The notes beneath the pieces are model-generated. The model had not been told where the DNA came from. It did no database searches and saw nothing but the letters and a program-made list of their open reading frames with translations. A program made the translations under genes and the position numbers. Positions 1 to 64,000 of a DNA stretch of 64,000 bases are shown here, piece after piece. Each line of letters begins with the position of its first letter. Within the stretch, counting starts at the first letter, position 1. This DNA comes from Mesorhizobium sp. B2-1-1. Its GTDB lineage: Bacteria > Pseudomonadota > Alphaproteobacteria > Rhizobiales > Rhizobiaceae. Where the stretch lies: NCBI RefSeq assembly GCF_006442975.2, contig NZ_CP083954.1, forward strand, positions 3,107,501 through 3,171,500, read 5' to 3'.

Positions 1-645
1 GGCGGCTGGGCGTCCAATTCGAAATATCCGTTCCTCGGGGCGCTGCGTTCGGCAGCACAAATGGTGTCCTACGAGGTCTCGATCGGCTTCGTCATCGTCA
101 CCGTGCTGCTTTGCGTCGGCTCGCTCAACCTGTCCGACATCGTGCTGTCGCAGCAGGATGGGCTGGGCACCAGGCTCGGCCTGCCCAACACCTTCCTCGA
201 CTGGCACTGGCTGTCGCTGTTGCCGATGTTCGTCATCTTCTTCATCTCGGCGCTAGCCGAGACGAATCGCCCGCCTTTCGACCTCGTCGAAGCCGAATCG
301 GAACTGGTCGCCGGCCACATGGTCGAATATTCGTCGACGCCGTTCCTGCTGTTCTTCCTCGGCGAATATGTCGCCGTCGTGCTGATGTGCGCGCTGGCCA
401 CCATCCTGTTCCTCGGCGGCTGGCTGCCGCCGTTCGACTTCGCGCCCTTCACCTGGGTGCCGGGGGTGATCTGGTTCGTGCTCAAGATCTGCCTGATGTT
501 CTTCATGTTCTCCATGGTGAAGGCGTTCGTGCCGCGTTACCGCTACGACCAACTGATGCGGCTTGGCTGGAAGGTGTTCCTGCCGATCTCGTTGTTCATG
601 GTGGTGCTGACCGCCGCCTTCCTCAAGATCACGGGGTTTGCGTGA
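1..645 (+). CDS. nuoH: NADH-quinone oxidoreductase subunit H, 5'-truncated by the window edge
   Basis: This is the C-terminal part (214 residues) of the membrane subunit of respiratory complex I that forms the quinone-binding chamber with NuoB and NuoD. The reading frame is open from base 1, so the gene begins outside the window. The loop with [19 protein letters not shown], characteristic of NuoH, is present, followed by several hydrophobic segments. The stop codon shares one base with the nuoI start (TGATG), indicating translational coupling in the nuo operon. An internal ATG at 61 is not the real start, because the homologous protein continues upstream of it. Confidence 0.97.
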
Positions 646-1136
646 TGTCCGCTCTGTCCCAGGCCGCCAAATCGCTGCTGCTGAAGGATTTCGTCAGCGC
701 CTTCTTCTTGTCGATGCGCCAGTTCTTCGCGCCGAAGGAGACGATCAATTATCCGCACGAGAAAGGGCCGGTGAGCCCGCGCTTCCGCGGCGAGCATGCC
801 TTGCGCCGTTATCCCAATGGCGAGGAACGCTGCATAGCCTGCAAATTGTGCGAGGCGATCTGCCCGGCGCAGGCCATCACCATCGAGGCCGGCCCGCGCC
901 GCAACGACGGCACGCGCCGTACCGTGCGCTACGACATCGATATGGTGAAGTGCATCTATTGCGGCTTCTGCCAGGAAGCCTGCCCGGTCGACGCCATCGT
1001 CGAGGGGCCGAATTTCGAATTCGCGACCGAGACGCGCGAGGAACTCTACTACGACAAGGATAGGCTGCTGGCGAATGGCGACCGGTGGGAGCGCGAACTG
1101 GCGCGCAACATCTCGCTGGACGCACCGTACCGCTGA
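645..1136 (+). CDS. nuoI: NADH-quinone oxidoreductase subunit I (two 4Fe-4S ferredoxin-like)
   Basis: NuoI carries clusters N6a and N6b, which pass electrons along the peripheral arm of complex I towards NuoB. The 163-residue product has the two expected cysteine sets: C63, C66, C69, C73 and C103, C106, C109, C113, each ending in CP. The N-terminal amphipathic stretch (residues 1-30) fits the membrane-edge helix of the family. The start is the ATG overlapping the nuoH stop. Length is normal for alphaproteobacteria. An unusually long structured gap follows before nuoJ. Confidence 0.98.
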
Positions 1137-1144
1137 TATCGCAT

Positions 1145-1339
1145 GGACAGGGGCGAGGGCCCTTGTCCGGGGATGACCCGAAGCATTTCAGGCAAGGTCA
1201 TCCCTCAGGACTTCAGAGTTGCCCATGTTTCTTTGCGCCGGGTCTTTCAACCCGGTTGGAACATGGGCTAGGACAACGCGGCTTCGCACCGGAGGCGGAA
1301 CGAAGCCACAGACAACAAACAGGACGAACGTCCTGTTTG
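1145..1339 (+). repeat. Chain of five stem-loops filling the nuoI-nuoJ gap
   Basis: The 226-base gap between nuoI and nuoJ is almost entirely inverted repeats. They pair 1145-1154 with 1159-1168 (one G-U), 1170-1178 with 1196-1204, 1221-1231 with 1258-1268 enclosing 1238-1243 with 1250-1255, 1280-1286 with 1301-1307, and 1316-1325 with 1330-1339. None has a strong T-run, so they do not look like a classical terminator. All other nuo junctions in the window overlap or are under 20 bases. The structure may affect mRNA processing or stoichiometry, or be a small intergenic palindromic element that inserted here. That is inference. Confidence 0.6.
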
Positions 1340-1362
1340 GACAGGAACCCGGGGGAACCCCA

Positions 1363-1983
1363 ATGCTGAGTGGACTAGAGGCGGCCTTTTTCTACCTCTT
1401 CGCCTTTGTCGCCGTGGCGTCGGCGTTCATGGTCATTTCGTCGCGCAACCCCGTGCATTCGGTGCTGTTCCTGATCCTGACCTTCTTCAACGCCGCCGGC
1501 CTGTTCATGCTGACGGGCGCCGAGTTCCTGGCGATGATCCTGCTCGTCGTCTATGTCGGCGCTGTCATGGTGCTGTTTCTGTTCGTCGTCATGATGCTCG
1601 ACGTCGACTTCGCCGAGATGAAGGAGGGCGCTCTGCAATATGCGCCGATCGGCGCGCTGGTCGGACTGATCCTGGCGGCGGAACTGATCGTGGTGCTCGG
1701 CGGCTATACCTTCGCGCCGCAGCTCGCCTCGACGGTATCGAAGCCGATTCCCGATCTCGCGGCGCGCTCGAATACGGCAGCGCTCGGCGACATCCTCTAT
1801 ACGGACTACCTCTACTACTTCCAGATCTCGGGCCTCGTGCTGCTGGTGGCCATGATCGGTGCCATCGTTTTGACGCTGCGCCACAAGGAAGGGGTCAAGC
1901 GGCAGTCGATCGCAGCCCAGGTCGCCCGCACGGCGGCGACGGGCATGGAAATCCGCAAGGTCAAGTCGGGCGAAGGAGTCTGA
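1363..1983 (+). CDS. nuoJ: NADH-quinone oxidoreductase subunit J
   Basis: This small polytopic membrane subunit of complex I sits between NuoH and the antiporter-like subunits. The 206-residue product has about five hydrophobic helices. It contains the conserved [26 protein letters not shown] segment (around residues 55-80), which includes the family pi-bulge region. The ATG at 1363 is preceded by a GGGGGAA run; an upstream in-frame ATG at 1219 lies inside the stem-loop region and is unlikely to be used. nuoK begins one base after its stop codon. Confidence 0.96.
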
Positions 1984-1984
1984 G

Positions 1985-2293
1985 ATGGTCGTCGGCATCG
2001 CACATTATCTGACCGTATCGGCGATCCTTTTCACGCTCGGCGTGTTCGGCATCTTCCTGAACCGTAAGAACGTGATCGTCATCCTGATGTCGGTCGAGTT
2101 GATCCTGCTTGCGGTCAACATCAATTTCGTCGCCTTTTCGGCGGCTCTCGGCGACCTCGTCGGCCAGGTGTTCGCGCTGTTCGTGCTGACGGTCGCGGCG
2201 GCGGAGGCCGCCATCGGACTTGCCATTCTCGTCGTCTTCTTCCGCAACCGCGGCTCGATCGCGGTCGAAGACGTGAACATGATGAAGGGTTGA
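1985..2293 (+). CDS. nuoK: NADH-quinone oxidoreductase subunit K
   Basis: NuoK is a three-helix membrane subunit of complex I in the proton channel next to NuoN and NuoJ. The product is 102 residues, the family length. It has conserved membrane glutamates: [13 protein letters not shown] (helix 2) and [17 protein letters not shown] (helix 3). It starts one base after nuoJ and ends 10 bases before nuoL, so it is co-transcribed and probably translationally coupled. Confidence 0.97.
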
Positions 2294-2303
2294 CGGAACC
2301 ACC

Positions 2304-4277
2304 ATGTACCAGGCCATCGTCTTCCTTCCGCTGCTCGGCTTCCTGATCGTCGGCCTGTTCGGCACGTCGCTCGGCGCCAAGGCGTCCGAATACATCACCT
2401 CCGGCTTCCTGGTGATCGCGGCGGTGCTGTCGTGGGTTGCTTTCTTCACCGTCGGCTTCGGCCATGGCGAGGTGTTCACCGTGCCGGTGCTGCGCTGGAT
2501 CCAGTCCGGCGGACTGGAGGCGTCCTGGGCGCTCAGGATCGACACTCTGACGGTGGTCATGCTGGTGGTGGTCAACACCGTGTCGGCGCTGGTCCATATC
2601 TACTCGATCGGCTACATGCACCACGATCCGAACCGGCCGCGTTTCTTTGCCTATCTGTCGCTGTTCACCTTCGCCATGCTGATGCTGGTGACGGCCGACA
2701 ACCTCGTGCAGATGTTCTTCGGTTGGGAAGGGGTGGGCCTGGCGTCCTACCTGCTGATCGGCTTCTGGTACAAGAAGCCCTCGGCCAACGCCGCGGCCAT
2801 CAAGGCCTTCGTCGTCAACCGCGTCGGCGATTTCGGCTTCGCGCTCGGCATCTTCGGCGTGTTCGTGCTGTTCGGCTCGGTCAATCTCGGCACCATCTTC
2901 GCCAATGCGGCGACGTTCATCCCGGCTGAAGGCGCCCCGCAAGGTGCTGCGGTGCTGACCTTCCTCGGTTATGCGCTGGATAAGCAGGCAGCGATGACGA
3001 TCGTCTGCCTGCTGCTGTTCATGGGTGCCATGGGCAAGTCGGCGCAGGTGCCGCTGCACACCTGGCTGCCGGACGCCATGGAAGGTCCCACGCCGGTCTC
3101 GGCGCTCATCCATGCCGCCACCATGGTGACGGCCGGCGTGTTCATGCTGGCGCGGCTGTCGCCGCTGTTCGAGCTGTCGCATTCGGCGCTGACGGTGGTG
3201 ACCTTCATCGGCGCCTTCACCGCCTTCTTCGCGGCGACCGTCGGCCTCGTCCAGAACGACATCAAGCGCGTCATCGCCTATTCGACCTGCTCGCAACTTG
3301 GCTACATGTTCGTGGCGCTCGGCGTCGGCGCCTATGGTGCGGCGATCTTCCACCTGTTCACGCATGCCTTCTTCAAGGCGCTGCTGTTCCTCGGCTCGGG
3401 CTCGGTCATCCATGCGGTTTCCGACGAGCAGGACATGCGCAAGATGGGCGGCCTGAGGACGCTGATCCCGACGACCTACTGGATGATGGTAATCGGCACC
3501 CTGGCGCTGACCGGCGTCGGCATTCCGGTCACCGTCATCGGCACCGCCGGGTTCTTCTCCAAGGATGCCATCATCGAGACGGCCTTTGCCGGGCATAATT
3601 CCGTGGCGGGCCTCGCCTTCGTGCTGCTGGTGATCGCCGCCGGCTTCACCTCCTTCTATTCCTGGCGGCTGATCTTCATGACCTTCCACGGCAGGCCGCG
3701 GGCGAGCCATGAGGTGATGCACCATGTCCATGAATCGCCGCCGGTGATGCTGGTGCCGCTGTTCGTGCTGGCGGCGGGCGCGCTGTTTGCCGGCATCATC
3801 TTCCACGGTGCCTTCATTGGCGAAGGCTATGCCGAATTCTGGAAGGCGTCGCTGTTCACACTGCCGGACAATCACATCCTGCACGACATTCACGAACTGC
3901 CGCTATGGGTCGAGCTGTCGCCGTTCATCGCCATGCTGATCGGCCTGGCGCTGGCGTGGAAGTTCTACATCCGCTCGCCGGAAATGCCGGTCAATCTGGC
4001 CGCCCAGCATCGCGGGCTCTATGCTTTCCTGCTCAACAAATGGTATTTCGACGAGCTCTATGACTTCCTCTTTGTGCGGCCGGCCAAACGCCTCGGTTCC
4101 TTCCTGTGGAAGACCGGCGACGGCACCGTCATCGATGGTCTCGGGCCTGACGGCATTTCGGCACGCGTCGTCGATGTCACCAACCGCGTCGTCAAGCTGC
4201 AGACCGGCTATCTCTATCACTATGCCTTCGCCATGCTGATCGGCGTTGCCGCATTCGTCACCTGGATGATGCTCTGA
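2304..4277 (+). CDS. nuoL: NADH-quinone oxidoreductase subunit L
   Basis: NuoL is the distal antiporter-like proton pump of complex I, with a long lateral helix along the membrane arm. The 657-residue product has the N-terminal NuoL-specific segment followed by the Proton_antipo_M domain. Visible signatures include [55 protein letters not shown] with the pumping lysine, and the C-terminal lateral-helix region. A 1-base overlap with nuoM (TGATGA) couples the two genes. Length is typical. Confidence 0.98.
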
Positions 4278-5782
4278 TGACCGCTTGGCCAATTCTCTCG
4301 CTGGTCACCTTCCTGCCGCTGGTTGGTGTGCTGCTCATCCTGTTCATCAACGACGACAGCGAAAACGCACGCCGCAACATCCGCGCCATCGCGCTGCTGA
4401 CGACGACGTTCACCTTCATCATCTCGCTGTTCATCTGGACCGGCTTCGACAATTCGCAAGCCGGCTTCCAGTTCGTCGAGAAGGTCGCCTGGCTCGATTC
4501 CGGCATCTCCTACCATATGGGCGTGGACGGCATTTCGATGCTGTTCGTCATCCTGACGACATTCCTGATGCCGCTCTGCATCCTGGCGTCGTGGGAAGCG
4601 ATCGAAAAGCGCGTCAAGGCCTACATGATCGCCTTCCTGCTGCTCGAGACGCTGATGATCGGCGTGTTCTGCGCGCTCGACATCGTGCTGTTCTACGTCT
4701 TCTTCGAAGCCGGCCTGATCCCGATGTTCATCATCATCGGCGTCTGGGGCGGCAAGCGGCGCGTCTATGCCTCGTTCAAGTTCTTCCTCTACACGCTCGC
4801 CGGCTCGGTGCTAATGCTGCTCGCCATCATGGCGATGTTCTACCAGTCCGGCACGACCGATATCCCGACGCTGTTGACGCACAATTTCCCCGCCAACATG
4901 CAGACATGGCTGTGGCTCGCCTTCTTCGCCTCCTTCGCGGTGAAGATGCCGATGTGGCCGGTGCACACCTGGCTGCCCGATGCGCATGTCGAGGCGCCGA
5001 CGGCAGGTTCGGTGATCCTGGCGGCCATTCTGCTGAAGATGGGCGGATACGGCTTCCTGCGGTTCTCCTTGCCGATGTTCCCGCTGGCGTCCGAGATGTT
5101 CGCGCCGCTGGTTTTCGCGCTTTCGGTCGTCGCCATCATCTACACCTCGCTGGTGGCGCTGATGCAGGAGGACATGAAGAAGCTGATCGCCTATTCGTCG
5201 GTCGCCCATATGGGCTTCGTGACCATGGGCATCTTCGCCATGAACCAGGAAGGCGTGCAGGGCGCGATCTTCCAGATGCTCAGCCACGGCCTGGTCTCGG
5301 GCGCGCTGTTCCTGTGCGTCGGCGTCATCTATGACCGCATGCACACGCGTGAGATCGCCGCCTATGGCGGCCTGGTCAACAACATGCCGAAATACGCCAC
5401 CGTGTTCCTGATCTTCACCATGGCCAATGTCGGCCTGCCGGGCACGTCAGGCTTCGTCGGCGAGTTCCTGACCATGCTCGGCGTGTTCCGGGTCAATACC
5501 TGGGTGGCGTTCTTCGCTGCCACCGGCGTCATCCTGTCGGCCGCCTACGCGCTTTGGCTCTACCGCCGGGTGATCTTCGGCGCGCTGACCAAGGACAGCC
5601 TCAAGGGCCTGCTCGACCTGTCGACACGCGAGAAGGCGATCATCTATCCGCTGGTTGTGCTGGTCATCTTCTTCGGCGTCTATCCCGCTCCCGTCTTCGA
5701 CGCGACGGCCCAGTCGGTCAAGTCGCTCGTCACCAATGTCACCGCATCCATCGGCGCCGCGCAGACCGCGGCGGCGAACTGA
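4277..5782 (+). CDS. nuoM: NADH-quinone oxidoreductase subunit M
   Basis: NuoM is the central antiporter-like proton-pumping subunit of complex I. The 501-residue product contains the early conserved glutamate in [21 protein letters not shown]. It also has the broken-helix region [39 protein letters not shown], followed by about six more helices. Its start overlaps the nuoL stop by one base. nuoN follows 19 bases after the stop. Confidence 0.98.
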
Positions 5783-5801
5783 CCCAGGGGTTTTGCGAAC
5801 C

Positions 5802-7238
5802 ATGACGCCGGACCTTCTCTCCAGCCTGTCGCTCTCGACGCCCGAGCTGATCCTTGCCATCGGCGCGCTCGCGCTGCTGATGGTCGGGGCCTATTCGCGC
5901 GCCAACACCGCCAACACCGTGACCGGCCTTGCCGTTGCCGTGCTGGTGATATCGGGCGCCTGGCTGATCTTCTCCACCGGGCAGGGCAGCGCCTACGGCA
6001 ATGCCTTCATCCAGGATTCCTTTGCCCGCTTCATGAAGCTGCTGGCGCTGGTGGGCTCGGCGGTGACGCTGATCATGTCGATGCGCTTCGCCAGGGCGGA
6101 GCGGTTCGACAAGTTCGAATATCCGGTGCTGATCCTTCTGTGCACGCTCGGCATGATGCTGATGATCTCCGCCAACGGCATGATCGGGCTCTATCTCGGC
6201 CTCGAGCTTCAGTCGCTGGCGATCTATGTCTTGTGCGCGATCAACCGCGAGAACCTGCGCTCGACCGAGGCGGGCCTGAAGTACTTCGTCCTCGGCGCGC
6301 TGTCGTCGGGCATGCTGCTCTATGGCATCAGCCTGGTCTATGGTTATACCGGCAACACCGGGTTCCAGGAGATCGCGACGGCGCTGGGCGGCGGAGAGCG
6401 CCAGCTTGGCCTCGTCTTCGGCCTGGTCTTCGTGCTGGCCGGCCTCGCCTTCAAGATCTCGGCGGTGCCGTTCCACATGTGGACGCCCGACGTCTATGAG
6501 GGTGCGCCGACACCGGTGACGGCTTTCCTGGCGGCGGCACCCAAAATGGCGGCTATGGCGCTGATCGTGCGCGTCACCATGGGCGCGTTCAAGCCGATCG
6601 CTTCCGACTGGCAGCAGATCATCGTCTTCATCTCCATCGCCTCGATGGCGCTCGGCTCTTTCGCGGCGATCGGCCAGACCAACATCAAGCGCCTGATGGC
6701 CTACTCCTCGATCGGCCACATGGGCTACGCGCTGGTTGGCCTTGCCGCCAACAGCCAGGCCGGCGTGCGCGGCGTCGCGATCTACATGCTGATCTATCTG
6801 GTGATGACGCTCGGCACCTTCGCCTTCATTCTCGCCATGCGGCGCAAGGAAGGCAATGTCGAGCAGATCAGCGACCTGGCAGGCCTGTCCTCGACCAACC
6901 CGATCATGGCGACGATCCTGACCATCCTGATGTTCTCGCTGGCCGGCATCCCGCCGCTCGCCGGCTTCTGGGGGAAGTGGTACGTCTTTCTCGCCGCCAT
7001 CAATGCCAACCTCTACGCGCTGGCGATCATCGGCGTGCTGGCCTCGGTAGTGGGCGCCTATTATTACCTGCGCATCATCAAGATCATGTGGTTCGACGAA
7101 CCGGTCGGCGGCTTCGTGCCGATGGCCAGTGAATTGCGCCTCGTACTCGGTGTCTCCGGCGCTTTCGTGCTGTTCTATGTGCTGATCGGCGGTCCGATCG
7201 GCACCTATGCCGAAGCCGCCGCCAAGACATTCTTCTGA
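5802..7238 (+). CDS. nuoN: NADH-quinone oxidoreductase subunit N
   Basis: NuoN is the third antiporter-like proton-pumping subunit, next to NuoK. The 478-residue product has the glutamate motif [20 protein letters not shown] and the second conserved region [35 protein letters not shown]. The ATG at 5802 begins a hydrophobic N-terminus of family length; the frame is open further upstream but lies inside nuoM. This is the last nuo gene. birA begins 4 bases after the stop, so the transcript probably continues. Confidence 0.97.
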
Positions 7239-7242
7239 CGGG

Positions 7243-8064
7243 ATGGCATTTCGGCTGGCTCCAACCTCGGCGTCGGAAGGATTCCGGCTGGAGGCGCATG
7301 ACAGCGTCGGCTCCACCAATGCGCTGGCGCTGGATCACGCCCGGGCCGGCGACCCCGGCAGATTGTGGGTCGTTTCCAAGAAACAGGAAAGCGGGCGCGG
7401 GCGGCGCGGCCGCGTCTGGGCGACACCCGAGGGCAATCTGGCGGCGACGCTGCTCGTCCTCACCGGGGGCGAGCTTCGCCTCGCCGCGACGCTCGGTTTC
7501 GTCGCCGGCCTGGCGCTGGCCGATGCGCTCGACGCCGTGGTGCCGGCGGGCCGGATCGCCATCGGCCTCGACGGCGGCAATGAAGGCAAGAACCGTTTCG
7601 AGCTGAAATGGCCGAACGACGTGCTCGCCTCCGGCGCCAAGCTCGCCGGCATCCTGCTGGAATCGGCCATGCTGGACGGCGGCCGTTTCGCGGTGGCGGT
7701 CGGCATCGGCGTCAATGTTGTGGCGTACCCTGAGGATTTGCCGTATCCCGCGACGTCGCTTCACGCACTGGGTGCGGCATGCGATGCCGAAACGCTGTTC
7801 CTGGCGCTGTCGGATGCCTGGAGCGAGAATGCCCGCCTGTGGGACGACGGGCGGGGACTTGCCGCCGTCAGGCGGCGCTGGCTGGCACGCGCGGCAGGGC
7901 TTGGCGGCGAGGTTGCTGTCAGAATTGACGGTAATGTGGTGCGCGGGGTGTTCGAGACCATTGACGAGGACTGCCGTTTCGTGATCCGCGACGATGAGGG
8001 CTCGGTTTTGACGATCGCCGCCGGCGATGTGCATTTCGGCGCGGTCGCATCCGCCCGGGTATAG
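7243..8064 (+). CDS. birA: Biotin--[acetyl-CoA-carboxylase] ligase, class I (no DNA-binding domain)
   Basis: BirA activates biotin with ATP and attaches it to the biotin carboxyl carrier domain of carboxylases in the cytoplasm. The 273-residue protein shows SVGSTN (22-27), the biotinyl-AMP-binding loop GRGRRGRVW (51-59) and KWPNDV (122-127). A C-terminal SH3-like domain follows (DGNVVRGVFETIDEDCRFVI). There is no N-terminal helix-turn-helix, so this is the enzyme-only class and not a repressor. The gene follows nuoN by 4 bases, an arrangement common in alphaproteobacteria. The GGATGG start leaves little room for an SD, so coupling to nuoN is likely. Confidence 0.93.
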   Translation: MAFRLAPTSASEGFRLEAHDSVGSTNALALDHARAGDPGRLWVVSKKQESGRGRRGRVWATPEGNLAATLLVLTGGELRLAATLGFVAGLALADALDAVVPAGRIAIGLDGGNEGKNRFELKWPNDVLASGAKLAGILLESAMLDGGRFAVAVGIGVNVVAYPEDLPYPATSLHALGAACDAETLFLALSDAWSENARLWDDGRGLAAVRRRWLARAAGLGGEVAVRIDGNVVRGVFETIDEDCRFVIRDDEGSVLTIAAGDVHFGAVASARV

Positions 8065-8076
8065 TTTTGTTTTTGC

Positions 8077-8120
8077 GCAATTCCAGACGGAAAACCGTTA
8101 CAGACTTTTCCCGGAATTGC
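8077..8120 (+). promoter_or_regulatory. Inverted repeat in the rnj leader
   Basis: An 8-bp perfect inverted repeat (GCAATTCC at 8077-8084 and GGAATTGC at 8113-8120) lies in the 94-base gap between birA and rnj. It encloses a small ACGG-AAAA-CCGT hairpin. It lacks a T-run, so it is not an obvious terminator. It could be a leader structure through which RNase J controls its own mRNA, but nothing in the sequence proves that. Confidence 0.3.
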
Positions 8121-8158
8121 TTCAATGGCTTGGCCTGAGGGCCAGGAAGGAAAAAATC

Positions 8159-9829
8159 ATGGCGAAAGCGGAAAACGCCGAACTCGTCTTCGTGCCGCTG
8201 GGCGGCGTCGGCGAGATCGGTATGAACTTCGCTCTCTACGGCTATGGTCCGCCGAGCGCGCGCGAATGGATCGTCATCGACGTCGGCGTCACCTTTCCCG
8301 ACGCGGCGCATCCGGGCGTCGACCTGATCCTGCCCGACACGCGCTTCATCGAAGAGAACATCGCCAATTTGCGCGGTATCGTGATCACCCACGCGCATGA
8401 GGACCACTATGGCGCGCTGCTGGATATCTGGCCGAGGCTCAAGGCGCCGGTGTGGATGACGCCGTTCAGCGCCGGGCTGCTGGAAGCCAAGCGCCAGGGC
8501 GAGCAGGGCGCGCCGAAGATCCCGCTGACCATCTACCGCGCGGGCGAAAAATTCACTGTCGGTCCGTTCGAAATCGAGGCGATCCCGGTCGCGCATTCGA
8601 TTCCCGAACCGATGTCGCTGGCCATCACCTCGCCGGCAGGCACCGTCATCCACACCGGCGACTGGAAGATCGACCCGGCGCCGACGATCGGACCCAAGAC
8701 CGACGAAGCACGGTTCCGCGCCTATGGCGACAAGGGCGTGCTGGCGCTGGTCTGCGATTCGACCAATGCTATGCGCGAAGGCGAATCGCCATCGGAAGTC
8801 GCGGTCGGCGAGGGGCTGAAAGGGGTTATCCAGGCCGCCAAGGGCCGCGTCGCCGTCACCACCTTCTCGTCCAATGTCGGCCGTATCGTTTCCATCGCCA
8901 AGGCGGCGCGCGATGCCGGCCGTCAGTGCCTGGTGCTCGGCCGGTCGCTGAAGCGCGTCATCGATGTCGCCGGCGAACTCGGCTACATGGACGGTCTGCC
9001 GGAGTTCATCGCCGAGGAGGATTTCGGCTTCATTCCGCGCGAAAACCTGGTCGTCATCTGCACCGGCAGCCAGGGCGAGCCGCTGGCGGCGCTTGCCAAG
9101 CTCTCGCGCGACGAGATGAAGTCGGTGTCGCTGACGGCCGGCGACACGGTGGTGTTTTCCTCGCGCACCATTCCCGGCAACGAGAAGGCGATCCTCGAAA
9201 TTAAGAACCGCCTCGTCGATCTCGGCATCAAGATCATCGAGGACGGCGATGCGCTGGTTCATGTCTCCGGCCATCCGCGGCGCAGCGAATTGCGCAAGAT
9301 GTATGAATGGGTACGGCCGCAGATCGGCGTTCCAGTGCATGGCGAGGCCGCGCATCTGGTGGCGCAGGGCTCGCTGATGTCGACGTCGGGCATCGGCCAG
9401 GTGGCGCAGGTGCGCGACGGCGACATGCTGCGGCTTGCTCCCGGCCCTGCCACGATCATCGACCAGGTGCCGTTCGGCCGCATCTACAAGGACGGCAGGT
9501 TGATCGGCACCGACCAGGCGATGGGCATTCGCGACCGTCGCAAACTGTCCTTTGCCGGCCATGTCGCGGTCAATGTGGTGCTGGACGAGAAGTATGAGCT
9601 CGCCGGCGATCCCGATCTGGTCGCAATCGGCGTCGCCGAGGCCGACGCCAGAGGCGAGACGCTGGAGGACCTGATGATCGATGCGGCAATCGGCGCGGTG
9701 GACTCCATCCCCCGTCAGCGCCGAAAAGACCTCGATCTGGTGCAGGAGGCGGTACGCCGTGCCGTACGTGGCGCCGCCAACGAAGCCTGGGGCAAGAAAC
9801 CGCTGGTGACTGTATTTGTCACGCGGTGA
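8159..9829 (+). CDS. rnj: Ribonuclease J
   Basis: RNase J is a zinc-dependent metallo-beta-lactamase nuclease with 5'-3' exonuclease and endonuclease activity, used in rRNA maturation and mRNA decay. The 556-residue product has the THAHEDHYG metal site (H78, H80, D82, H83), the beta-CASP region (AVTTFSSNVGRIVSIAKAA) and HVSGHPRRSEL near the C-terminal half. The ATG at 8159 is preceded by GGAAGGA at good spacing. The 5' extension of the open frame overlaps birA and is not used. It lies in the conserved block birA-rnj-mce. Confidence 0.95.
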   Translation: MAKAENAELVFVPLGGVGEIGMNFALYGYGPPSAREWIVIDVGVTFPDAAHPGVDLILPDTRFIEENIANLRGIVITHAHEDHYGALLDIWPRLKAPVWMTPFSAGLLEAKRQGEQGAPKIPLTIYRAGEKFTVGPFEIEAIPVAHSIPEPMSLAITSPAGTVIHTGDWKIDPAPTIGPKTDEARFRAYGDKGVLALVCDSTNAMREGESPSEVAVGEGLKGVIQAAKGRVAVTTFSSNVGRIVSIAKAARDAGRQCLVLGRSLKRVIDVAGELGYMDGLPEFIAEEDFGFIPRENLVVICTGSQGEPLAALAKLSRDEMKSVSLTAGDTVVFSSRTIPGNEKAILEIKNRLVDLGIKIIEDGDALVHVSGHPRRSELRKMYEWVRPQIGVPVHGEAAHLVAQGSLMSTSGIGQVAQVRDGDMLRLAPGPATIIDQVPFGRIYKDGRLIGTDQAMGIRDRRKLSFAGHVAVNVVLDEKYELAGDPDLVAIGVAEADARGETLEDLMIDAAIGAVDSIPRQRRKDLDLVQEAVRRAVRGAANEAWGKKPLVTVFVTR

Positions 9830-9857
9830 CGAATAGGGAATAGGGGAATAAGGCAGT

Positions 9858-9923
9858 AGGGGAGTAGGGGAGAATGAGCCGTTGCTTTTCTTCTGTCTTG
9901 TTTCCCTACTCCCTTACTCCCCT
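9858..9923. repeat. Purine/pyrimidine inverted repeat between rnj and mce
   Basis: AGGGGAGTAGGGGAG at 9858-9872 pairs with CTCCCTTACTCCCCT at 9909-9923 (14 of 15 positions), leaving a 36-base loop. The left side sits in a longer run of TAGGG/TAGGGGA tandem units starting near 9834. It may act as an imperfect terminator for rnj or be a dispersed repeat. There is no clear T-run at the 3' side. Confidence 0.5.
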
Positions 9924-9938
9924 AAAGCGGAGCGCTCT

Positions 9939-10343
9939 ATGCTTGGACGCCTGAACCATGTCGCGCTTGCGGTGCCGGATCTGGCTGCGGCTGTCGCTTG
10001 CTATCGCGACACGCTAGGCGCCGAAGTGAGCGAACCACAGGCGCTGCCCGGGCATGGCGTCACCGTGGTGTTCGTCAATGTCGGCAACACCAAGATCGAG
10101 TTGCTGGAGCCGCTCGGCGAGGGTTCGCCGATCGCGGCTTTCCTCGAGAAGAACCCGTCGGGCGGCATGCACCATCTCTGCTATGAGGTCGACGATATCC
10201 TTACCGCGCGGGACCGGCTCCAGGCGGCCGGCGCCCGGGTTCTGGGCGACGGCAAGCCGAAGACCGGCGCGCATGGCAAGCCTGTGCTGTTCCTGCATCC
10301 GAAGGATTTCTTCGGCACGCTGATCGAACTGGAGCAACCATGA
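9939..10343 (+). CDS. mce: Methylmalonyl-CoA epimerase
   Basis: This enzyme interconverts (2S)- and (2R)-methylmalonyl-CoA in the propionyl-CoA to succinyl-CoA pathway. The 134-residue product is a two-module vicinal-oxygen-chelate (glyoxalase-fold) protein. Likely metal ligands are H7 in LNHVALAV, H79 in GMHHLCYEV and E130 in GTLIELEQP; KTGAHGKPVLFLHPKDFFG is typical of the family. The ATG at 9939 aligns with the usual N-terminus MLGRLNHVA. It overlaps the next gene by 4 bases (ATGA). Confidence 0.93.
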   Translation: MLGRLNHVALAVPDLAAAVACYRDTLGAEVSEPQALPGHGVTVVFVNVGNTKIELLEPLGEGSPIAAFLEKNPSGGMHHLCYEVDDILTARDRLQAAGARVLGDGKPKTGAHGKPVLFLHPKDFFGTLIELEQP

Positions 10344-10624
10344 GCTGGGTTTCGTTCACCGCACTGTTTTTCGCGACCTGGTGGGTGGTGCTGTTTGCCG
10401 TTCTGCCGTTCAGCGTCAGGACGCAGGATGACGATCGTGACGTGACGCTGGGCACGGTGCCTAGCGCGCCGCGCGGACCACATATGCTGCGTGCGGTGAT
10501 CCGCACCACCGTCGCCACGGCGGTGCTCATGGGCATTTTCTACGGCCTGACGCACGGGCTGGGATATAGCCTCAACGACATCCCGCACATCGTGCCGGAA
10601 TTCGGCCAGGCCACGGCAAAATAG
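10340..10624 (+). CDS. DUF1467 family small membrane protein
   Basis: This 94-residue protein has two predicted membrane helices (about residues 5-25 and 52-73). The characteristic WWVVLFAVLPFSVRTQ segment near the N-terminus identifies the alphaproteobacterial DUF1467 family. The function is unknown. Its start overlaps the mce stop (ATGA), so it is co-translated with mce. Its position between mce and proS is frequently conserved in alphaproteobacteria, to my knowledge. Confidence 0.88.
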   Translation: MSWVSFTALFFATWWVVLFAVLPFSVRTQDDDRDVTLGTVPSAPRGPHMLRAVIRTTVATAVLMGIFYGLTHGLGYSLNDIPHIVPEFGQATAK

Positions 10625-10754
10625 CAGCATTCAAACCGGCTCTTGCGCTTCGGGCGAGGTCATGCCGCCATTCGGCGCCGGCTCATCTGTTCAGGCTTCA
10701 AAAATCATGACGCAGGGTAAGGTGGTTTGGCAACGCATTGCGCTAAGCAGGTGA

Positions 10755-10909
10755 TTGCACAAAAAAAATGCAAGGCACAAGGCCTTGCAATTTAAACGCG
10801 TCCGATCTGTTTCCGGTTTCCGGCGGCAGCGAGTAACCGCGCCTAGATCGCATCCTCCCAAGACTTTGACCGCGTAGGAGAACAGATTTTTCTCTGCTCT
10901 CTCGGTTAT
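10755..10909 (-). ncRNA. Candidate minus-strand small RNA (about 155 nt)
   Basis: Three signals line up on the minus strand in a 631-base gap with no credible gene. There is a promoter-like GTGACA-N17-CTAATG (10945 to 10917). A 9-bp hairpin with a GAAAAA loop (10901-10893 with 10886-10878) lies near the expected 5' end. A terminator-like stem-loop is followed by eight T (10788 to 10761). No convergent gene needs this terminator. An overlapping 92-codon frame (11021-10743) has no SD and no recognisable product. I could not assign it to a named family; 6S RNA is of similar size but was not confirmed. Confidence 0.5.
10761..10788 (-). terminator. Intrinsic terminator on the minus strand
   Basis: Read on the minus strand, TGCAAGGC and GCCTTGCA form an 8-bp stem around a short loop. 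The stem is followed directly by TTTTTTTT (10768-10761). This is a strong Rho-independent terminator shape. No annotated minus-strand gene lies upstream of it, which is the main reason to propose a small RNA here. Confidence 0.65.
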
Positions 10910-10916
10910 CGGGGCA

Positions 10917-10945
10917 CATTAGCCCAACGGAAATGAAAATGTCAC
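10917..10945 (-). promoter_or_regulatory. Predicted sigma-70-type promoter for the minus-strand RNA
   Basis: On the minus strand, GTGACA (10945-10940) matches 5 of 6 bases of the -35 consensus. A 17-base spacer separates it from CTAATG (10922-10917), which resembles the relaxed alphaproteobacterial -10 element. The predicted start is near 10909. This is sequence inference only. Confidence 0.4.
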
Positions 10946-11255
10946 GAAGAATTTTGCCTTGAAACGGGCATTCTCGTGCTGCACTGCACAATAGTACGGC
11001 AGGCTTTGCTTGGGAAACCACCAGCCGGGCGTTTTATGCAACCGTGGCTCCTTCGATCGTCCAGCATTCGCGGCGCGCGCGAGGGGTGCTCAAAACGTTT
11101 TCATTCCGCGCGCCACGCCGTTCGTAAGCTGAATTTCCGATTTCCGGGTCGATGCGTCCGGGTTCCCATTGCGCCATGAAATGGCTATGAAGCCGGGGCA
11201 AGCAAGCCTGCGTCGCACCGATTCTGGCGCGGCCTCCTCATTCACGGACCAGTCC
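10946..11255 (+). other. proS upstream region without a recognisable gene
   Basis: Apart from the start of the minus-strand RNA, this 310-base stretch contains no convincing coding sequence. The proS promoter presumably lies here, but I could not pick a single convincing -35/-10 pair. An open frame extends 29 codons upstream of the chosen proS start (from 11169) without similarity to ProS N-termini. Confidence 0.4.
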
Positions 11256-12584
11256 ATGCGTTTGTCGCGCTATTTCCTGCCCATCCTCAAAGAGAATCCG
11301 CGCGAGGCGGAGATCGTCTCGCATCGGCTGATGCTGCGCGCCGGCATGATCCGCCAGCAGGGGCAGGGCAGTTTTTCCTGGCTGCCGCTGGGCAAACGGG
11401 TCCTGGACAAGGTCTGCCAGATCATCCGCGAGGAACAGAACCGCGCCGGCGCGCTGGAAATCCTGATGCCGACCATCCAGTCGGCCGACCTTTGGCGCGA
11501 AAGCGGCCGCTATAACGACTACGGCAAGGAGATGTTGCGCATCAAGGACCGCCAGGACCGCGACATGCTTTACGGCCCGACCAACGAGGAAATGGTCACC
11601 GAGATCTTCCGCGCCTATGTAAAGTCCTACAAGGACTTGCCGCTCAACCTCTACCACATCCAGTGGAAGTTCCGCGACGAGGTGCGGCCGCGCTTCGGCG
11701 TCATGCGGAGCCGGGAATTCCTGATGAAGGATGCCTACTCCTTCGATCTCGACTTCGAAGGCGCGAGAGCCGCCTACAACAGGATGTTCGTGTCCTATCT
11801 CCGGACCTTCACCCGCATGGGCCTACAGGCGATCCCGATGCGGGCCGACACCGGTCCGATCGGCGGCGATCTCAGCCATGAATTCATCATCCTGGCCGAC
11901 ACCGGCGAGAGCCAGGTGTTCTGCCATCGCGATTATCTGTCGCTCGGCGTGCCCGGAGCCAACACCGATTTCTCCAACGACGCCGAGATATCAGGCATCG
12001 TCAAGACCTGGACGACGCCTTACGCCGCGACCGACGAAATGCATGACGAAGCGGCCTGGGCTGAGGTTCCCGACAGCGACAAGGTTTCGGCGCGCGGCAT
12101 CGAAGTCGGCCATATCTTCCATTTCGGCGAGAAATACTCCAAGCCGATGGGCGCCAAGGTGACCGGGCCCGACGGCAAGGATCATTTCGCTTCCGGCGGT
12201 TCCTACGGCATCGGCCCGTCGCGGCTGGTTGCGGCGATCATCGAAGCCAGCCATGACGAGAACGGCATCATCTGGCCGGAAGCGGTGGCGCCGTTCGACA
12301 TCGGCCTGATCAACATGAAAGCCGGCGATGCCGATTGCGACCGTGTCTGCGATGAACTCAACGCAGCTTTCACTGCCGCCGGCAAGGATGTGCTCTATGA
12401 CGACACCGACCAGCGGCCGGGCGGCAAGTTCGCCACCGCCGACCTGATCGGCCTGCCCTGGCAGGTGATCGTCGGACCGCGCGGCGTGGCCGCCGGCGAG
12501 GTCGAGATCAAGAACCGCAAGACCGGCGAGCGCGTGACGCTGCCGATCGCCGATGCGAAAAAACGCTTCGGTGCCGCCGCATGA
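11256..12584 (+). CDS. proS: Prolyl-tRNA synthetase (short alphaproteobacterial form)
   Basis: This class II aminoacyl-tRNA synthetase charges tRNA-Pro with proline. The 442-residue length matches the alphaproteobacterial form, which lacks the inserted editing domain of the E. coli enzyme. Visible features are the N-terminal [13 protein letters not shown], motif 2 ([26 protein letters not shown]), motif 3 ([17 protein letters not shown]) and the C-terminal anticodon-binding domain (from about residue 345). The ATG at 11256 was chosen because the protein family begins here. The stop overlaps the start of the lolC gene by 4 bases. Confidence 0.96.
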
Positions 12585-13867
12585 GCGAGGCGGCGGCAGC
12601 GAGACCGGCAGGCGCCGGACCGTTTTCCATCTTCGAACGCACGGTGGCGTGGCGCTATCTGCGCTCGCGACGCAAGGAGACGGTGATCTCGGTCATCGCC
12701 TCGATCTCCTTCCTCGGCATCATGCTGGGAGTGGCGACGCTGATCGTGGTGATGGCCGTCATGAACGGGTTCAGGGCCGAGCTGCTCACCCGCATCCTCG
12801 GCGTAAACGGCCATCTGATCGTGCAGCCGCTGGATTCGCCGCTTGAGGACTATGCGCAGGTCGCCGGCCGCATCAACGGCGTGGCCGGCGTGAAATACGC
12901 CATTCCGCTGATCGACGGCCAGGTGCTGGCGCAAGGTAATGTCGGCGGCGGCTCCGGCGCGCTGGTGCGCGGCATCAGGGGCGAGGACCTGGGCAAGATT
13001 GCCATCGTCGCCAACAACATCAAGCAGGGCTCGATCGCCGATTTCGACACGGGCGAGGGCGTCGCCATCGGCAAGCGCATGGCGGAGAATCTCGGCCTGG
13101 CGCTCGGCGACACGATCACGCTGATCTCGCCGGACGGCGACGTGACGCCGCTCGGCACGACGCCGCGCATGAAAGGCTACAAGATCGCGGCGATCTTCGA
13201 AGTCGGCATGTCGGAATATGACGCCTCCATCGTCTACATGCCCTTTTCCGAGGCGCAGCTCTATTTCAACATGGATGGGCGAGCCCAGACGATCGAGATC
13301 TATGTCGACAATCCCGATGATGTCGACGCGCTGAAACCGAAGGTGGAAGAGGCGGCGCAGCGACCCATCGACCTCGTCGACTGGCGGCAGCGCAACGAGA
13401 CCTTCTTTTCCGCCCTGCAGGTGGAGCGCAACGTCATGTTCATGATCCTGACCCTGATCGTTCTGGTGGCGGCGCTCAACATCATCTCCGGGCTGGTCAT
13501 GCTGGTGAAAGACAAGGGGCACGACATCGCCATCCTGCGCACCATGGGCGCCTCGCGCGGCGCCATCCTGCGCATCTTCCTGATGACGGGCGCGGCGATC
13601 GGCGTCACCGGCACCATCGCCGGCGTGCTGCTCGGCGTGGTCATCTGCCTCAACATCGAATCGATCCGCGAGTTCTTTTCCTGGATGACGGGCAAGGTGC
13701 TGTTCAATCCGGAGCTCTATTTCCTCAGCCAGTTGCCGGCGAAGATGGATCCGCGCGAGACGACCTATGTCGTCATCATGGCGCTCGGCCTGTCCTTCCT
13801 GGCGACGTTGTTTCCGGCATGGCGGGCGGCCCGCCTCGATCCGGTCGAAGCGCTGAGGTACGAATGA
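12581..13867 (+). CDS. lolC: Lipoprotein-releasing system transmembrane protein (LolC/LolE family)
   Basis: This inner-membrane permease of the LolCDE ABC transporter extracts lipoproteins for transfer to the periplasmic carrier LolA. The 428-residue protein has one N-terminal membrane helix (about 38-62), a large periplasmic MacB-like domain, and three C-terminal helices in the FtsX domain (about 285-425). The family start [16 protein letters not shown] is present. Only one LolC/E gene is present beside lolD, so the transporter is probably a homodimeric LolF-type permease, as in many non-enteric bacteria. The start overlaps the proS stop and the stop overlaps lolD. Confidence 0.93.
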
Positions 13868-14547
13868 TGGCGCAGGCCATTATCGAGTTGAAGAGCGTCG
13901 AGCGGCACTATGTCCAGGGGCCGCGCAAGCTCACCATTCTGAACGGTGCGGACTTCTCGCTGAAGCGCGGCGAGATGGTGGCGCTGGTGGCGCCGTCCGG
14001 CACCGGCAAATCGACGCTGCTGCATACGGCAGGGCTCTTGGAACGGCCCGACGCCGGCGACGTGATTCTCTCCGGCCGGGCCTGCGGCCGGCTATCCGAT
14101 GACGAGCGCACCTCGATCCGCCGCAACGATGTCGGCTTCGTCTACCAGTTCCACCATCTGCTGCCGGAGTTTTCGGCGCTGGAAAACATCATGATGCCGC
14201 AGCTCATCAAAGGGCTGCCGCGCAAGGAGGCGGCCGAGCGCGCGGCGCAGCTGCTCGACTACATGCAGATCGGCAAGCGCGCATCGCACCGGCCGTCCGA
14301 ACTGTCGGGCGGCGAGCAACAGCGCGTGGCAATCGCACGCGCGGTCGCCAATGCGCCGCTGGTGCTGCTGGCGGACGAGCCCACCGGGAATCTCGACCCG
14401 GTCACTGCCTCCTATGTGTTCGAGGCGCTGGAGGCATTGGTGCGGCAATCCGGCCTCGCGGCGCTGATCGCCACCCACAATCACCAGCTGGCAGCGCGCA
14501 TGGACCGGCGCGTCACCCTGGCCGAGGGCAAGGTGGTGCCGCTCTAA
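13864..14547 (+). CDS. lolD: Lipoprotein-releasing system ATP-binding protein LolD
   Basis: LolD is the ATPase of the lipoprotein export transporter. The 227-residue product has Walker [10 protein letters not shown] (43-51), the Q-loop in [17 protein letters not shown], the signature [14 protein letters not shown], and Walker B with [11 protein letters not shown]. The start is the first of two adjacent ATG codons (13864 or 13867), overlapping the lolC stop. An alanine replaces the usual first glycine of Walker A, a minor variation. The gene-poor region after it marks the end of this operon. Confidence 0.95.
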
Positions 14548-15024
14548 GGGGTACCTCGATGTCCGCTGCGAGATTGGGTTCAACCTTAACAACGTCCAGC
14601 GAGATTTCCGCGGGTTTAGTTTGCCTTCGGGGATACTGATCCCTCCGGGAGTCCTCTGGATCAGAACCGCCAGTGAGCCTTCAGTGCGATCAGGGCGGAA
14701 GAGATCGCGGTCATCACCAGGATGAGCAGCCAGGGTTACAAAGTTGCGCGAGAGGCGCCACCGGCGGCCTTGCCTCATGCGCTTTCGCCAGCGATCAGCT
14801 TGATTGGCGCCTTGGTGTTGCCTCACGTCATCACTCGGCAGTCGTAGCTTACCCACTATTGTCTCGACTGAGATTGAGGGCAGCAGGCGCTCATCCCATA
14901 CGCTAACTGACGATAGCGTCGCCGACATCTTCCTGACCTGTTGATAGGTCCCGCGCCGTCAACCTTTTCTTAACCCTGCCGGTTTGATCGCTCGAAAATT
15001 CCGGCTGCGGACGGATGCCGCTCG
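14548..15024. other. Gene-free stretch, possibly with a degraded gene remnant
   Basis: No intact gene was found in this 477-base region. On the minus strand, near 14741-14664, there is a short frame encoding PWLLILVMTAISSALIALKA and ending HWRF-stop. It reads like the last membrane helix of a transporter, but it is preceded immediately by a stop. This suggests a decayed gene; it is too short to name. Confidence 0.35.
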
Positions 15025-15059
15025 TTGACTTTGAAACAAAATTAGAACAAATTGCGAAC
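15025..15059 (+). promoter_or_regulatory. LexA (SOS) box and promoter of the 28-residue peptide gene
   Basis: GAAC-AAATTGC-GAAC at 15045-15059 exactly matches the alphaproteobacterial LexA operator (GAAC/GTTC-N7 direct repeat). An AAAC at 15034-15037 extends it upstream with the same 11-base period, giving a near-triple repeat. TTGACT at 15025-15030 is a plausible -35, with the operator covering the weak -10 region (15048-15053). LexA bound here would block the polymerase. The next start codon is 22 bases beyond the box. Confidence 0.72.
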
Positions 15060-15081
15060 ATATCAACAACAGGAGAGAGTT

Positions 15082-15168
15082 ATGACCGATCTGGTTCAGG
15101 ATGTCATCTCGCTGGTTTGCATGAGCACCTTCCTCATTTCCATGGCGATCTGGATCGGAGCCATGTGA
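15082..15168 (+). CDS. Putative SOS-induced 28-residue inner-membrane peptide (SidA-like by context)
   Basis: This small frame starts with ATG at 15082, 2 bases after a strong AGGAGAGAG ribosome-binding site (15071-15079), and ends at TGA 15166-15168. The product has a short acidic N-terminus (MTDLVQDV). A single hydrophobic segment (ISLVCMSTFLISMAIWIGAM) then runs to the C-terminus, so it should insert into the inner membrane. The LexA box directly upstream predicts DNA-damage induction. Size, topology and regulation resemble Caulobacter SidA, a 29-residue LexA-controlled inhibitor of FtsW/FtsN, but I have not aligned the two. The function in cell division is inference. Confidence 0.65.
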   Translation: MTDLVQDVISLVCMSTFLISMAIWIGAM

Positions 15169-15196
15169 GGTGACCGTCTCTGCAGTCGCTGTTCCG

Positions 15197-15212
15197 GCGG
15201 ACGAAAGTCCGC
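15197..15212 (+). terminator. Short GAAA-tetraloop hairpin after the SOS peptide
   Basis: GCGGAC-GAAA-GTCCGC forms a 6-bp stem with a stable GAAA tetraloop 28 bases after the peptide stop. It is followed by only TTT, so it is a weak terminator at best or a 3'-end protecting hairpin. Confidence 0.35.
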
Positions 15213-15254
15213 TTTGCCGTTAAGCCTTTCTTGCCGCCCATGGCGCTAGGGTGT

Positions 15255-15274
15255 CGCTCCTGAAAGCAGGAGCG
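15255..15274 (+). promoter_or_regulatory. Hairpin sequestering the ribosome-binding site of the M50 protease gene
   Basis: CGCTCCTG (15255-15262) pairs perfectly with CAGGAGCG (15267-15274) across an AAAG loop. The 3' arm contains the AGGAG ribosome-binding site (15268-15272), 6 bases before the GTG start at 15279. When folded, the site is hidden, so translation should depend on melting, on coupling or on a binding factor. Confidence 0.5.
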
Positions 15275-15278
15275 CCGC

Positions 15279-16526
15279 GTGTCGCCCATCGTCGCCGCCT
15301 TCCTCGTGGCCAGCAATCTAGGGCTGATTTTTCTCCTGATGAGCGTGCCGCTTGGTTTGCGCACAATCAGGCTCAGCCGCACGGTCGCGGCCGACCGGCA
15401 GCGTCTGTGGCAGGCGCTGTGGCCGCTCGGGAGCAATGCCGGCTGGTCCGGCGAAATCCTCTCGGCAGAGATGCTGGGCGAGGGAGTGGTCCGCACCAGA
15501 ATGTCCTGGGAGGGCCGGGACGGCCTGCCGATCGAACGCAAGGCCCTGCTCGAGAATGTCGTGCATGGCAGGTGCTTTTCGATGCGCGTCATCGAGGACA
15601 CGGCGCTCGATCCGTCTTTCTGGGCGCATTATCGGGAAACCGCGCAGTTGGTCTCGATTGGCGAGGCCACCCGGGTTACGCTCACCCAGACCGACCGTTA
15701 CCGCGGCGTGGCCTTCCTGGCGTTCCGCTATTTCGCCATGCGCCGCGAACTCGCCAAGCTGGATGGCTGGGCCAGGACAGGGCGGTATCGCAAGGGCGGC
15801 TGGTTCGAACATCCGCTGAGTCAGCTCGGCTTCGCCGCTCTCTCGGCATTCATCCTGTGGCCGTTCTTCGGGCTTCACCGCGGCGGGCTTGCTCTGGCCG
15901 CGATCCTGACTTCCGTTGTCGCCCTGCACGAGCTCGGCCACATGGCGGCATTCCGCCTGATGGGCCACCGCAGGGCGCGCATGATCTTCATCCCGCTGCT
16001 CGGCGGCCTCGCCATTGGCGGCCGGCCCTATGACAGCCGTTTCGAAGTTGCGTTCGTGGCGCTGATGGGCGCCGGGTTCTCTGCTTTCCTGGTGCCGTTG
16101 GCGATGATGGGCAGCACGTTTGCAAGCGCGGAAGGGCACTGGCTTGCCGCGACATTGCTGGCGACACTGGCGGGCTGTGCTGCCCTGTTCAACATCGCCA
16201 ATCTGGTGCCGGTGTGGAAATTCGATGGCGGCCAGGTGCTGCGCCAGATCTGCCCGGGGCCGGTCGCGCTGGCGCTGGCCTCCTTCTTCCTGCTCTCGGC
16301 GTTCCTGGCGCTTGGCTGGCGGGCCGGCTTTTCCATCGGCTTTCTGCTCGCGGCCGGCGCGGTCTTTGCAATCCTCAGCCTTCTGACAGCGGGCAGCGGG
16401 GTGAGGCCGCGCCACGAACTGAAGCCGATCCGCACGGCCGACCGTTTCGTCATCGCCGGCGCGCTGCTGGCGGTGTTCGTCATCCACGGTTATGGAGTGC
16501 TCTGGGCGTCGGCACGGCTGATCTGA
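15279..16526 (+). CDS. M50 (site-2-type) intramembrane metalloprotease with an N-terminal SRPBCC-like domain
   Basis: The 415-residue protein begins with one membrane helix (about 3-25). A soluble region follows (about 35-155) that resembles an SRPBCC/polyketide-cyclase fold. The second half is polytopic and carries HELGH (217-221) and, about 95 residues later, NLVPVWKFDGG with D316, the zinc-site pair of S2P proteases. The start is GTG at 15279 with AGGAG at proper spacing. Substrate and pathway are unknown. The soluble domain might sense a ligand or present substrate. It sits directly after the SOS peptide gene but probably has separate control. Confidence 0.75.
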   Translation: MSPIVAAFLVASNLGLIFLLMSVPLGLRTIRLSRTVAADRQRLWQALWPLGSNAGWSGEILSAEMLGEGVVRTRMSWEGRDGLPIERKALLENVVHGRCFSMRVIEDTALDPSFWAHYRETAQLVSIGEATRVTLTQTDRYRGVAFLAFRYFAMRRELAKLDGWARTGRYRKGGWFEHPLSQLGFAALSAFILWPFFGLHRGGLALAAILTSVVALHELGHMAAFRLMGHRRARMIFIPLLGGLAIGGRPYDSRFEVAFVALMGAGFSAFLVPLAMMGSTFASAEGHWLAATLLATLAGCAALFNIANLVPVWKFDGGQVLRQICPGPVALALASFFLLSAFLALGWRAGFSIGFLLAAGAVFAILSLLTAGSGVRPRHELKPIRTADRFVIAGALLAVFVIHGYGVLWASARLI

Positions 16527-16542
16527 GCTGTCCGGGAAGCGT

Positions 16543-17286
16543 TCAGCCGGCCTCGCGGGCTGTTTCCAAGGGCAAGGCCGTAGCCGGGCCGAAGACATCC
16601 TCGAACGCTGATTTCAGCGCCAGATCGAGATCGGCCATCGTCACCGGCAGCCCGAGATCGACAAGGCTGGTGACGCCGTGGTCCTGCACGCCGCACGGCA
16701 CGATACCACTGAAATGGCCGAGGTCCGGCTCGACATTGATGGCGATGCCGTGAAAACTCACCCAGCGCCTGAGCCGAATACCTATTGCCGCGATCTTGTC
16801 CTCCGCGGCAGAGCCGTCCGGCAGGGCAGGGCGATCGGGCCGCACCACCCAGACGCCGACGCGATCCTCACGGCGCTCGCCATTGACGTTGAAGGCGGCG
16901 AGCGTGCCGATGATCCACTGTTCGAGGGCGGCGACGAAGGCGCGCACATCCTCGCGGCGGCGTTTCAGGTCGAGCATGACGTAGGCGACGCGCTGGCCCG
17001 GCCCATGATAGGTGTATTCGCCGCCGCGGCCGGCCGAAAACACCGGGAACCGGTTGGCGTCGATCAGGTCCTCGCTGCGCGCACTGGTGCCGGCGGTATA
17101 GAGCGGCGGATGCTCGACCAGCCAGACCATCTCGCCGGCGGCCCCGCTGCGGATCGCTTCGGCGCGCGCCTCCATGAAGGCAAGCGCCTCGGGATAGGCG
17201 GTGAGGCCGGGCTCGATCGCCCATTCGACGGGCGCCGAACCGGGCAAAGGCAGGAACGACGTGGCGATCTGGCTGCGTTCTGGCAT
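16543..17286 (-). CDS. lipB: Octanoyl-[acyl-carrier-protein] transferase (lipoyl synthesis)
   Basis: LipB transfers octanoate from acyl carrier protein to the lipoyl domains of 2-oxoacid dehydrogenases and the glycine cleavage H protein; LipA then inserts sulphur. The 247-residue product shows [22 protein letters not shown] (87-107), the catalytic lysine K164 in DKIAAIGIR and the catalytic cysteine C198 in GIVPCGV. The start at 17286 was preferred to longer frames because AAGGGA lies at suitable spacing. It faces the M50 gene convergently with a 16-base gap. Confidence 0.94.
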
Positions 17287-17466
17287 GGGGTGTCCCTTGT
17301 TGTACTCCATATGGCGATATCGGGCCGAAACGTCCAGTTCGCGGCGCATTTTGGCGCTTTGATCCGTTATGGCAATTCCCAGCGATTAAATGCTCGGGGC
17401 GCACTTGTTTCGCCGGAAACGATTTGCTACACGCCGCGAGCCGGTCGGTTCCGGCTCCTACCACGT

Positions 17467-17551
17467 GCGGTCGTGGCGGAATTGGTAGACGCGCAGCGTT
17501 GAGGTCGCTGTGGGGCAACCCGTGGAAGTTCGAGTCTTCTCGACCGCACCA
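17467..17551 (+). tRNA. tRNA-Leu (GAG anticodon)
   Basis: The 85-base sequence has a 7-bp acceptor stem (GCGGTCG with CGACCGC), a D-arm with GAATTGGTAGAC, and an anticodon arm CAGCG-TTGAGGT-CGCTG giving GAG. The long variable arm of class II tRNAs and a T-arm with GTTCGAGTC are present. CCA is encoded. It decodes CUC and CUU leucine codons. No integrase or attachment-site duplication is seen next to it. Confidence 0.96.
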
Positions 17552-17663
17552 TTCTCTCTCCCCAGAATCTGATTTGTAGCGGCACCTCCAGCCCTACGGG
17601 CACCGCGCATTTCGTTTGATATTCCCGCGCGTTACGCCAGTTTCTTTTTGGGCGTCGGATTTT

Positions 17664-17688
17664 CCCGAAACCGGTTTCCACTTTCGGG
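17664..17688. repeat. Short dispersed rhizobial palindrome (AAACCGGTTTCCACTTTCGG type)
   Basis: CCCGAAA (17664-17670) and TTTCGGG (17682-17688) flank CCGGTTTCCA, and GTCCGATGTTCTAG follows. This arrangement is a common intergenic repeat in rhizobia and relatives, recognised from general familiarity. It lies between tRNA-Leu and mgtE and may end the tRNA transcript or be inert. Confidence 0.5.
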
Positions 17689-17746
17689 TCCGATGTTCTA
17701 GACCTGAGACGCACCTTTTCCAGGATTGCAATGGCGGGAGGCGCTG

Positions 17747-19165
17747 GTGGAAGGCCAGGACGAACGGACGACCGGCGCTGGGGGCGCTGACGAACACCGC
17801 GCCGACATCTACGGTGAGGACGGCGCTGTCCTTTCGTCCTTTCTCGCCCAGATCGGCGCGGCGATCGCCGACCGCGATACGCTCACGCTCAAGCGTGAGG
17901 TCGACGACCTGCACCAGTCTGAAATGGGCGACCTGATCGAGGCGCTGCATCCCGACCAGCGGCGCGCCCTTGTCGAGCTTTTGGGGGCCGACTTCGATTT
18001 TTCCGCGCTGACCGAGGTCGACGAGGCGATCCGGATGGACATCGTCGACAATCTGCCCAACGCGCAGATTGCCCAGGCGGTGCAGGAACTCGATTCCGAC
18101 GACGCGGTCTACATCCTCGAGGATCTCGAACCGGAGGACCAGGACGAGATCCTGTCGCAGCTGCCGTTTACCGAGCGCATCAGGCTACGTCGCTCGCTCG
18201 ACTACCCCGAGGAGACCGCCGGGCGGCGCATGCAGACGGAGTTCGTCGCGGTGCCGCCGTTCTGGACGGTCGGCCAGACCATCGACTACATGCGCGAGGA
18301 CAAGAACCTTCCCGACCGCTTCAGCCAGATCTTCGTCATCGACCCGAGCTTCAAGCTGCTTGGCGCCATAGACCTCGACCAGATCCTGCGCACCAAGCGC
18401 TCGGTCAAGGTCGAGGAGGTCATGCATGAGACGCGGCACGCCATTCCGGCCACGATGGACCAGGAAGAGGCCGCGCGGGAGTTCGAGCAATATGACCTTC
18501 TGTCGGCCGCCGTCGTCGACGAGAACGAGCGGCTGGTCGGCGTGCTGACCATCGACGACGTCGTCGACGTCATCCAGCAGGAAGCCGAGGAAGATCTCCT
18601 GCGCATGGGCGGCGTCGGCGACGAAGAGCTTTCCGACAGCATCTTTTCGACCTCGCGTTCGCGTGTGCCATGGCTGCTTGTCAATCTCCTGACCGCCTTC
18701 CTCGCGGCATCGGTGATCGGCCTGTTCGACCACACGATCGAGCGCATTGTGGCGCTCGCCGTGCTGATGCCGATCGTGGCCGGGATGGGCGGCAATGCCG
18801 GTTCGCAGACCATGACCGTCACCGTGCGGGCGCTGGCGACAAGGGATCTCGACATCTACAATGCCGGCCGCATCATTCGCCGCGAGATAGGCGTGGGCTT
18901 CATCAACGGCATCGTTTTCGCCATATTGATCGGCATCGTAGCCGCCGTCTGGTTCCGCGATGCCAATCTGGGCGGCATCATCGCCGCGGCCATGATCATC
19001 AACATGTTCGTTGCGGCCCTTGCCGGCATCCTGATCCCGCTGCTGCTCGACCGCTTCAAGGTCGATCCCGCGGTCGCTTCGGCGGTCTTTGTCACCACGG
19101 TCACCGACGTCGTTGGTTTCTTCGCCTTTCTCGGCCTTGCCACGTGGTGGTTCGGCGTCCATTGA
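17747..19165 (+). CDS. mgtE: MgtE family magnesium transporter
   Basis: MgtE is a Mg2+-gated channel in the inner membrane. The 472-residue product has an N-terminal superhelical MgtE_N domain (to about residue 145), a CBS pair (about 150-275), a plug helix and five membrane helices. VLMPIVAGMGGNAGSQT, the ion-pathway signature, is present. GTG at 17747 follows a GGAG at 6 bases and is preferred; TTG at 17726 in the same frame is the alternative. The N-terminal 20-25 residues are polar and poorly conserved, so the start is uncertain. No Mg2+-sensing leader was recognised. Confidence 0.92.
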   Translation: MEGQDERTTGAGGADEHRADIYGEDGAVLSSFLAQIGAAIADRDTLTLKREVDDLHQSEMGDLIEALHPDQRRALVELLGADFDFSALTEVDEAIRMDIVDNLPNAQIAQAVQELDSDDAVYILEDLEPEDQDEILSQLPFTERIRLRRSLDYPEETAGRRMQTEFVAVPPFWTVGQTIDYMREDKNLPDRFSQIFVIDPSFKLLGAIDLDQILRTKRSVKVEEVMHETRHAIPATMDQEEAAREFEQYDLLSAAVVDENERLVGVLTIDDVVDVIQQEAEEDLLRMGGVGDEELSDSIFSTSRSRVPWLLVNLLTAFLAASVIGLFDHTIERIVALAVLMPIVAGMGGNAGSQTMTVTVRALATRDLDIYNAGRIIRREIGVGFINGIVFAILIGIVAAVWFRDANLGGIIAAAMIINMFVAALAGILIPLLLDRFKVDPAVASAVFVTTVTDVVGFFAFLGLATWWFGVH

Positions 19166-19175
19166 TCAGGCTCAA

Positions 19176-19190
19176 TTGACTTTTACGTAA
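19176..19190 (+). promoter_or_regulatory. Candidate MerR/LiuR-type operator with -35 element
   Basis: TTGACTTTTACGTAA at 19176-19190, continuing into ATG, resembles the TTGAC-n-TTACGTAAA motifs described for LiuR-like MerR regulators. It is 100 bases upstream of the merR gene. Autoregulation is inferred from position only. Confidence 0.4.
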
Positions 19191-19290
19191 ATGCCGTGCG
19201 AGGCTCGGCGACAGGCAGACTGCGGCCTATTCCGGCAGGTCTGCCGCGGACGGAGAGCAGCAATCGCCAATCTCCGGCTATGGGGCGAGA

Positions 19291-19677
19291 ATGCGGGAAT
19301 ATTATTCGATCACCGAGCTGACGCGCGAATTCGACGTGTCGACACGGACGTTGCGCTTCTACGAGGACGAGGGCCTGGTGCAGCCGGTGCGGCGGGGCCG
19401 CACGCGGCTGTTTCGTCCATCCGACCGACACCTGATCCGGCAGATCATGCGCGGAAAACGGCTCGGCTTCTCGATCAACGAGATCCGCGAAATCATCCAG
19501 ATGTACAAGGAACCGCCCGGCGAGGTCGGCCAGCTCAAGCTGATGATCAAGCGCATCGAGGAAAAGCGCGAGGATCTGAGGCAAAAGCGCCGCGACCTCG
19601 AGGAGACATTGGCCGAACTCGACCAGGCCGAGGAATCCTGCGTTGAGCGGCTGGTCGAGCTCGGGGTTAATACGTAG
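19291..19677 (+). CDS. MerR family transcriptional regulator (LiuR-like)
   Basis: The 128-residue protein has a winged helix-turn-helix (about 4-72; YSITELTREFDVSTRTLRFYEDEGLVQPVRRGRTRLF). A coiled-coil dimer helix (about 80-120) is rich in Glu, Arg and Lys. There are no cysteine pairs in a metal-binding loop, so it is not a mercury/copper sensor. The sequence resembles the LiuR-type regulators of branched-chain amino acid and acyl-CoA catabolism, but no liu genes are adjacent. The start ATG follows GGGGCGAG. It appears monocistronic. Confidence 0.85.
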   Translation: MREYYSITELTREFDVSTRTLRFYEDEGLVQPVRRGRTRLFRPSDRHLIRQIMRGKRLGFSINEIREIIQMYKEPPGEVGQLKLMIKRIEEKREDLRQKRRDLEETLAELDQAEESCVERLVELGVNT

Positions 19678-19707
19678 CGGCCTTCCAGGCAGGACAATCG
19701 CTTTAGA

Positions 19708-19896
19708 GTCGGCGCCGCCCCTCATCGCCCTGCCGGGCACTTCTCCCCGTATAGTGACGGGGAGAAGGGGGCTGACCGTGATCTCGGTCTCTTTCCTGCA
19801 ACGCTGGTGGCTGGCGAAACCGCTGATGACAGCGCCCCTCTCCCCGTCACTATACGGGGAGAGGATGCCGGCAGGCAGGTGAGGGGCGGCGCCGAC
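19708..19896. repeat. 189-bp MITE-like palindromic element with 17-bp terminal inverted repeats
   Basis: GTCGGCGCCGCCCCTCA at 19708-19724 is repeated exactly inverted at 19880-19896. Just inside each end lies a palindromic CTTCTCCCCGTATAGTGACGGGGAG-type module (19740-19767 and its inverse near 19837-19863). The interior encodes nothing. This whole 300-base gap between merR and the convergent methyltransferase gene is the element. Similar CTCCCC modules recur at 26609-26809, 36317-36554 and 37765-37787. Confidence 0.75.
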
Positions 19897-19976
19897 ATCG
19901 ACAAATTGTTGGTCTCCGCCACAAATCGGAAACCGTTATCTTCCCGATATGGCTCTGGCAGCCGGCGTTCAGATGC

Positions 19977-20453
19977 TCAAATCCAGCGCCGCACTCTTTT
20001 GGCATAGTCGCGGTATTTTTTGCCGAACTTTGCCGACAGCATCTTTTCTTCCTTTTCCACCGCGACCTTCTGCGTGACGAAGGCGGCGACGAAGGCGAGC
20101 GGCAGGAACCAGACGATCCCGGAGATGAAGGCGACGCCAATCAACAGCAGCGTGTTGGCGAGGTACATCGGATTGCGGGTGACGCCGAAAGGACCCGTGG
20201 TGACGAGATGGTCCGGCACGGCGTTGGGGTTGAGCGTGGTCTTGGCCCGCGTCATGGTGCGGATGGCGGTGAACCAGAGTGCGGCGACGCCGAACAGCGC
20301 CACCCAGCCGGCCGCGTAGAGGAGGTCGCCCAGGAGGTCGCCGATCCAGGGCAGGGGAAAAAGCAAGCCGAGCGCGATGCTGATGGCGATGGCGGCGATA
20401 TAGATCAGCGGCGGCCATGGTATTAGCCCAGGTTTGGGCAGGGTCTCGGTCAT
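19977..20453 (-). CDS. Isoprenylcysteine carboxyl methyltransferase (ICMT)/PEMT-like membrane methyltransferase
   Basis: The 158-residue protein has about four membrane helices. It carries the SAM-binding signature of the ICMT/phospholipid methyltransferase superfamily near residues 85-105 (GPFGVTRNPMYLANTLLLIG). A C-terminal KYRDYAKRVRRWI segment follows, as is usual for the family. The substrate is unknown; bacterial members are not known to modify prenylated proteins. The start is the ATG at 20453, overlapping the stop of the upstream DUF1624 gene by 4 bases, so the two are co-translated. Confidence 0.85.
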   Translation of the reverse strand: MTETLPKPGLIPWPPLIYIAAIAISIALGLLFPLPWIGDLLGDLLYAAGWVALFGVAALWFTAIRTMTRAKTTLNPNAVPDHLVTTGPFGVTRNPMYLANTLLLIGVAFISGIVWFLPLAFVAAFVTQKVAVEKEEKMLSAKFGKKYRDYAKRVRRWI

Positions 20454-21454
20454 TCGACACCTTCCTCCGTCATCTTGCTGTCGGTCTGGGCCGTGCAGGT
20501 GCCGGCGAGATCCGCCAGATGCGCTCTCCATTCGGCGGTCTGGTCGTTCTTGTAGAGCCGATCAAGCGTTGCCTCGCCCTCCAGCGTGTCCAGCATGCAC
20601 CCACAATAGCTCGAACAGAACTTGCTGTCGCGCTGCTGCTCGCACGAGATCTGGCAGGTCTTGAGAAAGTTCACCTGCGGGGTTTCGACCTTGGCCGGCA
20701 TTACTTGCGAGAACAACCAGACACTGCCGATCAGCAGCGGCTGGTGAATCAGGTAGAAGGCCAGGCTGTGCCGGCCGATGAAGCCCAGCGGGTTGGACCA
20801 GCGCCCGGGTGCCACATCCGCCAGGCGCGCCAAGGCGCCGAAGCCGGAGGCAAGCTTGGTCGCTCCGAGGCCCACAAGCACCGCACCGAACCACGGGAAC
20901 AGCGGGACATAGTCGTTGGAGTGTGGGTTGACCGCGGAAAGGCCGACCCACCACAGCCAGGGGTGATCGAACGATTCCAGCCGAAAATAGAAGGGAATGG
21001 CGATGACCGCCGCGGCGATCGGCAGTGTGAGCAGCGCCGGCAGGCGCAGGAATGCCAGCCCGAGCAGGCTCGCCAGCGCGATCTGGTGCAGGATGCCGAA
21101 GAAGATCCACCCGTCCGGCGTGGCGATACGGGTGGCGACCGAAATGGCGATCGCCGCTCCGACGACCATGGCGAATCGTCTCCAGAAGCCGTTCCAGCGG
21201 ATCTCTTTGCCATGGGCGAGATACAGGCTGACGCCGACCAGGAACAGGAAGGTCGAGGCGATGCAGCGAGCATAGAACTTCCACCAGCCGAAGGCGGTCA
21301 GGCCGGGATCGGTGTAGCCGAAGAATTCCAGGTCCCAAGTGAAATGGTAGCTCGCCATGGCGACCAGCGCGATGCCGCGCAGCATGTCGATGGCGACGAT
21401 TCGCTTGGTCTTCGGCAACTCCGCTGTGGGCATGGTCGGCGTCTGGATGCTCAT
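20450..21454 (-). CDS. DUF1624/heparan-alpha-glucosaminide N-acetyltransferase-like membrane protein with Cys-rich tail
   Basis: The 334-residue protein has about seven membrane helices. It starts with RIVAIDMLRGIALVAMASYHFTWDL, the hallmark of the DUF1624 (YeiB/HGSNAT-like) acyltransferase family. GRHSLAFYLIHQPLLIG marks the last helix of the catalytic domain (about 228-244). An unusual C-terminal extension (about 262-334) has C267, C271, C280, C284, C286 and C320 (CX3C, then CX3CXC). The acyl acceptor is unknown. It is paired with the downstream methyltransferase-like gene. Confidence 0.82.
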   Translation of the reverse strand: MSIQTPTMPTAELPKTKRIVAIDMLRGIALVAMASYHFTWDLEFFGYTDPGLTAFGWWKFYARCIASTFLFLVGVSLYLAHGKEIRWNGFWRRFAMVVGAAIAISVATRIATPDGWIFFGILHQIALASLLGLAFLRLPALLTLPIAAAVIAIPFYFRLESFDHPWLWWVGLSAVNPHSNDYVPLFPWFGAVLVGLGATKLASGFGALARLADVAPGRWSNPLGFIGRHSLAFYLIHQPLLIGSVWLFSQVMPAKVETPQVNFLKTCQISCEQQRDSKFCSSYCGCMLDTLEGEATLDRLYKNDQTAEWRAHLADLAGTCTAQTDSKMTEEGVE

Positions 21455-21685
21455 GGTCTCGCGATCTGATTCAGCCCCGCACGAGGACTATCACGGTTAC
21501 GCCGGACAAAAGAAGGCCGTGAGCTTCGATACGGACGATCAGCCGGCGCTGCATCAGGCACCCCTTTAGGCCAGCACCGGAAAGCCTTTGACCGGCTTCG
21601 TTTTAACCGGGGCACGTCGGTTTCCTGTTACCGGTCGCGAAATGATGGCCGCAGATTTGGCTGGTGATTCTGCTTTGGGGAAGCA

Positions 21686-22885
21686 ATGTCCACGCATGTG
21701 CGCCATCCGATCTGGCTACCGGCCCTCAAGGCCGCGGATGCCCGCACCTTCGCCTCGCTCTACGCGGTCGAATCCTTCGCTCGCGCCACGGTGTCGAGCG
21801 TCATCCCGATCCAGGCCTACGAGATCCTCCACAACGAGCAGATCGTCTCGATCCTCTACACCATAGTGGCGATGCTCGGCCTGTCGGTGACCCTGTTCAT
21901 GCCGATGCTGATCCAGCGCTTCGCGCGGCGCTGGGTCTACACGGCGGGCGCCTGCCTGCTGGCGATCGGCTCGCTGTTCTTCGTCACGCATACGCTCGCC
22001 GGGCAATTGGCCGGCATGCTGTGCCGTGTCATGGGCGCCAGCGCGCTGTCGATCACGCTCAACCTCTACATCATGGACCACATCCGCAAGACCGATTTCA
22101 TGCAGGCCGAATCGCTGCGCATGGCGTGGTCGATGTTTGCCTGGACGGGTGGGCCGACGCTCGGCATCTTTCTCTACACGCGCTTCGGCATCTATGCCGC
22201 GCATGGCGCGGTCGCCGTATTCGCCTTGGCCCTGCTGGCGTTGTTCTGGACCTACCGGCTCGGCGACAATCCCTCGATCCGGCCGGGCAAGACGCGCCCG
22301 GTCAACCCGCTGGCCAATATCGGCCGCTTCGTCGCGCAGCCGAGGCTGAGGCTGGCCTGGCTGATCGCCTTCGGCCGCTCCTGCTTCTGGACGACATTTT
22401 TCGTCTATGGCCCGCTGTTCATGGTCATCACCGGTGAGGGCGAACTTGCCGGCGGCATTCTGGTTTCGGCAGGCAACGCGCTTTTGTTCATGGCGATTTT
22501 CTGGGGCAAGGCCGGCAAGCGCTTCGGCGGCCGCAGGACCATGACTTTTGCCTATTTCGCCATGTCGGTGGTGCTGCTGGCGGCGGGTGCCGTCGGCGAA
22601 AGCGCGCCGCTCGTCACCGGCGCCTTCCTGCTGTGCGGCGCCTTCTTCACCATCGCGCTCGACGCGCTGGGCTCGACCGCCTTCATGCGCTCGGTCCGCT
22701 CTTATGAGCGGGCGCAGATGGCTGCGGTCTACCGCACTTATCTCGACTTTTCCGAACTGACGCCGCCGCTGGTCTACTCGGTGGTGCTGGCCTTTTTCGG
22801 ACTGGGCTCGGTTTTCGTCACGCTCGGCCTGCTTGCGGCGGTCTGCGGTTATGTCACCTGGCGGTATCTGCCGAAGTCGCTGTGA
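21686..22885 (+). CDS. MFS transporter
   Basis: The 399-residue protein has about twelve membrane helices in two halves, typical of the major facilitator superfamily. A cytoplasmic loop lies near residues 195-215. Conserved polar features are few (QRFARRWVYTAG near the helix 2-3 loop, GKRFGGRRTMT between helices 8 and 9). The substrate cannot be predicted. The ATG follows GGGGAAG at good spacing. It is divergent from the DUF1624 gene across a 231-base gap and convergent with the Rieske oxygenase gene 3 bases away. Confidence 0.85.
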   Translation: MSTHVRHPIWLPALKAADARTFASLYAVESFARATVSSVIPIQAYEILHNEQIVSILYTIVAMLGLSVTLFMPMLIQRFARRWVYTAGACLLAIGSLFFVTHTLAGQLAGMLCRVMGASALSITLNLYIMDHIRKTDFMQAESLRMAWSMFAWTGGPTLGIFLYTRFGIYAAHGAVAVFALALLALFWTYRLGDNPSIRPGKTRPVNPLANIGRFVAQPRLRLAWLIAFGRSCFWTTFFVYGPLFMVITGEGELAGGILVSAGNALLFMAIFWGKAGKRFGGRRTMTFAYFAMSVVLLAAGAVGESAPLVTGAFLLCGAFFTIALDALGSTAFMRSVRSYERAQMAAVYRTYLDFSELTPPLVYSVVLAFFGLGSVFVTLGLLAAVCGYVTWRYLPKSL

Positions 22886-22888
22886 AGC

Positions 22889-24058
22889 TTACGGCACAAG
22901 CGCAGCATGTCGTTCGCGTACCCAATCGTGGAAGCGGTGGAGGTCGTACTCCTCCGGCATCAGCACGCCGGCCTTATGGCGCATGGAGCGCAGCCCTTTC
23001 TGGTTGACCTCGCAGATCGCGGCATCCTCCTCCAGCACCTGGGTGCCGAATCCGACGATGTTGTCGATGTCGGTGGCGGCGAGCGCGTCGGGCGCGAACA
23101 GCCATTCGGCGGTCAATTCGGTCTGCTCGGGGCCAAGCGGCACCAGCCGTACGGACCTGACATAGTCGACGTGGCCGACGATGAACATCGAGGGCAGGCT
23201 GGTGGCGTAGGTCTGGCCGGCGGCGCGCTCGGCCGGCGTCAGGCCCGAAAAGACCGGCCCATGCGCCTGGCCGTCACGTGACCATGTTTCGGCACCCGCC
23301 CGCAGCCCGCCGGAAAATTCCGGCGCGTCATTGTCGGCATGGCGGGTCCATTCGGGGTCGTCATGCCGGCCCATCAGGCCGCGGCCGTAGATCGGCACCA
23401 GCCGCGACAGGTCCTTGTGGACGCCGGGGCAATGCAGGCATTCGTTGAAGTTTTCCCAGAAGATCTTCCAGTTGCAGTTCATCACCTTGCGCAGCACATG
23501 GCCCGATACCAGCGATTCCAGCGGCCAGTTGCCGAGATCGCCGGAGGCCGGGTCGAAGGATGAGTGCGCCGAGCCGGCGGCATCTTCCGCGAGATTGACG
23601 AAGACGAAGCCGCGCCAGACCGACAGCGCGACGCGATAGAGCGGATGGTCCGCCTTGTCGAAACCTTCGGGCAGCGTTTTCGATGGCACGCGCACGAGCT
23701 CGCCGCGCAGCGAATAGGACCATGCGTGGTAGGGGCAGGTGATCAGCCGCGCCCTCAGCCGCCCCTCGCGTTCCTGGCAAAGCTGCGAGCCGCGATGCCG
23801 GCAGGTGTTGTGGAAGGCGCGCAGTTCGCCGGTATCGTCACGCAGCACGACGATCTCCTGGCTGCCGACACGGAAGGTGCGGAAAGCCAGCGGTTGGGCG
23901 AGATCAGCTTCACGGCAGACGAGCAGCCAGTTCCTGTACCAGATGGCGTCGAGGTCGCGCTGGTAGGCCGCCGCATCCCAATAGGCCGAGGACGGCAATG
24001 TCGGCTCGGCCCGGGTGAGGCCGTTATAGGGGGCGTGCTGGCTCTGGACGGGCTGCAT
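22889..24058 (-). CDS. Rieske [2Fe-2S] aromatic-ring-hydroxylase-type oxygenase, alpha subunit (possibly glycine betaine demethylase)
   Basis: The 389-residue protein has a Rieske domain with C86-x-H88 (NTCRHRG) and C108-x2-H111 (TCPYHAWSY). A catalytic domain follows with NWKIFWENFNECLHCPGVH, which holds the mononuclear-iron histidines. Size and motifs resemble GbcA-like oxygenases that demethylate glycine betaine to dimethylglycine. DMGDH-like and sarcosine oxidase genes elsewhere in the window support that reading. No GbcB-like reductase is adjacent, so the partner must be encoded elsewhere. Other quaternary-amine or aromatic substrates remain possible. Confidence 0.8.
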   Translation of the reverse strand: MQPVQSQHAPYNGLTRAEPTLPSSAYWDAAAYQRDLDAIWYRNWLLVCREADLAQPLAFRTFRVGSQEIVVLRDDTGELRAFHNTCRHRGSQLCQEREGRLRARLITCPYHAWSYSLRGELVRVPSKTLPEGFDKADHPLYRVALSVWRGFVFVNLAEDAAGSAHSSFDPASGDLGNWPLESLVSGHVLRKVMNCNWKIFWENFNECLHCPGVHKDLSRLVPIYGRGLMGRHDDPEWTRHADNDAPEFSGGLRAGAETWSRDGQAHGPVFSGLTPAERAAGQTYATSLPSMFIVGHVDYVRSVRLVPLGPEQTELTAEWLFAPDALAATDIDNIVGFGTQVLEEDAAICEVNQKGLRSMRHKAGVLMPEEYDLHRFHDWVRERHAALVP

Positions 24059-24204
24059 GGCTGGCCTCCTGTGAGGATGGCAGCCGACACCCGGCCACGG
24101 AAATTGTCAATTGCAGCGGAGCAAGCGGCCGGACGGCGCTAAAGCGCTTGTCGCCGTCGGAATTTGGTTTGCCGGATGCGGCGATTTTCCCTATAGTCAC
24201 CTTC

Positions 24205-24392
24205 GTCGTCGGTTCCGATTGGAGCCAAGAGGGAATGCGGTGCGGGCAGATTTGTTGCCCAATGCCGTGGCTGCCCCCGCAACTGTGTGCGGTAGTCCTC
24301 TCCATATGCCACTGAAGATTTTCTTCGGGAAGGTGGGGAAGGGCGCTGATCCGCGAGCCAGGAGACCTGCCGGCGACAGGAAACTGACTTCG
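24205..24392 (+). promoter_or_regulatory. Cobalamin riboswitch
   Basis: The region upstream of cbtB contains the conserved cobalamin-riboswitch blocks in order. These are GGGAATGCGGTGC, AATGCCGTGGCTGCCCCCGC, GCCACTG, GGGAAGG, GCGCTGATCCGCGAGCCAGG and AGACCTGCC (B12 box, about 24354-24370). Binding of adenosylcobalamin should hide the downstream ribosome-binding site or end transcription, lowering cobalt uptake when B12 is sufficient. The rest of the 24059-24204 gap holds the presumed promoter, which was not pinned down. Confidence 0.95.
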
Positions 24393-24424
24393 ATGCCCTC
24401 GGGTGGAGGGTGAAAGGACAAGAC

Positions 24425-24604
24425 ATGAATACCGCTTCCGTCTCCCTCGGCGCCTCCATCTCCTCGCAGTCGCGCCTCCTGCAGCTCGCGCTCGCGGCGC
24501 TGCTCGGCGTTTTCGTCGTAGGCTTTGTCGGTTTCTCGCATATCGACGCGGTCCACAATGCCGCGCACGACTATCGCCACTCGATGGCGTTTCCCTGCCA
24601 CTGA
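24425..24604 (+). CDS. cbtB: Cobalt transporter subunit CbtB
   Basis: This 59-residue one-helix protein (helix about 20-39) ends with a histidine-rich tail (HIDAVHNAAHDYRHSMAFPCH) that should bind cobalt. It is the small partner of CbtA in a B12-regulated cobalt uptake system. ATG 24425 follows AAAGGA at correct spacing; GTG 24410 in the same frame would add five residues. It is the first gene after the cobalamin riboswitch, and cbtA follows after 15 bases. Confidence 0.93.
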   Translation: MNTASVSLGASISSQSRLLQLALAALLGVFVVGFVGFSHIDAVHNAAHDYRHSMAFPCH

Positions 24605-24619
24605 TAGGGATTTGACATC

Positions 24620-25417
24620 ATGAACCTGTTTCGCAACGTCGTGTTCATCGCGGCGATCGCAGGGCTCGTGGCAGGTGTCGTTCTCGCCTGCATGCAGGCC
24701 TATGCCACCGTGCCGTTGATCCTGAAGGCGGAAGTCTACGAACAGGCCGGCGGCGGCCACCACCACGACCATACCGCACCGGCCCCGACCGACAACAACG
24801 CCATGAACTCTGCCGCCCCGGCGGGCAATGCCATGAGCTCCGCCGCGCCGGCAGCCGCTGAAGCTGTTCCGGCTGAAGAGGAAGGCTGGGCGCCGGCCGA
24901 CGGCTTCGAGCGCTTCGCCTTCAGCGTGCTTGCCAACATCGTCACCGGCATCGGCTTCGCGCTGGTCCTGGTCGCGGTTTCGGAATTCGCCGGCGGCATC
25001 GGCAACTGGCGCCAGGGCGTGTTCTGGGGACTGGCCGGCTTTGCCGTGTTCACGCTGGCGCCGGGCCTCGGCCTGCCGCCGGAACTGCCGGCCATGCCTG
25101 CCGCCGAGCTTCTGCCACGCCAGATCTGGTGGACGGCGACGGTGGCGGCGACGGCGATCGGCCTTGCCCTGATCGCCTTCCCCAAATCACTGCCGCTGGC
25201 GATTCTGGGCGTGGTGTTGATCGTCGCGCCGCATATTGTCGGCGCGCCGCAGCCGGACAGTTTCGAGACGCCGATTCCGGAAGGCCTGCACCATCAGTTC
25301 GTGGTGGCGGTAACCGTAACCAACCTGGTGTTCTGGCTCGTGCTCGGCGCTGTCGTCGGCGTGGTGCGCGGACGCTTCACCGGCAGCGCGACGAGCCTGC
25401 GCGACAGCTTTGCCTGA
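24620..25417 (+). CDS. cbtA: Cobalt transporter subunit CbtA
   Basis: CbtA is a polytopic inner-membrane protein (265 residues, about five to six helices) predicted to carry cobalt for B12 synthesis. After helix 1 there is a His cluster (H47-H49, H51) followed by an Ala/Pro/Asn-rich low-complexity linker (about 52-85). This arrangement is typical of the family. The stop overlaps the cobU frame. Confidence 0.92.
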   Translation: MNLFRNVVFIAAIAGLVAGVVLACMQAYATVPLILKAEVYEQAGGGHHHDHTAPAPTDNNAMNSAAPAGNAMSSAAPAAAEAVPAEEEGWAPADGFERFAFSVLANIVTGIGFALVLVAVSEFAGGIGNWRQGVFWGLAGFAVFTLAPGLGLPPELPAMPAAELLPRQIWWTATVAATAIGLALIAFPKSLPLAILGVVLIVAPHIVGAPQPDSFETPIPEGLHHQFVVAVTVTNLVFWLVLGAVVGVVRGRFTGSATSLRDSFA

Positions 25418-25925
25418 TCGCGGAAGACTGACCTTCATCATCGGCGGTGCGCGCTCCGGCAAGAGCGCGCACGCCGAAACGCTGATGACGGCCTTGCCTT
25501 CGCCATGGACCTACATCGCCACGGCGCAAGCCTATGACGACGAGATGCGGCAGCGCATCGCGTTGCACCGGTCGCGGCGCGGCGAGGGCTGGACGACCAT
25601 CGATGCACCGCTTGGCCTTGTCGGTGCACTCGAGGCCCTACCGGAGGACCAGCCGGTCCTTGTCGACTGCCTGACGCTCTGGCTGACCAATCACATGCTG
25701 GCCGATCATGATGTAGAGGCCGAATGTCGGCGGCTGGCTGACATGCTGTCGCGGCCGCGCGGACCCTGGTTCGTGGTATCCAACGAGGTCGGGCAAGGCA
25801 TCGTGCCCGACAATGCGCTGGGGCGCCGGTTCCGCGACGCCGCCGGCCGGCTCAACCAGCAGGTCGCGGCGATTGCCGAGACCGTGCTTTTGATGGTGGC
25901 GGGGCTGCCGCTCAAGGTGAAGTGA
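25410..25925 (+). CDS. cobU: Bifunctional adenosylcobinamide kinase / adenosylcobinamide-phosphate guanylyltransferase
   Basis: CobU (CobP) phosphorylates adenosylcobinamide and then transfers GMP from GTP to make AdoCbi-GDP in nucleotide-loop assembly. The 171-residue protein shows the P-loop GGARSGKS (12-19), the RIALHRSRRG segment with the guanylylated histidine, and SNEVGQGIVP. The start used is TTG 25410, overlapping the cbtA stop by 8 bases. No ATG precedes the P-loop, so a non-ATG start is needed. It is under the same riboswitch leader as cbtBA if co-transcribed. Confidence 0.92.
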   Translation: MPDRGRLTFIIGGARSGKSAHAETLMTALPSPWTYIATAQAYDDEMRQRIALHRSRRGEGWTTIDAPLGLVGALEALPEDQPVLVDCLTLWLTNHMLADHDVEAECRRLADMLSRPRGPWFVVSNEVGQGIVPDNALGRRFRDAAGRLNQQVAAIAETVLLMVAGLPLKVK

Positions 25926-25926
25926 C

Positions 25927-26541
25927 ATGACCGACATCGACGAAAAGGACGAAGAGCGCCACCGCGCCAAGATGGCCAAGCGCAAGGCGGTCCAAGACGC
26001 CGAGGTGGCGAGCAAGACGGTCGAAAAGGGGCTGCTGATCGTCAACACCGGCCCGGGCAAAGGCAAGACCACGGCTGCCTTTGGCCTGGCGCTGCGGATG
26101 CTCGGCTACGGCAAGCGCGTCGGCGTCGTCCAGTTCATCAAGGGCAAATGGCATACGGGTGAGAAGGAGGCCTTCGCCGCCTTCGGCGACCGCGTCGTCT
26201 GGCACGCGATGGGCGAGGGGTTCACCTGGGAGACACAGGATCTGAAGCGCGACATCGCGGCGGCCGAGGCCGCCTGGGCCAAGGCGCTGGAGCTGATGGC
26301 CGATCCGTCGATCAGTCTCGTCGTGCTCGACGAACTCAACATCGCGCTGCGCTACGAGTATCTCGATCTGGACAAGGTGGTTGCCGCGCTGAAAGCGCGC
26401 CGCGAGGGCCTGCATGTCGTCGTCACCGGTCGCAACGCCAAGCCGGCGCTGGTCGAGGCGGCCGACCTGGTGACCGAGATGGGGCTGACCAAACACCATT
26501 TCGCGGCGGGCGTGAAGGCGCAGCAGGGGGTGGAGTTTTGA
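25927..26541 (+). CDS. cobO: Cob(I)yrinic acid a,c-diamide adenosyltransferase
   Basis: CobO (BtuR/CobA-type) transfers the 5'-deoxyadenosyl group of ATP to the corrinoid cobalt. The 204-residue protein has the P-loop NTGPGKGKTTA (40-50), QFIKGKWHTGEKEAF and VVLDELNIALRYEYLD. A charged N-terminal tail (1-30) is usual for the family. It starts one base after the cobU stop. The cobW and cobN genes that often separate cobU and cobO in rhizobia are absent here. Confidence 0.95.
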   Translation: MTDIDEKDEERHRAKMAKRKAVQDAEVASKTVEKGLLIVNTGPGKGKTTAAFGLALRMLGYGKRVGVVQFIKGKWHTGEKEAFAAFGDRVVWHAMGEGFTWETQDLKRDIAAAEAAWAKALELMADPSISLVVLDELNIALRYEYLDLDKVVAALKARREGLHVVVTGRNAKPALVEAADLVTEMGLTKHHFAAGVKAQQGVEF

Positions 26542-26608
26542 GAGCTGTTGTCCCCTTTTGTGGATGAGCATTCAAGTCGGGTCGCCAAACGCTTCCAGCA
26601 GGGCTCAC

Positions 26609-26809
26609 TTCCTTTCCCTCCGGAGGGAGGAAAGGTGGCGCTGCGAAGCAGCGACGGATTGGGGGAAGGCGGTGATCGAACGCGCGGTCCGCAGACAGGC
26701 AGGCGCAACCCGGCGGGTGCGAGAACCGCGACTGCCGAGCTCGTCGACCCCCACTCCGTCTCGGCTTCGCCGAGCCACCTCTCCCCCGATCGACGGGGGA
26801 GAGGAAAGG
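26609..26809. repeat. Inverted pair of palindromic CTTTCCCTC/GAGGAAAGG modules between cobO and cbiB
   Basis: A module starting CCTTTCCCTCCGGAGGGAGG (26611-26630), followed by AAAGGTGGCGCTGCGAAGCAGCGACGG, recurs on the opposite strand at about 26809-26748. There it reads CCTTTCCTCTCCCCCGTCG, then GGAGAGGTGGCTCGGCGAAG. The two copies face each other in the 331-base gap between convergent cobO and cbiB. Several open frames crossing it are artefacts of the repeat. It is the same style of element as at 19708-19896 and may terminate both transcripts. Confidence 0.65.
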
Positions 26810-26872
26810 CGCGAACCTGTTGCAGCCCGGCTCCCTTCCTCCCCTTCGGGAGAGAACTCACGGGGGGTGAGA

Positions 26873-27841
26873 TCATGCCAGAATGACGATCGCCGAAACC
26901 ACGCCGAACAGCGCGATCAACAGGCAGTCGGCGACACGATAAAGTTTCAGCGCCCGCCTTATGTCGATGCTGTCGGCTTCGCGCCGGCCGCCTTCGCCCA
27001 TGAACGCGTCGTCGACCGTTACGCCGCCATAGCTGCGCGGCCCGGCGAGGGCCAGGCCGAGCCCGCCCGCCATCGCCGCCTCCGGCCAGCCGGCATTGGG
27101 CGAGCGGTGCTTTTTCGCGTCGCGCCGCACCGCCTGCCATGCGGCTTTCGCGTCGGCGCCTTTCACCAGGAAAGCCGCCAACGTGATGAGCAACGCCGTC
27201 AGCCGCGACGCCGGCAGGTTGATCCAATCGTCGAAGCGTGCGGCTGCCCTGCCGAATGCTTCGTGGCGCGGCGTGCGATGGCCGATCATCGAATCGGCGG
27301 TGTTGGCGGCCTTGTAGGCGGCGCCGCCGGCGAGGCCGCCGACGCCCGTCCAGAAGGCGGGGGCAACGATGCCGTCGGAAAAATTCTCGGCCAGGCTCTC
27401 GATCGCCGCGCGGCAGACGCCGGCCCTGTCGAGGGTTTCGGGATCGCGGCCGACGATGCGCGAGACGGCGGCGCGGCCCATGTCGAGGCCGCCCGAGTCG
27501 AGCGCATCGGCGACGGCCTCGACATGCTCATAAAGGCTCCGCTGCGACAGGAACGATGTTGCCAGAAGGGCGGTGATGAACAGTCCCAGGGGAATGAACC
27601 AGAGCAGGATCTGCACGCACAGGCCAATTAGCGCCGGCACCAGCACGATGACCAGAAGCGCCTGGACACCACGTTGGCGACGCAGTGCGTCGGGATCAGT
27701 GGCGCGGTTGAGCCTGCGATCGAGAAAGGATATCAGCCAGCCAAACCACGTCACGGGATGGCCGATGGCGCGAAACAGCCAGTCGGGGTAGCCCAGCGCG
27801 GATTCGATGGCCAATGACAGGAAAGCGATCAGGACTGACAT
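26873..27841 (-). CDS. cbiB: Adenosylcobinamide-phosphate synthase (CbiB/CobD)
   Basis: This inner-membrane enzyme attaches (R)-1-amino-2-propanol O-2-phosphate to adenosylcobyric acid. The 322-residue protein has several membrane helices and family motifs. These include GYPDWLFRAIGHPVTWFGWLI at the start, ESLAENFSDGIVAPAFWTGVGGLAGGAAYKAANTADSMIGH, and NAGWPEAAMAGGLGLALAGPRSYGG. The start ATG (27841-27839) overlaps the start ATG of divergent cobC in a CATG. In rhizobial usage this gene is called cobD. Confidence 0.94.
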   Translation of the reverse strand: MSVLIAFLSLAIESALGYPDWLFRAIGHPVTWFGWLISFLDRRLNRATDPDALRRQRGVQALLVIVLVPALIGLCVQILLWFIPLGLFITALLATSFLSQRSLYEHVEAVADALDSGGLDMGRAAVSRIVGRDPETLDRAGVCRAAIESLAENFSDGIVAPAFWTGVGGLAGGAAYKAANTADSMIGHRTPRHEAFGRAAARFDDWINLPASRLTALLITLAAFLVKGADAKAAWQAVRRDAKKHRSPNAGWPEAAMAGGLGLALAGPRSYGGVTVDDAFMGEGGRREADSIDIRRALKLYRVADCLLIALFGVVSAIVILA

Positions 27842-28886
27842 GAAGCTTCTTGAAGGAGCGGTGGACCATGGTGGAAGTCTCGGCCGGGCAAGGGCGCTTT
27901 TCCCCAACGCCCCCCAGCCTTTCGTCGACCTCTCGACCGGAATCAATCCGCACTCCTACCCGCTTTTCGAGCTGCCCGCCACCTCGCTGTCGCGATTGCC
28001 GGAAGCGGGGCGGGCGCGTGAGCTGACGGCGATCGCAGCCAGTAGCTATGGTGCGCCCTCGCCAGCCAATGTCGTCGCTGCGCCCGGTACGCAGATCCTG
28101 CTGCCGCGCGTGGCATCGCTGGTCGCGCCGGGCAGGGCGCTCGTTCTAGGGCCGACCTATGCCGAACATGCCCGCGCGGCGGCGATCGCGGGGCACGAGG
28201 TGACCGAAGTCAGCGATTTCGCTGATCTGGCGAATGCCGACCTTGCCGTCGTGGTCAACCCGAACAACCCGGATGGGCGCATCGTCGAGCGCGACCGGCT
28301 GCTGGCGCTGGCCGCCGGTTTGCGCGCCAAGGGCGGGCTGCTGGTCGTCGACGAGGCGTTCATGGATGTCGGCCCGCGCGAACACAGCCTTGCCGGCGAT
28401 GTCGGCCAGGGCGGCATCGTCGTGCTGCGTTCTTTCGGCAAGTTTTTTGGGCTGGCCGGCCTGCGGCTTGGATTCGCGCTTGCCGATGCGCCGACGGCCC
28501 AACGGCTGGAAACGCAATTCGGACCTTGGGCCGTCGCCGGCCCGGCGCTGGAATATGGCATTCGCGCACTTGCCGATATCGGCTGGCAGGACGCGATGCG
28601 CGCGTCGCTGGCGGAGGTATCGGCTCGGCTCGACGGGCTGTTCGGTCGTTTCGGCGTGCCTGCCGCGGGCGGCACCACATTGTTCCGCTATCTCAGGCTG
28701 TCGGATGCCGCCGGCTTGTTTTCTGTGCTTGGGGAACGCGGCATCCTGCTTCGCCATTTCACCGACCGCCCGCATGTCCTGCGGGCCGGCCTGCCGGGGA
28801 ACGGGGAGGAGTGGCTGCGGCTTGAATCCGCCCTTGCCGAATGGGCGGCCCGGCGCGAGGATCGAGCGGAAGGTATCAAACCATGA
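27840..28886 (+). CDS. cobC: Threonine-phosphate decarboxylase (CobC/CobD type)
   Basis: This PLP enzyme makes (R)-1-amino-2-propanol O-2-phosphate from L-threonine O-3-phosphate, the substrate of the CbiB step encoded divergently. The 348-residue fold-type I aminotransferase shows DLSTGINPHSYP (30-41), PNNPDGR (141-147), DEAF (171-174) and the PLP lysine K201 in SFGKFFGLAGLRLGF. AGGA lies about 7 bases before ATG 27840. A longer frame from 27807 would run into cbiB and lacks support. The next gene overlaps by 4 bases. Confidence 0.92.
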   Translation: MKLLEGAVDHGGSLGRARALFPNAPQPFVDLSTGINPHSYPLFELPATSLSRLPEAGRARELTAIAASSYGAPSPANVVAAPGTQILLPRVASLVAPGRALVLGPTYAEHARAAAIAGHEVTEVSDFADLANADLAVVVNPNNPDGRIVERDRLLALAAGLRAKGGLLVVDEAFMDVGPREHSLAGDVGQGGIVVLRSFGKFFGLAGLRLGFALADAPTAQRLETQFGPWAVAGPALEYGIRALADIGWQDAMRASLAEVSARLDGLFGRFGVPAAGGTTLFRYLRLSDAAGLFSVLGERGILLRHFTDRPHVLRAGLPGNGEEWLRLESALAEWAARREDRAEGIKP

Positions 28887-29392
28887 TCCATGTCTGCTCG
28901 CTGGCAAAGGTCGAGGAAACGGTGGCGAGGACCGGCGCCGAGCGGCTGCTGTCGCTGTTGGCCGCCGGCACCGATGTGCTCCGCCCGGCCTCGATCATGA
29001 GGGAAAACCATCTGCACCTGGTCATGCACGACATCGCGGCGGCGCAGGATGGCATGACCATGCCGGGCGAGGAGCATGTGCGCAATCTGCTCGATTTCGC
29101 GCGCCGCTGGGACCGCGCAAGGCCGATGGTCGTTCACTGTTATGCCGGCATCAGCCGCTCGACAGCCTCCGCCTATATCATCGCTGCCGCGCTGGCGCCG
29201 AAACGCGACGAGGCCGAGCTGGCCCGGACGTTGCGGAGGTTGTCGCCTTCGGCGACGCCCAATCCGCGGCTGATCGCGGTGGCCGACGCGCTGCTTGGTC
29301 GAGGCGGCCGCATGATCGCGGCAATCGAAGCGATCGGGCGCGGCGCCGATGCCTTTGAAGGCAACCCGTTCGAACTGAGGATCGACGGCTAG
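28883..29392 (+). CDS. Protein-tyrosine-phosphatase-like (dual-specificity) protein
   Basis: The 169-residue protein has the cysteine phosphatase P-loop HCYAGISRS (H85, C86, R92) and an upstream candidate general-acid region (HDIAAAQDGM, about 49-58). It belongs to the small rhizobial tyrosine-phosphatase family; the substrate is unknown. It overlaps the cobC stop by 4 bases, so it is translated with a cobalamin gene. Whether it acts on a corrinoid intermediate, such as AdoCbl-5'-phosphate, or on proteins cannot be told from sequence. Confidence 0.82.
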   Translation: MIHVCSLAKVEETVARTGAERLLSLLAAGTDVLRPASIMRENHLHLVMHDIAAAQDGMTMPGEEHVRNLLDFARRWDRARPMVVHCYAGISRSTASAYIIAAALAPKRDEAELARTLRRLSPSATPNPRLIAVADALLGRGGRMIAAIEAIGRGADAFEGNPFELRIDG

Positions 29393-29395
29393 AGG

Positions 29396-30199
29396 CTACT
29401 TCAGCCAATCGGCGAGCTTCGCCTTGCGTACGTCCCTAAGCAGGCTGACGAAACCATCAGCCTGATGTTCCGCTGTCAGCCGACCTTTTTCAGCCGTGGC
29501 AATGCTGGCGTCGCCGACCACGCCGTTCGGGTTGAGATCGCTGGCGATCCAGGCGAAGGCGTGGGTGCCGGTGTGCCGCAGCAGCGCGAATTCCTTCTCG
29601 GCCTTGGCGACATTGGACACGAAATTGTCGGCCCTGGCCATGTCGACGAGATCCGGCCGGAAATGCAGCATCAGCGAGGTCTCGACGTCGCCGCCATGGA
29701 TGCCGTGGCGGTCCTCGAGTTCGGTGTACATGCCGGCCGGGCGGCCGAAGCGTTGCCAACTGGTCTTCACCGCCAGCATCTTTTCGCGCACCCGCAATTC
29801 GCGCGTGACGATGCCCATGATCTCCTCGTTGCCGCCATGCGAGTTGACGACGACCAGCTTGCGCACGCCTGCCCGCGCAATCGACACGCCAAGCTCGGTC
29901 CAGGCGTCCGCCAGCGTCGTTGCCGGCAAAGTAAGCGTGCCCGGCGCGTGAAGATGCTCGTTCGATTTGCCCACCGCCTGGACCGGAAGGATGCGGATGT
30001 CGAGATCGTCGGGCAGGCGGGCGATCACCGTGTCGAGCATGCCGTTCATGATCGAGGTGTCGGTCGAGACAGGCAGATGCGGTCCATGCTGCTCGATCGC
30101 CGCCACCGGCAGTACGGCGATCGTCGCTTCGGGATCGATCGAGGCATATTCGGTGGTCCGATAGTCACCCCACCACACACGTCTTTTTGCTACGGTCAT
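29396..30199 (-). CDS. Creatininase family amidohydrolase
   Basis: The 267-residue protein has the creatininase metal-site signature LPVAAIEQHGPHLPVSTD (E36, H38, D47). VNSHGGN and a later glutamate-containing IHGGDVETSLMLHFRP segment follow, matching the family length. Members open cyclic amides (creatinine, hydantoin-like or formamidopyrimidine rings). The gene ends 4 bases from the phosphatase gene, convergently. Its neighbours are a Rid-like gene on the same strand and a divergent transporter with a cytosine-deaminase-like enzyme, so a pyrimidine or cyclic-amide substrate is likely. Confidence 0.85.
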   Translation of the reverse strand: MTVAKRRVWWGDYRTTEYASIDPEATIAVLPVAAIEQHGPHLPVSTDTSIMNGMLDTVIARLPDDLDIRILPVQAVGKSNEHLHAPGTLTLPATTLADAWTELGVSIARAGVRKLVVVNSHGGNEEIMGIVTRELRVREKMLAVKTSWQRFGRPAGMYTELEDRHGIHGGDVETSLMLHFRPDLVDMARADNFVSNVAKAEKEFALLRHTGTHAFAWIASDLNPNGVVGDASIATAEKGRLTAEHQADGFVSLLRDVRKAKLADWLK

Positions 30200-30253
30200 G
30201 TCATGCCTCTTCGATGAACGGTGAGACCTAGCGCGAGATACACGGCGTGTCGA

Positions 30254-30637
30254 TCACCCGGCCGCGATGGCCTCGACCTCGACCTTGAATTCAGGCCGGG
30301 CAAATCCGCTGACGATCATCAGGGTCGAGGCCGGCGCGGGGTTCGAAAAAAGCCGGTCGCGAACATCCATATAGGGTCTCAGATGCGCGCGGTCGGTGGC
30401 ATAGGCGTTGATGCGAACGATATCGCCGAGCCCCAGCCCCGCCTCGCCGAGGATCGCGGCGATGTTCTTGAAGCAAAGCTCGGCCTGGGCGCCGGCGTCT
30501 TCGGGGATCTGGTCGTCCGCCGTGATCGCGACCTGGCCTGAACACAACACCAGCCGCTTGCCCGGGGGCACTTCGACGCCGTGACTGTAGCGGGCAAAAG
30601 GCGGCTTGATCGACTTCGGGGTGAGGAACTTGAACAT
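30254..30637 (-). CDS. RidA/YjgF-family protein lacking the deaminase arginine
   Basis: The 127-residue protein is a YjgF/Rid trimer-fold protein, with FARYSHGVEV, LVLCSGQVAI and a C-terminal KVEVEAIA. In canonical RidA an arginine in the PARS motif hydrolyses imines. Here the matching segment is PASTLMIV, with S104 at that position, so classical enamine/imine deaminase activity is unlikely. It resembles Rid4-7-type members found in catabolic clusters. It is probably co-transcribed with the creatininase-like gene (54-base gap). Confidence 0.85.
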   Translation of the reverse strand: MFKFLTPKSIKPPFARYSHGVEVPPGKRLVLCSGQVAITADDQIPEDAGAQAELCFKNIAAILGEAGLGLGDIVRINAYATDRAHLRPYMDVRDRLFSNPAPASTLMIVSGFARPEFKVEVEAIAAG

Positions 30638-30825
30638 GGCAATCTCCTGGATACCGCCAGCCTAAGACTGGATTCATCACAGCTTCAAGATGGCGGTGCA
30701 TGTCGCCGGTGCGATTGTGGACAGGCGTTTAAAAAATAGGCACGATGCCTCCGGTGCAGCACGACCTTTCCGGCGTTCGCAGATGGCTGTGGTGCAGGCG
30801 GGCGGGTCCCGGCGCGAGACGCCGG

Positions 30826-30841
30826 TGGCATGTGTCTTGCT
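30826..30841 (+). promoter_or_regulatory. Predicted sigma-54 (RpoN) promoter
   Basis: TGGCATGTGTCTTGCT at 30826-30841 matches the RpoN consensus TGGCAYG-N4-TTGCW, with GG (30827-30828) and GC (30839-30840) exactly 10 bases apart. It lies 65 bases before the substrate-binding protein start, the correct side and distance for a leader. Sigma-54 control would link this uptake operon to nitrogen status through NtrC or another enhancer-binding protein. GGTGCA half-sites occur upstream (about 30753 and 30791), but I see no correctly spaced NtrC palindrome. Confidence 0.65.
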
Positions 30842-30906
30842 TCTTGAATCTCTGGTGTCGAGCCTGGCGCGTGGCGCGCCGGAGCAAACAAAGGGTGGTG
30901 GTGTCG

Positions 30907-31911
30907 ATGTACGGAAAACTGAAGATGTCGGTAGCGGCGGTGGCCGTGCTTGCGGCGAGCACGCTTGGTGCCGCGGCAAATGAAAAAGTCACCTTCGGCA
31001 CCAACTGGCTGGCCGAGCCGGAACATGGCGGCTACTACCAGGCCGTGGCCGACGGCACCTATGCCGCCTGCGGCCTCGACGTCACCATCATGCAGGGCGG
31101 CCCGCAGGTCAGCGGCCGGCCGATGCTCCTGGCCGGCAAGATCGATTTCTACATGGGCGGCAACCTGCTGTCGGCCTTCGACGCCGTCCAGCAAGGCATT
31201 CCGATGCGCGTGGTGGCGGCCGATTTCCAGAAGGATCCGCAGGTCATCATGTCCCATCCCGGCGAGGGGCTGGACAAATGGGAGGACCTGAAGAACGCCG
31301 AGCAGTACATTCTGGGTGACGAGGGCGCGCAGACCTTCTTCCAGTGGATGATCATCGAACTCGGCTTCGACGCGGCCAAGCGCGTGCCCTACACCTACAA
31401 CACTGCTCCCTTCCTCGCCAACAACAAGTCGATCCAGCAAGGCTATGTCACCTCCGAGCCGTTCGCGGTCAAAAAGGAAGGCGGCTTCGTGCCCAACCAG
31501 TTCCTGCTCGCCGACTATGGCTGGGACACCTATTCGACGACGATCGAGGTGATGCAGGACACGATCGACAAGAAGCCGGAGGTGGTCCAGTGCTTCGTCG
31601 ATGGCTCGGCCAAGGGCTGGTACAAATATCTCTACGGCGACAACAAGGCCGCCAACGACATGATCAAGAAAGACAATCCTGACATGACGGATGAGCAGAT
31701 CGCTTTCTCGATCGAGCAGATGAAGAAGTTCGGCCTGGCCGATTCCGGCGACACCGAGAAGCTCGGCATCGGCGCCATGAACGAGGCGCGGATCAAGAGT
31801 TTTTACGACAAGATGGTCAAGGCCAAGGTCACGCCCGCCGGCATCGACATCACGAAAGCCTACACGCTGGCCTTCGTCAACAAGGGCGTCGGGCTCGAGC
31901 TGAAGAAATAG
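30907..31911 (+). CDS. ABC transporter substrate-binding protein, NMT1/THI5-like
   Basis: The 334-residue protein has a signal peptide (about 1-24, cut after GAAA). A periplasmic binding domain of the NMT1/THI5 type follows (KVTFGTNWLAEPEHGGYYQAVADGTYAACGLDV). This family binds pyrimidine precursors, aromatic sulphonates, riboflavin or similar heterocycles. ATG 30907 is used; GTG 30901 is closer to AAAGGG and is an alternative. The ATPase and permease follow directly. The downstream cytosine-deaminase-like enzyme suggests a pyrimidine-like substrate. Confidence 0.88.
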   Translation: MYGKLKMSVAAVAVLAASTLGAAANEKVTFGTNWLAEPEHGGYYQAVADGTYAACGLDVTIMQGGPQVSGRPMLLAGKIDFYMGGNLLSAFDAVQQGIPMRVVAADFQKDPQVIMSHPGEGLDKWEDLKNAEQYILGDEGAQTFFQWMIIELGFDAAKRVPYTYNTAPFLANNKSIQQGYVTSEPFAVKKEGGFVPNQFLLADYGWDTYSTTIEVMQDTIDKKPEVVQCFVDGSAKGWYKYLYGDNKAANDMIKKDNPDMTDEQIAFSIEQMKKFGLADSGDTEKLGIGAMNEARIKSFYDKMVKAKVTPAGIDITKAYTLAFVNKGVGLELKK

Positions 31912-31922
31912 GCCGTCCCAGC

Positions 31923-32753
31923 ATGATGCGGGAACAGGTAGCGCAGGCGCCGGCGAACGGGTCCGACACGGCTCCGGCATTGTTGGCGCTGCGGGGCGTC
32001 GGCAAGGTCTTTTCCAATGGCGTGACGGCGCTCGCCGACGTCGACCTGACGATCCGGGAAGGGGATTTCCTCAGCCTGCTCGGGCCGTCCGGCTGCGGCA
32101 AGTCGACGGCGCTGCGGCTGATCGCCGGCCTGTCAACGCCGACCTCCGGCATGCTCGACTGGCGTGCGGGCGGTTCGCTCGACCGCTCGAACATCGGCTT
32201 CGTGTTCCAGGAGCCGACATTGCTGCCCTGGGCCAGCGTCTTCGACAATGTCTGGCTGCCGCTCAGGCTGAAGGGCGTCAGCCGCGCCAAGGCGGCACCG
32301 GTGGTGACCGAGATGCTGGCAAGGGTTCATCTCACCGGCTTCGAGAACGCCGTGCCGCGCGAATTGTCGGGCGGCATGAAGATGCGCGTCTCGATCGCAC
32401 GGGCCCTGGTGACCAAGCCGCGCGTGCTTTTGATGGATGAGCCGTTCGCGGCCCTCGACGAAATCACTCGCTTCAAGCTCAACAACGATCTGCTGGAGTT
32501 GTGGCAGGACGAGCGCTTCACCGTCGTCTTCGTCACGCATAGCGTCTTCGAAAGCGTGTTTTTGTCCAACAGGGTTGTCGTGATGGCGGCGCGGCCAGGC
32601 AGGATCTTCGACGAGCTTGCCATTGATGCGGCCTATCCGCGCGACGAGGCCTTTCGCACCTCACCCGATTATGCGGCGCTGTGCCGGCAGACGTCCGACG
32701 TGCTGGTCAAGGCCATCAACTCAATTGCAGGCTCGCATCATGACGGCCATTGA
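31923..32753 (+). CDS. ABC transporter ATP-binding protein (nitrate/sulphonate/pyrimidine type)
   Basis: The 276-residue ATPase shows Walker A GPSGCGKST (54-62), Q-loop VFQEPTLLPWASVFDN, signature LSGGMKMRVSIARAL and Walker B LLMDEPFAALDE, followed by the H-loop in VTHS. These motifs, including LPWASVFDNV, are typical of the SsuB/TauB/ThiZ subfamily. It is 11 bases after the binding protein and overlaps the permease start by 14 bases. The N-terminal 20 residues are non-conserved. Confidence 0.92.
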   Translation: MMREQVAQAPANGSDTAPALLALRGVGKVFSNGVTALADVDLTIREGDFLSLLGPSGCGKSTALRLIAGLSTPTSGMLDWRAGGSLDRSNIGFVFQEPTLLPWASVFDNVWLPLRLKGVSRAKAAPVVTEMLARVHLTGFENAVPRELSGGMKMRVSIARALVTKPRVLLMDEPFAALDEITRFKLNNDLLELWQDERFTVVFVTHSVFESVFLSNRVVVMAARPGRIFDELAIDAAYPRDEAFRTSPDYAALCRQTSDVLVKAINSIAGSHHDGH

Positions 32754-33588
32754 CGGTGCATTGAAACTCGACCCCGAGGAAGCACGCCGCGCGCGCCAGG
32801 AGCGGCTCGAGCGGATCGGCCGCTGGGTTCTGCCGCTGGCGATCATGATCCTGGCGATCTGGCTGTGGGACCGTATCTGCGTGTGGAATGAAATTCCGCA
32901 ATACATCCTGCCGCGTCCCGGTGTGGTGCTGGCAACGCTCTACAACGACGCCGGCCTGCTGTTCTCCGCACTGCTGGTCACCTTGCGCATCACCTTCCTC
33001 AGTCTGCTCCTTGCCGTCATCGGCGGCGTCGGGCTGGCGGTGCTGTTCGCGCAGTCGAAATGGGTGGAGATGTCGTTCTTTCCCTTCGCCATCGTGCTGC
33101 AGGTGACGCCGATCGTGGCCATCTTCCCGCTGATCAACATCTATGTCGACAACCAGACGACCAAGCTTCTGCTCTGCGCCTGGATTGTCGCCTTCTTTCC
33201 GATCCTCTCCAACACCACCCTCGGCCTGAACTCGGTCGACCGCAATCTGCGCGACCTGTTCAAGCTCAACGGCGCAACGCGCTGGCAGCAATTGCGCTAT
33301 CTCAGGCTGCCGGCGGCGATGCCGTATTTTCTCGGCGGGCTGAAGATCGCCGGCGGCCTGTCGCTGATCGGCGCGGTGGTGGCCGAGTTCGTCGCCGGCG
33401 CCACCGGCCAGTCTTCGGGCCTCGCCTCGCGCATCATCGAGGCCGGCTACCGGCTGAACGCGCCCAGGCTGTTCGCGGCGCTGTTCCTGATCTCGCTGAC
33501 CGGCATCCTGATCTTCCTCGTGCTGTCGCTGATTTCGCATCTCATCTTACGGCGCTGGCACGAGAGCGCGCTGAAGCAGGAGCGGTAG
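32740..33588 (+). CDS. ABC transporter permease (SsuC/TauC/ThiX type)
   Basis: The 282-residue inner-membrane protein has about six helices. The permease-ATPase coupling loop is DLFKLNGATRWQQLRYLRLPAAMPYFLGGLKIAGGLSLIGAVVAEF (EAA motif region, about 205-250). The ATG at 32740 was chosen because the family begins with a short soluble N-terminus before helix 1; longer frames overlap the ATPase gene. The hydrolase gene starts 4 bases after its stop. Confidence 0.9.
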   Translation: MTAIDGALKLDPEEARRARQERLERIGRWVLPLAIMILAIWLWDRICVWNEIPQYILPRPGVVLATLYNDAGLLFSALLVTLRITFLSLLLAVIGGVGLAVLFAQSKWVEMSFFPFAIVLQVTPIVAIFPLINIYVDNQTTKLLLCAWIVAFFPILSNTTLGLNSVDRNLRDLFKLNGATRWQQLRYLRLPAAMPYFLGGLKIAGGLSLIGAVVAEFVAGATGQSSGLASRIIEAGYRLNAPRLFAALFLISLTGILIFLVLSLISHLILRRWHESALKQER

Positions 33589-33592
33589 CGCC

Positions 33593-34894
33593 TTGATTCC
33601 GAACACAGGTTCATACCGGCTCGCCAACGCACGCGTTCATCGGTCCGTCACGCCTGGCCTTGCCGCGCCCTTCGACGGCGACGGTTTCGCACTTGCCGAC
33701 ATCGCGGTGGGCGACGGCAAGATTTCCAGCATTGCTGTTCCTGGCAGATCGAACGCACCTGCCGATGAGATCCACCTCGGCGGGCGGATTCTGCTGCCGT
33801 GCTTCATCGATTGCCACACCCATATCGACAAGGGCCATATCTGGCCGCGAAAACCCAATCCTGACGGCACTTTCATCGGGGCGCTGAATGCCACAGGTGC
33901 CGACCGCACTGACCGCTGGAGTGCCGAGGACGTGGCGCGGCGCATGGATTTCTCGCTGCGCTGCGCCTACGCGCATGGCACCAAAGCACTGCGCACGCAT
34001 CTGGACAGTGTCCCGCCGCAGGAGGAAATCTCCTGGCCGGTGTTCGAGACGATGCGCGAGAGGTGGCGCGGCCGCATCGAGTTGCAGGGCGCCTGCCTGA
34101 TTGGCGTCGAGGGCGTGCGCGACAAGAATTGGTTCGACAGGCTGGCCAAAAGGGTGGCCGCCGCCAAGGGCGTGCTTGGCGTCGTCACCTACATGGTGCC
34201 GGATCTGGAAGAACTGCTCGACCATGTCTTCTCCCAAGCCGTCAAGCATGGCCTCGATCTCGATTTCCATGCCGACGAGACCGACGACGTCGCGGCGATC
34301 TCGCTGAAGAAGATCGCCGAGGCGTCGCTGTGGAGCGGCTTCGAGGGCAAGATCCTCGTCGGCCACTGCTGTTCGCTGGCGCGCCAGCCGGACCTCGAGG
34401 TGCTGGACACGCTGGACAAGGTGGCGAAAGCCGGGCTGGCGATCGTCTCGCTGCCGATGTGCAATCTCTATCTGCAGGACCGGCGGCGCGATCAAACCAC
34501 GCCGCGCTGGCGTGGGGTGACGCTGCTGCACGAGATGAAGGCGAGGGGCATTCCGATCGCGGTCGCTTCCGACAATACCCGCGATCCGTTCTATGCCTAT
34601 GGCGATCTCGACATGCTGGAGGTCTACCGCATGGCGACGCGCATCCTGCATTTCGATCATCCGGTCGCCGATTGGCCGCAGGCCGTCACGGCAACGCCGG
34701 CTGATGTGATGCGGCTCGATGGTTTCGGCACGCTTGCCGCCGGCGGGGATGCCGATTTCATTGTCTTCAAGGGCCGCAGCTGGACGGAATTGCTGTCGCG
34801 GCCCGAATCGGATCGCATCGTCGTGCGCGCCGGGCGCGCAATCGACCGGCAATTGCCCGACTATGCCGAACTCGACGAGCTGATGGTGGACTGA
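33593..34894 (+). CDS. Cytosine deaminase-like amidohydrolase
   Basis: The 433-residue protein is a TIM-barrel metal-dependent hydrolase. The metal/active-site residues are spaced like those of E. coli CodA: H75 and H77 (FIDCHTHIDKGH), H226 (DFHADETDD), H258 (VGHCCSLA) and D327 (ASDNTRDPF). It should deaminate or hydrolyse a cytosine-like or related ring. The start is TTG 33593, about 10 bases after a GGAG; no nearby ATG fits. It overlaps the flavoprotein gene by one base and belongs to the transporter operon. Confidence 0.85.
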   Translation: MIPNTGSYRLANARVHRSVTPGLAAPFDGDGFALADIAVGDGKISSIAVPGRSNAPADEIHLGGRILLPCFIDCHTHIDKGHIWPRKPNPDGTFIGALNATGADRTDRWSAEDVARRMDFSLRCAYAHGTKALRTHLDSVPPQEEISWPVFETMRERWRGRIELQGACLIGVEGVRDKNWFDRLAKRVAAAKGVLGVVTYMVPDLEELLDHVFSQAVKHGLDLDFHADETDDVAAISLKKIAEASLWSGFEGKILVGHCCSLARQPDLEVLDTLDKVAKAGLAIVSLPMCNLYLQDRRRDQTTPRWRGVTLLHEMKARGIPIAVASDNTRDPFYAYGDLDMLEVYRMATRILHFDHPVADWPQAVTATPADVMRLDGFGTLAAGGDADFIVFKGRSWTELLSRPESDRIVVRAGRAIDRQLPDYAELDELMVD

Positions 34895-36297
34895 TGGATA
34901 TCGCCGCGCTGAAACGCGATCTCGACGGGATAAAACTCGACGACAATCCGGCCATCGTCCAGCAGAAAAGCCGCGATTTCTACTGGTACAGCCCGGTGCT
35001 GAAGCAGCAGCTCGATCACGTCACCGGCGATCTTGTCGTGACGCCCAAGAACGAGGCCGAGCTGATCCGCGTGCTCGCCGCCTGCCACCGGCATGGCGTG
35101 CCAGTGACGCCGCGCGGCAGCGGCACAGGCAATTACGGCCAGGCGATGCCGCTCTCGGGCGGCGTCGTGCTCAATCTCGCCGAGATGAACGAGATCAAGT
35201 CGATCGCGCCGGGGCGTGTGGTGACCGGGCCGGGCGCGGTGCTGGCCGACATCGACAAGGCAACGCGGGCGCATTCAGGGCAGGAACTGCGGCTCTCACC
35301 CTCGACCTACAACACCGCCTCGATCGGCGGCTTCATCGCCGGCGGTTCGGGCGGCGTCGGTTCGATCAATTTCGGCGGCTTGCGTGATTTCGGCAATGTG
35401 CTGCGCCTGCGCGTGGTAACCATGGAGGCCGAGCCGAGGGCGCTCGAACTCACCGGCGAGGATCTGCACAAGGTGACCCACGCCTACGGCACCAACGGCA
35501 TCATCATGGAAGTCGAAATGCCGCTGACCGCGGCCTATGAGTGGATCGACATCATTGTCGGCTTCGACGCCTTCATGAATGCGGCGCGCTACGCCAACGC
35601 GCTGGCCTGCCAGGACGGCATCCTGACCAAGCTGATCACGCCGATCGCGGCACCGGTGCCGCAGCTCTATTTCAAACGGCACCAGAAATTCCTGAAGGAT
35701 GGGCAGAGCATCTGCGTCGTCATGGTGGCGCGGCATGGGCTGGACGCCTTTCTCGCTTTCACGCGGCGGGCTGGAGGCGAGGTGGTCTTCAATGCCGCGA
35801 CGGCGACGCCAGAGGAGAAAAAGGGCCTGCCGCCGGCCTATGAGCTGGCCTGGAATCACACGACGCTCAGGGCGCTGCGAATCGACCCCGACATCACCTA
35901 TCTGCAGTCGCTCTATCCCTTTCCCAACCAGCTGGCGCTGGTCGAGAAGATGGACGCGATGTTTCCGGGCGAAGTGTTCTCGCATCTGGAGTTCGTGCGG
36001 CTGGATGGCAACATCACCTGCTTCGGCCTGCCGCTGGTCAAGTTCACCACCGAGGCGCGGCTCGACGAGATCATCCGCTTGCATGAGGAGAATGGCTGCC
36101 CGATCTTCAACCCGCATCGTTACACGCTGGAAGAGGGCGGCATGAAGCAGACCGATGCGGTGCAACTCGCCTTCAAGCGCCAGACCGATCCGCAAGGACT
36201 GCTCAATCCCGGCAAGATGATCGCCTGGGAAAACCCGGATTATGATTACCGTTCGGGACGAACTTTTCTGTTCAAGGGGCTGCAGAGGACGGGATGA
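34894..36297 (+). CDS. FAD-binding oxidase/dehydrogenase (GlcD/PCMH type)
   Basis: The 467-residue flavoprotein has an N-terminal FAD_binding_4 domain, with VTPRGSGTGNYGQAMPLSGGVVLNLAEMN (about 70-99) and SIGGFIAGGSGGVGSINFGGLRDFGNVL. A C-terminal FAD-oxidase domain ends with the usual DPQGLLNPGKM. Relatives oxidise 2-hydroxy acids or sugar lactones. The actual substrate is unknown; by context it acts downstream of the cytosine-deaminase-like step. It overlaps the hydrolase stop by one base. Confidence 0.85.
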   Translation: MDIAALKRDLDGIKLDDNPAIVQQKSRDFYWYSPVLKQQLDHVTGDLVVTPKNEAELIRVLAACHRHGVPVTPRGSGTGNYGQAMPLSGGVVLNLAEMNEIKSIAPGRVVTGPGAVLADIDKATRAHSGQELRLSPSTYNTASIGGFIAGGSGGVGSINFGGLRDFGNVLRLRVVTMEAEPRALELTGEDLHKVTHAYGTNGIIMEVEMPLTAAYEWIDIIVGFDAFMNAARYANALACQDGILTKLITPIAAPVPQLYFKRHQKFLKDGQSICVVMVARHGLDAFLAFTRRAGGEVVFNAATATPEEKKGLPPAYELAWNHTTLRALRIDPDITYLQSLYPFPNQLALVEKMDAMFPGEVFSHLEFVRLDGNITCFGLPLVKFTTEARLDEIIRLHEENGCPIFNPHRYTLEEGGMKQTDAVQLAFKRQTDPQGLLNPGKMIAWENPDYDYRSGRTFLFKGLQRTG

Positions 36298-36316
36298 GGA
36301 GAGGTTCGCGCTTGAA

Positions 36317-36554
36317 CACCCCCCTCTGGCCTTCCGGCCCGGGCCCTTCGCTGTCGCTTCGGGCGTTCGTCGCTCGGAAAGCCAAGAAATTGGCTTCCCG
36401 TCCGCTGCGCGGACCACTCCTCACCCCCCTCAAGGGGGGAGATCGGCAGCTTAAGCGCTGCCGCCAACCTGCCGCGCTGACAATTGGCGAAAGCAAGGAG
36501 ATAGTCCGATCTCCCCCCATGCGGGGGAGATGCCCGGCAGGGCAGAGGGGGGTG
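36317..36554. repeat. 238-bp palindromic repeat element with 12-bp terminal inverted repeats
   Basis: CACCCCCCTCTG (36317-36328) is repeated inverted as CAGAGGGGGGTG (36543-36554). Internal palindromes include CCCCCCTCAAGGGGGG (about 36424-36439) and GATCTCCCCCCATGCGGGGG, followed by AGATGCCCGGCAGGGCAG, a motif also seen at the edge of the 19708-19896 element. It fills the 286-base gap between the flavoprotein and reductase genes. Frames crossing it are not genes. Confidence 0.7.
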
Positions 36555-36583
36555 CCTCGCGCTGACCCAGGCAATGCCTCGCC

Positions 36584-37165
36584 ATGAACATCCTCGTCCT
36601 CCACGCCCATCCGGTCGAAACCAGCTTCAATGCCGGCCTGCACCGGACGATCGTCGAGCGACTGACGGCTGCCGGTCATGCTATTGACGACTGCGACCTC
36701 TATGCCGAGGACTTCGACCCGCGGCTCTCTCGCCAGGAACGGCTGGACTATCACAATCCGCGCGGCTCCGCCGACCCTGCGGCGCCGTATGTCGAACGCC
36801 TGCTGCGCGCCGATGCGCTGGTGCTTTCCTATCCGGTCTGGAATTACGGCTTTCCGGCAATCCTGAAAGGGTTCTTCGACCGCGTCTTCCTGCCCGGCGT
36901 GTCGTTCAAGCTGGTCGACGGCAAGGCGCAGCCGTCGCTGCACAACATCAGGAAGATCGCGGCGGTCACCACCTATGGCGGCAGCCGGTTCCGCGCCATG
37001 CTGATGGGTGACCCGCCGCGCAAACTGATCAAGCGCATGCTGCGCACCACGGTCAAGCCGGGCGCTTCGGTTTCCTACCTGGCGCATTATTCGATGAACA
37101 TTTCGAGCGACGAGACGCGCAAGGCGTTCTTGGCCAAGGTCACGGCCAGCATGGACAGATTCTGA
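36584..37165 (+). CDS. Flavodoxin-like-fold NAD(P)H oxidoreductase, copy 1
   Basis: The 193-residue protein belongs to the Flavodoxin_2 (NQO/MdaB/KefF-like) family. MNILVLHAHPVETSFN begins the FMN-binding fold, DLYAEDFDPRLS and YPVWNYGFPAILKGFFDRVFLPG follow, and AVTTYGGSR closes the flavin site. It probably reduces quinones or a flavin used by neighbouring oxidases. It is separated from the flavoprotein by the repeat element, but the orientation is the same. It overlaps copy 2 by one base. Confidence 0.85.
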   Translation: MNILVLHAHPVETSFNAGLHRTIVERLTAAGHAIDDCDLYAEDFDPRLSRQERLDYHNPRGSADPAAPYVERLLRADALVLSYPVWNYGFPAILKGFFDRVFLPGVSFKLVDGKAQPSLHNIRKIAAVTTYGGSRFRAMLMGDPPRKLIKRMLRTTVKPGASVSYLAHYSMNISSDETRKAFLAKVTASMDRF

Positions 37166-37752
37166 TGCGCGCGCTGGTGGTTTATTGCCATCCGGTGCCG
37201 GAGAGTTTTTGCGCCGCTATCCGCGACACCGCCGTGGAGGTGCTGACGCGAAAGGGCTGGGAGGTGCGGCTGCTCGACCTCTACGCCGAGAAGTTCGATC
37301 CGGTGATGAGCTGCGAGGAACGGCGTTTCTACAACAACCAGGCGCCGCAGGACCTTGCGCTGAAGCCGCATTTCGAGCTGCTCAACTGGGCCGAGGCGAT
37401 CCTCTTCGTCTATCCGACCTGGTGGTACGGGCTGCCGGCGATGCTGAAGGGTTGGCTCGACCGGGTGTGGGCGACGGACGTCGCCTTCAAGCTGCCGGCC
37501 GGCAAGGGGCGGATCAAGTCGCTGATGCGGCATGTGACCAAGGTCGGCGTCATCACCACCTGCGGCGCGCCGACATGGTGGAGCGTCGTCGTCGGCCAGC
37601 CCGGGCGCAAGACCTTGCTGCGCGGCATGCGCGCGCTGTGCGCCACGCGCTGCCGGACCTTCTTCCTGGCGCACTATCTGATGGACGCCTCGACGCCGAA
37701 GACGAGAGCAGCGTTTCTGGCGAAGGTGCGGGCAAAGCTGGAGCGGTTTTGA
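37165..37752 (+). CDS. Flavodoxin-like-fold NAD(P)H oxidoreductase, copy 2
   Basis: This 195-residue paralogue of the preceding gene has the same order of motifs (MRALVVYCHPVPESF, DLYAEKFDPVMS, YPTWWYGLPAMLKGWLDRVWA, ITTCGAPTWWS). The pair presumably arose by tandem duplication and then diverged. One-base overlap (TGATG) suggests coupled translation and perhaps a heterodimer. The substrate is unknown. It ends the plus-strand cluster; the convergent DMGDH-like gene follows 45 bases on. Confidence 0.85.
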   Translation: MRALVVYCHPVPESFCAAIRDTAVEVLTRKGWEVRLLDLYAEKFDPVMSCEERRFYNNQAPQDLALKPHFELLNWAEAILFVYPTWWYGLPAMLKGWLDRVWATDVAFKLPAGKGRIKSLMRHVTKVGVITTCGAPTWWSVVVGQPGRKTLLRGMRALCATRCRTFFLAHYLMDASTPKTRAAFLAKVRAKLERF

Positions 37753-37764
37753 GGGGGCGAACTG

Positions 37765-37787
37765 CCTTCTCCCCTTGTGGGAGAAGG
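37765..37787. terminator. Hairpin between convergent genes
   Basis: CCTTCTCCC (37765-37773) and GGGAGAAGG (37779-37787) form a 9-bp stem with a CTTGT loop in the 45-base space between the reductase and the DMGDH-like gene. It has no long T-run on either strand, so it may be a weak bidirectional terminator. It is the same CTTCTCCC module as the larger repeats. Confidence 0.45.
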
Positions 37788-37797
37788 GAAAACCGCG

Positions 37798-40257
37798 CTA
37801 CGTCTTCACCCGTTCCGATTTCGGATCATACATCGGCTTCAGCGATGCCTCTGCCGCAAACCGCTCGCCGGCGATCTCGATCTCATAGGACGAGGCCAGC
37901 ACATCCGCCTCGGTCTCGCCCTGGCAGGGCACATAGCCCAGCCCGATCGCGCCGCCGAGATGGTGGCCGTAATTGCCTGAGGTGATCGGACCGACAATCT
38001 TGCCGTCGCGCAGGATCGCCTCGTTGTGGAAGAGCAGCGGTTGCGGGTCCTTCAGCCGGAACTGGACCAGCCGGCGGCTCAATCCGGCTTCCTTCTTCTT
38101 CAACACCGCGTCGCGACCGATGAAATCGCCCTTGGCCGTCTTCACCGCGAAGCCGAGGCCGGCTTCCAGCACATTGTCTTCGTCGGTGATGTCGTGACCG
38201 AAATGGCGGAAAGCCTTTTCGATGCGGCAGGAATCGAGCGTATGCAGCCCGCACAGCTTGAGGCCGACATCGGCGCCGGCCGCTTCGATGGCTTCAAAGA
38301 CGTGGGCCGCCTGGTCGGTCGAGACATAGAGCTCCCAGCCGAGTTCGCCGACATAGGTGACACGGTGGGCGCGGGCGAGGCCCATGCCGATCTCGATCTC
38401 CTGGAACGTGCCGAATGGGTTGTTCTCGTTGGAGAAGTCGTTGGGGCTGACCTTCTGGATCAGTTTTCGCGCATCCGGGCCCATCAGGCAGAGTACGCTT
38501 TCGGCAGCGGTTACATCGGTGATGACGACGAACTCATCTGTCAGGTGCTTGCGCAGCCAGGCGAGGTCGCGCTGCAGCGCGGCGCCGGGCACGACGAGGA
38601 AATAGGCGGTGTCCGACAGGCGCGACACCGTGAGATCGCTCTCGATGCCGCCGCGCCGGTTGAGCATCTGCGTGTAGACGATCTTGCCCGGCGCCACGTC
38701 CAGGTCATTGGCGCAGAGTTTTTGCAGGAAGGCGCAGGCGTCGCGGCCTTCGACGCGGATCTTGCCGAACGAGGTCATGTCGAACAGGCCGACCTTGTTG
38801 CGGACGGCGAGGTGCTCCTCGCGCTGGTTGTCGAACCAGTTCTGCCGCTTCCAGGAATAGCGGTACTCGCGCTCCTGTCCCTCGCGCGCGAACCAGTTGG
38901 CGCGCTCCCAGCCCGCGACCTCGCCGAACACGGCGCCGCGCGCCTTCAGATGCTCGTGCAGGGGTGAACGGCGCACGCCGCGCGATGTCGCCATCTGGCG
39001 ATAGGGGAAATGGTCGGCATAGAGCAGGCCGAGTGTTTCGGAGACGCGCTCCTTGAGGTAGCGGCGGTTCTTCTGGAACGGCTGGGCGCGGCGGATGTCG
39101 ACTTCCCACAGGTCGAACGGTGCCTCGCCGTCGTTGATCCACTGCGCCAGCGCCATGCCGGCGCCGCCTGACGAGACGATGCCGATCGAATTGTAGCCGG
39201 TCGCCATCCAGTAGCCACGCAGTTCCGGCGCCTCGCCGAGATAGTAGCGGTCGTCGGGCGTAAAACTCTCGGGGCCGTTGAAGAAGGTGTGGATGCCGGC
39301 GGTCGCCAGCATCGGCATGCGGTTGACGCCCATTTCCAGGATCGGCTCGAAATGGTCCATGTCCTCGGGCAACTGATCGAAGCAGAAGTCCTCGCGGATG
39401 CCGTCCATGCCCCACGGCTTGGCCACCGGCTCGAAGGCGCCGAGCATCATCTTGCCGGCGTCTTCCTTGTAATAGGCGCACTCGTCGGGCACGCGCAGCA
39501 CCGGCAGGCGGCTCAGCCCCGGGATCGGCTCGGTGACGAGGTAAAAATGCTCGCAGGCGTGCAGCGGGATGGTGACGCCGTTCTGGGCGCCCAGTTCGCG
39601 CGCCCACATGCCGGCGCAGTTGACGACGATGTCGGCCTCGATCGTGCCTTGCTCCTCGCCCTGCGCCCAGGACACGCCGGTGACGCGGCCTGCCTTGGTG
39701 TGGACCTTGGTGACCTTCACATTTTCAACGATGGTGGCGCCGCGCTGGCGCGCGCCCTTCGCCAGCGCCATGGCGATGTTGGCGGGGTCGCACTGGCCAT
39801 CAAGCGGCAGATGCACGGCGCCGACGACGTCGGACACGTTGAGATGCGGGTACATCTCCTTGACTTCCCTGGGCGAAATCTCGCGCACGTCGACATCGAA
39901 GGCGCGGGCGAGTGACGCCTGACGGTAGATCTCGTGCTTGCGCTCCTCGGTCAGCGCGACGGTGATCGAGCCGACTTGGCGCATGCCGGTGCCGACCTCG
40001 GTCTCGGCTTCCAGCTTGACGTAGAGGTCGGCCGAATATTTCGCCAGCCGCGTCATGTTCTGCGAGCCGCGCAACTGGCCGATCAGGCCGGCGGCATGCC
40101 ATGTCGTGCCCGAGGTCAGCTGCTTGCGCTCCAGAAGGACGATGTCGGTCCAGCCGAGCTTGGCCAGGTGATAGGCGACCGAGCAGCCGGAAACGCCGCC
40201 GCCGATGATGACGGCTCTTGCCTTGGCGGGAATGGTTCTGGGGGAAGGGATGTTCAT
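37798..40257 (-). CDS. Dimethylglycine/sarcosine dehydrogenase-like FAD- and folate-dependent oxidoreductase
   Basis: The 819-residue protein has an N-terminal DAO-type FAD domain (GGGVSG 19-24), the flavin-attachment motif SGTTWHAAG with candidate covalent H54, an FAO_M linker and a C-terminal GcvT/aminomethyltransferase domain (about 425-819). This is the plan of dimethylglycine and sarcosine dehydrogenases, which pass one-carbon units to tetrahydrofolate. The start at 40257 overlaps the upstream aminotransferase stop by 4 bases; a longer open frame to 40836 has no homology. The exact N-methyl substrate is not certain. Confidence 0.88.
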   Translation of the reverse strand: MNIPSPRTIPAKARAVIIGGGVSGCSVAYHLAKLGWTDIVLLERKQLTSGTTWHAAGLIGQLRGSQNMTRLAKYSADLYVKLEAETEVGTGMRQVGSITVALTEERKHEIYRQASLARAFDVDVREISPREVKEMYPHLNVSDVVGAVHLPLDGQCDPANIAMALAKGARQRGATIVENVKVTKVHTKAGRVTGVSWAQGEEQGTIEADIVVNCAGMWARELGAQNGVTIPLHACEHFYLVTEPIPGLSRLPVLRVPDECAYYKEDAGKMMLGAFEPVAKPWGMDGIREDFCFDQLPEDMDHFEPILEMGVNRMPMLATAGIHTFFNGPESFTPDDRYYLGEAPELRGYWMATGYNSIGIVSSGGAGMALAQWINDGEAPFDLWEVDIRRAQPFQKNRRYLKERVSETLGLLYADHFPYRQMATSRGVRRSPLHEHLKARGAVFGEVAGWERANWFAREGQEREYRYSWKRQNWFDNQREEHLAVRNKVGLFDMTSFGKIRVEGRDACAFLQKLCANDLDVAPGKIVYTQMLNRRGGIESDLTVSRLSDTAYFLVVPGAALQRDLAWLRKHLTDEFVVITDVTAAESVLCLMGPDARKLIQKVSPNDFSNENNPFGTFQEIEIGMGLARAHRVTYVGELGWELYVSTDQAAHVFEAIEAAGADVGLKLCGLHTLDSCRIEKAFRHFGHDITDEDNVLEAGLGFAVKTAKGDFIGRDAVLKKKEAGLSRRLVQFRLKDPQPLLFHNEAILRDGKIVGPITSGNYGHHLGGAIGLGYVPCQGETEADVLASSYEIEIAGERFAAEASLKPMYDPKSERVKT

Positions 40258-41435
40258 GCGGCCTCGCGGCGGTAGCTGGAGACAAAGCGGCGCAGCCGGA
40301 GCGCTGCTTCCCGCAAGACGGGTTCCGGCTGGCACAGGCTGACGCGGATATGGCCGGCCGCGGCCTCGCCGAAGCTGGAGCCGGGCATGACGCCGACCTT
40401 CTCCTTGTCGAGGAAGGCGAAAGCGAATTTCTCGTCGTCGGATTCGACGGCCGATATGTCGAGCATGACATACATGCCGCCTTCGGAGCCGCGCACGCCG
40501 ACATCGTTCATGCCTCGCACGGCGTCGAGCAGGACGGCGCGTCGCGCCGCATAGCGTTCGGCGATTTCCTTCACGCCATAACCCTTCTCCAGCGCCTGCG
40601 TGCAGGCGATCGAGATGAAGGCCGGCAGGCCGTAGGTCGTCACCAGATTGAGGTTGGTCAGCAGCGAGATCATCTCGCTCGGGCCGGTCAGCCAGCCCAT
40701 GCGCCAGCCGGTCATGCCGTGGCTCTTGGACATGGAATTGATGACCAGCGTGCGCTCGGCCATGCCGGGCAGGGAACGCGGCGAGATGTGCTCGCCACCG
40801 CCGAGCGTCCAATAGACTTCGTCGGACAGCAGCCACAAATCGTGCTCGCGGCAGACCTCGGCCAGCTGTTCCAGCCGTTCGCGCGAATAGACGGCTCCGG
40901 TCGGGTTGTTCGGCGTGTTAATCAGGATGGCGCGCGTGTTCGGCCGAAGTGCCGCGCGGATCATGTCGGCGCGGGGCTGGAAACCGTCCTCGGCCGGCGT
41001 CTCGACAACCGTGAAGGTCGCGCCCGCGGCGCTGAAGGTGTTGGGGTAGGTCGCGTAGTATGGCGCGACCACGATGGCGTGGTCGCCCGGGTCGAGCACG
41101 GCCTGCACGGCGGCGTAGAGCGCCGCCTGGCCGCCCGGCGTGGCGATGACCTGGTCCGGCGTCGTCCCGACGCCCGTGCAGGCGACCGAGGCCGCCGCCA
41201 TCGCCTTGCGCAGGCGCGGCAGGCCGGGCAAAGGGGTATAGTGGTGATTGCTGCCGCGAACCGCGGTCACGCAAGCCTCGATCGTTTCGGAAGGTGTGTC
41301 GAAATCGTGATCGCCGACCGACAGCATGATGATGTCCTCGCCGGCTTCCTTGCGGGCCCATGCGGCGAAGTGGACTTCCCAGCCATCCTTGCCCGACGGC
41401 ACGATGCCTGAAATGCGCGATGATGGTTTTGGCAT
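40254..41435 (-). CDS. PLP-dependent aminotransferase, class I/II
   Basis: The 393-residue fold-type I enzyme shows VGDHDFDTP (40-48), NNPTG (176-180), DEVY (205-208), the PLP lysine K237 in NSMSKSHGMTGWRMGW and a C-terminal HIRVSLCQ arginine. It resembles bacterial aspartate or aromatic aminotransferase-like enzymes in catabolic clusters. It lies between the two DMGDH-like genes and overlaps both by a few bases, so its substrate is probably an amino acid linked to the same N-methylated compound. The start at 41435 is chosen by the overlap with the upstream stop. Confidence 0.88.
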   Translation of the reverse strand: MPKPSSRISGIVPSGKDGWEVHFAAWARKEAGEDIIMLSVGDHDFDTPSETIEACVTAVRGSNHHYTPLPGLPRLRKAMAAASVACTGVGTTPDQVIATPGGQAALYAAVQAVLDPGDHAIVVAPYYATYPNTFSAAGATFTVVETPAEDGFQPRADMIRAALRPNTRAILINTPNNPTGAVYSRERLEQLAEVCREHDLWLLSDEVYWTLGGGEHISPRSLPGMAERTLVINSMSKSHGMTGWRMGWLTGPSEMISLLTNLNLVTTYGLPAFISIACTQALEKGYGVKEIAERYAARRAVLLDAVRGMNDVGVRGSEGGMYVMLDISAVESDDEKFAFAFLDKEKVGVMPGSSFGEAAAGHIRVSLCQPEPVLREAALRLRRFVSSYRREAA

Positions 41436-43888
41436 CAGGCTCTCAACCTTTCGTTCTTCGGATCCCACAAGGGCTCATCGTTCTGCACGACCGCCTTGAA
41501 ACGGTCGCCGAAGATCTCGATCTCCACGGCGGTGCCGGGCTCCGCCAGATCGGCACGCAGCATGCCGAGCGCGATCGACTTGCCGACGCGATGGCCCCAG
41601 CCGCCCGACGTCGTCTCGCCGACGATCTGGCCTTCACGCCACAGCGTCGACATGTAGGGCGCGTCGCAATCGCCGGGGTTTTCCACCACCAGCGTGACGA
41701 AGCGCTTCCTGACGCCCTGCTGTTTCTCGTTCTGCAGCGCTGCCTTGCCGCGGAACTCGGGCTTGTCCCATTTGACGAACCGCTCGAGCCCGCCTTGCAG
41801 GATCGAATAGTCGGTCGAAAGGTCGCCCTTCCAGGTGCGGTAGCCCTTTTCGAGCCGCAGCGAATCCAGCGCGTACATGCCGAATGGTTTCAGGCCGTGC
41901 GGCTGTCCCGCCGCGCAGATGGTGTCGAAAACGGCGGCGGTGTCGTCGACCCTGGTGTGGATTTCCCAGCCGAGTTCGCCGGCGAAGGAGACGCGGACCA
42001 GCTTCGCCCAGCGCCCGGCGATCTTGGTTTCCTGATGCGTGAGCCACGGCAAGGTCAGGTCGGCCTCACAGACGGCGGCGAGGATTTCCCGCGACTTGGG
42101 TCCGGCCAGGATTTGGGTGGAGAATTCCTCGGTCCGGTCGATCAGCTTGAAAGTCGCATCCACGGGCATGTGCGATTTCAGCCATTCGAAATCATGCCAT
42201 TGCGCCACCGCCGCGGTGATCAGCGTCATGGACTCCTCGCCGTGGCGCACCACCGACATTTCGGTGACGATGCGGCCCTTGTCGTCGGAGAAATAGACGA
42301 GACCGATGCGGCCGGGCTTCGGCACGAGGCCGGTCACTTGCCGGCTAAGCCATTCGGCGGCGCCCGGACCTTCGAGGTTGAAGCGCGAAAAACCCGGCAG
42401 GTCGAGGATGCCGGCGGCGTCGCGGACGGCCAGGCATTCCTCGCGCACGCGGTGCTGCCACGGCCCGTCGCGACGGAAGGTGAGCGTTGCTTCCTCCGAG
42501 ACGTCGTCGCCATCCTGCGCATACCAGGTGGCGCGCTCCCAGCCATTATAGGCGTCGAAGCGCGCGCCGAACGCCTTCATGCGATCATGGATCGGCGACA
42601 ATTTCCTGTCGCGTCCCGCCGGCCAGGCATGGCGCGGAAACTGGATGGCGTATTCGTTGCCGTAGATCTCCATGCCTTTGGCAACGCAGTAATCCGGAGC
42701 CGAAGCGAAGGACGTGAAGCGGCGCGGGTCGCAAGACCACATGTCCCATTCGGTCTGGCCTTGCGTGACCCATTCGGCCAACACCTTGCCTGCACCGCCG
42801 CCTTGCGCGATGCCGAAGGTGAAGACGCAGGCCTCGAACGCATTGGGGACGCCCGGCATCGGCCCGATCAGCGGATTGCCGTCCGGCGCATAGGGGATCG
42901 GGCCGTTGATGACCTTGGACAGGCCGGCGGTGCCCAGGATCGGCACGCGGGCGACGGCGTCGGCCAGATAATGTTCCAGCCGGTCGAGATCGTCGGGGAA
43001 AAGCTGGAAGGAAAAATCCTCCGGCATCGGATCGTTGTGACCCGCCCAATGCGCGCGGCAATTGCGCTCATAGGGGCCGAGATTCATGCCGTTCTTTTCC
43101 TGGCGCAGATAGTAGGAAGTGTCGACGTCACGCAGCAGCGGCAGCTTCCTGCCCTGTTCCTTCGACCATGCGGCGAGTTCGGGGATCTCCTCGAACAATA
43201 TGTACTGATGGCTCATCACCATCATCGGCACCTCGCGGCCGAACATTTTTCCAACTTCGGCGGCACGGTAGCCGGCGGCGTTGACGACGATCTCGCAGCG
43301 GATCTCGCCTTGCGGCGTCACGACCACCCATTCGTCCCTTTCGCGGCGCACGCCTGTCACCGGGCAGAAGCGTATGATCCGGGCACCCATGTCGCGCGCG
43401 CCCTTGGCCAGCGCCTGGGTCAGCTGCGCCGGGTCTATGTCGCCGTCGCTCGGGTCGTAGAGGGCGCCTTCCAGCTCATGCGTCTCGATGAAGGGATAGC
43501 GGCGCTTGATCTCGTCCGTGCCGACGATATCGATGTCCATGCCCTGGTAGCGGCCCATGCCCTTGGCGCGCTGGAACTCCTGCATGCGCTCTTGCGTGTG
43601 GGCAAGCCGCAGGGAGCCGGTGACATGGTAGTTCATGGGATAGTCGACGGCCTCGGCCAGCCCGCGATAGAGCTCGGTCGAATAGCGCTGCATGTTCATC
43701 AGCGACCAGGACGAGGAGAAGGTCGGCACATTACCGGCGGCATGCCAGGTCGAGCCGGAGGTGAGTTCATTCTTTTCCAGGAGAACGCAGTCGGTCCAGC
43801 CCGCCTTGGCGAGATGGTACAGAGAGGAGGCGCCAACGACACCGCCTCCGATGATCACCACGCGTGCCGTGCTCGGCAAACCGGCCAT
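41435..43888 (-). CDS. Second dimethylglycine/sarcosine dehydrogenase-like FAD- and folate-dependent oxidoreductase
   Basis: The 817-residue protein has the same DAO, FAO_M and GcvT architecture as its paralogue at 37798. It has GGGVVGASS (14-22) and SGSTWHAAGN with candidate flavin-linked H49. It differs widely from the paralogue in the substrate region, so the two probably handle different N-methyl compounds. ATG at 43888 is preferred since GGAGAAG lies just upstream; ATG at 43918 is an alternative. It follows the XRE regulator on the same strand. Confidence 0.88.
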   Translation of the reverse strand: MAGLPSTARVVIIGGGVVGASSLYHLAKAGWTDCVLLEKNELTSGSTWHAAGNVPTFSSSWSLMNMQRYSTELYRGLAEAVDYPMNYHVTGSLRLAHTQERMQEFQRAKGMGRYQGMDIDIVGTDEIKRRYPFIETHELEGALYDPSDGDIDPAQLTQALAKGARDMGARIIRFCPVTGVRRERDEWVVVTPQGEIRCEIVVNAAGYRAAEVGKMFGREVPMMVMSHQYILFEEIPELAAWSKEQGRKLPLLRDVDTSYYLRQEKNGMNLGPYERNCRAHWAGHNDPMPEDFSFQLFPDDLDRLEHYLADAVARVPILGTAGLSKVINGPIPYAPDGNPLIGPMPGVPNAFEACVFTFGIAQGGGAGKVLAEWVTQGQTEWDMWSCDPRRFTSFASAPDYCVAKGMEIYGNEYAIQFPRHAWPAGRDRKLSPIHDRMKAFGARFDAYNGWERATWYAQDGDDVSEEATLTFRRDGPWQHRVREECLAVRDAAGILDLPGFSRFNLEGPGAAEWLSRQVTGLVPKPGRIGLVYFSDDKGRIVTEMSVVRHGEESMTLITAAVAQWHDFEWLKSHMPVDATFKLIDRTEEFSTQILAGPKSREILAAVCEADLTLPWLTHQETKIAGRWAKLVRVSFAGELGWEIHTRVDDTAAVFDTICAAGQPHGLKPFGMYALDSLRLEKGYRTWKGDLSTDYSILQGGLERFVKWDKPEFRGKAALQNEKQQGVRKRFVTLVVENPGDCDAPYMSTLWREGQIVGETTSGGWGHRVGKSIALGMLRADLAEPGTAVEIEIFGDRFKAVVQNDEPLWDPKNERLRA

Positions 43889-43918
43889 GTTCTTCTCCAA
43901 CCCTTGGTCCAATTTCAT

Positions 43919-44542
43919 TCAATAAACTGGCGGCGAAACCACCCAGATGACGACCGCCGGCTCCATTCCCGGATTGCGCCAGCGGAATGGCTTGCCCTCG
44001 AAGCGAAAGGAATCGCCTTCGCCGAGCCGATGCCATGTCCCCGATATTTCGATGTCGAACGTCCCCGACACGACATATCCAGCCTCTTCGGTCGGCCGAC
44101 GCGCCTCGCTCTTGAGCTCGGCGCCCGGCGCGAAGACGGAACGCAGCATCTCGAAGCTACCGCCGAGATCGGGCGACAGAAGCTCCTCCATGAGGCCGGA
44201 TTCGCTTGTGCCAAGGGTGCGGCGGCTGCCGGCCCGCACGACCGCGCCGCGCTCGCTTTCGACAGGCACGTCGTGGCCGAAGAACAGGCTGACCGGCACG
44301 CCGAACAGTTCGCCGAAAGCCCGGAGATCACTGAGCGACGGTGTCGACAGGCCGCGTTCGACCTGGCTGACCCAGCCGACCGACCGGCCGAGTTTCAGGG
44401 CGATCTCGGCGAGCGTCAACCCTCGCGCCTTGCGCAGCGCCCTGATGTCGCTGGCCAGCAATCGCTCGTAATTTCCCTGCAATGCTTTCGCTGTAGTTGG
44501 AGGCAAATCGCGCTCTCGTGAAAAAATCCCATCAAATTTCAT
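43919..44542 (-). CDS. XRE-family regulator with C-terminal cupin domain
   Basis: The 207-residue protein has an N-terminal helix-turn-helix (about 30-85; LRKARGLTLAEIALKLGRSVGWVSQVERGLSTPSLSDLRAFGELF). A C-terminal cupin sensor domain follows (about 130-205; PTEEAGYVVSGTFDIEISGTWHRLGEGDSFRF). This type commonly controls catabolism of amines and amino acids. The start at 44542 fits the family; the open frame extends 100 codons further without similarity. It is first in the operon with the two DMGDH-like genes and probably regulates them and the divergent nitroreductase gene. Confidence 0.88.
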   Translation of the reverse strand: MKFDGIFSRERDLPPTTAKALQGNYERLLASDIRALRKARGLTLAEIALKLGRSVGWVSQVERGLSTPSLSDLRAFGELFGVPVSLFFGHDVPVESERGAVVRAGSRRTLGTSESGLMEELLSPDLGGSFEMLRSVFAPGAELKSEARRPTEEAGYVVSGTFDIEISGTWHRLGEGDSFRFEGKPFRWRNPGMEPAVVIWVVSPPVY

Positions 44543-44581
44543 GAGATGCCGGAGCGGTGAAAAAATCAAGCGGATTTTCAC
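44518..44581. promoter_or_regulatory. Candidate operator: three GTGAAAA(AA)TC copies at the XRE start
   Basis: GTGAAAAAATC occurs at 44518-44528 and 44557-44567 in direct orientation. Its inverse GATTTTCAC lies at 44573-44581. The last two form an inverted repeat around AAGCG. They straddle the XRE/cupin start codon in the 142-base divergent region shared with the nitroreductase gene. They are good candidates for autoregulatory binding sites. Confidence 0.45.
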
Positions 44582-44684
44582 GGGTGCACAAGATTTGCTT
44601 GCGCGATTTTGGCGGTTCATGCAAAGGCTCGGCCGCGAGCGGCGAGTGGGGACGTCCGATCGGGACACAGGGTAAGGACGGCCC

Positions 44685-45389
44685 ATGCTTGGAAAGAAGG
44701 CTCGAATCACGGCCGATGCCGAGATCGTCGACGACGCGATCGTATCGCGCCGGTCGGTGCGCGCTTTTCTGCCCGACATGGTCGACGACAACACGATCCG
44801 CGACATACTGGCGGTCGCGGCACGCGCCCCTTCCGGCACCAATATGCAGCCATGGCGGGTCTATGTCACCAAGGGCGACACCAAGCAGCGGATATCGGAT
44901 GCCATCCTGAATTCCGGCATCCGTGCTGAAAAGGCCGACTGGGACGAATATCGCTATTATCCCACGCAGTTCTTCGAACCCTACCTGACCCGCCGCCGCG
45001 CCAACGGTTTCGGGCTCTACGGCGCGCTCGGCATCGGTCGCCGCGAGGTCGACAAGATGCGTGCCCAGCACGACCGCAACTTCGTCTTCTTCGACGCGCC
45101 GGTCGGCATGATCTTCACCATCGACCGCCGGCTTAACCAGGGTTCCTGGATCGACTACGGCATGTTCCTGCAGAACATCATGGTTGCCGCGCGGGGCAGG
45201 GGCTTGCACACCTGTCCGCAGGCGGCGTTCGCGCCCTATCACCGGCAGATCAGGCCGGTGCTCGGCATTCCCGACGAGGAGATCGTCGTCTGCGGCATGG
45301 CGCTCGGTTATGAAGATACGTCGAAGCCCGAAAACGCCTTCCGAACCGACCGCGTGCCGCTGGAGGAATGGGTGACGTTCAGCGAGTAG
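44685..45389 (+). CDS. Nitroreductase family flavoprotein
   Basis: The 234-residue protein carries the FMN-binding nitroreductase signatures SRRSVRAFLPD (about 21-31), ARAPSGTNMQPWRVYV (about 46-61) and NIMVAARGRGLHTCPQ (about 164-179). A C-terminal MALGYED follows. The family reduces nitro groups, quinones or flavins with NAD(P)H. It is divergent from the XRE/DMGDH operon and may belong to the same regulon. The start ATG has only a weak purine run before it. Confidence 0.85.
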   Translation: MLGKKARITADAEIVDDAIVSRRSVRAFLPDMVDDNTIRDILAVAARAPSGTNMQPWRVYVTKGDTKQRISDAILNSGIRAEKADWDEYRYYPTQFFEPYLTRRRANGFGLYGALGIGRREVDKMRAQHDRNFVFFDAPVGMIFTIDRRLNQGSWIDYGMFLQNIMVAARGRGLHTCPQAAFAPYHRQIRPVLGIPDEEIVVCGMALGYEDTSKPENAFRTDRVPLEEWVTFSE

Positions 45390-45413
45390 GCCGCTGCTGC
45401 GCTGCGACATCCG

Positions 45414-46856
45414 CTATTCCGTGTTCATCTGGGCGCCATGGCCGCTGACATGGGCGCCATCCTGCGGCGTCAGCTTGAGATAGGCTGATAGCGCGCACAG
45501 CGTGATGACACCCTCGATCACGAACAGTATCCGGAAGTCATTGGCGACGGCCGGGCCGCCGCCGGCCAGAAACGATAGTGCCGCGGCGGCCAGGCCGACG
45601 CTGATCGCCACCGCCAGTTGCCACAATATGTAATAGAGCGCGCTGAAGCGGGCGAGCTGATCGGGCGCGATGTCGGAATAGGCAAGGTTGCCGGTCGACG
45701 CCCATTGCGCGGAACGGAAGACGCCGAAGATGAAGATGTAGGCAAGCACGATCCACACCGGTGTGGTCGCCTGCATCAGGGCAAAGCCCGCAACCATGGC
45801 CGCGACGACGGGCGTGTTGAAAACCAGCACGCGGCGGAAACCGAAGCGGTTGAGCAGGCGAGGCATGAAGACACGCATGACCACCGACCCGACCGCGGCG
45901 ACGAAGGTCAGCGATCCCGCCTGTACCGCGCTCATGCCGAAGCCGAGCTGGAACATCAGCGGCAGCAGGAAGACGACGGAGCTGAGGCCGATCGTGTCCA
46001 GACCGCCGCCGGTGAGGAAGGAGATGCGGAAGGTGCGGATGCGCAGGAGCTTGAGGTCGAGCAAGGGATTGCGCACGCGCAGGCAATAGAACGAGGCGAC
46101 CGTCAGGATGACCAGCGCCAGGGCAAGCTCGGCCGCGATCACGCCGGCGGCCGCATCTTTCGCCGCCAGCGAATCCATGCCGAAGACAAGCAGGACCATG
46201 CCGCTGCCGACCAGCAGGAAGCCCGGGAAATCGAACGGTGTGCGCACGGGTTTGGTCACCGTCGGAAACAGCGAGGCGGCAAGCACAGCCGCGGCCAGCG
46301 CGAAGGGCACGTTGATGAAGAAGATCCAGCGCCAGGAAATGTAAGTGGTCAGCGCGCCGCCGACGAGCGGACCGACGAGCGGGCCGGACTGGCCGGCCAG
46401 CGAGATATACATGTTGATCTTCAGCGTCCGGCTTCGAGGGAAGGTCGACAGGATGACGACCTGACCGAGCGTGCCCATCAGCGCGCCGCCGAAGCCCTGC
46501 AGCGCGCGGGCGCCGACCAGCGTCCAGATGTTGTCGGACAGGCCGCACAGCGCCGACGAGGCGGCGAATACCAGCAGCGCAAAGCAGTAGACGTTGCGCA
46601 GGCCGAAGCGGTCGGCAGCCCAACCGCCGAGCGGCATCGAGATGATCAGGCTGGCGACGTAGACCGTGATCAGCAGGCCAAGCTGGCTCGGTGGACGGCC
46701 AAGGCTTTCGCTGATGCCGGGCAGCGCCGTCACCACGACATTCTGGTCGAGACTGGTCATGAACACGCCGCAGGCGACCGTCAGCGGCAGCAGGAGCAGG
46801 GCTCTGGCTGGCACATCGGCGCGATCAGTGACGCCGGCGGATATTTCTGCGGTCAT
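45414..46856 (-). CDS. MFS drug:proton antiporter, DHA2 (14-helix) family
   Basis: The 480-residue protein has 13-14 predicted membrane helices. DHA2/EmrB signatures are present: TSLDQNVVVTALPGISESLG (helix 1, residues 34-53), LGGWAADRFGLRNVY (motif A) and GRPPSQLGLLITVYV before helix 2. GPLVGPLVGGALTTYISWRWIFFINVPFALAA matches motif C. It is probably an exporter of drugs or metabolites. No EmrA-like partner is adjacent. It is convergent with the nitroreductase gene. Confidence 0.88.
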   Translation of the reverse strand: MTAEISAGVTDRADVPARALLLLPLTVACGVFMTSLDQNVVVTALPGISESLGRPPSQLGLLITVYVASLIISMPLGGWAADRFGLRNVYCFALLVFAASSALCGLSDNIWTLVGARALQGFGGALMGTLGQVVILSTFPRSRTLKINMYISLAGQSGPLVGPLVGGALTTYISWRWIFFINVPFALAAAVLAASLFPTVTKPVRTPFDFPGFLLVGSGMVLLVFGMDSLAAKDAAAGVIAAELALALVILTVASFYCLRVRNPLLDLKLLRIRTFRISFLTGGGLDTIGLSSVVFLLPLMFQLGFGMSAVQAGSLTFVAAVGSVVMRVFMPRLLNRFGFRRVLVFNTPVVAAMVAGFALMQATTPVWIVLAYIFIFGVFRSAQWASTGNLAYSDIAPDQLARFSALYYILWQLAVAISVGLAAAALSFLAGGGPAVANDFRILFVIEGVITLCALSAYLKLTPQDGAHVSGHGAQMNTE

Positions 46857-47015
46857 GGAGATATTCGAACCAAACGGATGCGCGGATTCTGAAGACGGGT
46901 TTTGTTACCCTTCGGACCGGCTTGACGGCCATATCACGCCATTATGGCGGCCGCCGGTGCATTGCTGTAGCGTCAGAGCCGGCCGGCCTTGATGCCAGAA
47001 TCCCTCGAGGCGCGC

Positions 47016-47603
47016 CTACTGGACCTCGTAGCCGACTTCCTCGCTGGCGTGACACAGCGCCTTCCAGAAGGAGCGCGCGAAAGAGCGGAAGACGTAGATG
47101 TCGAACTGGTCGCCGCCGGTGCGTTGGATCTGGGCGAAGACATCGTGATGGGTGGTCGAGCGGCCGGCGCCGAGCGGGAAGGCAGGCAGCGCGAAATCGA
47201 TGGCGAAGAACTTCGCCAGCACCCATTCGGCCTTCGGTCCGGCGATGCGGATCGCGCTGCGGCCATGCGAAAGATCGGTCACCGTGCCGATGGCGGGGGT
47301 CACCACGCCCGCGAAAGCCGCGGCCAGCCCCTCGGCTTCGTCGGCTACGGTGAACTTTCCCGGTGCGAAACCGAATGCCGATTTGGCGCCATTGGTGGCG
47401 CCACCGCCGGCACCGTCGGGCAGCGCAAGCCCGGTGACGGCGCGGATGCATGATATCAGTTTCTTCTCTTCGCCCGGCCAGGCGGCGAGCTGCACGATCG
47501 AGCCCGGTCTCGTCTCGGTCAGGATGACCTCGACACCACGTTCGAAATTGCCGTGCGAGCCGACATGGAATTCCGGTTCCAGCGGTGAAAGGCGCTCAAC
47601 CAT
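47016..47603 (-). CDS. soxG: Sarcosine oxidase gamma subunit
   Basis: SoxG is the smallest folded structural subunit of heterotetrameric sarcosine oxidase, a GcvT-like fold without catalytic cofactors. The 195-residue protein has VTDLSHGRSAIRIAGPKAEWVLAKFFAIDF (about 100-130) and a C-terminal FDIYVFRSFARSFWKAL. The start at 47603 was chosen because it gives the family length and overlaps the soxA stop by 8 bases. It is the last gene of the soxBDAG operon. Confidence 0.93.
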   Translation of the reverse strand: MVERLSPLEPEFHVGSHGNFERGVEVILTETRPGSIVQLAAWPGEEKKLISCIRAVTGLALPDGAGGGATNGAKSAFGFAPGKFTVADEAEGLAAAFAGVVTPAIGTVTDLSHGRSAIRIAGPKAEWVLAKFFAIDFALPAFPLGAGRSTTHHDVFAQIQRTGGDQFDIYVFRSFARSFWKALCHASEEVGYEVQ

Positions 47604-50589
47604 GCATGCGGCTCCCGTCCGGATCGTAGAAGTGGTTGGAAACGATCTCGACCGGTCCGAACCGGTTGCGCAGCGGATCGGAGACATGGGCGCGCGAGCC
47701 GTGCCTGGCCTTGCCGCCTTTGACCAGCGCCAGCGCGATGTGCTTGCCGAGCGCCGGCGAATAGCAGCATGCCGTGATGTGGCCGATGGAGCCGTGCGGG
47801 TTGGACTCGTCAAGCTCCTCGACGATATGCGCGCCGCCGTTGAGCGGCCTGTTGTCGAGCGCGACCAGGCCGACAAGTTCCAGCCGGTCGGGCGAGATGA
47901 GGCCCTCGCGGTCCATCATCGCCGAGCCGATAAACGGTTTCTTCTTCGACAGCATCCAGTCGAGATGCAGGTCGCGCGCCGTGGTGCGGCCGTCGATCTC
48001 GGCGCCCGTCACATGGCCTTTCTCGATGCGCATCGTGCCCAGCGCTTCCAGTCCGTAGGTTGCCAGGCCGAACGGCTTGCCGGCCTCGACAAGCGTTTCC
48101 CAGACATGGGTGCCATGGTCGGCGCCGCAATAGACCTCGAACGCCATTTCGCCGGAGAAGGACAGCCGGCAGATCATCACCGGCACGCCAGCGATCTGGC
48201 CATGCACGATGCCCATGAACGGCAGCGCCGCATTGTCGACAGCGGTGCCGGCGACGCAGCCGGCCAGGATCTGCCTGGCTTTCGGCCCGCCGATCGCGGC
48301 ACCCGCCCACTGGTCGGTCACGGAGGTGACATGAACCTTGAGCTCCGGCCAGACCACATCGAGGAAATATTCCAGATGCTGCATAACCTTGCCGGCATTG
48401 GCCGTGGTGGTGGTCATCAGGTAATCCTGTTCGCCGAGCCGCCATGTGGTACCGTCGTCGAAGGCCAGCCCGTCCTCGCGCAGCATCAGTCCGTAGCGCG
48501 CCTTGCCCACGGCCAACGTGGAAAACATGTTGGTGTAGACACGGTCGAGGAATTCGGCCGCGTCCGGACCTTGCACCGCGATCTTGCCGAGCGTCGAGAC
48601 ATCGACGATGCCGGCGCTTTCGCGCGTTGCCCTGGCCTCGCGTACATAGGCCTGCTCGATCGTCTCACCGGCAAGGCCGTAGATCATCGGCCGGTACCAC
48701 AGGCCGGCGGAATACATGGTCGCGCCATTGGCGACATGCCAGTCATGCATCGGCGTCAGCCGTTCGGGCTTGAGGTCACCGAAGCGCTCCGCCGCCAGCG
48801 ATCCGATCGAAACCGGTGCAAAGGGCGCCCGGAAGCGTGTCGTGCCGACTTCCGGGATCGGCTTGCCCAGCGCCTCGGCCATGATGGCCAGGCCGGGGAC
48901 GTTGGAATTCTTGCCCTGGTCGGTCGCCATGCCGAGCGTGGTGTAGCGTTTCAGATGCTCGACCGAGACGAAGCCTTCGCGGTGCGCCAGCCGCACGTCC
49001 TCCGACGTCACGTCGTGCTGGAAGTCGACGAAGCTCTTGCCGCTGGCCCTGATCTCGAACACCGGCGCCGGATCGGGATCGCAAGCTACGGCTTCGACCG
49101 AGGGCAGTGCGGCCGGCGTGGCTTGCGCGCCTGCCGCGGCAAGGCCCGCGGCCCGGCCCTCGGTCATCGCTTCGGCGGTGGAAAAGCTGCCGGTGAAGGC
49201 GCCTGCGCCAATCCAGTTCTGCGTCGGCTTCGGCGGCAGGAAGGCTTGTCGGGCGGCATTCCACTCCGCCTTGGCGCCGGCCTGGCTGGCCAGATGGATG
49301 GTTGGCGACCAGCCCCCCGACATCAAGAGGCAGTCGGCATGGATGCTGCGGGCGTCGCCGGTGAGCGTGCCGTTGGCCATGTCGAAGCGCTGCAGCTTGA
49401 CGCCGGAGAGCGCCTTGCCGCCCTCAGTGGCGATCACGGCATGGCCGGGAAAGATCTCGGCTCCGGTCTCCTCGGCCAGCTTGCGCATTTCGCCCGAAAG
49501 CTCGGGACGGACATCGACAATCGCGGCAATCCTTGCGCCGGCCTTCTTCAGCGCCAGGGCGCAGCGATAGGCGCTGTCATTGTTGGTGAACAGCGCGACC
49601 GTCTGCCCCGCCAGCACGCCGAATTCGTTGGCGTAGCGCTCCGCGGCATGCGCCAGCATCACGCCCGGGCGGTCATTGCCCGGAAATACGAGCGGCCGTT
49701 CGAAAGCGCCGGTGGCCAAGACCACCGATCGGGCGCGGATCGCCCAATAGCGATGGCGCGGTTCGCCCTTGCCGGGTGTCTCCTTGTGATCGGTGACGCG
49801 CTCAAGGGCGGCAAGCGTATTGCTGTCGTAGTAGCCCCAGACCGTGGTGCGCGGCAGAAGCCGGACGTTGTCGTAACCCTCGAGCTGGGCCACGGTTCGC
49901 CTGGCCCAGTCGGCCGCCGGCAGGTCATCGATCGTCTCGTTCGACCAGTTGGCAGAGCCGCCGAAACGCGGATCGAGTTCGGCAAGCATGACGCGCGCGC
50001 CCTGATCAGCAGCGGCCTTGGCGGCCGTCAGCCCGGCAGGGCCGGAGCCGACCACCAGCACGTCGCAAAAGGCGTTCATGCGCTCATAGCGCGCCGGGTC
50101 GGCGGTGGAACCGGCCCGGCCGAGGCCGGCGGCGCGGCGGATGAAATGCTCGCAGAACATCCAGAAGCGCGTGCCCTTCAGCGGACCGATCACCGGACCC
50201 ATGAAGGTCTTGTAGTAGAAGCCGGCCGATAGGAGCTTGCCGCCGAGCTGGTTGACGGCGCTGACGTCCCAGGCCAGCGACGGAAAACGGTTCTGGCTGA
50301 CGGCGACCAGCCCGTCATGAAGCTCGACCATGGTCGCCGCGACGTTGGGCTCGCGGACCTCGCCCTTCAGCACCGTCACCAGCGCGTTCGGCTCTTCCAC
50401 GCCTGCTGTCAGGAGGCCGCGCGGGCGGTGGTATTTGAACGAGCGCCCGTAAAGCGTGACGCCGTTGGCCAGCAGCGCCGAAGCCAGCGTATCACCGGCA
50501 TGGCCGGTGTAGGGCGTGCCATCAAAGGTGAAGCGGATGGTCTTCAGCCAGTCGATGCGGCCGCCGGTCTCGGTCCGGCGCGGGCTCAC
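47596..50589 (-). CDS. soxA: Sarcosine oxidase alpha subunit
   Basis: SoxA is the 997-residue subunit that holds NAD+ and passes the sarcosine methyl group to tetrahydrofolate. It has an N-terminal ferredoxin-like segment (IRFTFDGTPYTGHAGDTLASALLANGV), an FAD/NAD-type domain (DVLVVGSGPAGLTAAKAAADQGA, near residue 175) and a C-terminal GcvT domain (from about 610). The start is GTG at 50589, overlapping the soxD stop by 4 bases. Sarcosine is oxidised to glycine with hydrogen peroxide and methylene-tetrahydrofolate. Confidence 0.95.
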   Translation of the reverse strand: MSPRRTETGGRIDWLKTIRFTFDGTPYTGHAGDTLASALLANGVTLYGRSFKYHRPRGLLTAGVEEPNALVTVLKGEVREPNVAATMVELHDGLVAVSQNRFPSLAWDVSAVNQLGGKLLSAGFYYKTFMGPVIGPLKGTRFWMFCEHFIRRAAGLGRAGSTADPARYERMNAFCDVLVVGSGPAGLTAAKAAADQGARVMLAELDPRFGGSANWSNETIDDLPAADWARRTVAQLEGYDNVRLLPRTTVWGYYDSNTLAALERVTDHKETPGKGEPRHRYWAIRARSVVLATGAFERPLVFPGNDRPGVMLAHAAERYANEFGVLAGQTVALFTNNDSAYRCALALKKAGARIAAIVDVRPELSGEMRKLAEETGAEIFPGHAVIATEGGKALSGVKLQRFDMANGTLTGDARSIHADCLLMSGGWSPTIHLASQAGAKAEWNAARQAFLPPKPTQNWIGAGAFTGSFSTAEAMTEGRAAGLAAAGAQATPAALPSVEAVACDPDPAPVFEIRASGKSFVDFQHDVTSEDVRLAHREGFVSVEHLKRYTTLGMATDQGKNSNVPGLAIMAEALGKPIPEVGTTRFRAPFAPVSIGSLAAERFGDLKPERLTPMHDWHVANGATMYSAGLWYRPMIYGLAGETIEQAYVREARATRESAGIVDVSTLGKIAVQGPDAAEFLDRVYTNMFSTLAVGKARYGLMLREDGLAFDDGTTWRLGEQDYLMTTTTANAGKVMQHLEYFLDVVWPELKVHVTSVTDQWAGAAIGGPKARQILAGCVAGTAVDNAALPFMGIVHGQIAGVPVMICRLSFSGEMAFEVYCGADHGTHVWETLVEAGKPFGLATYGLEALGTMRIEKGHVTGAEIDGRTTARDLHLDWMLSKKKPFIGSAMMDREGLISPDRLELVGLVALDNRPLNGGAHIVEELDESNPHGSIGHITACCYSPALGKHIALALVKGGKARHGSRAHVSDPLRNRFGPVEIVSNHFYDPDGSRMHG

Positions 50590-50882
50590 GATCTGCCCTC
50601 CGCCTTGCGCCGCGCGACCGGGCCGTGGTCGCCGCGTGCGAAGGCGACGCTGGAAATCTCATGCGTCAGCGTGTTGCGCACGACCCTGAGATGCGCGCGG
50701 CAGCCGCCGGAATGCTGCCAGATCTCGTTGTGGTCTCCGGCCGGGTTCAGCCGGTCATAGACATAGGCGTTCCAGGCTTCGAAGTTCTGCGAGGCGGGGT
50801 CGGGACGCTCGCGGTTGCCGTCACCCTGGTAGGTGAACTCGATGACGTCGCGCGGGCCGCAATAGGGACAAGTGATCAACAT
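50586..50882 (-). CDS. soxD: Sarcosine oxidase delta subunit
   Basis: This 98-residue zinc-binding subunit of heterotetrameric sarcosine oxidase has the expected ligands C5 and C8 (CPYCG) and H57 and C61 (HSGGC). The family motif RPDPASQNFEAWNAYVYDRLNPAGDHNEIWQH is present. It overlaps soxA by 4 bases and follows soxB by 54 bases. Confidence 0.95.
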   Translation of the reverse strand: MLITCPYCGPRDVIEFTYQGDGNRERPDPASQNFEAWNAYVYDRLNPAGDHNEIWQHSGGCRAHLRVVRNTLTHEISSVAFARGDHGPVARRKAEGRS

Positions 50883-50936
50883 CGGATATTCCTGGTGCAG
50901 CCTTGCTCGGTGAAGCCTTGCTTGGAGAGATATTGT

Positions 50937-52196
50937 TCAGTGCAGTCTGGGATTGGCGCCCTGGCCCTTGTCGTCGATCACCAGGCCGCGATGGAAGCGG
51001 TCGAGCGTGAAGGGGGCGTTGAGGTCATGCGGCTCGTCCTTGGCGATGGTCCAGGCAAAGCACCAGCCGGAGGCGGGCGTCGCCTTGAAGCCGCCATAGC
51101 ACCAGCCGCAGTTGAGATACATGCCGGGCAGGGGCCCGGTGGTGATGATGGGCGAGCCGTCCATCGACATGTCGCAGACGCCGCCCCAGGAGCGCAGCAT
51201 GCGCACGCGGGCAAGCCCCGGGAACAGCGCCAGCATCTCGCTCATCACCTCGTCGACGATGGGCAGGTTGCCGCGCTGGGCGTAGCTGTTGTAGCCGTCG
51301 ATGTCGCCGCCGTAGACGAGGCCGCCCTTGTCCGATTGCGACATGTAGAAATGGCCCATGCCGAACGTGACGACCGTATCGATGAAGGGCTTCAGCGATT
51401 CGGTGACGAAGGCCTGCAGCACATGGCTCTCGATCGGCATCGTCTCGATGCCGGCAAGCTGCATCACCCGGCCGGTGCTGCCGGCCACCGCGACCGCCAC
51501 CTTCTTGGCGCGGATGTCGCCGCGTGATGTGGTGACGCCGGTGATGCGGTCGCCGTCGCGCAGGAAGCCGGTGACCTCGCAATTCTCGATGATGTCGACG
51601 CCGCGCCGGTCGGCGCCGCGCGCATAGCCCCAGGCCACGGCGTCGTGGCGGGCGGTGCCGGCGCGCCGCTGCATCAGGCCGCCGACCACGGGGAAGCGCG
51701 CATCACTGGAAATATCGAGCGCGGGGATCAGGCGCTTAATTTGCGCCGGCGTCATCAGTTCGGCGTCGACACCGAGATGGCGCATGGCGTTGCCGCGCCG
51801 TGCATAGTCGTCGAACTGGGCCGGCGTGTGCGCCAGGTTCAGGCAGCCGCGCTGCGAGAACATGACGTTGTAGTTGAGATCGTGCGACAGGTTCTCCCAC
51901 AGCTTCATCGAATGCTCGTAGAAGCGGGTGTTGGCAGGCAGCAGATAGTTGGAGCGCACGGCGGTGGTGTTGCGGCCGACATTGCCGGAGCCGAGCCAGC
52001 CTTTTTCCAGCACCGCGACATTGGTGATGCCGTGTTCCTTGGCGAGATAATAGGCGGTCGACAACCCGTGCCCGCCGCCACCGATGATGATGACGTCGTA
52101 GGATGCCTTCGGGTCCGGCTTGCGCCAGGCCGGCTTCCAGTCCTTGTTTCCCTTGAGCGCATTCGCGAGCAGCGAAAGGGCCGAGTACTCTGCCAT
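50937..52196 (-). CDS. soxB: Sarcosine oxidase beta subunit
   Basis: SoxB is the catalytic flavin subunit, with noncovalent FAD and covalent FMN. The 419-residue protein has YDVIIIGGGGHGLSTAYYLAKEHG (33-56) and H184 in TARHDAVAWGYA, the position matching the FMN-linked histidine of known SoxB. A C-terminal GMYLNCGWCYGGFKATPASG follows. It is first in the soxBDAG operon. A good promoter lies at 52259-52230. Confidence 0.95.
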   Translation of the reverse strand: MAEYSALSLLANALKGNKDWKPAWRKPDPKASYDVIIIGGGGHGLSTAYYLAKEHGITNVAVLEKGWLGSGNVGRNTTAVRSNYLLPANTRFYEHSMKLWENLSHDLNYNVMFSQRGCLNLAHTPAQFDDYARRGNAMRHLGVDAELMTPAQIKRLIPALDISSDARFPVVGGLMQRRAGTARHDAVAWGYARGADRRGVDIIENCEVTGFLRDGDRITGVTTSRGDIRAKKVAVAVAGSTGRVMQLAGIETMPIESHVLQAFVTESLKPFIDTVVTFGMGHFYMSQSDKGGLVYGGDIDGYNSYAQRGNLPIVDEVMSEMLALFPGLARVRMLRSWGGVCDMSMDGSPIITTGPLPGMYLNCGWCYGGFKATPASGWCFAWTIAKDEPHDLNAPFTLDRFHRGLVIDDKGQGANPRLH

Positions 52197-52229
52197 GGAT
52201 ATGATGTCCGTTTCGGGCGATGCGGCAGA

Positions 52230-52259
52230 CTATAGAGCAGGCCGCACGCGCAAAGCCAA
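52230..52259 (-). promoter_or_regulatory. Predicted soxB promoter
   Basis: On the minus strand TTGGCT (52259-52254), an 18-base spacer and CTATAG (52235-52230) form a plausible sigma-70 promoter. The predicted start is about 25-30 bases before the soxB ATG. Confidence 0.45.
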
Positions 52260-52387
52260 TATTGCGCCATCGCCTTTCGACTGGCCGACGCTCCGGCCAC
52301 CGCCAGATCAGCGCAGGTGCGGTCGGATCAGGCGACGAGTCCGGGTGACGGGGTCCTTCGCCGGCGCGCTGTTGATGGAGCATTGAA

Positions 52388-52436
52388 CGAAAAAACCCGC
52401 CTGTGCGGCGGGTCGTTGGCGCAACTCAGCACCATG
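52388..52436 (-). ncRNA. Very short minus-strand transcript with own terminator, or attenuated leader of soxBDAG
   Basis: On the minus strand TTGACT (52472-52467), 18 bases and TAGATA (52448-52443) make a good promoter. Only about 25 bases beyond the predicted start comes an intrinsic terminator: ACCCGCC/GGCGGGT stem (52413-52395), loop of five, then six T (52395-52390). The next gene on this strand is soxB, about 195 bases on. The pair could produce a roughly 50-nt RNA, or be an attenuator in a long soxBDAG leader. No known riboswitch was recognised. Confidence 0.45.
52390..52413 (-). terminator. Intrinsic terminator on the minus strand
   Basis: A 7-bp GC-rich stem (ACCCGCC with GGCGGGT) with a short loop is followed on the minus strand by TTTTTT. 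It lies upstream of the soxB promoter and does not follow any minus-strand gene in the window. The surrounding 452-base gap (52197-52648) has no other recognisable gene. Confidence 0.65.
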
Positions 52437-52648
52437 ACTGAATATCTACCATAGCTGCCTTCACCCAGTCAAGAAGAAATTCCTATCATAAAGCTGCCGG
52501 CACAACGGGACTGGCGGTCGTCAGGTCTTTGTTGCCCCGAGTTCGGAGCCCTGGCGGTCGGATGCGACGGCTTGCCCCATGATATGGCCGTCTTTATCAA
52601 GGACAGGCAAATTCAATTGCCATTGCCGCCTTGAGTCGCCAACAAATC

Positions 52649-55138
52649 ATGTTTTTCAAATTGCTTCGTCTCGTCTTGATGTTCGCGCTTGTCCTTGCGG
52701 CGCCGCTTTCGTTCGATGCGTCGGCGCAAGGGCTTGGCCAGGCGCCTGCCGGACTGGTCGCCGACCAGCAGAAAATCCTTCAGGACCTGACGACCAAGAC
52801 CGACAATTTCGACAAGAAGATCCAGCAGGACGGTGATGACGATGCCACTCTCGTCGATATCCGCCTGCAGCTCGAGGAGTTGTCGCGGCAATCGCTGAAC
52901 AGCGCGCTGGCCTTCCGCACCCGCCTTAGCGAGATCAACAGCCGGCTCGAGCAACTCGGCCCGGCACCCGCCGCCGGCCAGCCGCCCGAGCCCGATATCG
53001 TCAGCACCGAGCGCCAGGCGCTGGTCTCCGAAAAGGCCGAGATCAACGCGGTCATCGCGCAGGCGCAGACGCTGTCGATCCGCATCAGCGGGATGATCGA
53101 CAAGATCGGCAACATGCGCAGCGCGCTCTTCCGCAATCTCCTGACCAAGCGCTATGTGCTGTCGGATGCGCTGAGCCCACAGGTCTTTTCCGACGCCCGC
53201 GACGAGTTCGGCAATTTCTACAAGGCGGTCTCGTCCTGGCTGAGCTTCGCCTTCAGGTTCAAGTTCCAGGCCATTCTGGCGGCTACCTTCGTGGCGCTCG
53301 GGCTGGCCCTGGTGCTTCTGGTCGGCGGCAGGCGGTTGTTTGGACGGGTGTTCGAAGCCGATCCGTCCAATGAGGACCCGTCCTATCTCAGCCGCCTGTC
53401 GGTGGCCTTCTGGTCGACATTGCTGCCGACGCTGGCGGTCGGCGCCTTTCTTGGATCGACGATTTTCTTTTTCAACTATTACAACGTTTTGCGCGGCGAC
53501 ATTGGCCTTTTCCTCAACGCGCTGGCGACGGTCATCGGGGTGGTGTTCTGCGTCAATCGGCTGGCCAATGCGGCGCTCGAGCCGAGGCTGCCGAACTGGC
53601 GCCTGATCCCGGTCGAATCCGGCCCGGCGCGTTGGCTGGTGCGCCTGACCACCGCCATGGCCGTGGTCATCAGCGTCAACACCTTCCTGTCCGTCATCAA
53701 CGACAAGATGGGATCGCCGCTGTCGCTGACGATCGCGCGCAGTTTCGTGGCCACCATCGTCGTCGGCATCATCCTGATCCTGATGGCGATGCTGCGGCCG
53801 TTCAAGGCCCGTGACGGCAGCTGGCGGCCTTGGCCGGCATGGCTGCGCTACCTGGCGCTGGCTCTGGGGCTCTTCACCATCATAGCCGCCTTGCTTGGCT
53901 ATATCGGCCTTGCGCTGTTCGTGTCGCTGCAGGTGGTGGTCACCGGCACGGCGCTCGTCACCGCTTATATCGGCTTCCTGTCGGCACAGGCGATCGGCGA
54001 CGAGGGCGCCTTCGCCAATACGTCGGTCGGGCGCTGGCTGTCGGTCAATTCCAGCTACGAGGACACCGCGCTCGACCAGCTCGGCCTTGTCGTCAGCGTG
54101 GCCATCAACGTGATGATCGTGCTGGTCTTCCTGCCGCTGATCCTGTTGATGTGGGGCTTCCAACTGGGCGACATCCAGGCCTGGGCGTACAAACTGGCGA
54201 CCGGGATTAATATCGGTTCGGTGACGATTTCGGTCACCGGCATCCTGTCGGGCATCGTCGTCTTCATCATCGGCTATTTCCTGACGCGCTGGTTCCAGGG
54301 CTGGCTCGACGGTTCGGTGATGGCGCGCGGCAAGGTCGACACGGGGGTGCGCAACTCGATCCGGCTGGCCGTCGGCTATGCCGGCGTGGCACTTGCGGCA
54401 CTGATCGGCATCTCGGCGGCGGGCATCGACCTGTCCAGCCTGGCGCTGGTCGCCGGCGCGCTGTCCCTCGGCATCGGTTTTGGCCTTCAAAACGTGGTGT
54501 CGAACTTCGTCTCGGGCCTGATCCTGCTGGCCGAGCGGCCGTTCAAGGTCGGCGACTGGATCGTCGCCGGCGACATCAGCGGCACCGTCAAGAAGATCAG
54601 CGTGCGCGCCACCGAGATCGAGACCTTCCAGCGGCAGTCGGTGATCCTGCCCAATTCGAACCTGATCAACAACGCCGTCGGCAACTGGACGCACCGCAAC
54701 AAGCTCGGCCGCATCGACATCAAGGTCGGCGTCGCCTATGGCAGCGACGTCAAGCAGGTGCACGCCGTCCTGCTCGAGATCGCCCGCGGTCATCCGCTGG
54801 TGCTGAAGAACCCCGAACCCTTCGTCCTGTTTTCCAATTTCGGGCCTGCCGCGCTGGAATTCGAGATCCGCCTGTTCCTGGCCGATGTGATGAACGGCAA
54901 CATCGTGCAGAACGACATCCGCTTCACCGTGCTGGAAACATTCAGCGATCAGCATATCGAGATACCCTCGACGCCACGCGCCGTCGTCGAGCCCAAGCAT
55001 GCGAAGGCCTGGCCGACCGACGACGACAAGATCGAGGCCGATTTCGCCGAGCAGGAACGAGCAAAGGCGGAGGCCGCGGCCGGGGCCAAACGTCTCTCCA
55101 AATCAGGACGCAAGGCGAAGAAACCTGATCCGGATTAG
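52649..55138 (+). CDS. Large MscS-family mechanosensitive channel with DUF3772 periplasmic domain
   Basis: The 829-residue protein has a signal peptide (about 1-26, ending FDASA) and a periplasmic coiled-coil DUF3772 region (about 30-190, rich in Leu, Glu and Gln). About ten membrane helices and a C-terminal MscS channel domain follow (SLALVAGALSLGIGFGLQNVVSNFVSGLILLAERPFKVGDW). The C-terminus is charged (KRLSKSGRKAKKPDPD). It resembles the large multi-helix osmotic-release channels of the MscK/YbiO type. ATG 52649 is used; TTG 52631 is the alternative. A 795-codon antisense frame is a shadow. Confidence 0.88.
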   Translation: MFFKLLRLVLMFALVLAAPLSFDASAQGLGQAPAGLVADQQKILQDLTTKTDNFDKKIQQDGDDDATLVDIRLQLEELSRQSLNSALAFRTRLSEINSRLEQLGPAPAAGQPPEPDIVSTERQALVSEKAEINAVIAQAQTLSIRISGMIDKIGNMRSALFRNLLTKRYVLSDALSPQVFSDARDEFGNFYKAVSSWLSFAFRFKFQAILAATFVALGLALVLLVGGRRLFGRVFEADPSNEDPSYLSRLSVAFWSTLLPTLAVGAFLGSTIFFFNYYNVLRGDIGLFLNALATVIGVVFCVNRLANAALEPRLPNWRLIPVESGPARWLVRLTTAMAVVISVNTFLSVINDKMGSPLSLTIARSFVATIVVGIILILMAMLRPFKARDGSWRPWPAWLRYLALALGLFTIIAALLGYIGLALFVSLQVVVTGTALVTAYIGFLSAQAIGDEGAFANTSVGRWLSVNSSYEDTALDQLGLVVSVAINVMIVLVFLPLILLMWGFQLGDIQAWAYKLATGINIGSVTISVTGILSGIVVFIIGYFLTRWFQGWLDGSVMARGKVDTGVRNSIRLAVGYAGVALAALIGISAAGIDLSSLALVAGALSLGIGFGLQNVVSNFVSGLILLAERPFKVGDWIVAGDISGTVKKISVRATEIETFQRQSVILPNSNLINNAVGNWTHRNKLGRIDIKVGVAYGSDVKQVHAVLLEIARGHPLVLKNPEPFVLFSNFGPAALEFEIRLFLADVMNGNIVQNDIRFTVLETFSDQHIEIPSTPRAVVEPKHAKAWPTDDDKIEADFAEQERAKAEAAAGAKRLSKSGRKAKKPDPD

Positions 55139-55291
55139 ATCGGCGATCGGAAGGTTTCAGGCCATCAAACCAATTGCGGCATGAATGCGGCATTCAGTTG
55201 CGGTTCAGCTTCCATCTCATATAAGCTCCCATGCAAAGGCGAGAATGCCTTGCGAAATGCAACAGAGGCGGTGGGAACACCGATATTGCAC

Positions 55292-55555
55292 ATGTGGAAG
55301 TCTCTCGTCGCTGCCGTCGCCTTGCTCGCCGTGAGCGGGTCGGCCCATTCCGCCAGCGCGGTCAACAAGGACGCCGAGACCCGCACGCTGATCGTGACGG
55401 AAGGCGGCAGCAAGACCGACCTGGCGTTGGCCGCCGGCGAAACCGTGGAATTTTGCCCGAATGGCTGTTTCGTCACCTTGCCCAATGGCGACCTCGAAGC
55501 CCTGACCGGTTCGGAAACGGTCGAGATCTCGGGCGGCGTCGCCCGCATCAAGTAA
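55292..55555 (+). CDS. Small exported protein of unknown function
   Basis: This 87-residue protein has a clear signal peptide (MWKSLVAAVALLAVSGSAHSASA, cut near residue 21). A short mature domain with two cysteines follows (EFCPNGCFVTLPNGD), which could form a disulphide in the periplasm. No family was recognised. ATG 55292 is chosen because it begins the signal peptide; the open frame extends 37 codons upstream without support. A strong terminator follows 22 bases after the stop, so it is probably monocistronic. Confidence 0.7.
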   Translation: MWKSLVAAVALLAVSGSAHSASAVNKDAETRTLIVTEGGSKTDLALAAGETVEFCPNGCFVTLPNGDLEALTGSETVEISGGVARIK

Positions 55556-55576
55556 TTTTTGCCGACATGTCTTGAG

Positions 55577-55606
55577 AGGCCGGACATTTGTCCGGCCTTT
55601 TATTGT
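55577..55606 (+). terminator. Intrinsic terminator
   Basis: AGGCCGGAC (55577-55585) and GTCCGGCCT (55590-55598) form a perfect 9-bp stem with an ATTT loop. TTTTATTGTTTT follows. It ends the small exported-protein transcript and isolates it from the glycan cluster. Confidence 0.85.
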
Positions 55607-55761
55607 TTTCGGTAGCGGTTGTTTAACAATGACGCGGGAAATGCCGCGGTGACAGCCGCCCACAACCGGGCGTTTTAACGTTCGTTACGCCATCTCCCCG
55701 CTATACGTCTTGCGAAGACGCCGACAAACGGCGCGGCGGGTTCGAGGCAGGGCAGGACGAC

Positions 55762-57195
55762 ATGGACGCGCGGTCCGACGGAAACGCAATACCGCTTGCG
55801 GTCGATCTCGACGGCACGCTGATCGCGACCGACCTGCTATGGGAAGGACTGTTCATCCTTCTCAAGAAGAACCCGCTCTACATTTTCCTCGTGCCTTTCT
55901 GGGCCGCCGCCGGGCCGGCCCGGCTGAAGCAAGCCATCGCCCAGCGCGTCGATATCGATCCCGCGTCGCTGCCTTACCGCGCGCCATTGCTCGACCGCAT
56001 ACGGGCCGAGCATGCCGAAGGCCGCAAGATCGTGCTGGCGACAGGCACGCCGCGCAAATTCGCCGACGCCATCGCTCGCCACCTCGGTGTCTTCGACAGG
56101 GTGCTGGCGACGGACGGGGTCGACAATCTGACTTCCGGCAAGAAGCGTGCCTCGCTCGTCGCGGCCTATGGCGATGGCGGCTTCGACTATGCCGGCAACA
56201 GCCGCCATGATCTCCAGGTTTTTGATGCGGCACGCAGCGCGATCGTGGTGGCGCCGGATCGCCACGCCGCGCGCTGGCAGGCTGCGCATGGCGCCGAAAC
56301 CATGTCGGCGCCGAAACCGACATTGCGGACCATCGTCAAAATGCTGCGCGTGCATCAATGGCTGAAGAATTCGCTGATCGCGGTGCCGATGGTGCTGTCG
56401 CACGAATATTTCAACGCCGGCATGATCTGGGAGTGCGTGCTGGCGTTCATCTCGTTCAGCGCGGTGGCGTCGGCCATCTATATCCTCAACGACTTCTTCG
56501 ACCTGGCGCTTGACCGCAAGCATGCCACCAAGCGTAACAGGCCATTCGCCAGCGGCGCGCTCTCCATCCCGTTCGGGATCGGCGCGATCGCGGTGCTGCT
56601 GGCGATCGGCATCGGCACAGGACTGTTTCTGGCGCCCGAATTCCTCGCCGTGCTCGGCGGCTACATGGCTGTCACCACGGCTTATTCGCTGTCATTCAAG
56701 CGCATGCTGCTGGTCGACGTGCTGACGCTGGCCGGCCTCTACACGATCCGCGTTCTGGCGGGCGCGGCCGCGACCGGCGTCGAGGTCTCGTTCTGGCTGC
56801 TCGCCTTCTCGATCTTCTTCTTCCTGTCGCTGGCGCTGGTGAAGCGCTTCGTCGAATTGCGCACCACGGCCATTCCACCCGGCGAGCGCATTGCCGGGCG
56901 CGGATATCGCACCGAGGACCAGGAGATCGTCGCTCAGGCCGGCATGGCTTCGGCCTTCTCCTCGGCACTGGTGCTGGCGCTCTACATGGACAGTGTCGCG
57001 GTGCGTGAGCTCTACCCGCATCCCTGGCTGATCTGGCCGCTGCCGCCGATCGTGCTTTATCTCACCATGCGGGTCTGGATCCTGGCGCGTCGCGATGAGA
57101 TGCATGACGATCCGGTCGTGTTCATCATCCGCGACTGGCGCAGCCAGATCGTGGTGCTGATCGGCGCCGTGCTGCTGGTGATTGGGGGCTGGTAG
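55762..57195 (+). CDS. HAD phosphatase fused to UbiA-family prenyltransferase (DPPR-synthase-like)
   Basis: The 477-residue protein joins two domains. Residues about 10-180 are a HAD phosphatase, with DLDGTL (D15, D17), LATGTPRKFADAIA and GNSRHDLQVF. Residues about 195-477 are a UbiA membrane prenyltransferase with NDFFDLALD (243-251) and KHATKRNRPFASG. The UbiA motifs resemble mycobacterial Rv3806c, which makes decaprenylphosphoryl-5-phosphoribose. The HAD domain could then remove the 5-phosphate. The next gene is DprE1-like, supporting a polyprenyl-phosphate-pentose pathway. The substrate is inferred, not shown. Confidence 0.82.
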   Translation: MDARSDGNAIPLAVDLDGTLIATDLLWEGLFILLKKNPLYIFLVPFWAAAGPARLKQAIAQRVDIDPASLPYRAPLLDRIRAEHAEGRKIVLATGTPRKFADAIARHLGVFDRVLATDGVDNLTSGKKRASLVAAYGDGGFDYAGNSRHDLQVFDAARSAIVVAPDRHAARWQAAHGAETMSAPKPTLRTIVKMLRVHQWLKNSLIAVPMVLSHEYFNAGMIWECVLAFISFSAVASAIYILNDFFDLALDRKHATKRNRPFASGALSIPFGIGAIAVLLAIGIGTGLFLAPEFLAVLGGYMAVTTAYSLSFKRMLLVDVLTLAGLYTIRVLAGAAATGVEVSFWLLAFSIFFFLSLALVKRFVELRTTAIPPGERIAGRGYRTEDQEIVAQAGMASAFSSALVLALYMDSVAVRELYPHPWLIWPLPPIVLYLTMRVWILARRDEMHDDPVVFIIRDWRSQIVVLIGAVLLVIGGW

Positions 57196-57197
57196 AC

Positions 57198-58550
57198 ATG
57201 GCCGGCGAGCGCTTCGACAGCTTCGGGCGCGCGACGTTGCCCGCGCCCCGCGTCATCGGCATCGATGACGCGATCGTGTTGCTGAAGGGCGGCCAGGCCA
57301 GGCAAGCCTCGCTGCTTGCTTATGGCAATGGCAGATCCTACGGCGATTCCTGCCAGAACGAGGCCGGCGCGGTCGTCGACATGCGGCCGCTGAACCGCAT
57401 CCGCGCCTTCAATGCCGAGACCGGCCTTCTCGAAGCGGATGCGGGCGTGCTTTTGTCCGACGTCATTGCCCACGCCGCGCCCTACGGCTTCTTCCCGGCA
57501 GTCGTTCCGGGCACGCAGTTCGTCACGCTCGGCGGCGCCATAGCCAACGACGTCCACGGCAAGAACCATCACCGGCGCGGCACGTTCGGCTGCCATGTCG
57601 AAAGCCTCACGCTGCTGCGGTCCGATGGACGGACCTACCGCTGCTCCGCCACGGACAATCCGCGGTTGTTCCGGGCGACGATCGGCGGCATGGGGCTGAC
57701 AGGCCTGATCCTGTCGGCCTCGATCCGGTTGATGCGGGTGCATTCCCTCGACATCATCGAGAAGGTGACGCCGTTTCGCGACCTGGGCGAATTTTTCGAC
57801 CTGGCCGAGGCGGCGGACCAGGCCAATGAATATGCCGTCGCCTGGATCGATCAGCTCGCCGGCGGTCGGGGCAGCGGGCGCGGCCTGCTGTTCACAGGCA
57901 ACCACGCCGAGCATGGCTCGCACACCGCCGCGCGTGCCGGCGGCAATTTCGCGGTGCCGTTCCAGCCGCCTTTCAATGTGCTCAGCCGGCCGTTCCTGAG
58001 CGCCTTCAATGCGGCCTACCGATGGCGGAAGGGCCGCTCTGCCGCGCCGCACCAGGTCGGCTACCAGGACTTCTTCTTCCCGCTGGACGGTGTGCGCGAT
58101 TGGAACAGGCTTTACGGTCCGAACGGGCTGTTCCAGCACCAGAGCGTTGTGCCGGAAGAAGCCGCGCGTGAAGCGGTGCCGGCGCTGCTCGCGGCTGCCA
58201 GGCGGGCCGGGCAGGGCTCGTTCCTCACCGTTCTGAAACGCTTCGGCGGCGTCCGATCCCCGGCGCTGCTCTCCTTCCCGCGACCTGGCTACACGCTGAC
58301 GCTGGATTTCCCCAACAGGGGAGCCGCGACCCTGGCGTTGCTGGACGAACTCGACCGCATCGCCATCGGAGCCGGCGGGGCAGTCAACCCCTACAAGGAT
58401 GCGCGTATGAGCGCCGCGACCTTCGCCGCGTCCTTTCCGGAGTGGTCACGGCTGGAGGCGCAGCGCGACCCGGCCTTCATGTCCGGCTTCTGGGCGCGCA
58501 CAGCCAAAAACATCGACCTGCGAAGGCGGGGTGCCGAGGCCGCCGAATAG
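57198..58550 (+). CDS. DprE1-like FAD-dependent decaprenylphosphoryl-ribose 2'-oxidase homologue
   Basis: The 450-residue protein has an FAD_binding_4 domain with YGNGRSYGDSCQNEAGAVVDMRPLNRI, PGTQFVTLGGAIANDVHGKNHHRRGTFGCHV and GGMGLTGLI. These closely follow mycobacterial DprE1. The C-terminal VNPYKDARMSAATFAASFPEW has K400, matching the catalytic lysine region. T368 in GYTLTLDFP occupies the place of the mycobacterial Cys387 that benzothiazinones attack. Known DprE1 oxidises the 2'-OH of polyprenylphosphoryl ribose on the way to arabinose. The gene starts 2 bases after the HAD-UbiA stop. Confidence 0.82.
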   Translation: MAGERFDSFGRATLPAPRVIGIDDAIVLLKGGQARQASLLAYGNGRSYGDSCQNEAGAVVDMRPLNRIRAFNAETGLLEADAGVLLSDVIAHAAPYGFFPAVVPGTQFVTLGGAIANDVHGKNHHRRGTFGCHVESLTLLRSDGRTYRCSATDNPRLFRATIGGMGLTGLILSASIRLMRVHSLDIIEKVTPFRDLGEFFDLAEAADQANEYAVAWIDQLAGGRGSGRGLLFTGNHAEHGSHTAARAGGNFAVPFQPPFNVLSRPFLSAFNAAYRWRKGRSAAPHQVGYQDFFFPLDGVRDWNRLYGPNGLFQHQSVVPEEAAREAVPALLAAARRAGQGSFLTVLKRFGGVRSPALLSFPRPGYTLTLDFPNRGAATLALLDELDRIAIGAGGAVNPYKDARMSAATFAASFPEWSRLEAQRDPAFMSGFWARTAKNIDLRRRGAEAAE

Positions 58551-58673
58551 ATAAAATTGAAATGGATCGTGGTTAGCGATCGGTTAACGAGAAGATTTAC
58601 TCAAAACGTCCTTGTGAGTTCACGAAATCTTTTCGGATTTGTAATAGAAGGCGTCACGGGTGGGTGAACGGAC

Positions 58674-59123
58674 ATGAAATATATCGTCTTCATTCTCTTT
58701 ACGGTCATGACCAATGCGGCCGCGCAGCTGATGCTGAAGCAAGGCATGATGTCGCTTGGGCCGATCTCGTTCGAAGGCGCCAACCCGCTTATCAGGCTTT
58801 TGCAGATCGTCTTCAGCCCCTGGGTGTTCCTCGGCCTGTGCACCTTCGTCATTTCCATGGCCTCGCATCTCTACGTGCTGTCCAAGGTCGAGCTTTCCTT
58901 TGCCTATCCGTTCCTTAGCCTCGCCTATGTCGCCGTCGCGGTCTTCGCCTATTTCGTCTTTCGCGAGGACCTCAATGGCTGGCGCATCGCGGGTATCGGC
59001 TGCATCTGCGTGGGCACAGTGCTGATCGCCCAAAGCGGCCGAGACCTGGGTGACCACGGGCATGACGAGCAGACCGTTTCCATCACCTCCGACAAGATCG
59101 GCACCAGCGAGATCGTTCGATGA
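58674..59123 (+). CDS. Small multidrug resistance/EamA-like membrane protein (possible lipid-sugar flippase)
   Basis: The 149-residue protein has four membrane helices within about 3-118 and a polar C-terminal tail. Helices resemble the SMR/ArnE-type half-transporters (VMTNAAAQLMLKQGM, VELSFAYPFLSLAYVAVAVFAYFVFRED). In lipid-sugar pathways such proteins move polyprenyl-phosphate sugars across the inner membrane. Its place between the DprE1-like and SDR genes makes that role attractive. A 123-base gap before it may hold a promoter. The stop overlaps the next gene (ATGA). Confidence 0.75.
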   Translation: MKYIVFILFTVMTNAAAQLMLKQGMMSLGPISFEGANPLIRLLQIVFSPWVFLGLCTFVISMASHLYVLSKVELSFAYPFLSLAYVAVAVFAYFVFREDLNGWRIAGIGCICVGTVLIAQSGRDLGDHGHDEQTVSITSDKIGTSEIVR

Positions 59124-60127
59124 GACATCTGATTTTCGGCGGCGACGGCTTTGTCGGTCGCCACCTTGCCCCGAAGCTCGTGGCGGATGGCGAGGAGGTT
59201 GTCGTCGCCGACATCGTCAAGAGCGATCTTGCGCATTACCGCAACGTCGGCTTCGTCCATTGCGACGTGACCGATCCCGCATCGGTGGCGGCGGTTGGGC
59301 TGAAGGCCGACGACATGGTCTATAATCTGTCGGCAAAGATGCTGTCGCCGATCCAGGTGCGCGCCAAGCGGCACGATTTCTTCTTTCCGGTCAATTTCCA
59401 TGGCACCGAGCATATCATGCAGGCGATGGACAAGGCTGGCGCACCCAGGCTTGTCCACTACACGACCGACATGATCTACGGCCATACGGTCACCTTCCCG
59501 ATGACCGAGGAGCATCCGGTCGCGCCGCTCGGCGAATATGGCTGGTCGAAGCAGAAGACGGAGGAACTGGCCGCCGAATGGCGCAAGCGCGGCATGTCGA
59601 TCTCGCTGTTTCGTCCGCGCCTGATCATCGGTCCCGGCCGCCTCGGCATCCTTGAAAAACTGTTCAAGCTGATCGACTGGAACCTTCCGGTGCCGATGAT
59701 CGGCTCGGGCCGGAATCCATACCAGTTCATTTCTGTTTTCGATTGTGCGGAAGCTGCCCGCGCGGCCTGGAAAGCCGGCGTACCGAACGAGGCCTATAAT
59801 CTGGGTTCGCTCAACCCGCCGCCGGTAAGGAAATTGCTCGGCGACCTGATCAGGCATGCCGGTTCGAAATCGATCCTGATTCCGACGCCGGGCTGGGCGG
59901 TGAAGCGCACGCTCGACCTGCTCGACCTGATGAACCTGCCGATTATGGATCCCGAGCAATATCTGATCGCCGACGAGGAGTGCGTGCTCGACGTCTCCAA
60001 AGCGGGACGCCAACTCGGCTGGGTGCCGCAACATCGCGACGAGGACATGCTGATCGCCGCCTACAGCGAATACCGCGCCAGGAAGGCCGGCCACGCCGTC
60101 GCCACCAAACATGTGCCCGCCGAATAG
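59120..60127 (+). CDS. Extended SDR (NAD-dependent epimerase/dehydratase family) protein
   Basis: The 335-residue protein has the Rossmann motif GGDGFVG (7-13), an acidic residue after strand 2 (VVADIV), and the catalytic Y140-x3-K144 (EYGWSKQK). RPRLIIGPGRLG is also present. It is longer than mycobacterial DprE2 (about 254 residues) and belongs to the extended SDR class. It might reduce the 2'-keto lipid-sugar intermediate in place of DprE2, or modify a nucleotide sugar. It overlaps the SMR gene by 4 bases. Confidence 0.8.
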   Translation: MRHLIFGGDGFVGRHLAPKLVADGEEVVVADIVKSDLAHYRNVGFVHCDVTDPASVAAVGLKADDMVYNLSAKMLSPIQVRAKRHDFFFPVNFHGTEHIMQAMDKAGAPRLVHYTTDMIYGHTVTFPMTEEHPVAPLGEYGWSKQKTEELAAEWRKRGMSISLFRPRLIIGPGRLGILEKLFKLIDWNLPVPMIGSGRNPYQFISVFDCAEAARAAWKAGVPNEAYNLGSLNPPPVRKLLGDLIRHAGSKSILIPTPGWAVKRTLDLLDLMNLPIMDPEQYLIADEECVLDVSKAGRQLGWVPQHRDEDMLIAAYSEYRARKAGHAVATKHVPAE

Positions 60128-60189
60128 CAGCCCGCCAACAGTTTCATCTGCGCACGATCCCCGATCCTGCGCGCGGACAGGAGATTGAA

Positions 60190-61662
60190 ATGACCGTCAT
60201 GGCCAAGCCCGATCAGGCGAGCGCGCGCACCATGGTCAGCGCGCCGGCGCTGTCGCCAGCCACCATCGCCAAGCCTGACCTGATCAGCGTCGAGCAGGCC
60301 AAGGCGATGGACGTCGCTGCGATGACCGACCTGTTCAAGGCGCATCTCAACCCGGGCCAGCTGCATTTCATGAAGCTGCTCGGCTTCCACAAGATCAAGA
60401 TCGAGCGCGCCGAGGGCATGTTCTACATCGACCAGAACGGCCGCAAGATCCTGGATTTCTTCGGCGGCTTCGGTTCGCTGGCCTTCGGCCACAACCATCC
60501 GCGCATCCTCGAAGCGCGCAAGAAATTCCAGGAGGAGAAGCGCCAGGAGATCGCCATCGCCTTCATGTCGCAATATGCGGCCGCGTTGGCCCACAACATC
60601 GCCAAATGTTCGCCCGGCGATCTCGACATGGTGTTTCTGGGCTCGTCCGGCTCGGAAGCGATGGAAGCGGCGGTAAAACTCGCCGAGCGTGCCGCCGGCC
60701 CGAAGCGGCCGAAAATCGTCTATGCCGAGAATTCCTTCCACGGCAAGACCAAGGGTGTGCTGGCGATCACCGACGGCCAGCTCTACCGCGCCGATTTCAA
60801 GGTGGCGGACAATGCGGTCCGGATTCCGTTCGCCGACATCGAAGCGGTCGAGCGCGCATTCCGCGCCGATCCCGAGATCGGCGTCATCGTGCTGGAAACC
60901 ATCCAGGGCGGCGGCGGCATCATCCAGGCGCCCGCGGAATATTGGCAGAAGCTGCGCGCATTGTGCGATCAATACGGTGTGCTGTGGGTGGCCGACGAAG
61001 TGCAGTGCGGCTATGGCCGCTCCGGCCGCTTCTATGCTTTCGAACATTATGGCGTCGTTCCCGACGTGACGGCGCTCGCCAAGTCGCTCGGCGGCGGAAA
61101 GGCGGCGGTCGGCGCGATGGTCGCCAGGCGCGAGATCTATATGAAGGCCTACGGCACGCCGAAGACGGCGATGATCCATGCCATGGCGACTTTCGGCGGC
61201 ATGGGCGAGGCCTGCGTCACCTCGATCGAAGCGCTCAACGTTCTCTATGACGAGGGCCTGATCGACAATGCCGCCGCTACCGGCGAGTACCTTTTGCAGC
61301 GCCTCCAGGCACTGAAGGACAAATACCCCAAGATCATCAAGGACGTCCGCGGCAAGGGGCTCATGATCGGGCTCGAGTTCCATGATTTCTCGCAGACATT
61401 GCCGACCGTGTTGCGGCCGGTGGTCAGCGTGCTTGACGACAAGCTGAAGGGTTCGCTGTCGGGCTTCATCGGCGCGCTGCTGCTGCGTGACTATGACGTG
61501 CTCGTCGCCTTCACCGAGTACAACCGCAACGTCATCCGGCTCGAGCCGCCGCTGATCTGCCAGCGCGAGCATGTCGACCGGTTCGTCGATGCTTTCGACA
61601 GCCTTTTGTCGCGCGGCATTGTGGGAATCGTGAAGGATTTCGTCAAAAGCCAGGTTCGTTGA
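60190..61662 (+). CDS. Class III PLP-dependent aminotransferase
   Basis: The 490-residue enzyme shows FGGFGSLAFGHNHPRI, the GSSGSEAMEAAVKLA phosphate-binding turn, LWVADEVQCGYGRSG and the PLP lysine K298 in ALAKSLGGGK. It resembles putrescine/ornithine-type aminotransferases but has an extended N-terminus (about 45 residues) and C-terminal region. An amino donor reaction on a sugar, polyol or lipid head group in the glycan cluster is possible. GGAGATTG lies just before ATG 60190; a longer open frame overlaps the SDR gene. Confidence 0.82.
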   Translation: MTVMAKPDQASARTMVSAPALSPATIAKPDLISVEQAKAMDVAAMTDLFKAHLNPGQLHFMKLLGFHKIKIERAEGMFYIDQNGRKILDFFGGFGSLAFGHNHPRILEARKKFQEEKRQEIAIAFMSQYAAALAHNIAKCSPGDLDMVFLGSSGSEAMEAAVKLAERAAGPKRPKIVYAENSFHGKTKGVLAITDGQLYRADFKVADNAVRIPFADIEAVERAFRADPEIGVIVLETIQGGGGIIQAPAEYWQKLRALCDQYGVLWVADEVQCGYGRSGRFYAFEHYGVVPDVTALAKSLGGGKAAVGAMVARREIYMKAYGTPKTAMIHAMATFGGMGEACVTSIEALNVLYDEGLIDNAAATGEYLLQRLQALKDKYPKIIKDVRGKGLMIGLEFHDFSQTLPTVLRPVVSVLDDKLKGSLSGFIGALLLRDYDVLVAFTEYNRNVIRLEPPLICQREHVDRFVDAFDSLLSRGIVGIVKDFVKSQVR

Positions 61663-61673
61663 GCCCCACGACG

Positions 61674-62906
61674 ATGCTGACCAAGTCGCCCACTCCGCAA
61701 AACCCGCTCGACCGGCTCACAGCGGCCGGCCTGGCGTGGGGCGAGGGGACCTATGCGCGGCTGGCGGCACCCATCGGCGCGGCGGCTTTCGCGCTCTACA
61801 TCCTTTTGACGGCGCTGACGGCCTGGGTGATGCCCGATTCTAATTGGGACATGCTTCCCTATCTCGCCATATCAGAGGAAGGCACATACCCCGATGCGCA
61901 GGCGCTGCATGATTATGCCTACAACACCGTCAAGGCCGGGGTCTCGGCAGGTGACTACAAGACGCTGACCGATGATGGCGGCGGCTTCCGCAGCCACATG
62001 GCGGAGAATGCCGCCGACTTCCATTCGCTGCTCGGCATGTACCGGATCAAGTTCCTCTACGCCGAGATCCTGTCGACGCTGAGCGCGGCGATGTCGCCGG
62101 TCGAAGCGATGCGGCTGGTGCAGGTGGCCTCGGTGCTGCTGTTCGGCGCGATCACGCTGCTCTGGCTGCGCTCGGAAAAGGCCTTGGCGCTGGCGCCGGT
62201 GATCGGCGCGGTGTTGATCATGGCCGATTTCGGCGATGCGGCGCGCGCCTCGACGCCGGATCTGCTGACTTCGGCGCTGCTGCTCGGCGGGCTTTACGCC
62301 TATGTCAGGGGCCGCGAGGCGGCGACGGCGATCCTGCTCTTCCTCGCCTTCATGGTGCGGCCGGACAATATTGTCTTTCTTGCCGTTTTCGCCGTTCTGC
62401 TCATCGCCTTCCGGCAGCAGGCATGGGGTGCGCTGGTCGGTTTTGCGGCGTCCTTCGTCGCCTATTTCGCCATCTCGCACTGGGCGCATCATCCTGGCTG
62501 GTGGCCGCATCTGTGGTTCTCCAGCGTCGAGCAGCACTACAATATGGACGGGTTCGAGCCGCCGTTCTCCGTCGTTGCCTATCTCAAGGCATTTGCCGCA
62601 TCGCTGCTGCGCGCCGTCAACCTGAACAGCTGGGTCGGCGTCTCGGTGCTGGCGCTGGCCGGCTGGTACGCGGTCGGCCGTGCCGGCTTCCGGATCAACC
62701 GACGCGCCGGCATTCTGTTCGCGGCGCTCGTGCTCGGCGCGCTGGCTAAATTCACCGTCTTCCCGATCCACGACACGCGCATCTATTTCCCGCATCTGGT
62801 CCCGCCATTCCTGCTGCTGGCCGCCCCTTTCATGGCGCTGTGGGCGACGATCGCCCGCGGCCAGCACCGCGCCGCCTTGCATGCCATTCCCGGAGACACG
62901 CCATGA
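61674..62906 (+). CDS. Polytopic membrane protein, probable GT-C-type glycosyltransferase
   Basis: The 410-residue protein has a first helix (about 20-45) and then a large periplasmic loop beginning SNWDMLPYLAI. About nine further helices and FTVFPIHDTRIYFPHLVPPFLLLAAP near the C-terminus follow. An acidic residue in the first loop and alternating helices and short loops resemble GT-C glycosyltransferases that use polyprenyl-phosphate sugars. No exact family was recognised. ATG 61674 is used; TTG 61659 overlaps the previous gene. It overlaps the FkbM gene by 4 bases. Confidence 0.65.
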   Translation: MLTKSPTPQNPLDRLTAAGLAWGEGTYARLAAPIGAAAFALYILLTALTAWVMPDSNWDMLPYLAISEEGTYPDAQALHDYAYNTVKAGVSAGDYKTLTDDGGGFRSHMAENAADFHSLLGMYRIKFLYAEILSTLSAAMSPVEAMRLVQVASVLLFGAITLLWLRSEKALALAPVIGAVLIMADFGDAARASTPDLLTSALLLGGLYAYVRGREAATAILLFLAFMVRPDNIVFLAVFAVLLIAFRQQAWGALVGFAASFVAYFAISHWAHHPGWWPHLWFSSVEQHYNMDGFEPPFSVVAYLKAFAASLLRAVNLNSWVGVSVLALAGWYAVGRAGFRINRRAGILFAALVLGALAKFTVFPIHDTRIYFPHLVPPFLLLAAPFMALWATIARGQHRAALHAIPGDTP

Positions 62907-63661
62907 GTTCGCTATCCAGCCTGACGCGCATCGCGCTGTCGCTTGGCCTTCCGGCTGGTTTGCTCGACCGCGGTCCGTCGCTGCGCGGCACGAAATTCCT
63001 GGCCGGGGCGGCACTGAAAGCGCGCTTCGGCGGGACAAGGCGGCCTTTCCAGATGGTCAATGTCGGTGCCTGCGACGGCGCCCTGTTCGACGACGTCACG
63101 CCGTGGCTGCATCGCATACCGGGCGCCCGTGCCCTGCTGGTCGAGCCGATCCCCTATAACCAGAAGCGCCTGCGCGCCAATTATCCCGATACCAGCCGCT
63201 TCATCATCGAGCCGGTTGCCGTCACGAAAATAAGGGGGACGATCACCGTCCACACCTTCGATGCCGCCGCGCTTGAGGCCGGCACGCTGCCGATCGAGTT
63301 CATCGGCTGCTCCTCGGTTACCGACACCAACCTGATGTCGGGCAAGAATGCCTGGGGCGAGGATGACGTGAATTTCAACAAATTCGCGCCCTATCTCAGG
63401 GACATCGAAGTGCCGTCCGAGACCTTGCAGACATTGCTCGACCGCAACGGCATCAGCCATATCGACGCCTTCCTCGTCGATTGCGAGGGCGCAGACTGGA
63501 TGGTCTTCGAGCAACTCGATCTCCAACGCTACCGTCCGGGCATGATCAAGGTCGAGGTCGGCGCACTGCCCGCTCCGGAGATCGGCCAGGTCGTGGTCAA
63601 GCTCAAGACCGCCGGTTATCAGGTCGGTTTCCAGGCCGAGGACATCTGGGCCTTCGCCTGA
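62903..63661 (+). CDS. FkbM family methyltransferase
   Basis: The 252-residue protein has the FkbM SAM-methyltransferase fold. FQMVNVGACDG is motif I (about 53-63), LLVEPIPYNQKRLRANYP follows, and DAFLVDCEGADWMVFEQLDL precedes MIKVEVGALP. These enzymes methylate hydroxyl groups of sugars or polyketides, so O-methylation of the glycan is plausible. The start at 62903 overlaps the membrane-protein stop (ATGA). It is the last gene of the cluster. Confidence 0.85.
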   Translation: MSSLSSLTRIALSLGLPAGLLDRGPSLRGTKFLAGAALKARFGGTRRPFQMVNVGACDGALFDDVTPWLHRIPGARALLVEPIPYNQKRLRANYPDTSRFIIEPVAVTKIRGTITVHTFDAAALEAGTLPIEFIGCSSVTDTNLMSGKNAWGEDDVNFNKFAPYLRDIEVPSETLQTLLDRNGISHIDAFLVDCEGADWMVFEQLDLQRYRPGMIKVEVGALPAPEIGQVVVKLKTAGYQVGFQAEDIWAFA

Positions 63662-63810
63662 CCGCAGAGATTTTCCCTGATCCAAACTGGGTCGCGACGC
63701 ATTCGCGGCGTGTCGCAAACAGGCGGTAGCGCGCTCATCGTCGTCTGCATATTGTGCGCCGATCAGACGGGCGCCGACGCCGCCCGCAACAGCACCTGGA
63801 GTCGCGGGCA

Positions 63811-64000
63811 ATGGCAGAGTTTCCGAACAAGGCGAAGGTCGTCATCATCGGCCTGGGTGGCATTGTCGGCGCGTCAATCGCCCATCACCTGATCGAACGC
63901 GGCTGGGACGACATTGTCGGTATCGACAAATCAGGCATCCCGACCGACATCGGCTCGACGGCGCACGCTTCCGACTTCTGCTACACCACCAGCCACGATT
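63811..64000 (+). CDS. FAD-dependent oxidoreductase (DMGDH/DAO family), 3'-truncated by the window edge
   Basis: The first 63 codons encode a Rossmann FAD-binding start (KVVIIGLGGIVGASIAHHLIERGW). GSTAHASDFCY follows with H52, in the same position as the flavin-attachment histidine of the two DMGDH-like genes upstream. It is therefore a third member of that family in the window. It starts 150 bases after the FkbM gene, probably with its own promoter. Confidence 0.82.
   Translation, partial: MAEFPNKAKVVIIGLGGIVGASIAHHLIERGWDDIVGIDKSGIPTDIGSTAHASDFCYTTSHD

Follow-up and report, generated by a model that had tools for sequence, protein, structure and literature searches.

Downstream of lolD in Mesorhizobium sp. 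B2-1-1 lies a frame of only 28 codons for a hydrophobic peptide, preceded by a LexA-type box. Is this frame a gene at all and, if so, does it belong with SidA, the division inhibitor of Caulobacter, as the first-pass annotation of this DNA had proposed? These questions were addressed by a computational analysis of the 64-kb stretch of DNA that includes the frame, referred to here as the window, and of the corresponding loci in other genomes and in viral contigs.

The 28-codon frame and its promoter

The elements named by the first-pass annotation (TTGACT, the boxes, the ribosome-binding site and the ATG-TGA frame) are all in place, position for position (Table 1). The "third AAAC repeat" that it had mentioned is also present, but is better described as the decayed first box of an overlapping pair. 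Two overlapping perfect boxes, with three GAAC units in step (e.g., GAACAAAATTAGAACAAAATACGAAC), are found in 19 of 30 Mesorhizobium loci, and in the window the first of these units has decayed to AAAC. The -10 element of the window promoter is weak and the promoter scan detects none. A terminator scan identified no intrinsic terminator 3′ of the frame, and an Rfam scan of the locus returned no match over the gathering score and one sub-threshold match. A hairpin past the stop codon, spotted by eye, was discarded, not being kept among the 30 Mesorhizobium loci.

Table 1. Features of the peptide locus and its neighbours, in window coordinates
Feature	Position	Strand	Basis
lolC, upstream neighbour	12581..13867	+	open reading frame; also neighbour in relatives (tblastn), synteny kept
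lolD, upstream neighbour	13867..14547	+	open reading frame; synteny kept
-35 hexamer TTGACT	15025..15030	+	read in the sequence
First LexA-type box AAACAAAATTAGAAC, one base decayed	15034..15048	+	sequence and Mesorhizobium loci
Second LexA-type box GAACAAATTGCGAAC, perfect GAAC-N7-GAAC	15045..15059	+	motif scan
Ribosome-binding site AGGAGAGAG	15071..15079	+	well kept across 30 Mesorhizobium loci
Predicted single-helix membrane peptide of 28 residues, assigned to the SidA superfamily	15082..15168 (ATG to TGA, TGA included)	+	homology, selection, profiles
M50-type membrane protease with Polyketide_cyc2-like N-terminal part	15279..16526	+	downstream neighbour, Pfam

The encoded peptide, MTDLVQDVISLVCMSTFLISMAIWIGAM, has a best 19-residue Kyte-Doolittle mean of 2.13 (SidA: 1.92). 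From this hydropathy the 28-aa product would insert into the membrane as a single predicted membrane-spanning helix. The one relative labelled with an organism in a source is a 28-aa "hypothetical protein" from Mesorhizobium plurifarium, 89% identical.

By six-frame search, all 61 Mesorhizobium genomes (its own included) contain the peptide, the worst E being 1e-9. In the family as a whole, the single sequence gives matches at E<=1 in 155 of 297 genomes and 67 of 109 genera, the weakest of which are noise. In other families of the order, the same type of single-sequence six-frame search found nothing beyond noise in 40 genomes (two at E 0.7-0.95); the combined profile later showed a divergent peptide in one of these 40, G094. 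Among 25 distinct Mesorhizobium frames, variable columns per codon position number 5, 1 and 18 of 28 each. Comparison of codons in pairs shows 1686 synonymous and 478 non-synonymous differences, where about 22% of unconstrained single-base changes would be synonymous. Spread and substitution pattern together indicate that the 28-codon frame is a real gene under purifying selection. Particular residues stand out among the 90 distinct 28-residue peptides that have a box: F17 occurs in all (90/90), position 7 is D in 89 and position 10 is S in 83. Lys and Arg are absent from 85 of the 90, and the N-flank is acidic, with a net charge of -2 in 73.

Across 30 loci, conservation sets in at the -35 element, extends through the stop codon and drops on either side of this region, bar a short block further upstream. 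This second conserved block of the Mesorhizobium loci, CAACCTTTTCTTAACCCTGCCGG, occupies window positions 14956-14980, about 105-126 nt 5′ of the start, and includes a TTAACC which we take to resemble a CtrA half-site.

The box itself requires more caution. GAAC-N7-GAAC occurs once in the 64-kb window, with 1.73 occurrences expected, and 158 times genome-wide compared with 180 for the backward control motif. Since the window count is at chance level and the genome count is not above the backward control, the box proves nothing alone, and judging the locus by it was abandoned. By the following counts, what lifts it above chance is its conservation. A perfect box lies within 120 nt 5′ of the start in 121 of 133 Rhizobiaceae loci, counts which are not independent since the loci are related (92 of 103 per distinct peptide), versus 4 of 2713 control windows from the same loci. 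These 133 loci remain from 135 examined after L125 and L135, with no start codon in place, were dropped; the locus counts used 30 of the 61 Mesorhizobium genomes, and 80 Rhizobiaceae loci were hand-picked from the family listing, with many near relatives skipped. The 12 box-less loci comprise one cut by a contig end, five in which the box at the usual position has one or two decayed bases and six extra copies, which are counted within the 133. In 93 of the 121 loci a -35-like hexamer, TTGAC (84) or TTGCA/TTGCG (9), begins 7-11 nt upstream of the first perfect box, and in 77 of those 93 the distance is exactly 9 nt. Both the frame and the box, whose lack of conservation in relatives would have refuted the proposal according to the first-pass annotation, are kept (61/61 genomes; box in 121/133 loci).

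That a chance open frame happens to stand next to a chance motif is a reading to which we give virtually no weight. A single box is indeed expected by chance in 64 kb, but frame, box, spacing and synteny are all conserved, and the 61 of 61 genomes together with the codon-substitution pattern refute coincidence as far as sequence can.

This type of box also adjoins uvrA, ssb, parE-like, yifB/comM and imuA-like genes in the same genome, which we take to be SOS-type genes. These represent 5 of the 16 proteins scanned around 20 box flanks, picked by eye for A/T-rich cores from the listed part of the 158 places. The imuA-like neighbour scores 47.8 bits, below its cut-off of 150, and the parE-like neighbour 491 bits, also below its cut-off, its frame being cut by the end of the stretch. 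The other 11 neighbours are not SOS-type (methyltransferase-like, TPR, lnt, GNAT and seven without a match). The LexA control supposed by the first-pass annotation is supported, at the level of sequence, by the conserved promoter box and by the same motif beside these five genes; from the box, the peptide gene would bind LexA and be induced by DNA damage. Separately, a consensus-like box, GAACATAAAGAGAAC, precedes a GNAT-type acetyltransferase gene (L147, G000:C1:3436411) about 4 kb beyond this genome's dnaE.

Gene order in Mesorhizobium and its relatives

The first-pass annotation had suggested that the position after lolD and next to dnaE might be conserved. This holds in many relatives but not in the genome under study, where dnaE lies elsewhere. 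Within 1.5 kb upstream of the peptide and on the same strand, lolD is found in 25 of 30 Mesorhizobium loci and 68 of 103 other Rhizobiaceae loci. In this latter set, dnaE follows the peptide in 23 loci and both genes flank it in 16. In B2-1-1 the lolD flank is present and the dnaE flank absent, dnaE being located about 306 kb away (G000:C1:3429165) with no box within 1.5 kb upstream.

In the window, an M50-type protease gene stands where relatives have dnaE. Of the Mesorhizobium loci, 25 of 30 have this gene after the peptide, as do 10 of 103 other Rhizobiaceae loci. The product matches Pfam PF02163 with 37.6 bits (cut-off 27.2), and its N-terminal stretch gives 19.9 bits with PF10604, below the cut-off of 27.4. 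This gene is not part of the peptide system. Since the resident dnaE is distant and box-less and the M50 gene follows the peptide, box and peptide stay together independently of dnaE.

An order-level profile search of 347 genomes provided 15 weaker matches (L183-L197, E 3e-5 to 0.01), 13 of them from other families and 13 directly 5′ of dnaE. A perfect box occurs within 75 nt upstream in 12 of the 13 dnaE-linked matches, the one without being L188, while the two remaining matches, L184 and L197, have neither dnaE nor box. In 9 of the 13 dnaE-linked loci, lolD and dnaE stand on both sides of the peptide; L186, for instance, shows the full series of lolC, lolD, box, peptide and dnaE. Where relatives keep dnaE, it mostly begins about 160-450 nt from the peptide and in the same direction (743 nt in L185). 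Judged by this synteny, the lolC-lolD-peptide-dnaE arrangement appears ancestral.

Relationship to SidA of Caulobacter

Four Caulobacter genomes, reached through the S-layer protein RsaA, were inspected at the equivalent place. All four carry a 29-codon frame between a GAACATCTTGTGAAC box, located 64 nt before the ATG, and dnaE, and the four frames encode close variants of one peptide. The one stretch which extends far enough (L203) includes lolC and lolD within 1.5 kb upstream of dnaE (1/4 genomes). The frame scores 74 bits with NCBIfam NF033228 (div_inhib_SidA; cut-off 35), and NCBI labels its close relatives in Caulobacter and Phenylobacterium "cell division inhibitor SidA". The Caulobacter frame that immediately precedes dnaE is SidA itself. 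Published work describes SidA as an inner-membrane protein of 29 residues which blocks division through FtsW and gives two-hybrid signals with FtsW and FtsN (PMC4211646, in part), and sidA deletion is reported to relieve lexA filamentation in Caulobacter (PMC12700426, in part).

The two peptides are alike in length (28 versus 29 residues), in their single hydrophobic helix and in the LexA-type box upstream. Downstream of SidA stands dnaE, as it does after the peptide in rhizobial relatives, and lolD lies upstream in the one Caulobacter stretch long enough to include it. Their group profiles are similar in register from Met1. There are also clear differences. SidA has R3 and R6, whereas the N-flank of the rhizobial peptides is acidic and mostly free of Lys and Arg. 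The rhizobial C-terminus is of the WIGAL type rather than WMMC, and the W19-M20-C22 segment of SidA is absent. The rhizobial boxes overlap, the window peptide is not beside dnaE, and it scores nothing with NF033228 (no match at E<=10, and no other family).

Comparison of single sequences is not significant. When three full-length SidA sequences are scored with the Rhizobiaceae profile, 118, 577 and 638 of 2000 shuffles do as well, and for the window peptide alone, scored with the SidA profile, the number is 853 of 2000. The best local SidA stretch performs better, with 12-38 of 2000 shuffles reaching its score, or 13-49 of 2000 when the order-level peptides are added to the profile. Homology to SidA on single sequences was abandoned, groups and intermediates being needed. 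Using hhalign, 19 close SidA sequences compared with the Rhizobiaceae group gave P 0.0012, and a SidA group of nine, including the class-level L321, L324 and L327, gave P 3e-5. The same nine sequences gave P 1.2e-6 with intermediates from other orders and P 1.3e-6 with those from other Hyphomicrobiales (same order). The two sets of intermediates compared with each other gave P 1.3e-8, and the order-level group compared with the Rhizobiaceae P 4e-12. The alignments begin at or near Met1 and are unshifted, and six group comparisons were each set against 200 column permutations, none of which reached the real score. An N-terminal register of D/E7, A/S10 and F17 is common to the SidA and rhizobial groups. 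One intermediate, L280 (KDIAALISVGAFIWVVST), ties to both sides, its score being reached by 0 of 2000 shuffles for SidA and 1 of 2000 for the Rhizobiaceae.

The combined profile, run class-wide over 372 genomes, identified 26 non-self genomes at E<=0.05. All 18 matches at E<=3e-4, five of them profile seeds and some others close to seeds, have both a box and a downstream dnaE; none of the eight at E>=0.004 has either. The majority of genomes of the class give no match, and the gene is either far from universal there or out of reach of this search. With the Rhizobiaceae profile alone, the class-wide search gave 22 non-self genomes at E<=0.1, and none of the nine inspected has a box or a fitting frame.

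We also examined 70 dnaE-upstream stretches from the class, consisting of the 30 best matches and 40 others hand-picked from a listing of 289 genomes for family spread and genome size. Ten of the 70 contain a sense-orientation box within 900 nt, and in all ten a short one-helix hydrophobic frame occurs 20-130 nt after the box, compared with 335 of 5417 control positions taken from these stretches. Four stretches with only an opposite-orientation box show no such frame. Certain boxed frames preceding dnaE show no tie to the rhizobial profile (their scores are reached by 1235 of 2000 shuffles for L245, 1781 for L306, 255 for L293 and 59 for L299), and those of L245 and L306 may reflect replacement or fast change. 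L306 compared with SidA has its score reached by 34 of 2000 shuffles.

The proposal of a rhizobial SidA counterpart is thus upheld by locus, box, length and group profiles and not by NF033228. Since this family is not matched, we refer to the peptide as a divergent branch of the SidA superfamily at what appears to be SidA's ancestral locus, an assignment which is supported by profile similarity that holds for the group and not for the window sequence alone.

Proposed function, rival readings and mobile copies

We consider it likely that the gene product is a member of the SidA superfamily which inhibits cell division under SOS control. In an undamaged cell, LexA would occupy the overlapping boxes between the -35 element and the start codon and keep the gene off. 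DNA damage would lead to RecA-dependent cleavage of LexA, freeing the promoter, and the 28-residue peptide would be made; these two steps draw on the box and on general knowledge of the SOS response. The peptide would then insert into the inner membrane as one helix and, like SidA, most likely bind the complex for septal wall synthesis (FtsW and perhaps FtsN/FtsI). Held inactive, the FtsW/I/N complex would delay septum synthesis until LexA re-accumulates and repair is done. Both the FtsW/FtsN target and the effect on division are suggested by analogy with SidA.

Other small inhibitors provide a context for this proposal. Caulobacter DidA likewise acts on the FtsW/I/N complex as a small membrane inhibitor with a single helix; it differs in having 71 residues, in being SOS-independent and in binding FtsN (PMC4211646, in part). 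YneA, ChiZ and SosA of Gram-positive bacteria, likened here by description, are SOS-controlled membrane division inhibitors, of which YneA and ChiZ differ in carrying a LysM domain (PMC13396833, in part). The same source reports that YneA binds TM7 of FtsW and presents AlphaFold 3 models, "not of high confidence" according to its authors, which place SidA, ChiZ and SosA on FtsW too; it argues, partly from those models, that FtsW is the common target of such peptides (PMC13396833, in part).

Could the peptide, while belonging to the superfamily, have changed its target, to FtsN only (like DidA) or to another membrane protein? In place of the helix half with SidA's invariant W19-M20-C22, the rhizobial peptides have A22-W24-I-G-A, and their flank is of opposite charge, so that the contact could differ from that of SidA; the N-terminal register, however, is kept, and we regard a change of target as unlikely. 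Somewhat removed from this is the idea of an SOS-induced membrane toxin which lowers membrane potential or kills and has no divisome target. TisB is a small SOS membrane peptide which, unlike the rhizobial peptides with their near absence of Lys and Arg, contains these residues. Size class and LexA control are alike, and DinQ illustrates that SOS peptides can have other targets (PMC3567139, in part). However, the profile link to SidA and the common lolD/dnaE locus argue against a TisB- or DinQ-like toxin, and the near-invariant D7 and F17 suggest a specific protein partner. The Rfam scan, which was the whole search for an antisense RNA partner, gave none over the gathering score. We judge the toxin quite improbable.

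The short, same-direction spacing between peptide and dnaE in relatives that keep dnaE would also suit an upstream frame or leader peptide through whose translation the following gene (dnaE or, in the window, that for the M50 protease) is regulated. Against this, the next gene varies between dnaE, the M50 gene and neither while promoter and peptide remain paired, and the amino-acid sequence itself is under selection. We rejected a leader function, which is highly improbable, in view of the changing downstream gene and the box-less dnaE of this genome. The division inhibitor remains the preferred reading.

There are also additional copies of the peptide. Five Rhizobiaceae genomes include six box-less extra copies (L065, L105, L114, L115, L117 and L127) located among phage- or plasmid-like frames, surroundings which were judged mostly by eye. 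In a viral collection, 11 contigs (L336-L346) encode SidA-type peptides, MRDLLHDIASFVAVSTFIATFAVWAGYLAEKV and kin, and none has a box within 300 nt upstream. Since L336 and L117 are identical DNA, at least some of these viral contigs are prophages that were called in genomes of isolates. In all four viral contigs tested, an exonuclease VIII-type gene is the next long one, followed by a RecT-type gene in three and by a protein of unknown function in L345. By hhalign, the phage group compared with the Rhizobiaceae gives P 5e-13, reached by 0 of 200 permutations. Compared directly with the SidA group it gives P 0.006, reached by 3 of 200, which was not counted as a match; the phage group joins the SidA superfamily via the Rhizobiaceae group only. 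No match was found in INPHARED phages with the phage-type peptide as query or in PLSDB plasmids with the window peptide, and a first scan of the viral contigs with the Rhizobiaceae alignment gave 15 pattern matches, none of them a relative. The phage lambda Kil peptide, likened by description, blocks division and is part of an operon with phage recombination genes; it differs in acting on FtsZ with ZipA (PMC3961180, in part). Since Kil too sits among recombination genes, a Kil-like role for the viral copies is a reasonable guess.

The open-licence literature, a scope in which subscription papers were mostly not included, yielded no SidA outside Caulobacter and no rhizobial SOS division inhibitor. 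On balance we favour the view that SidA is the tip of an SOS checkpoint extending across several alphaproteobacterial orders, which has stayed at a single ancestral locus (lolCD-sidA-dnaE) while changing too rapidly to be annotated, and that rhizobial phages took the peptide, lost its LexA switch and set it beside RecE/RecT-type genes, from where it would stop host division as Kil does. The locus provides an example of a putative checkpoint gene of fewer than 30 codons which can escape annotation and, where it is labelled in a source, is called a "hypothetical protein". A common family would offer one testable gene per genome, together with a natural mutational series (conserved D7, S10 and F17, and a variable C-terminal half) for mapping the FtsW contact, and the phage-borne versions offer material for comparison.
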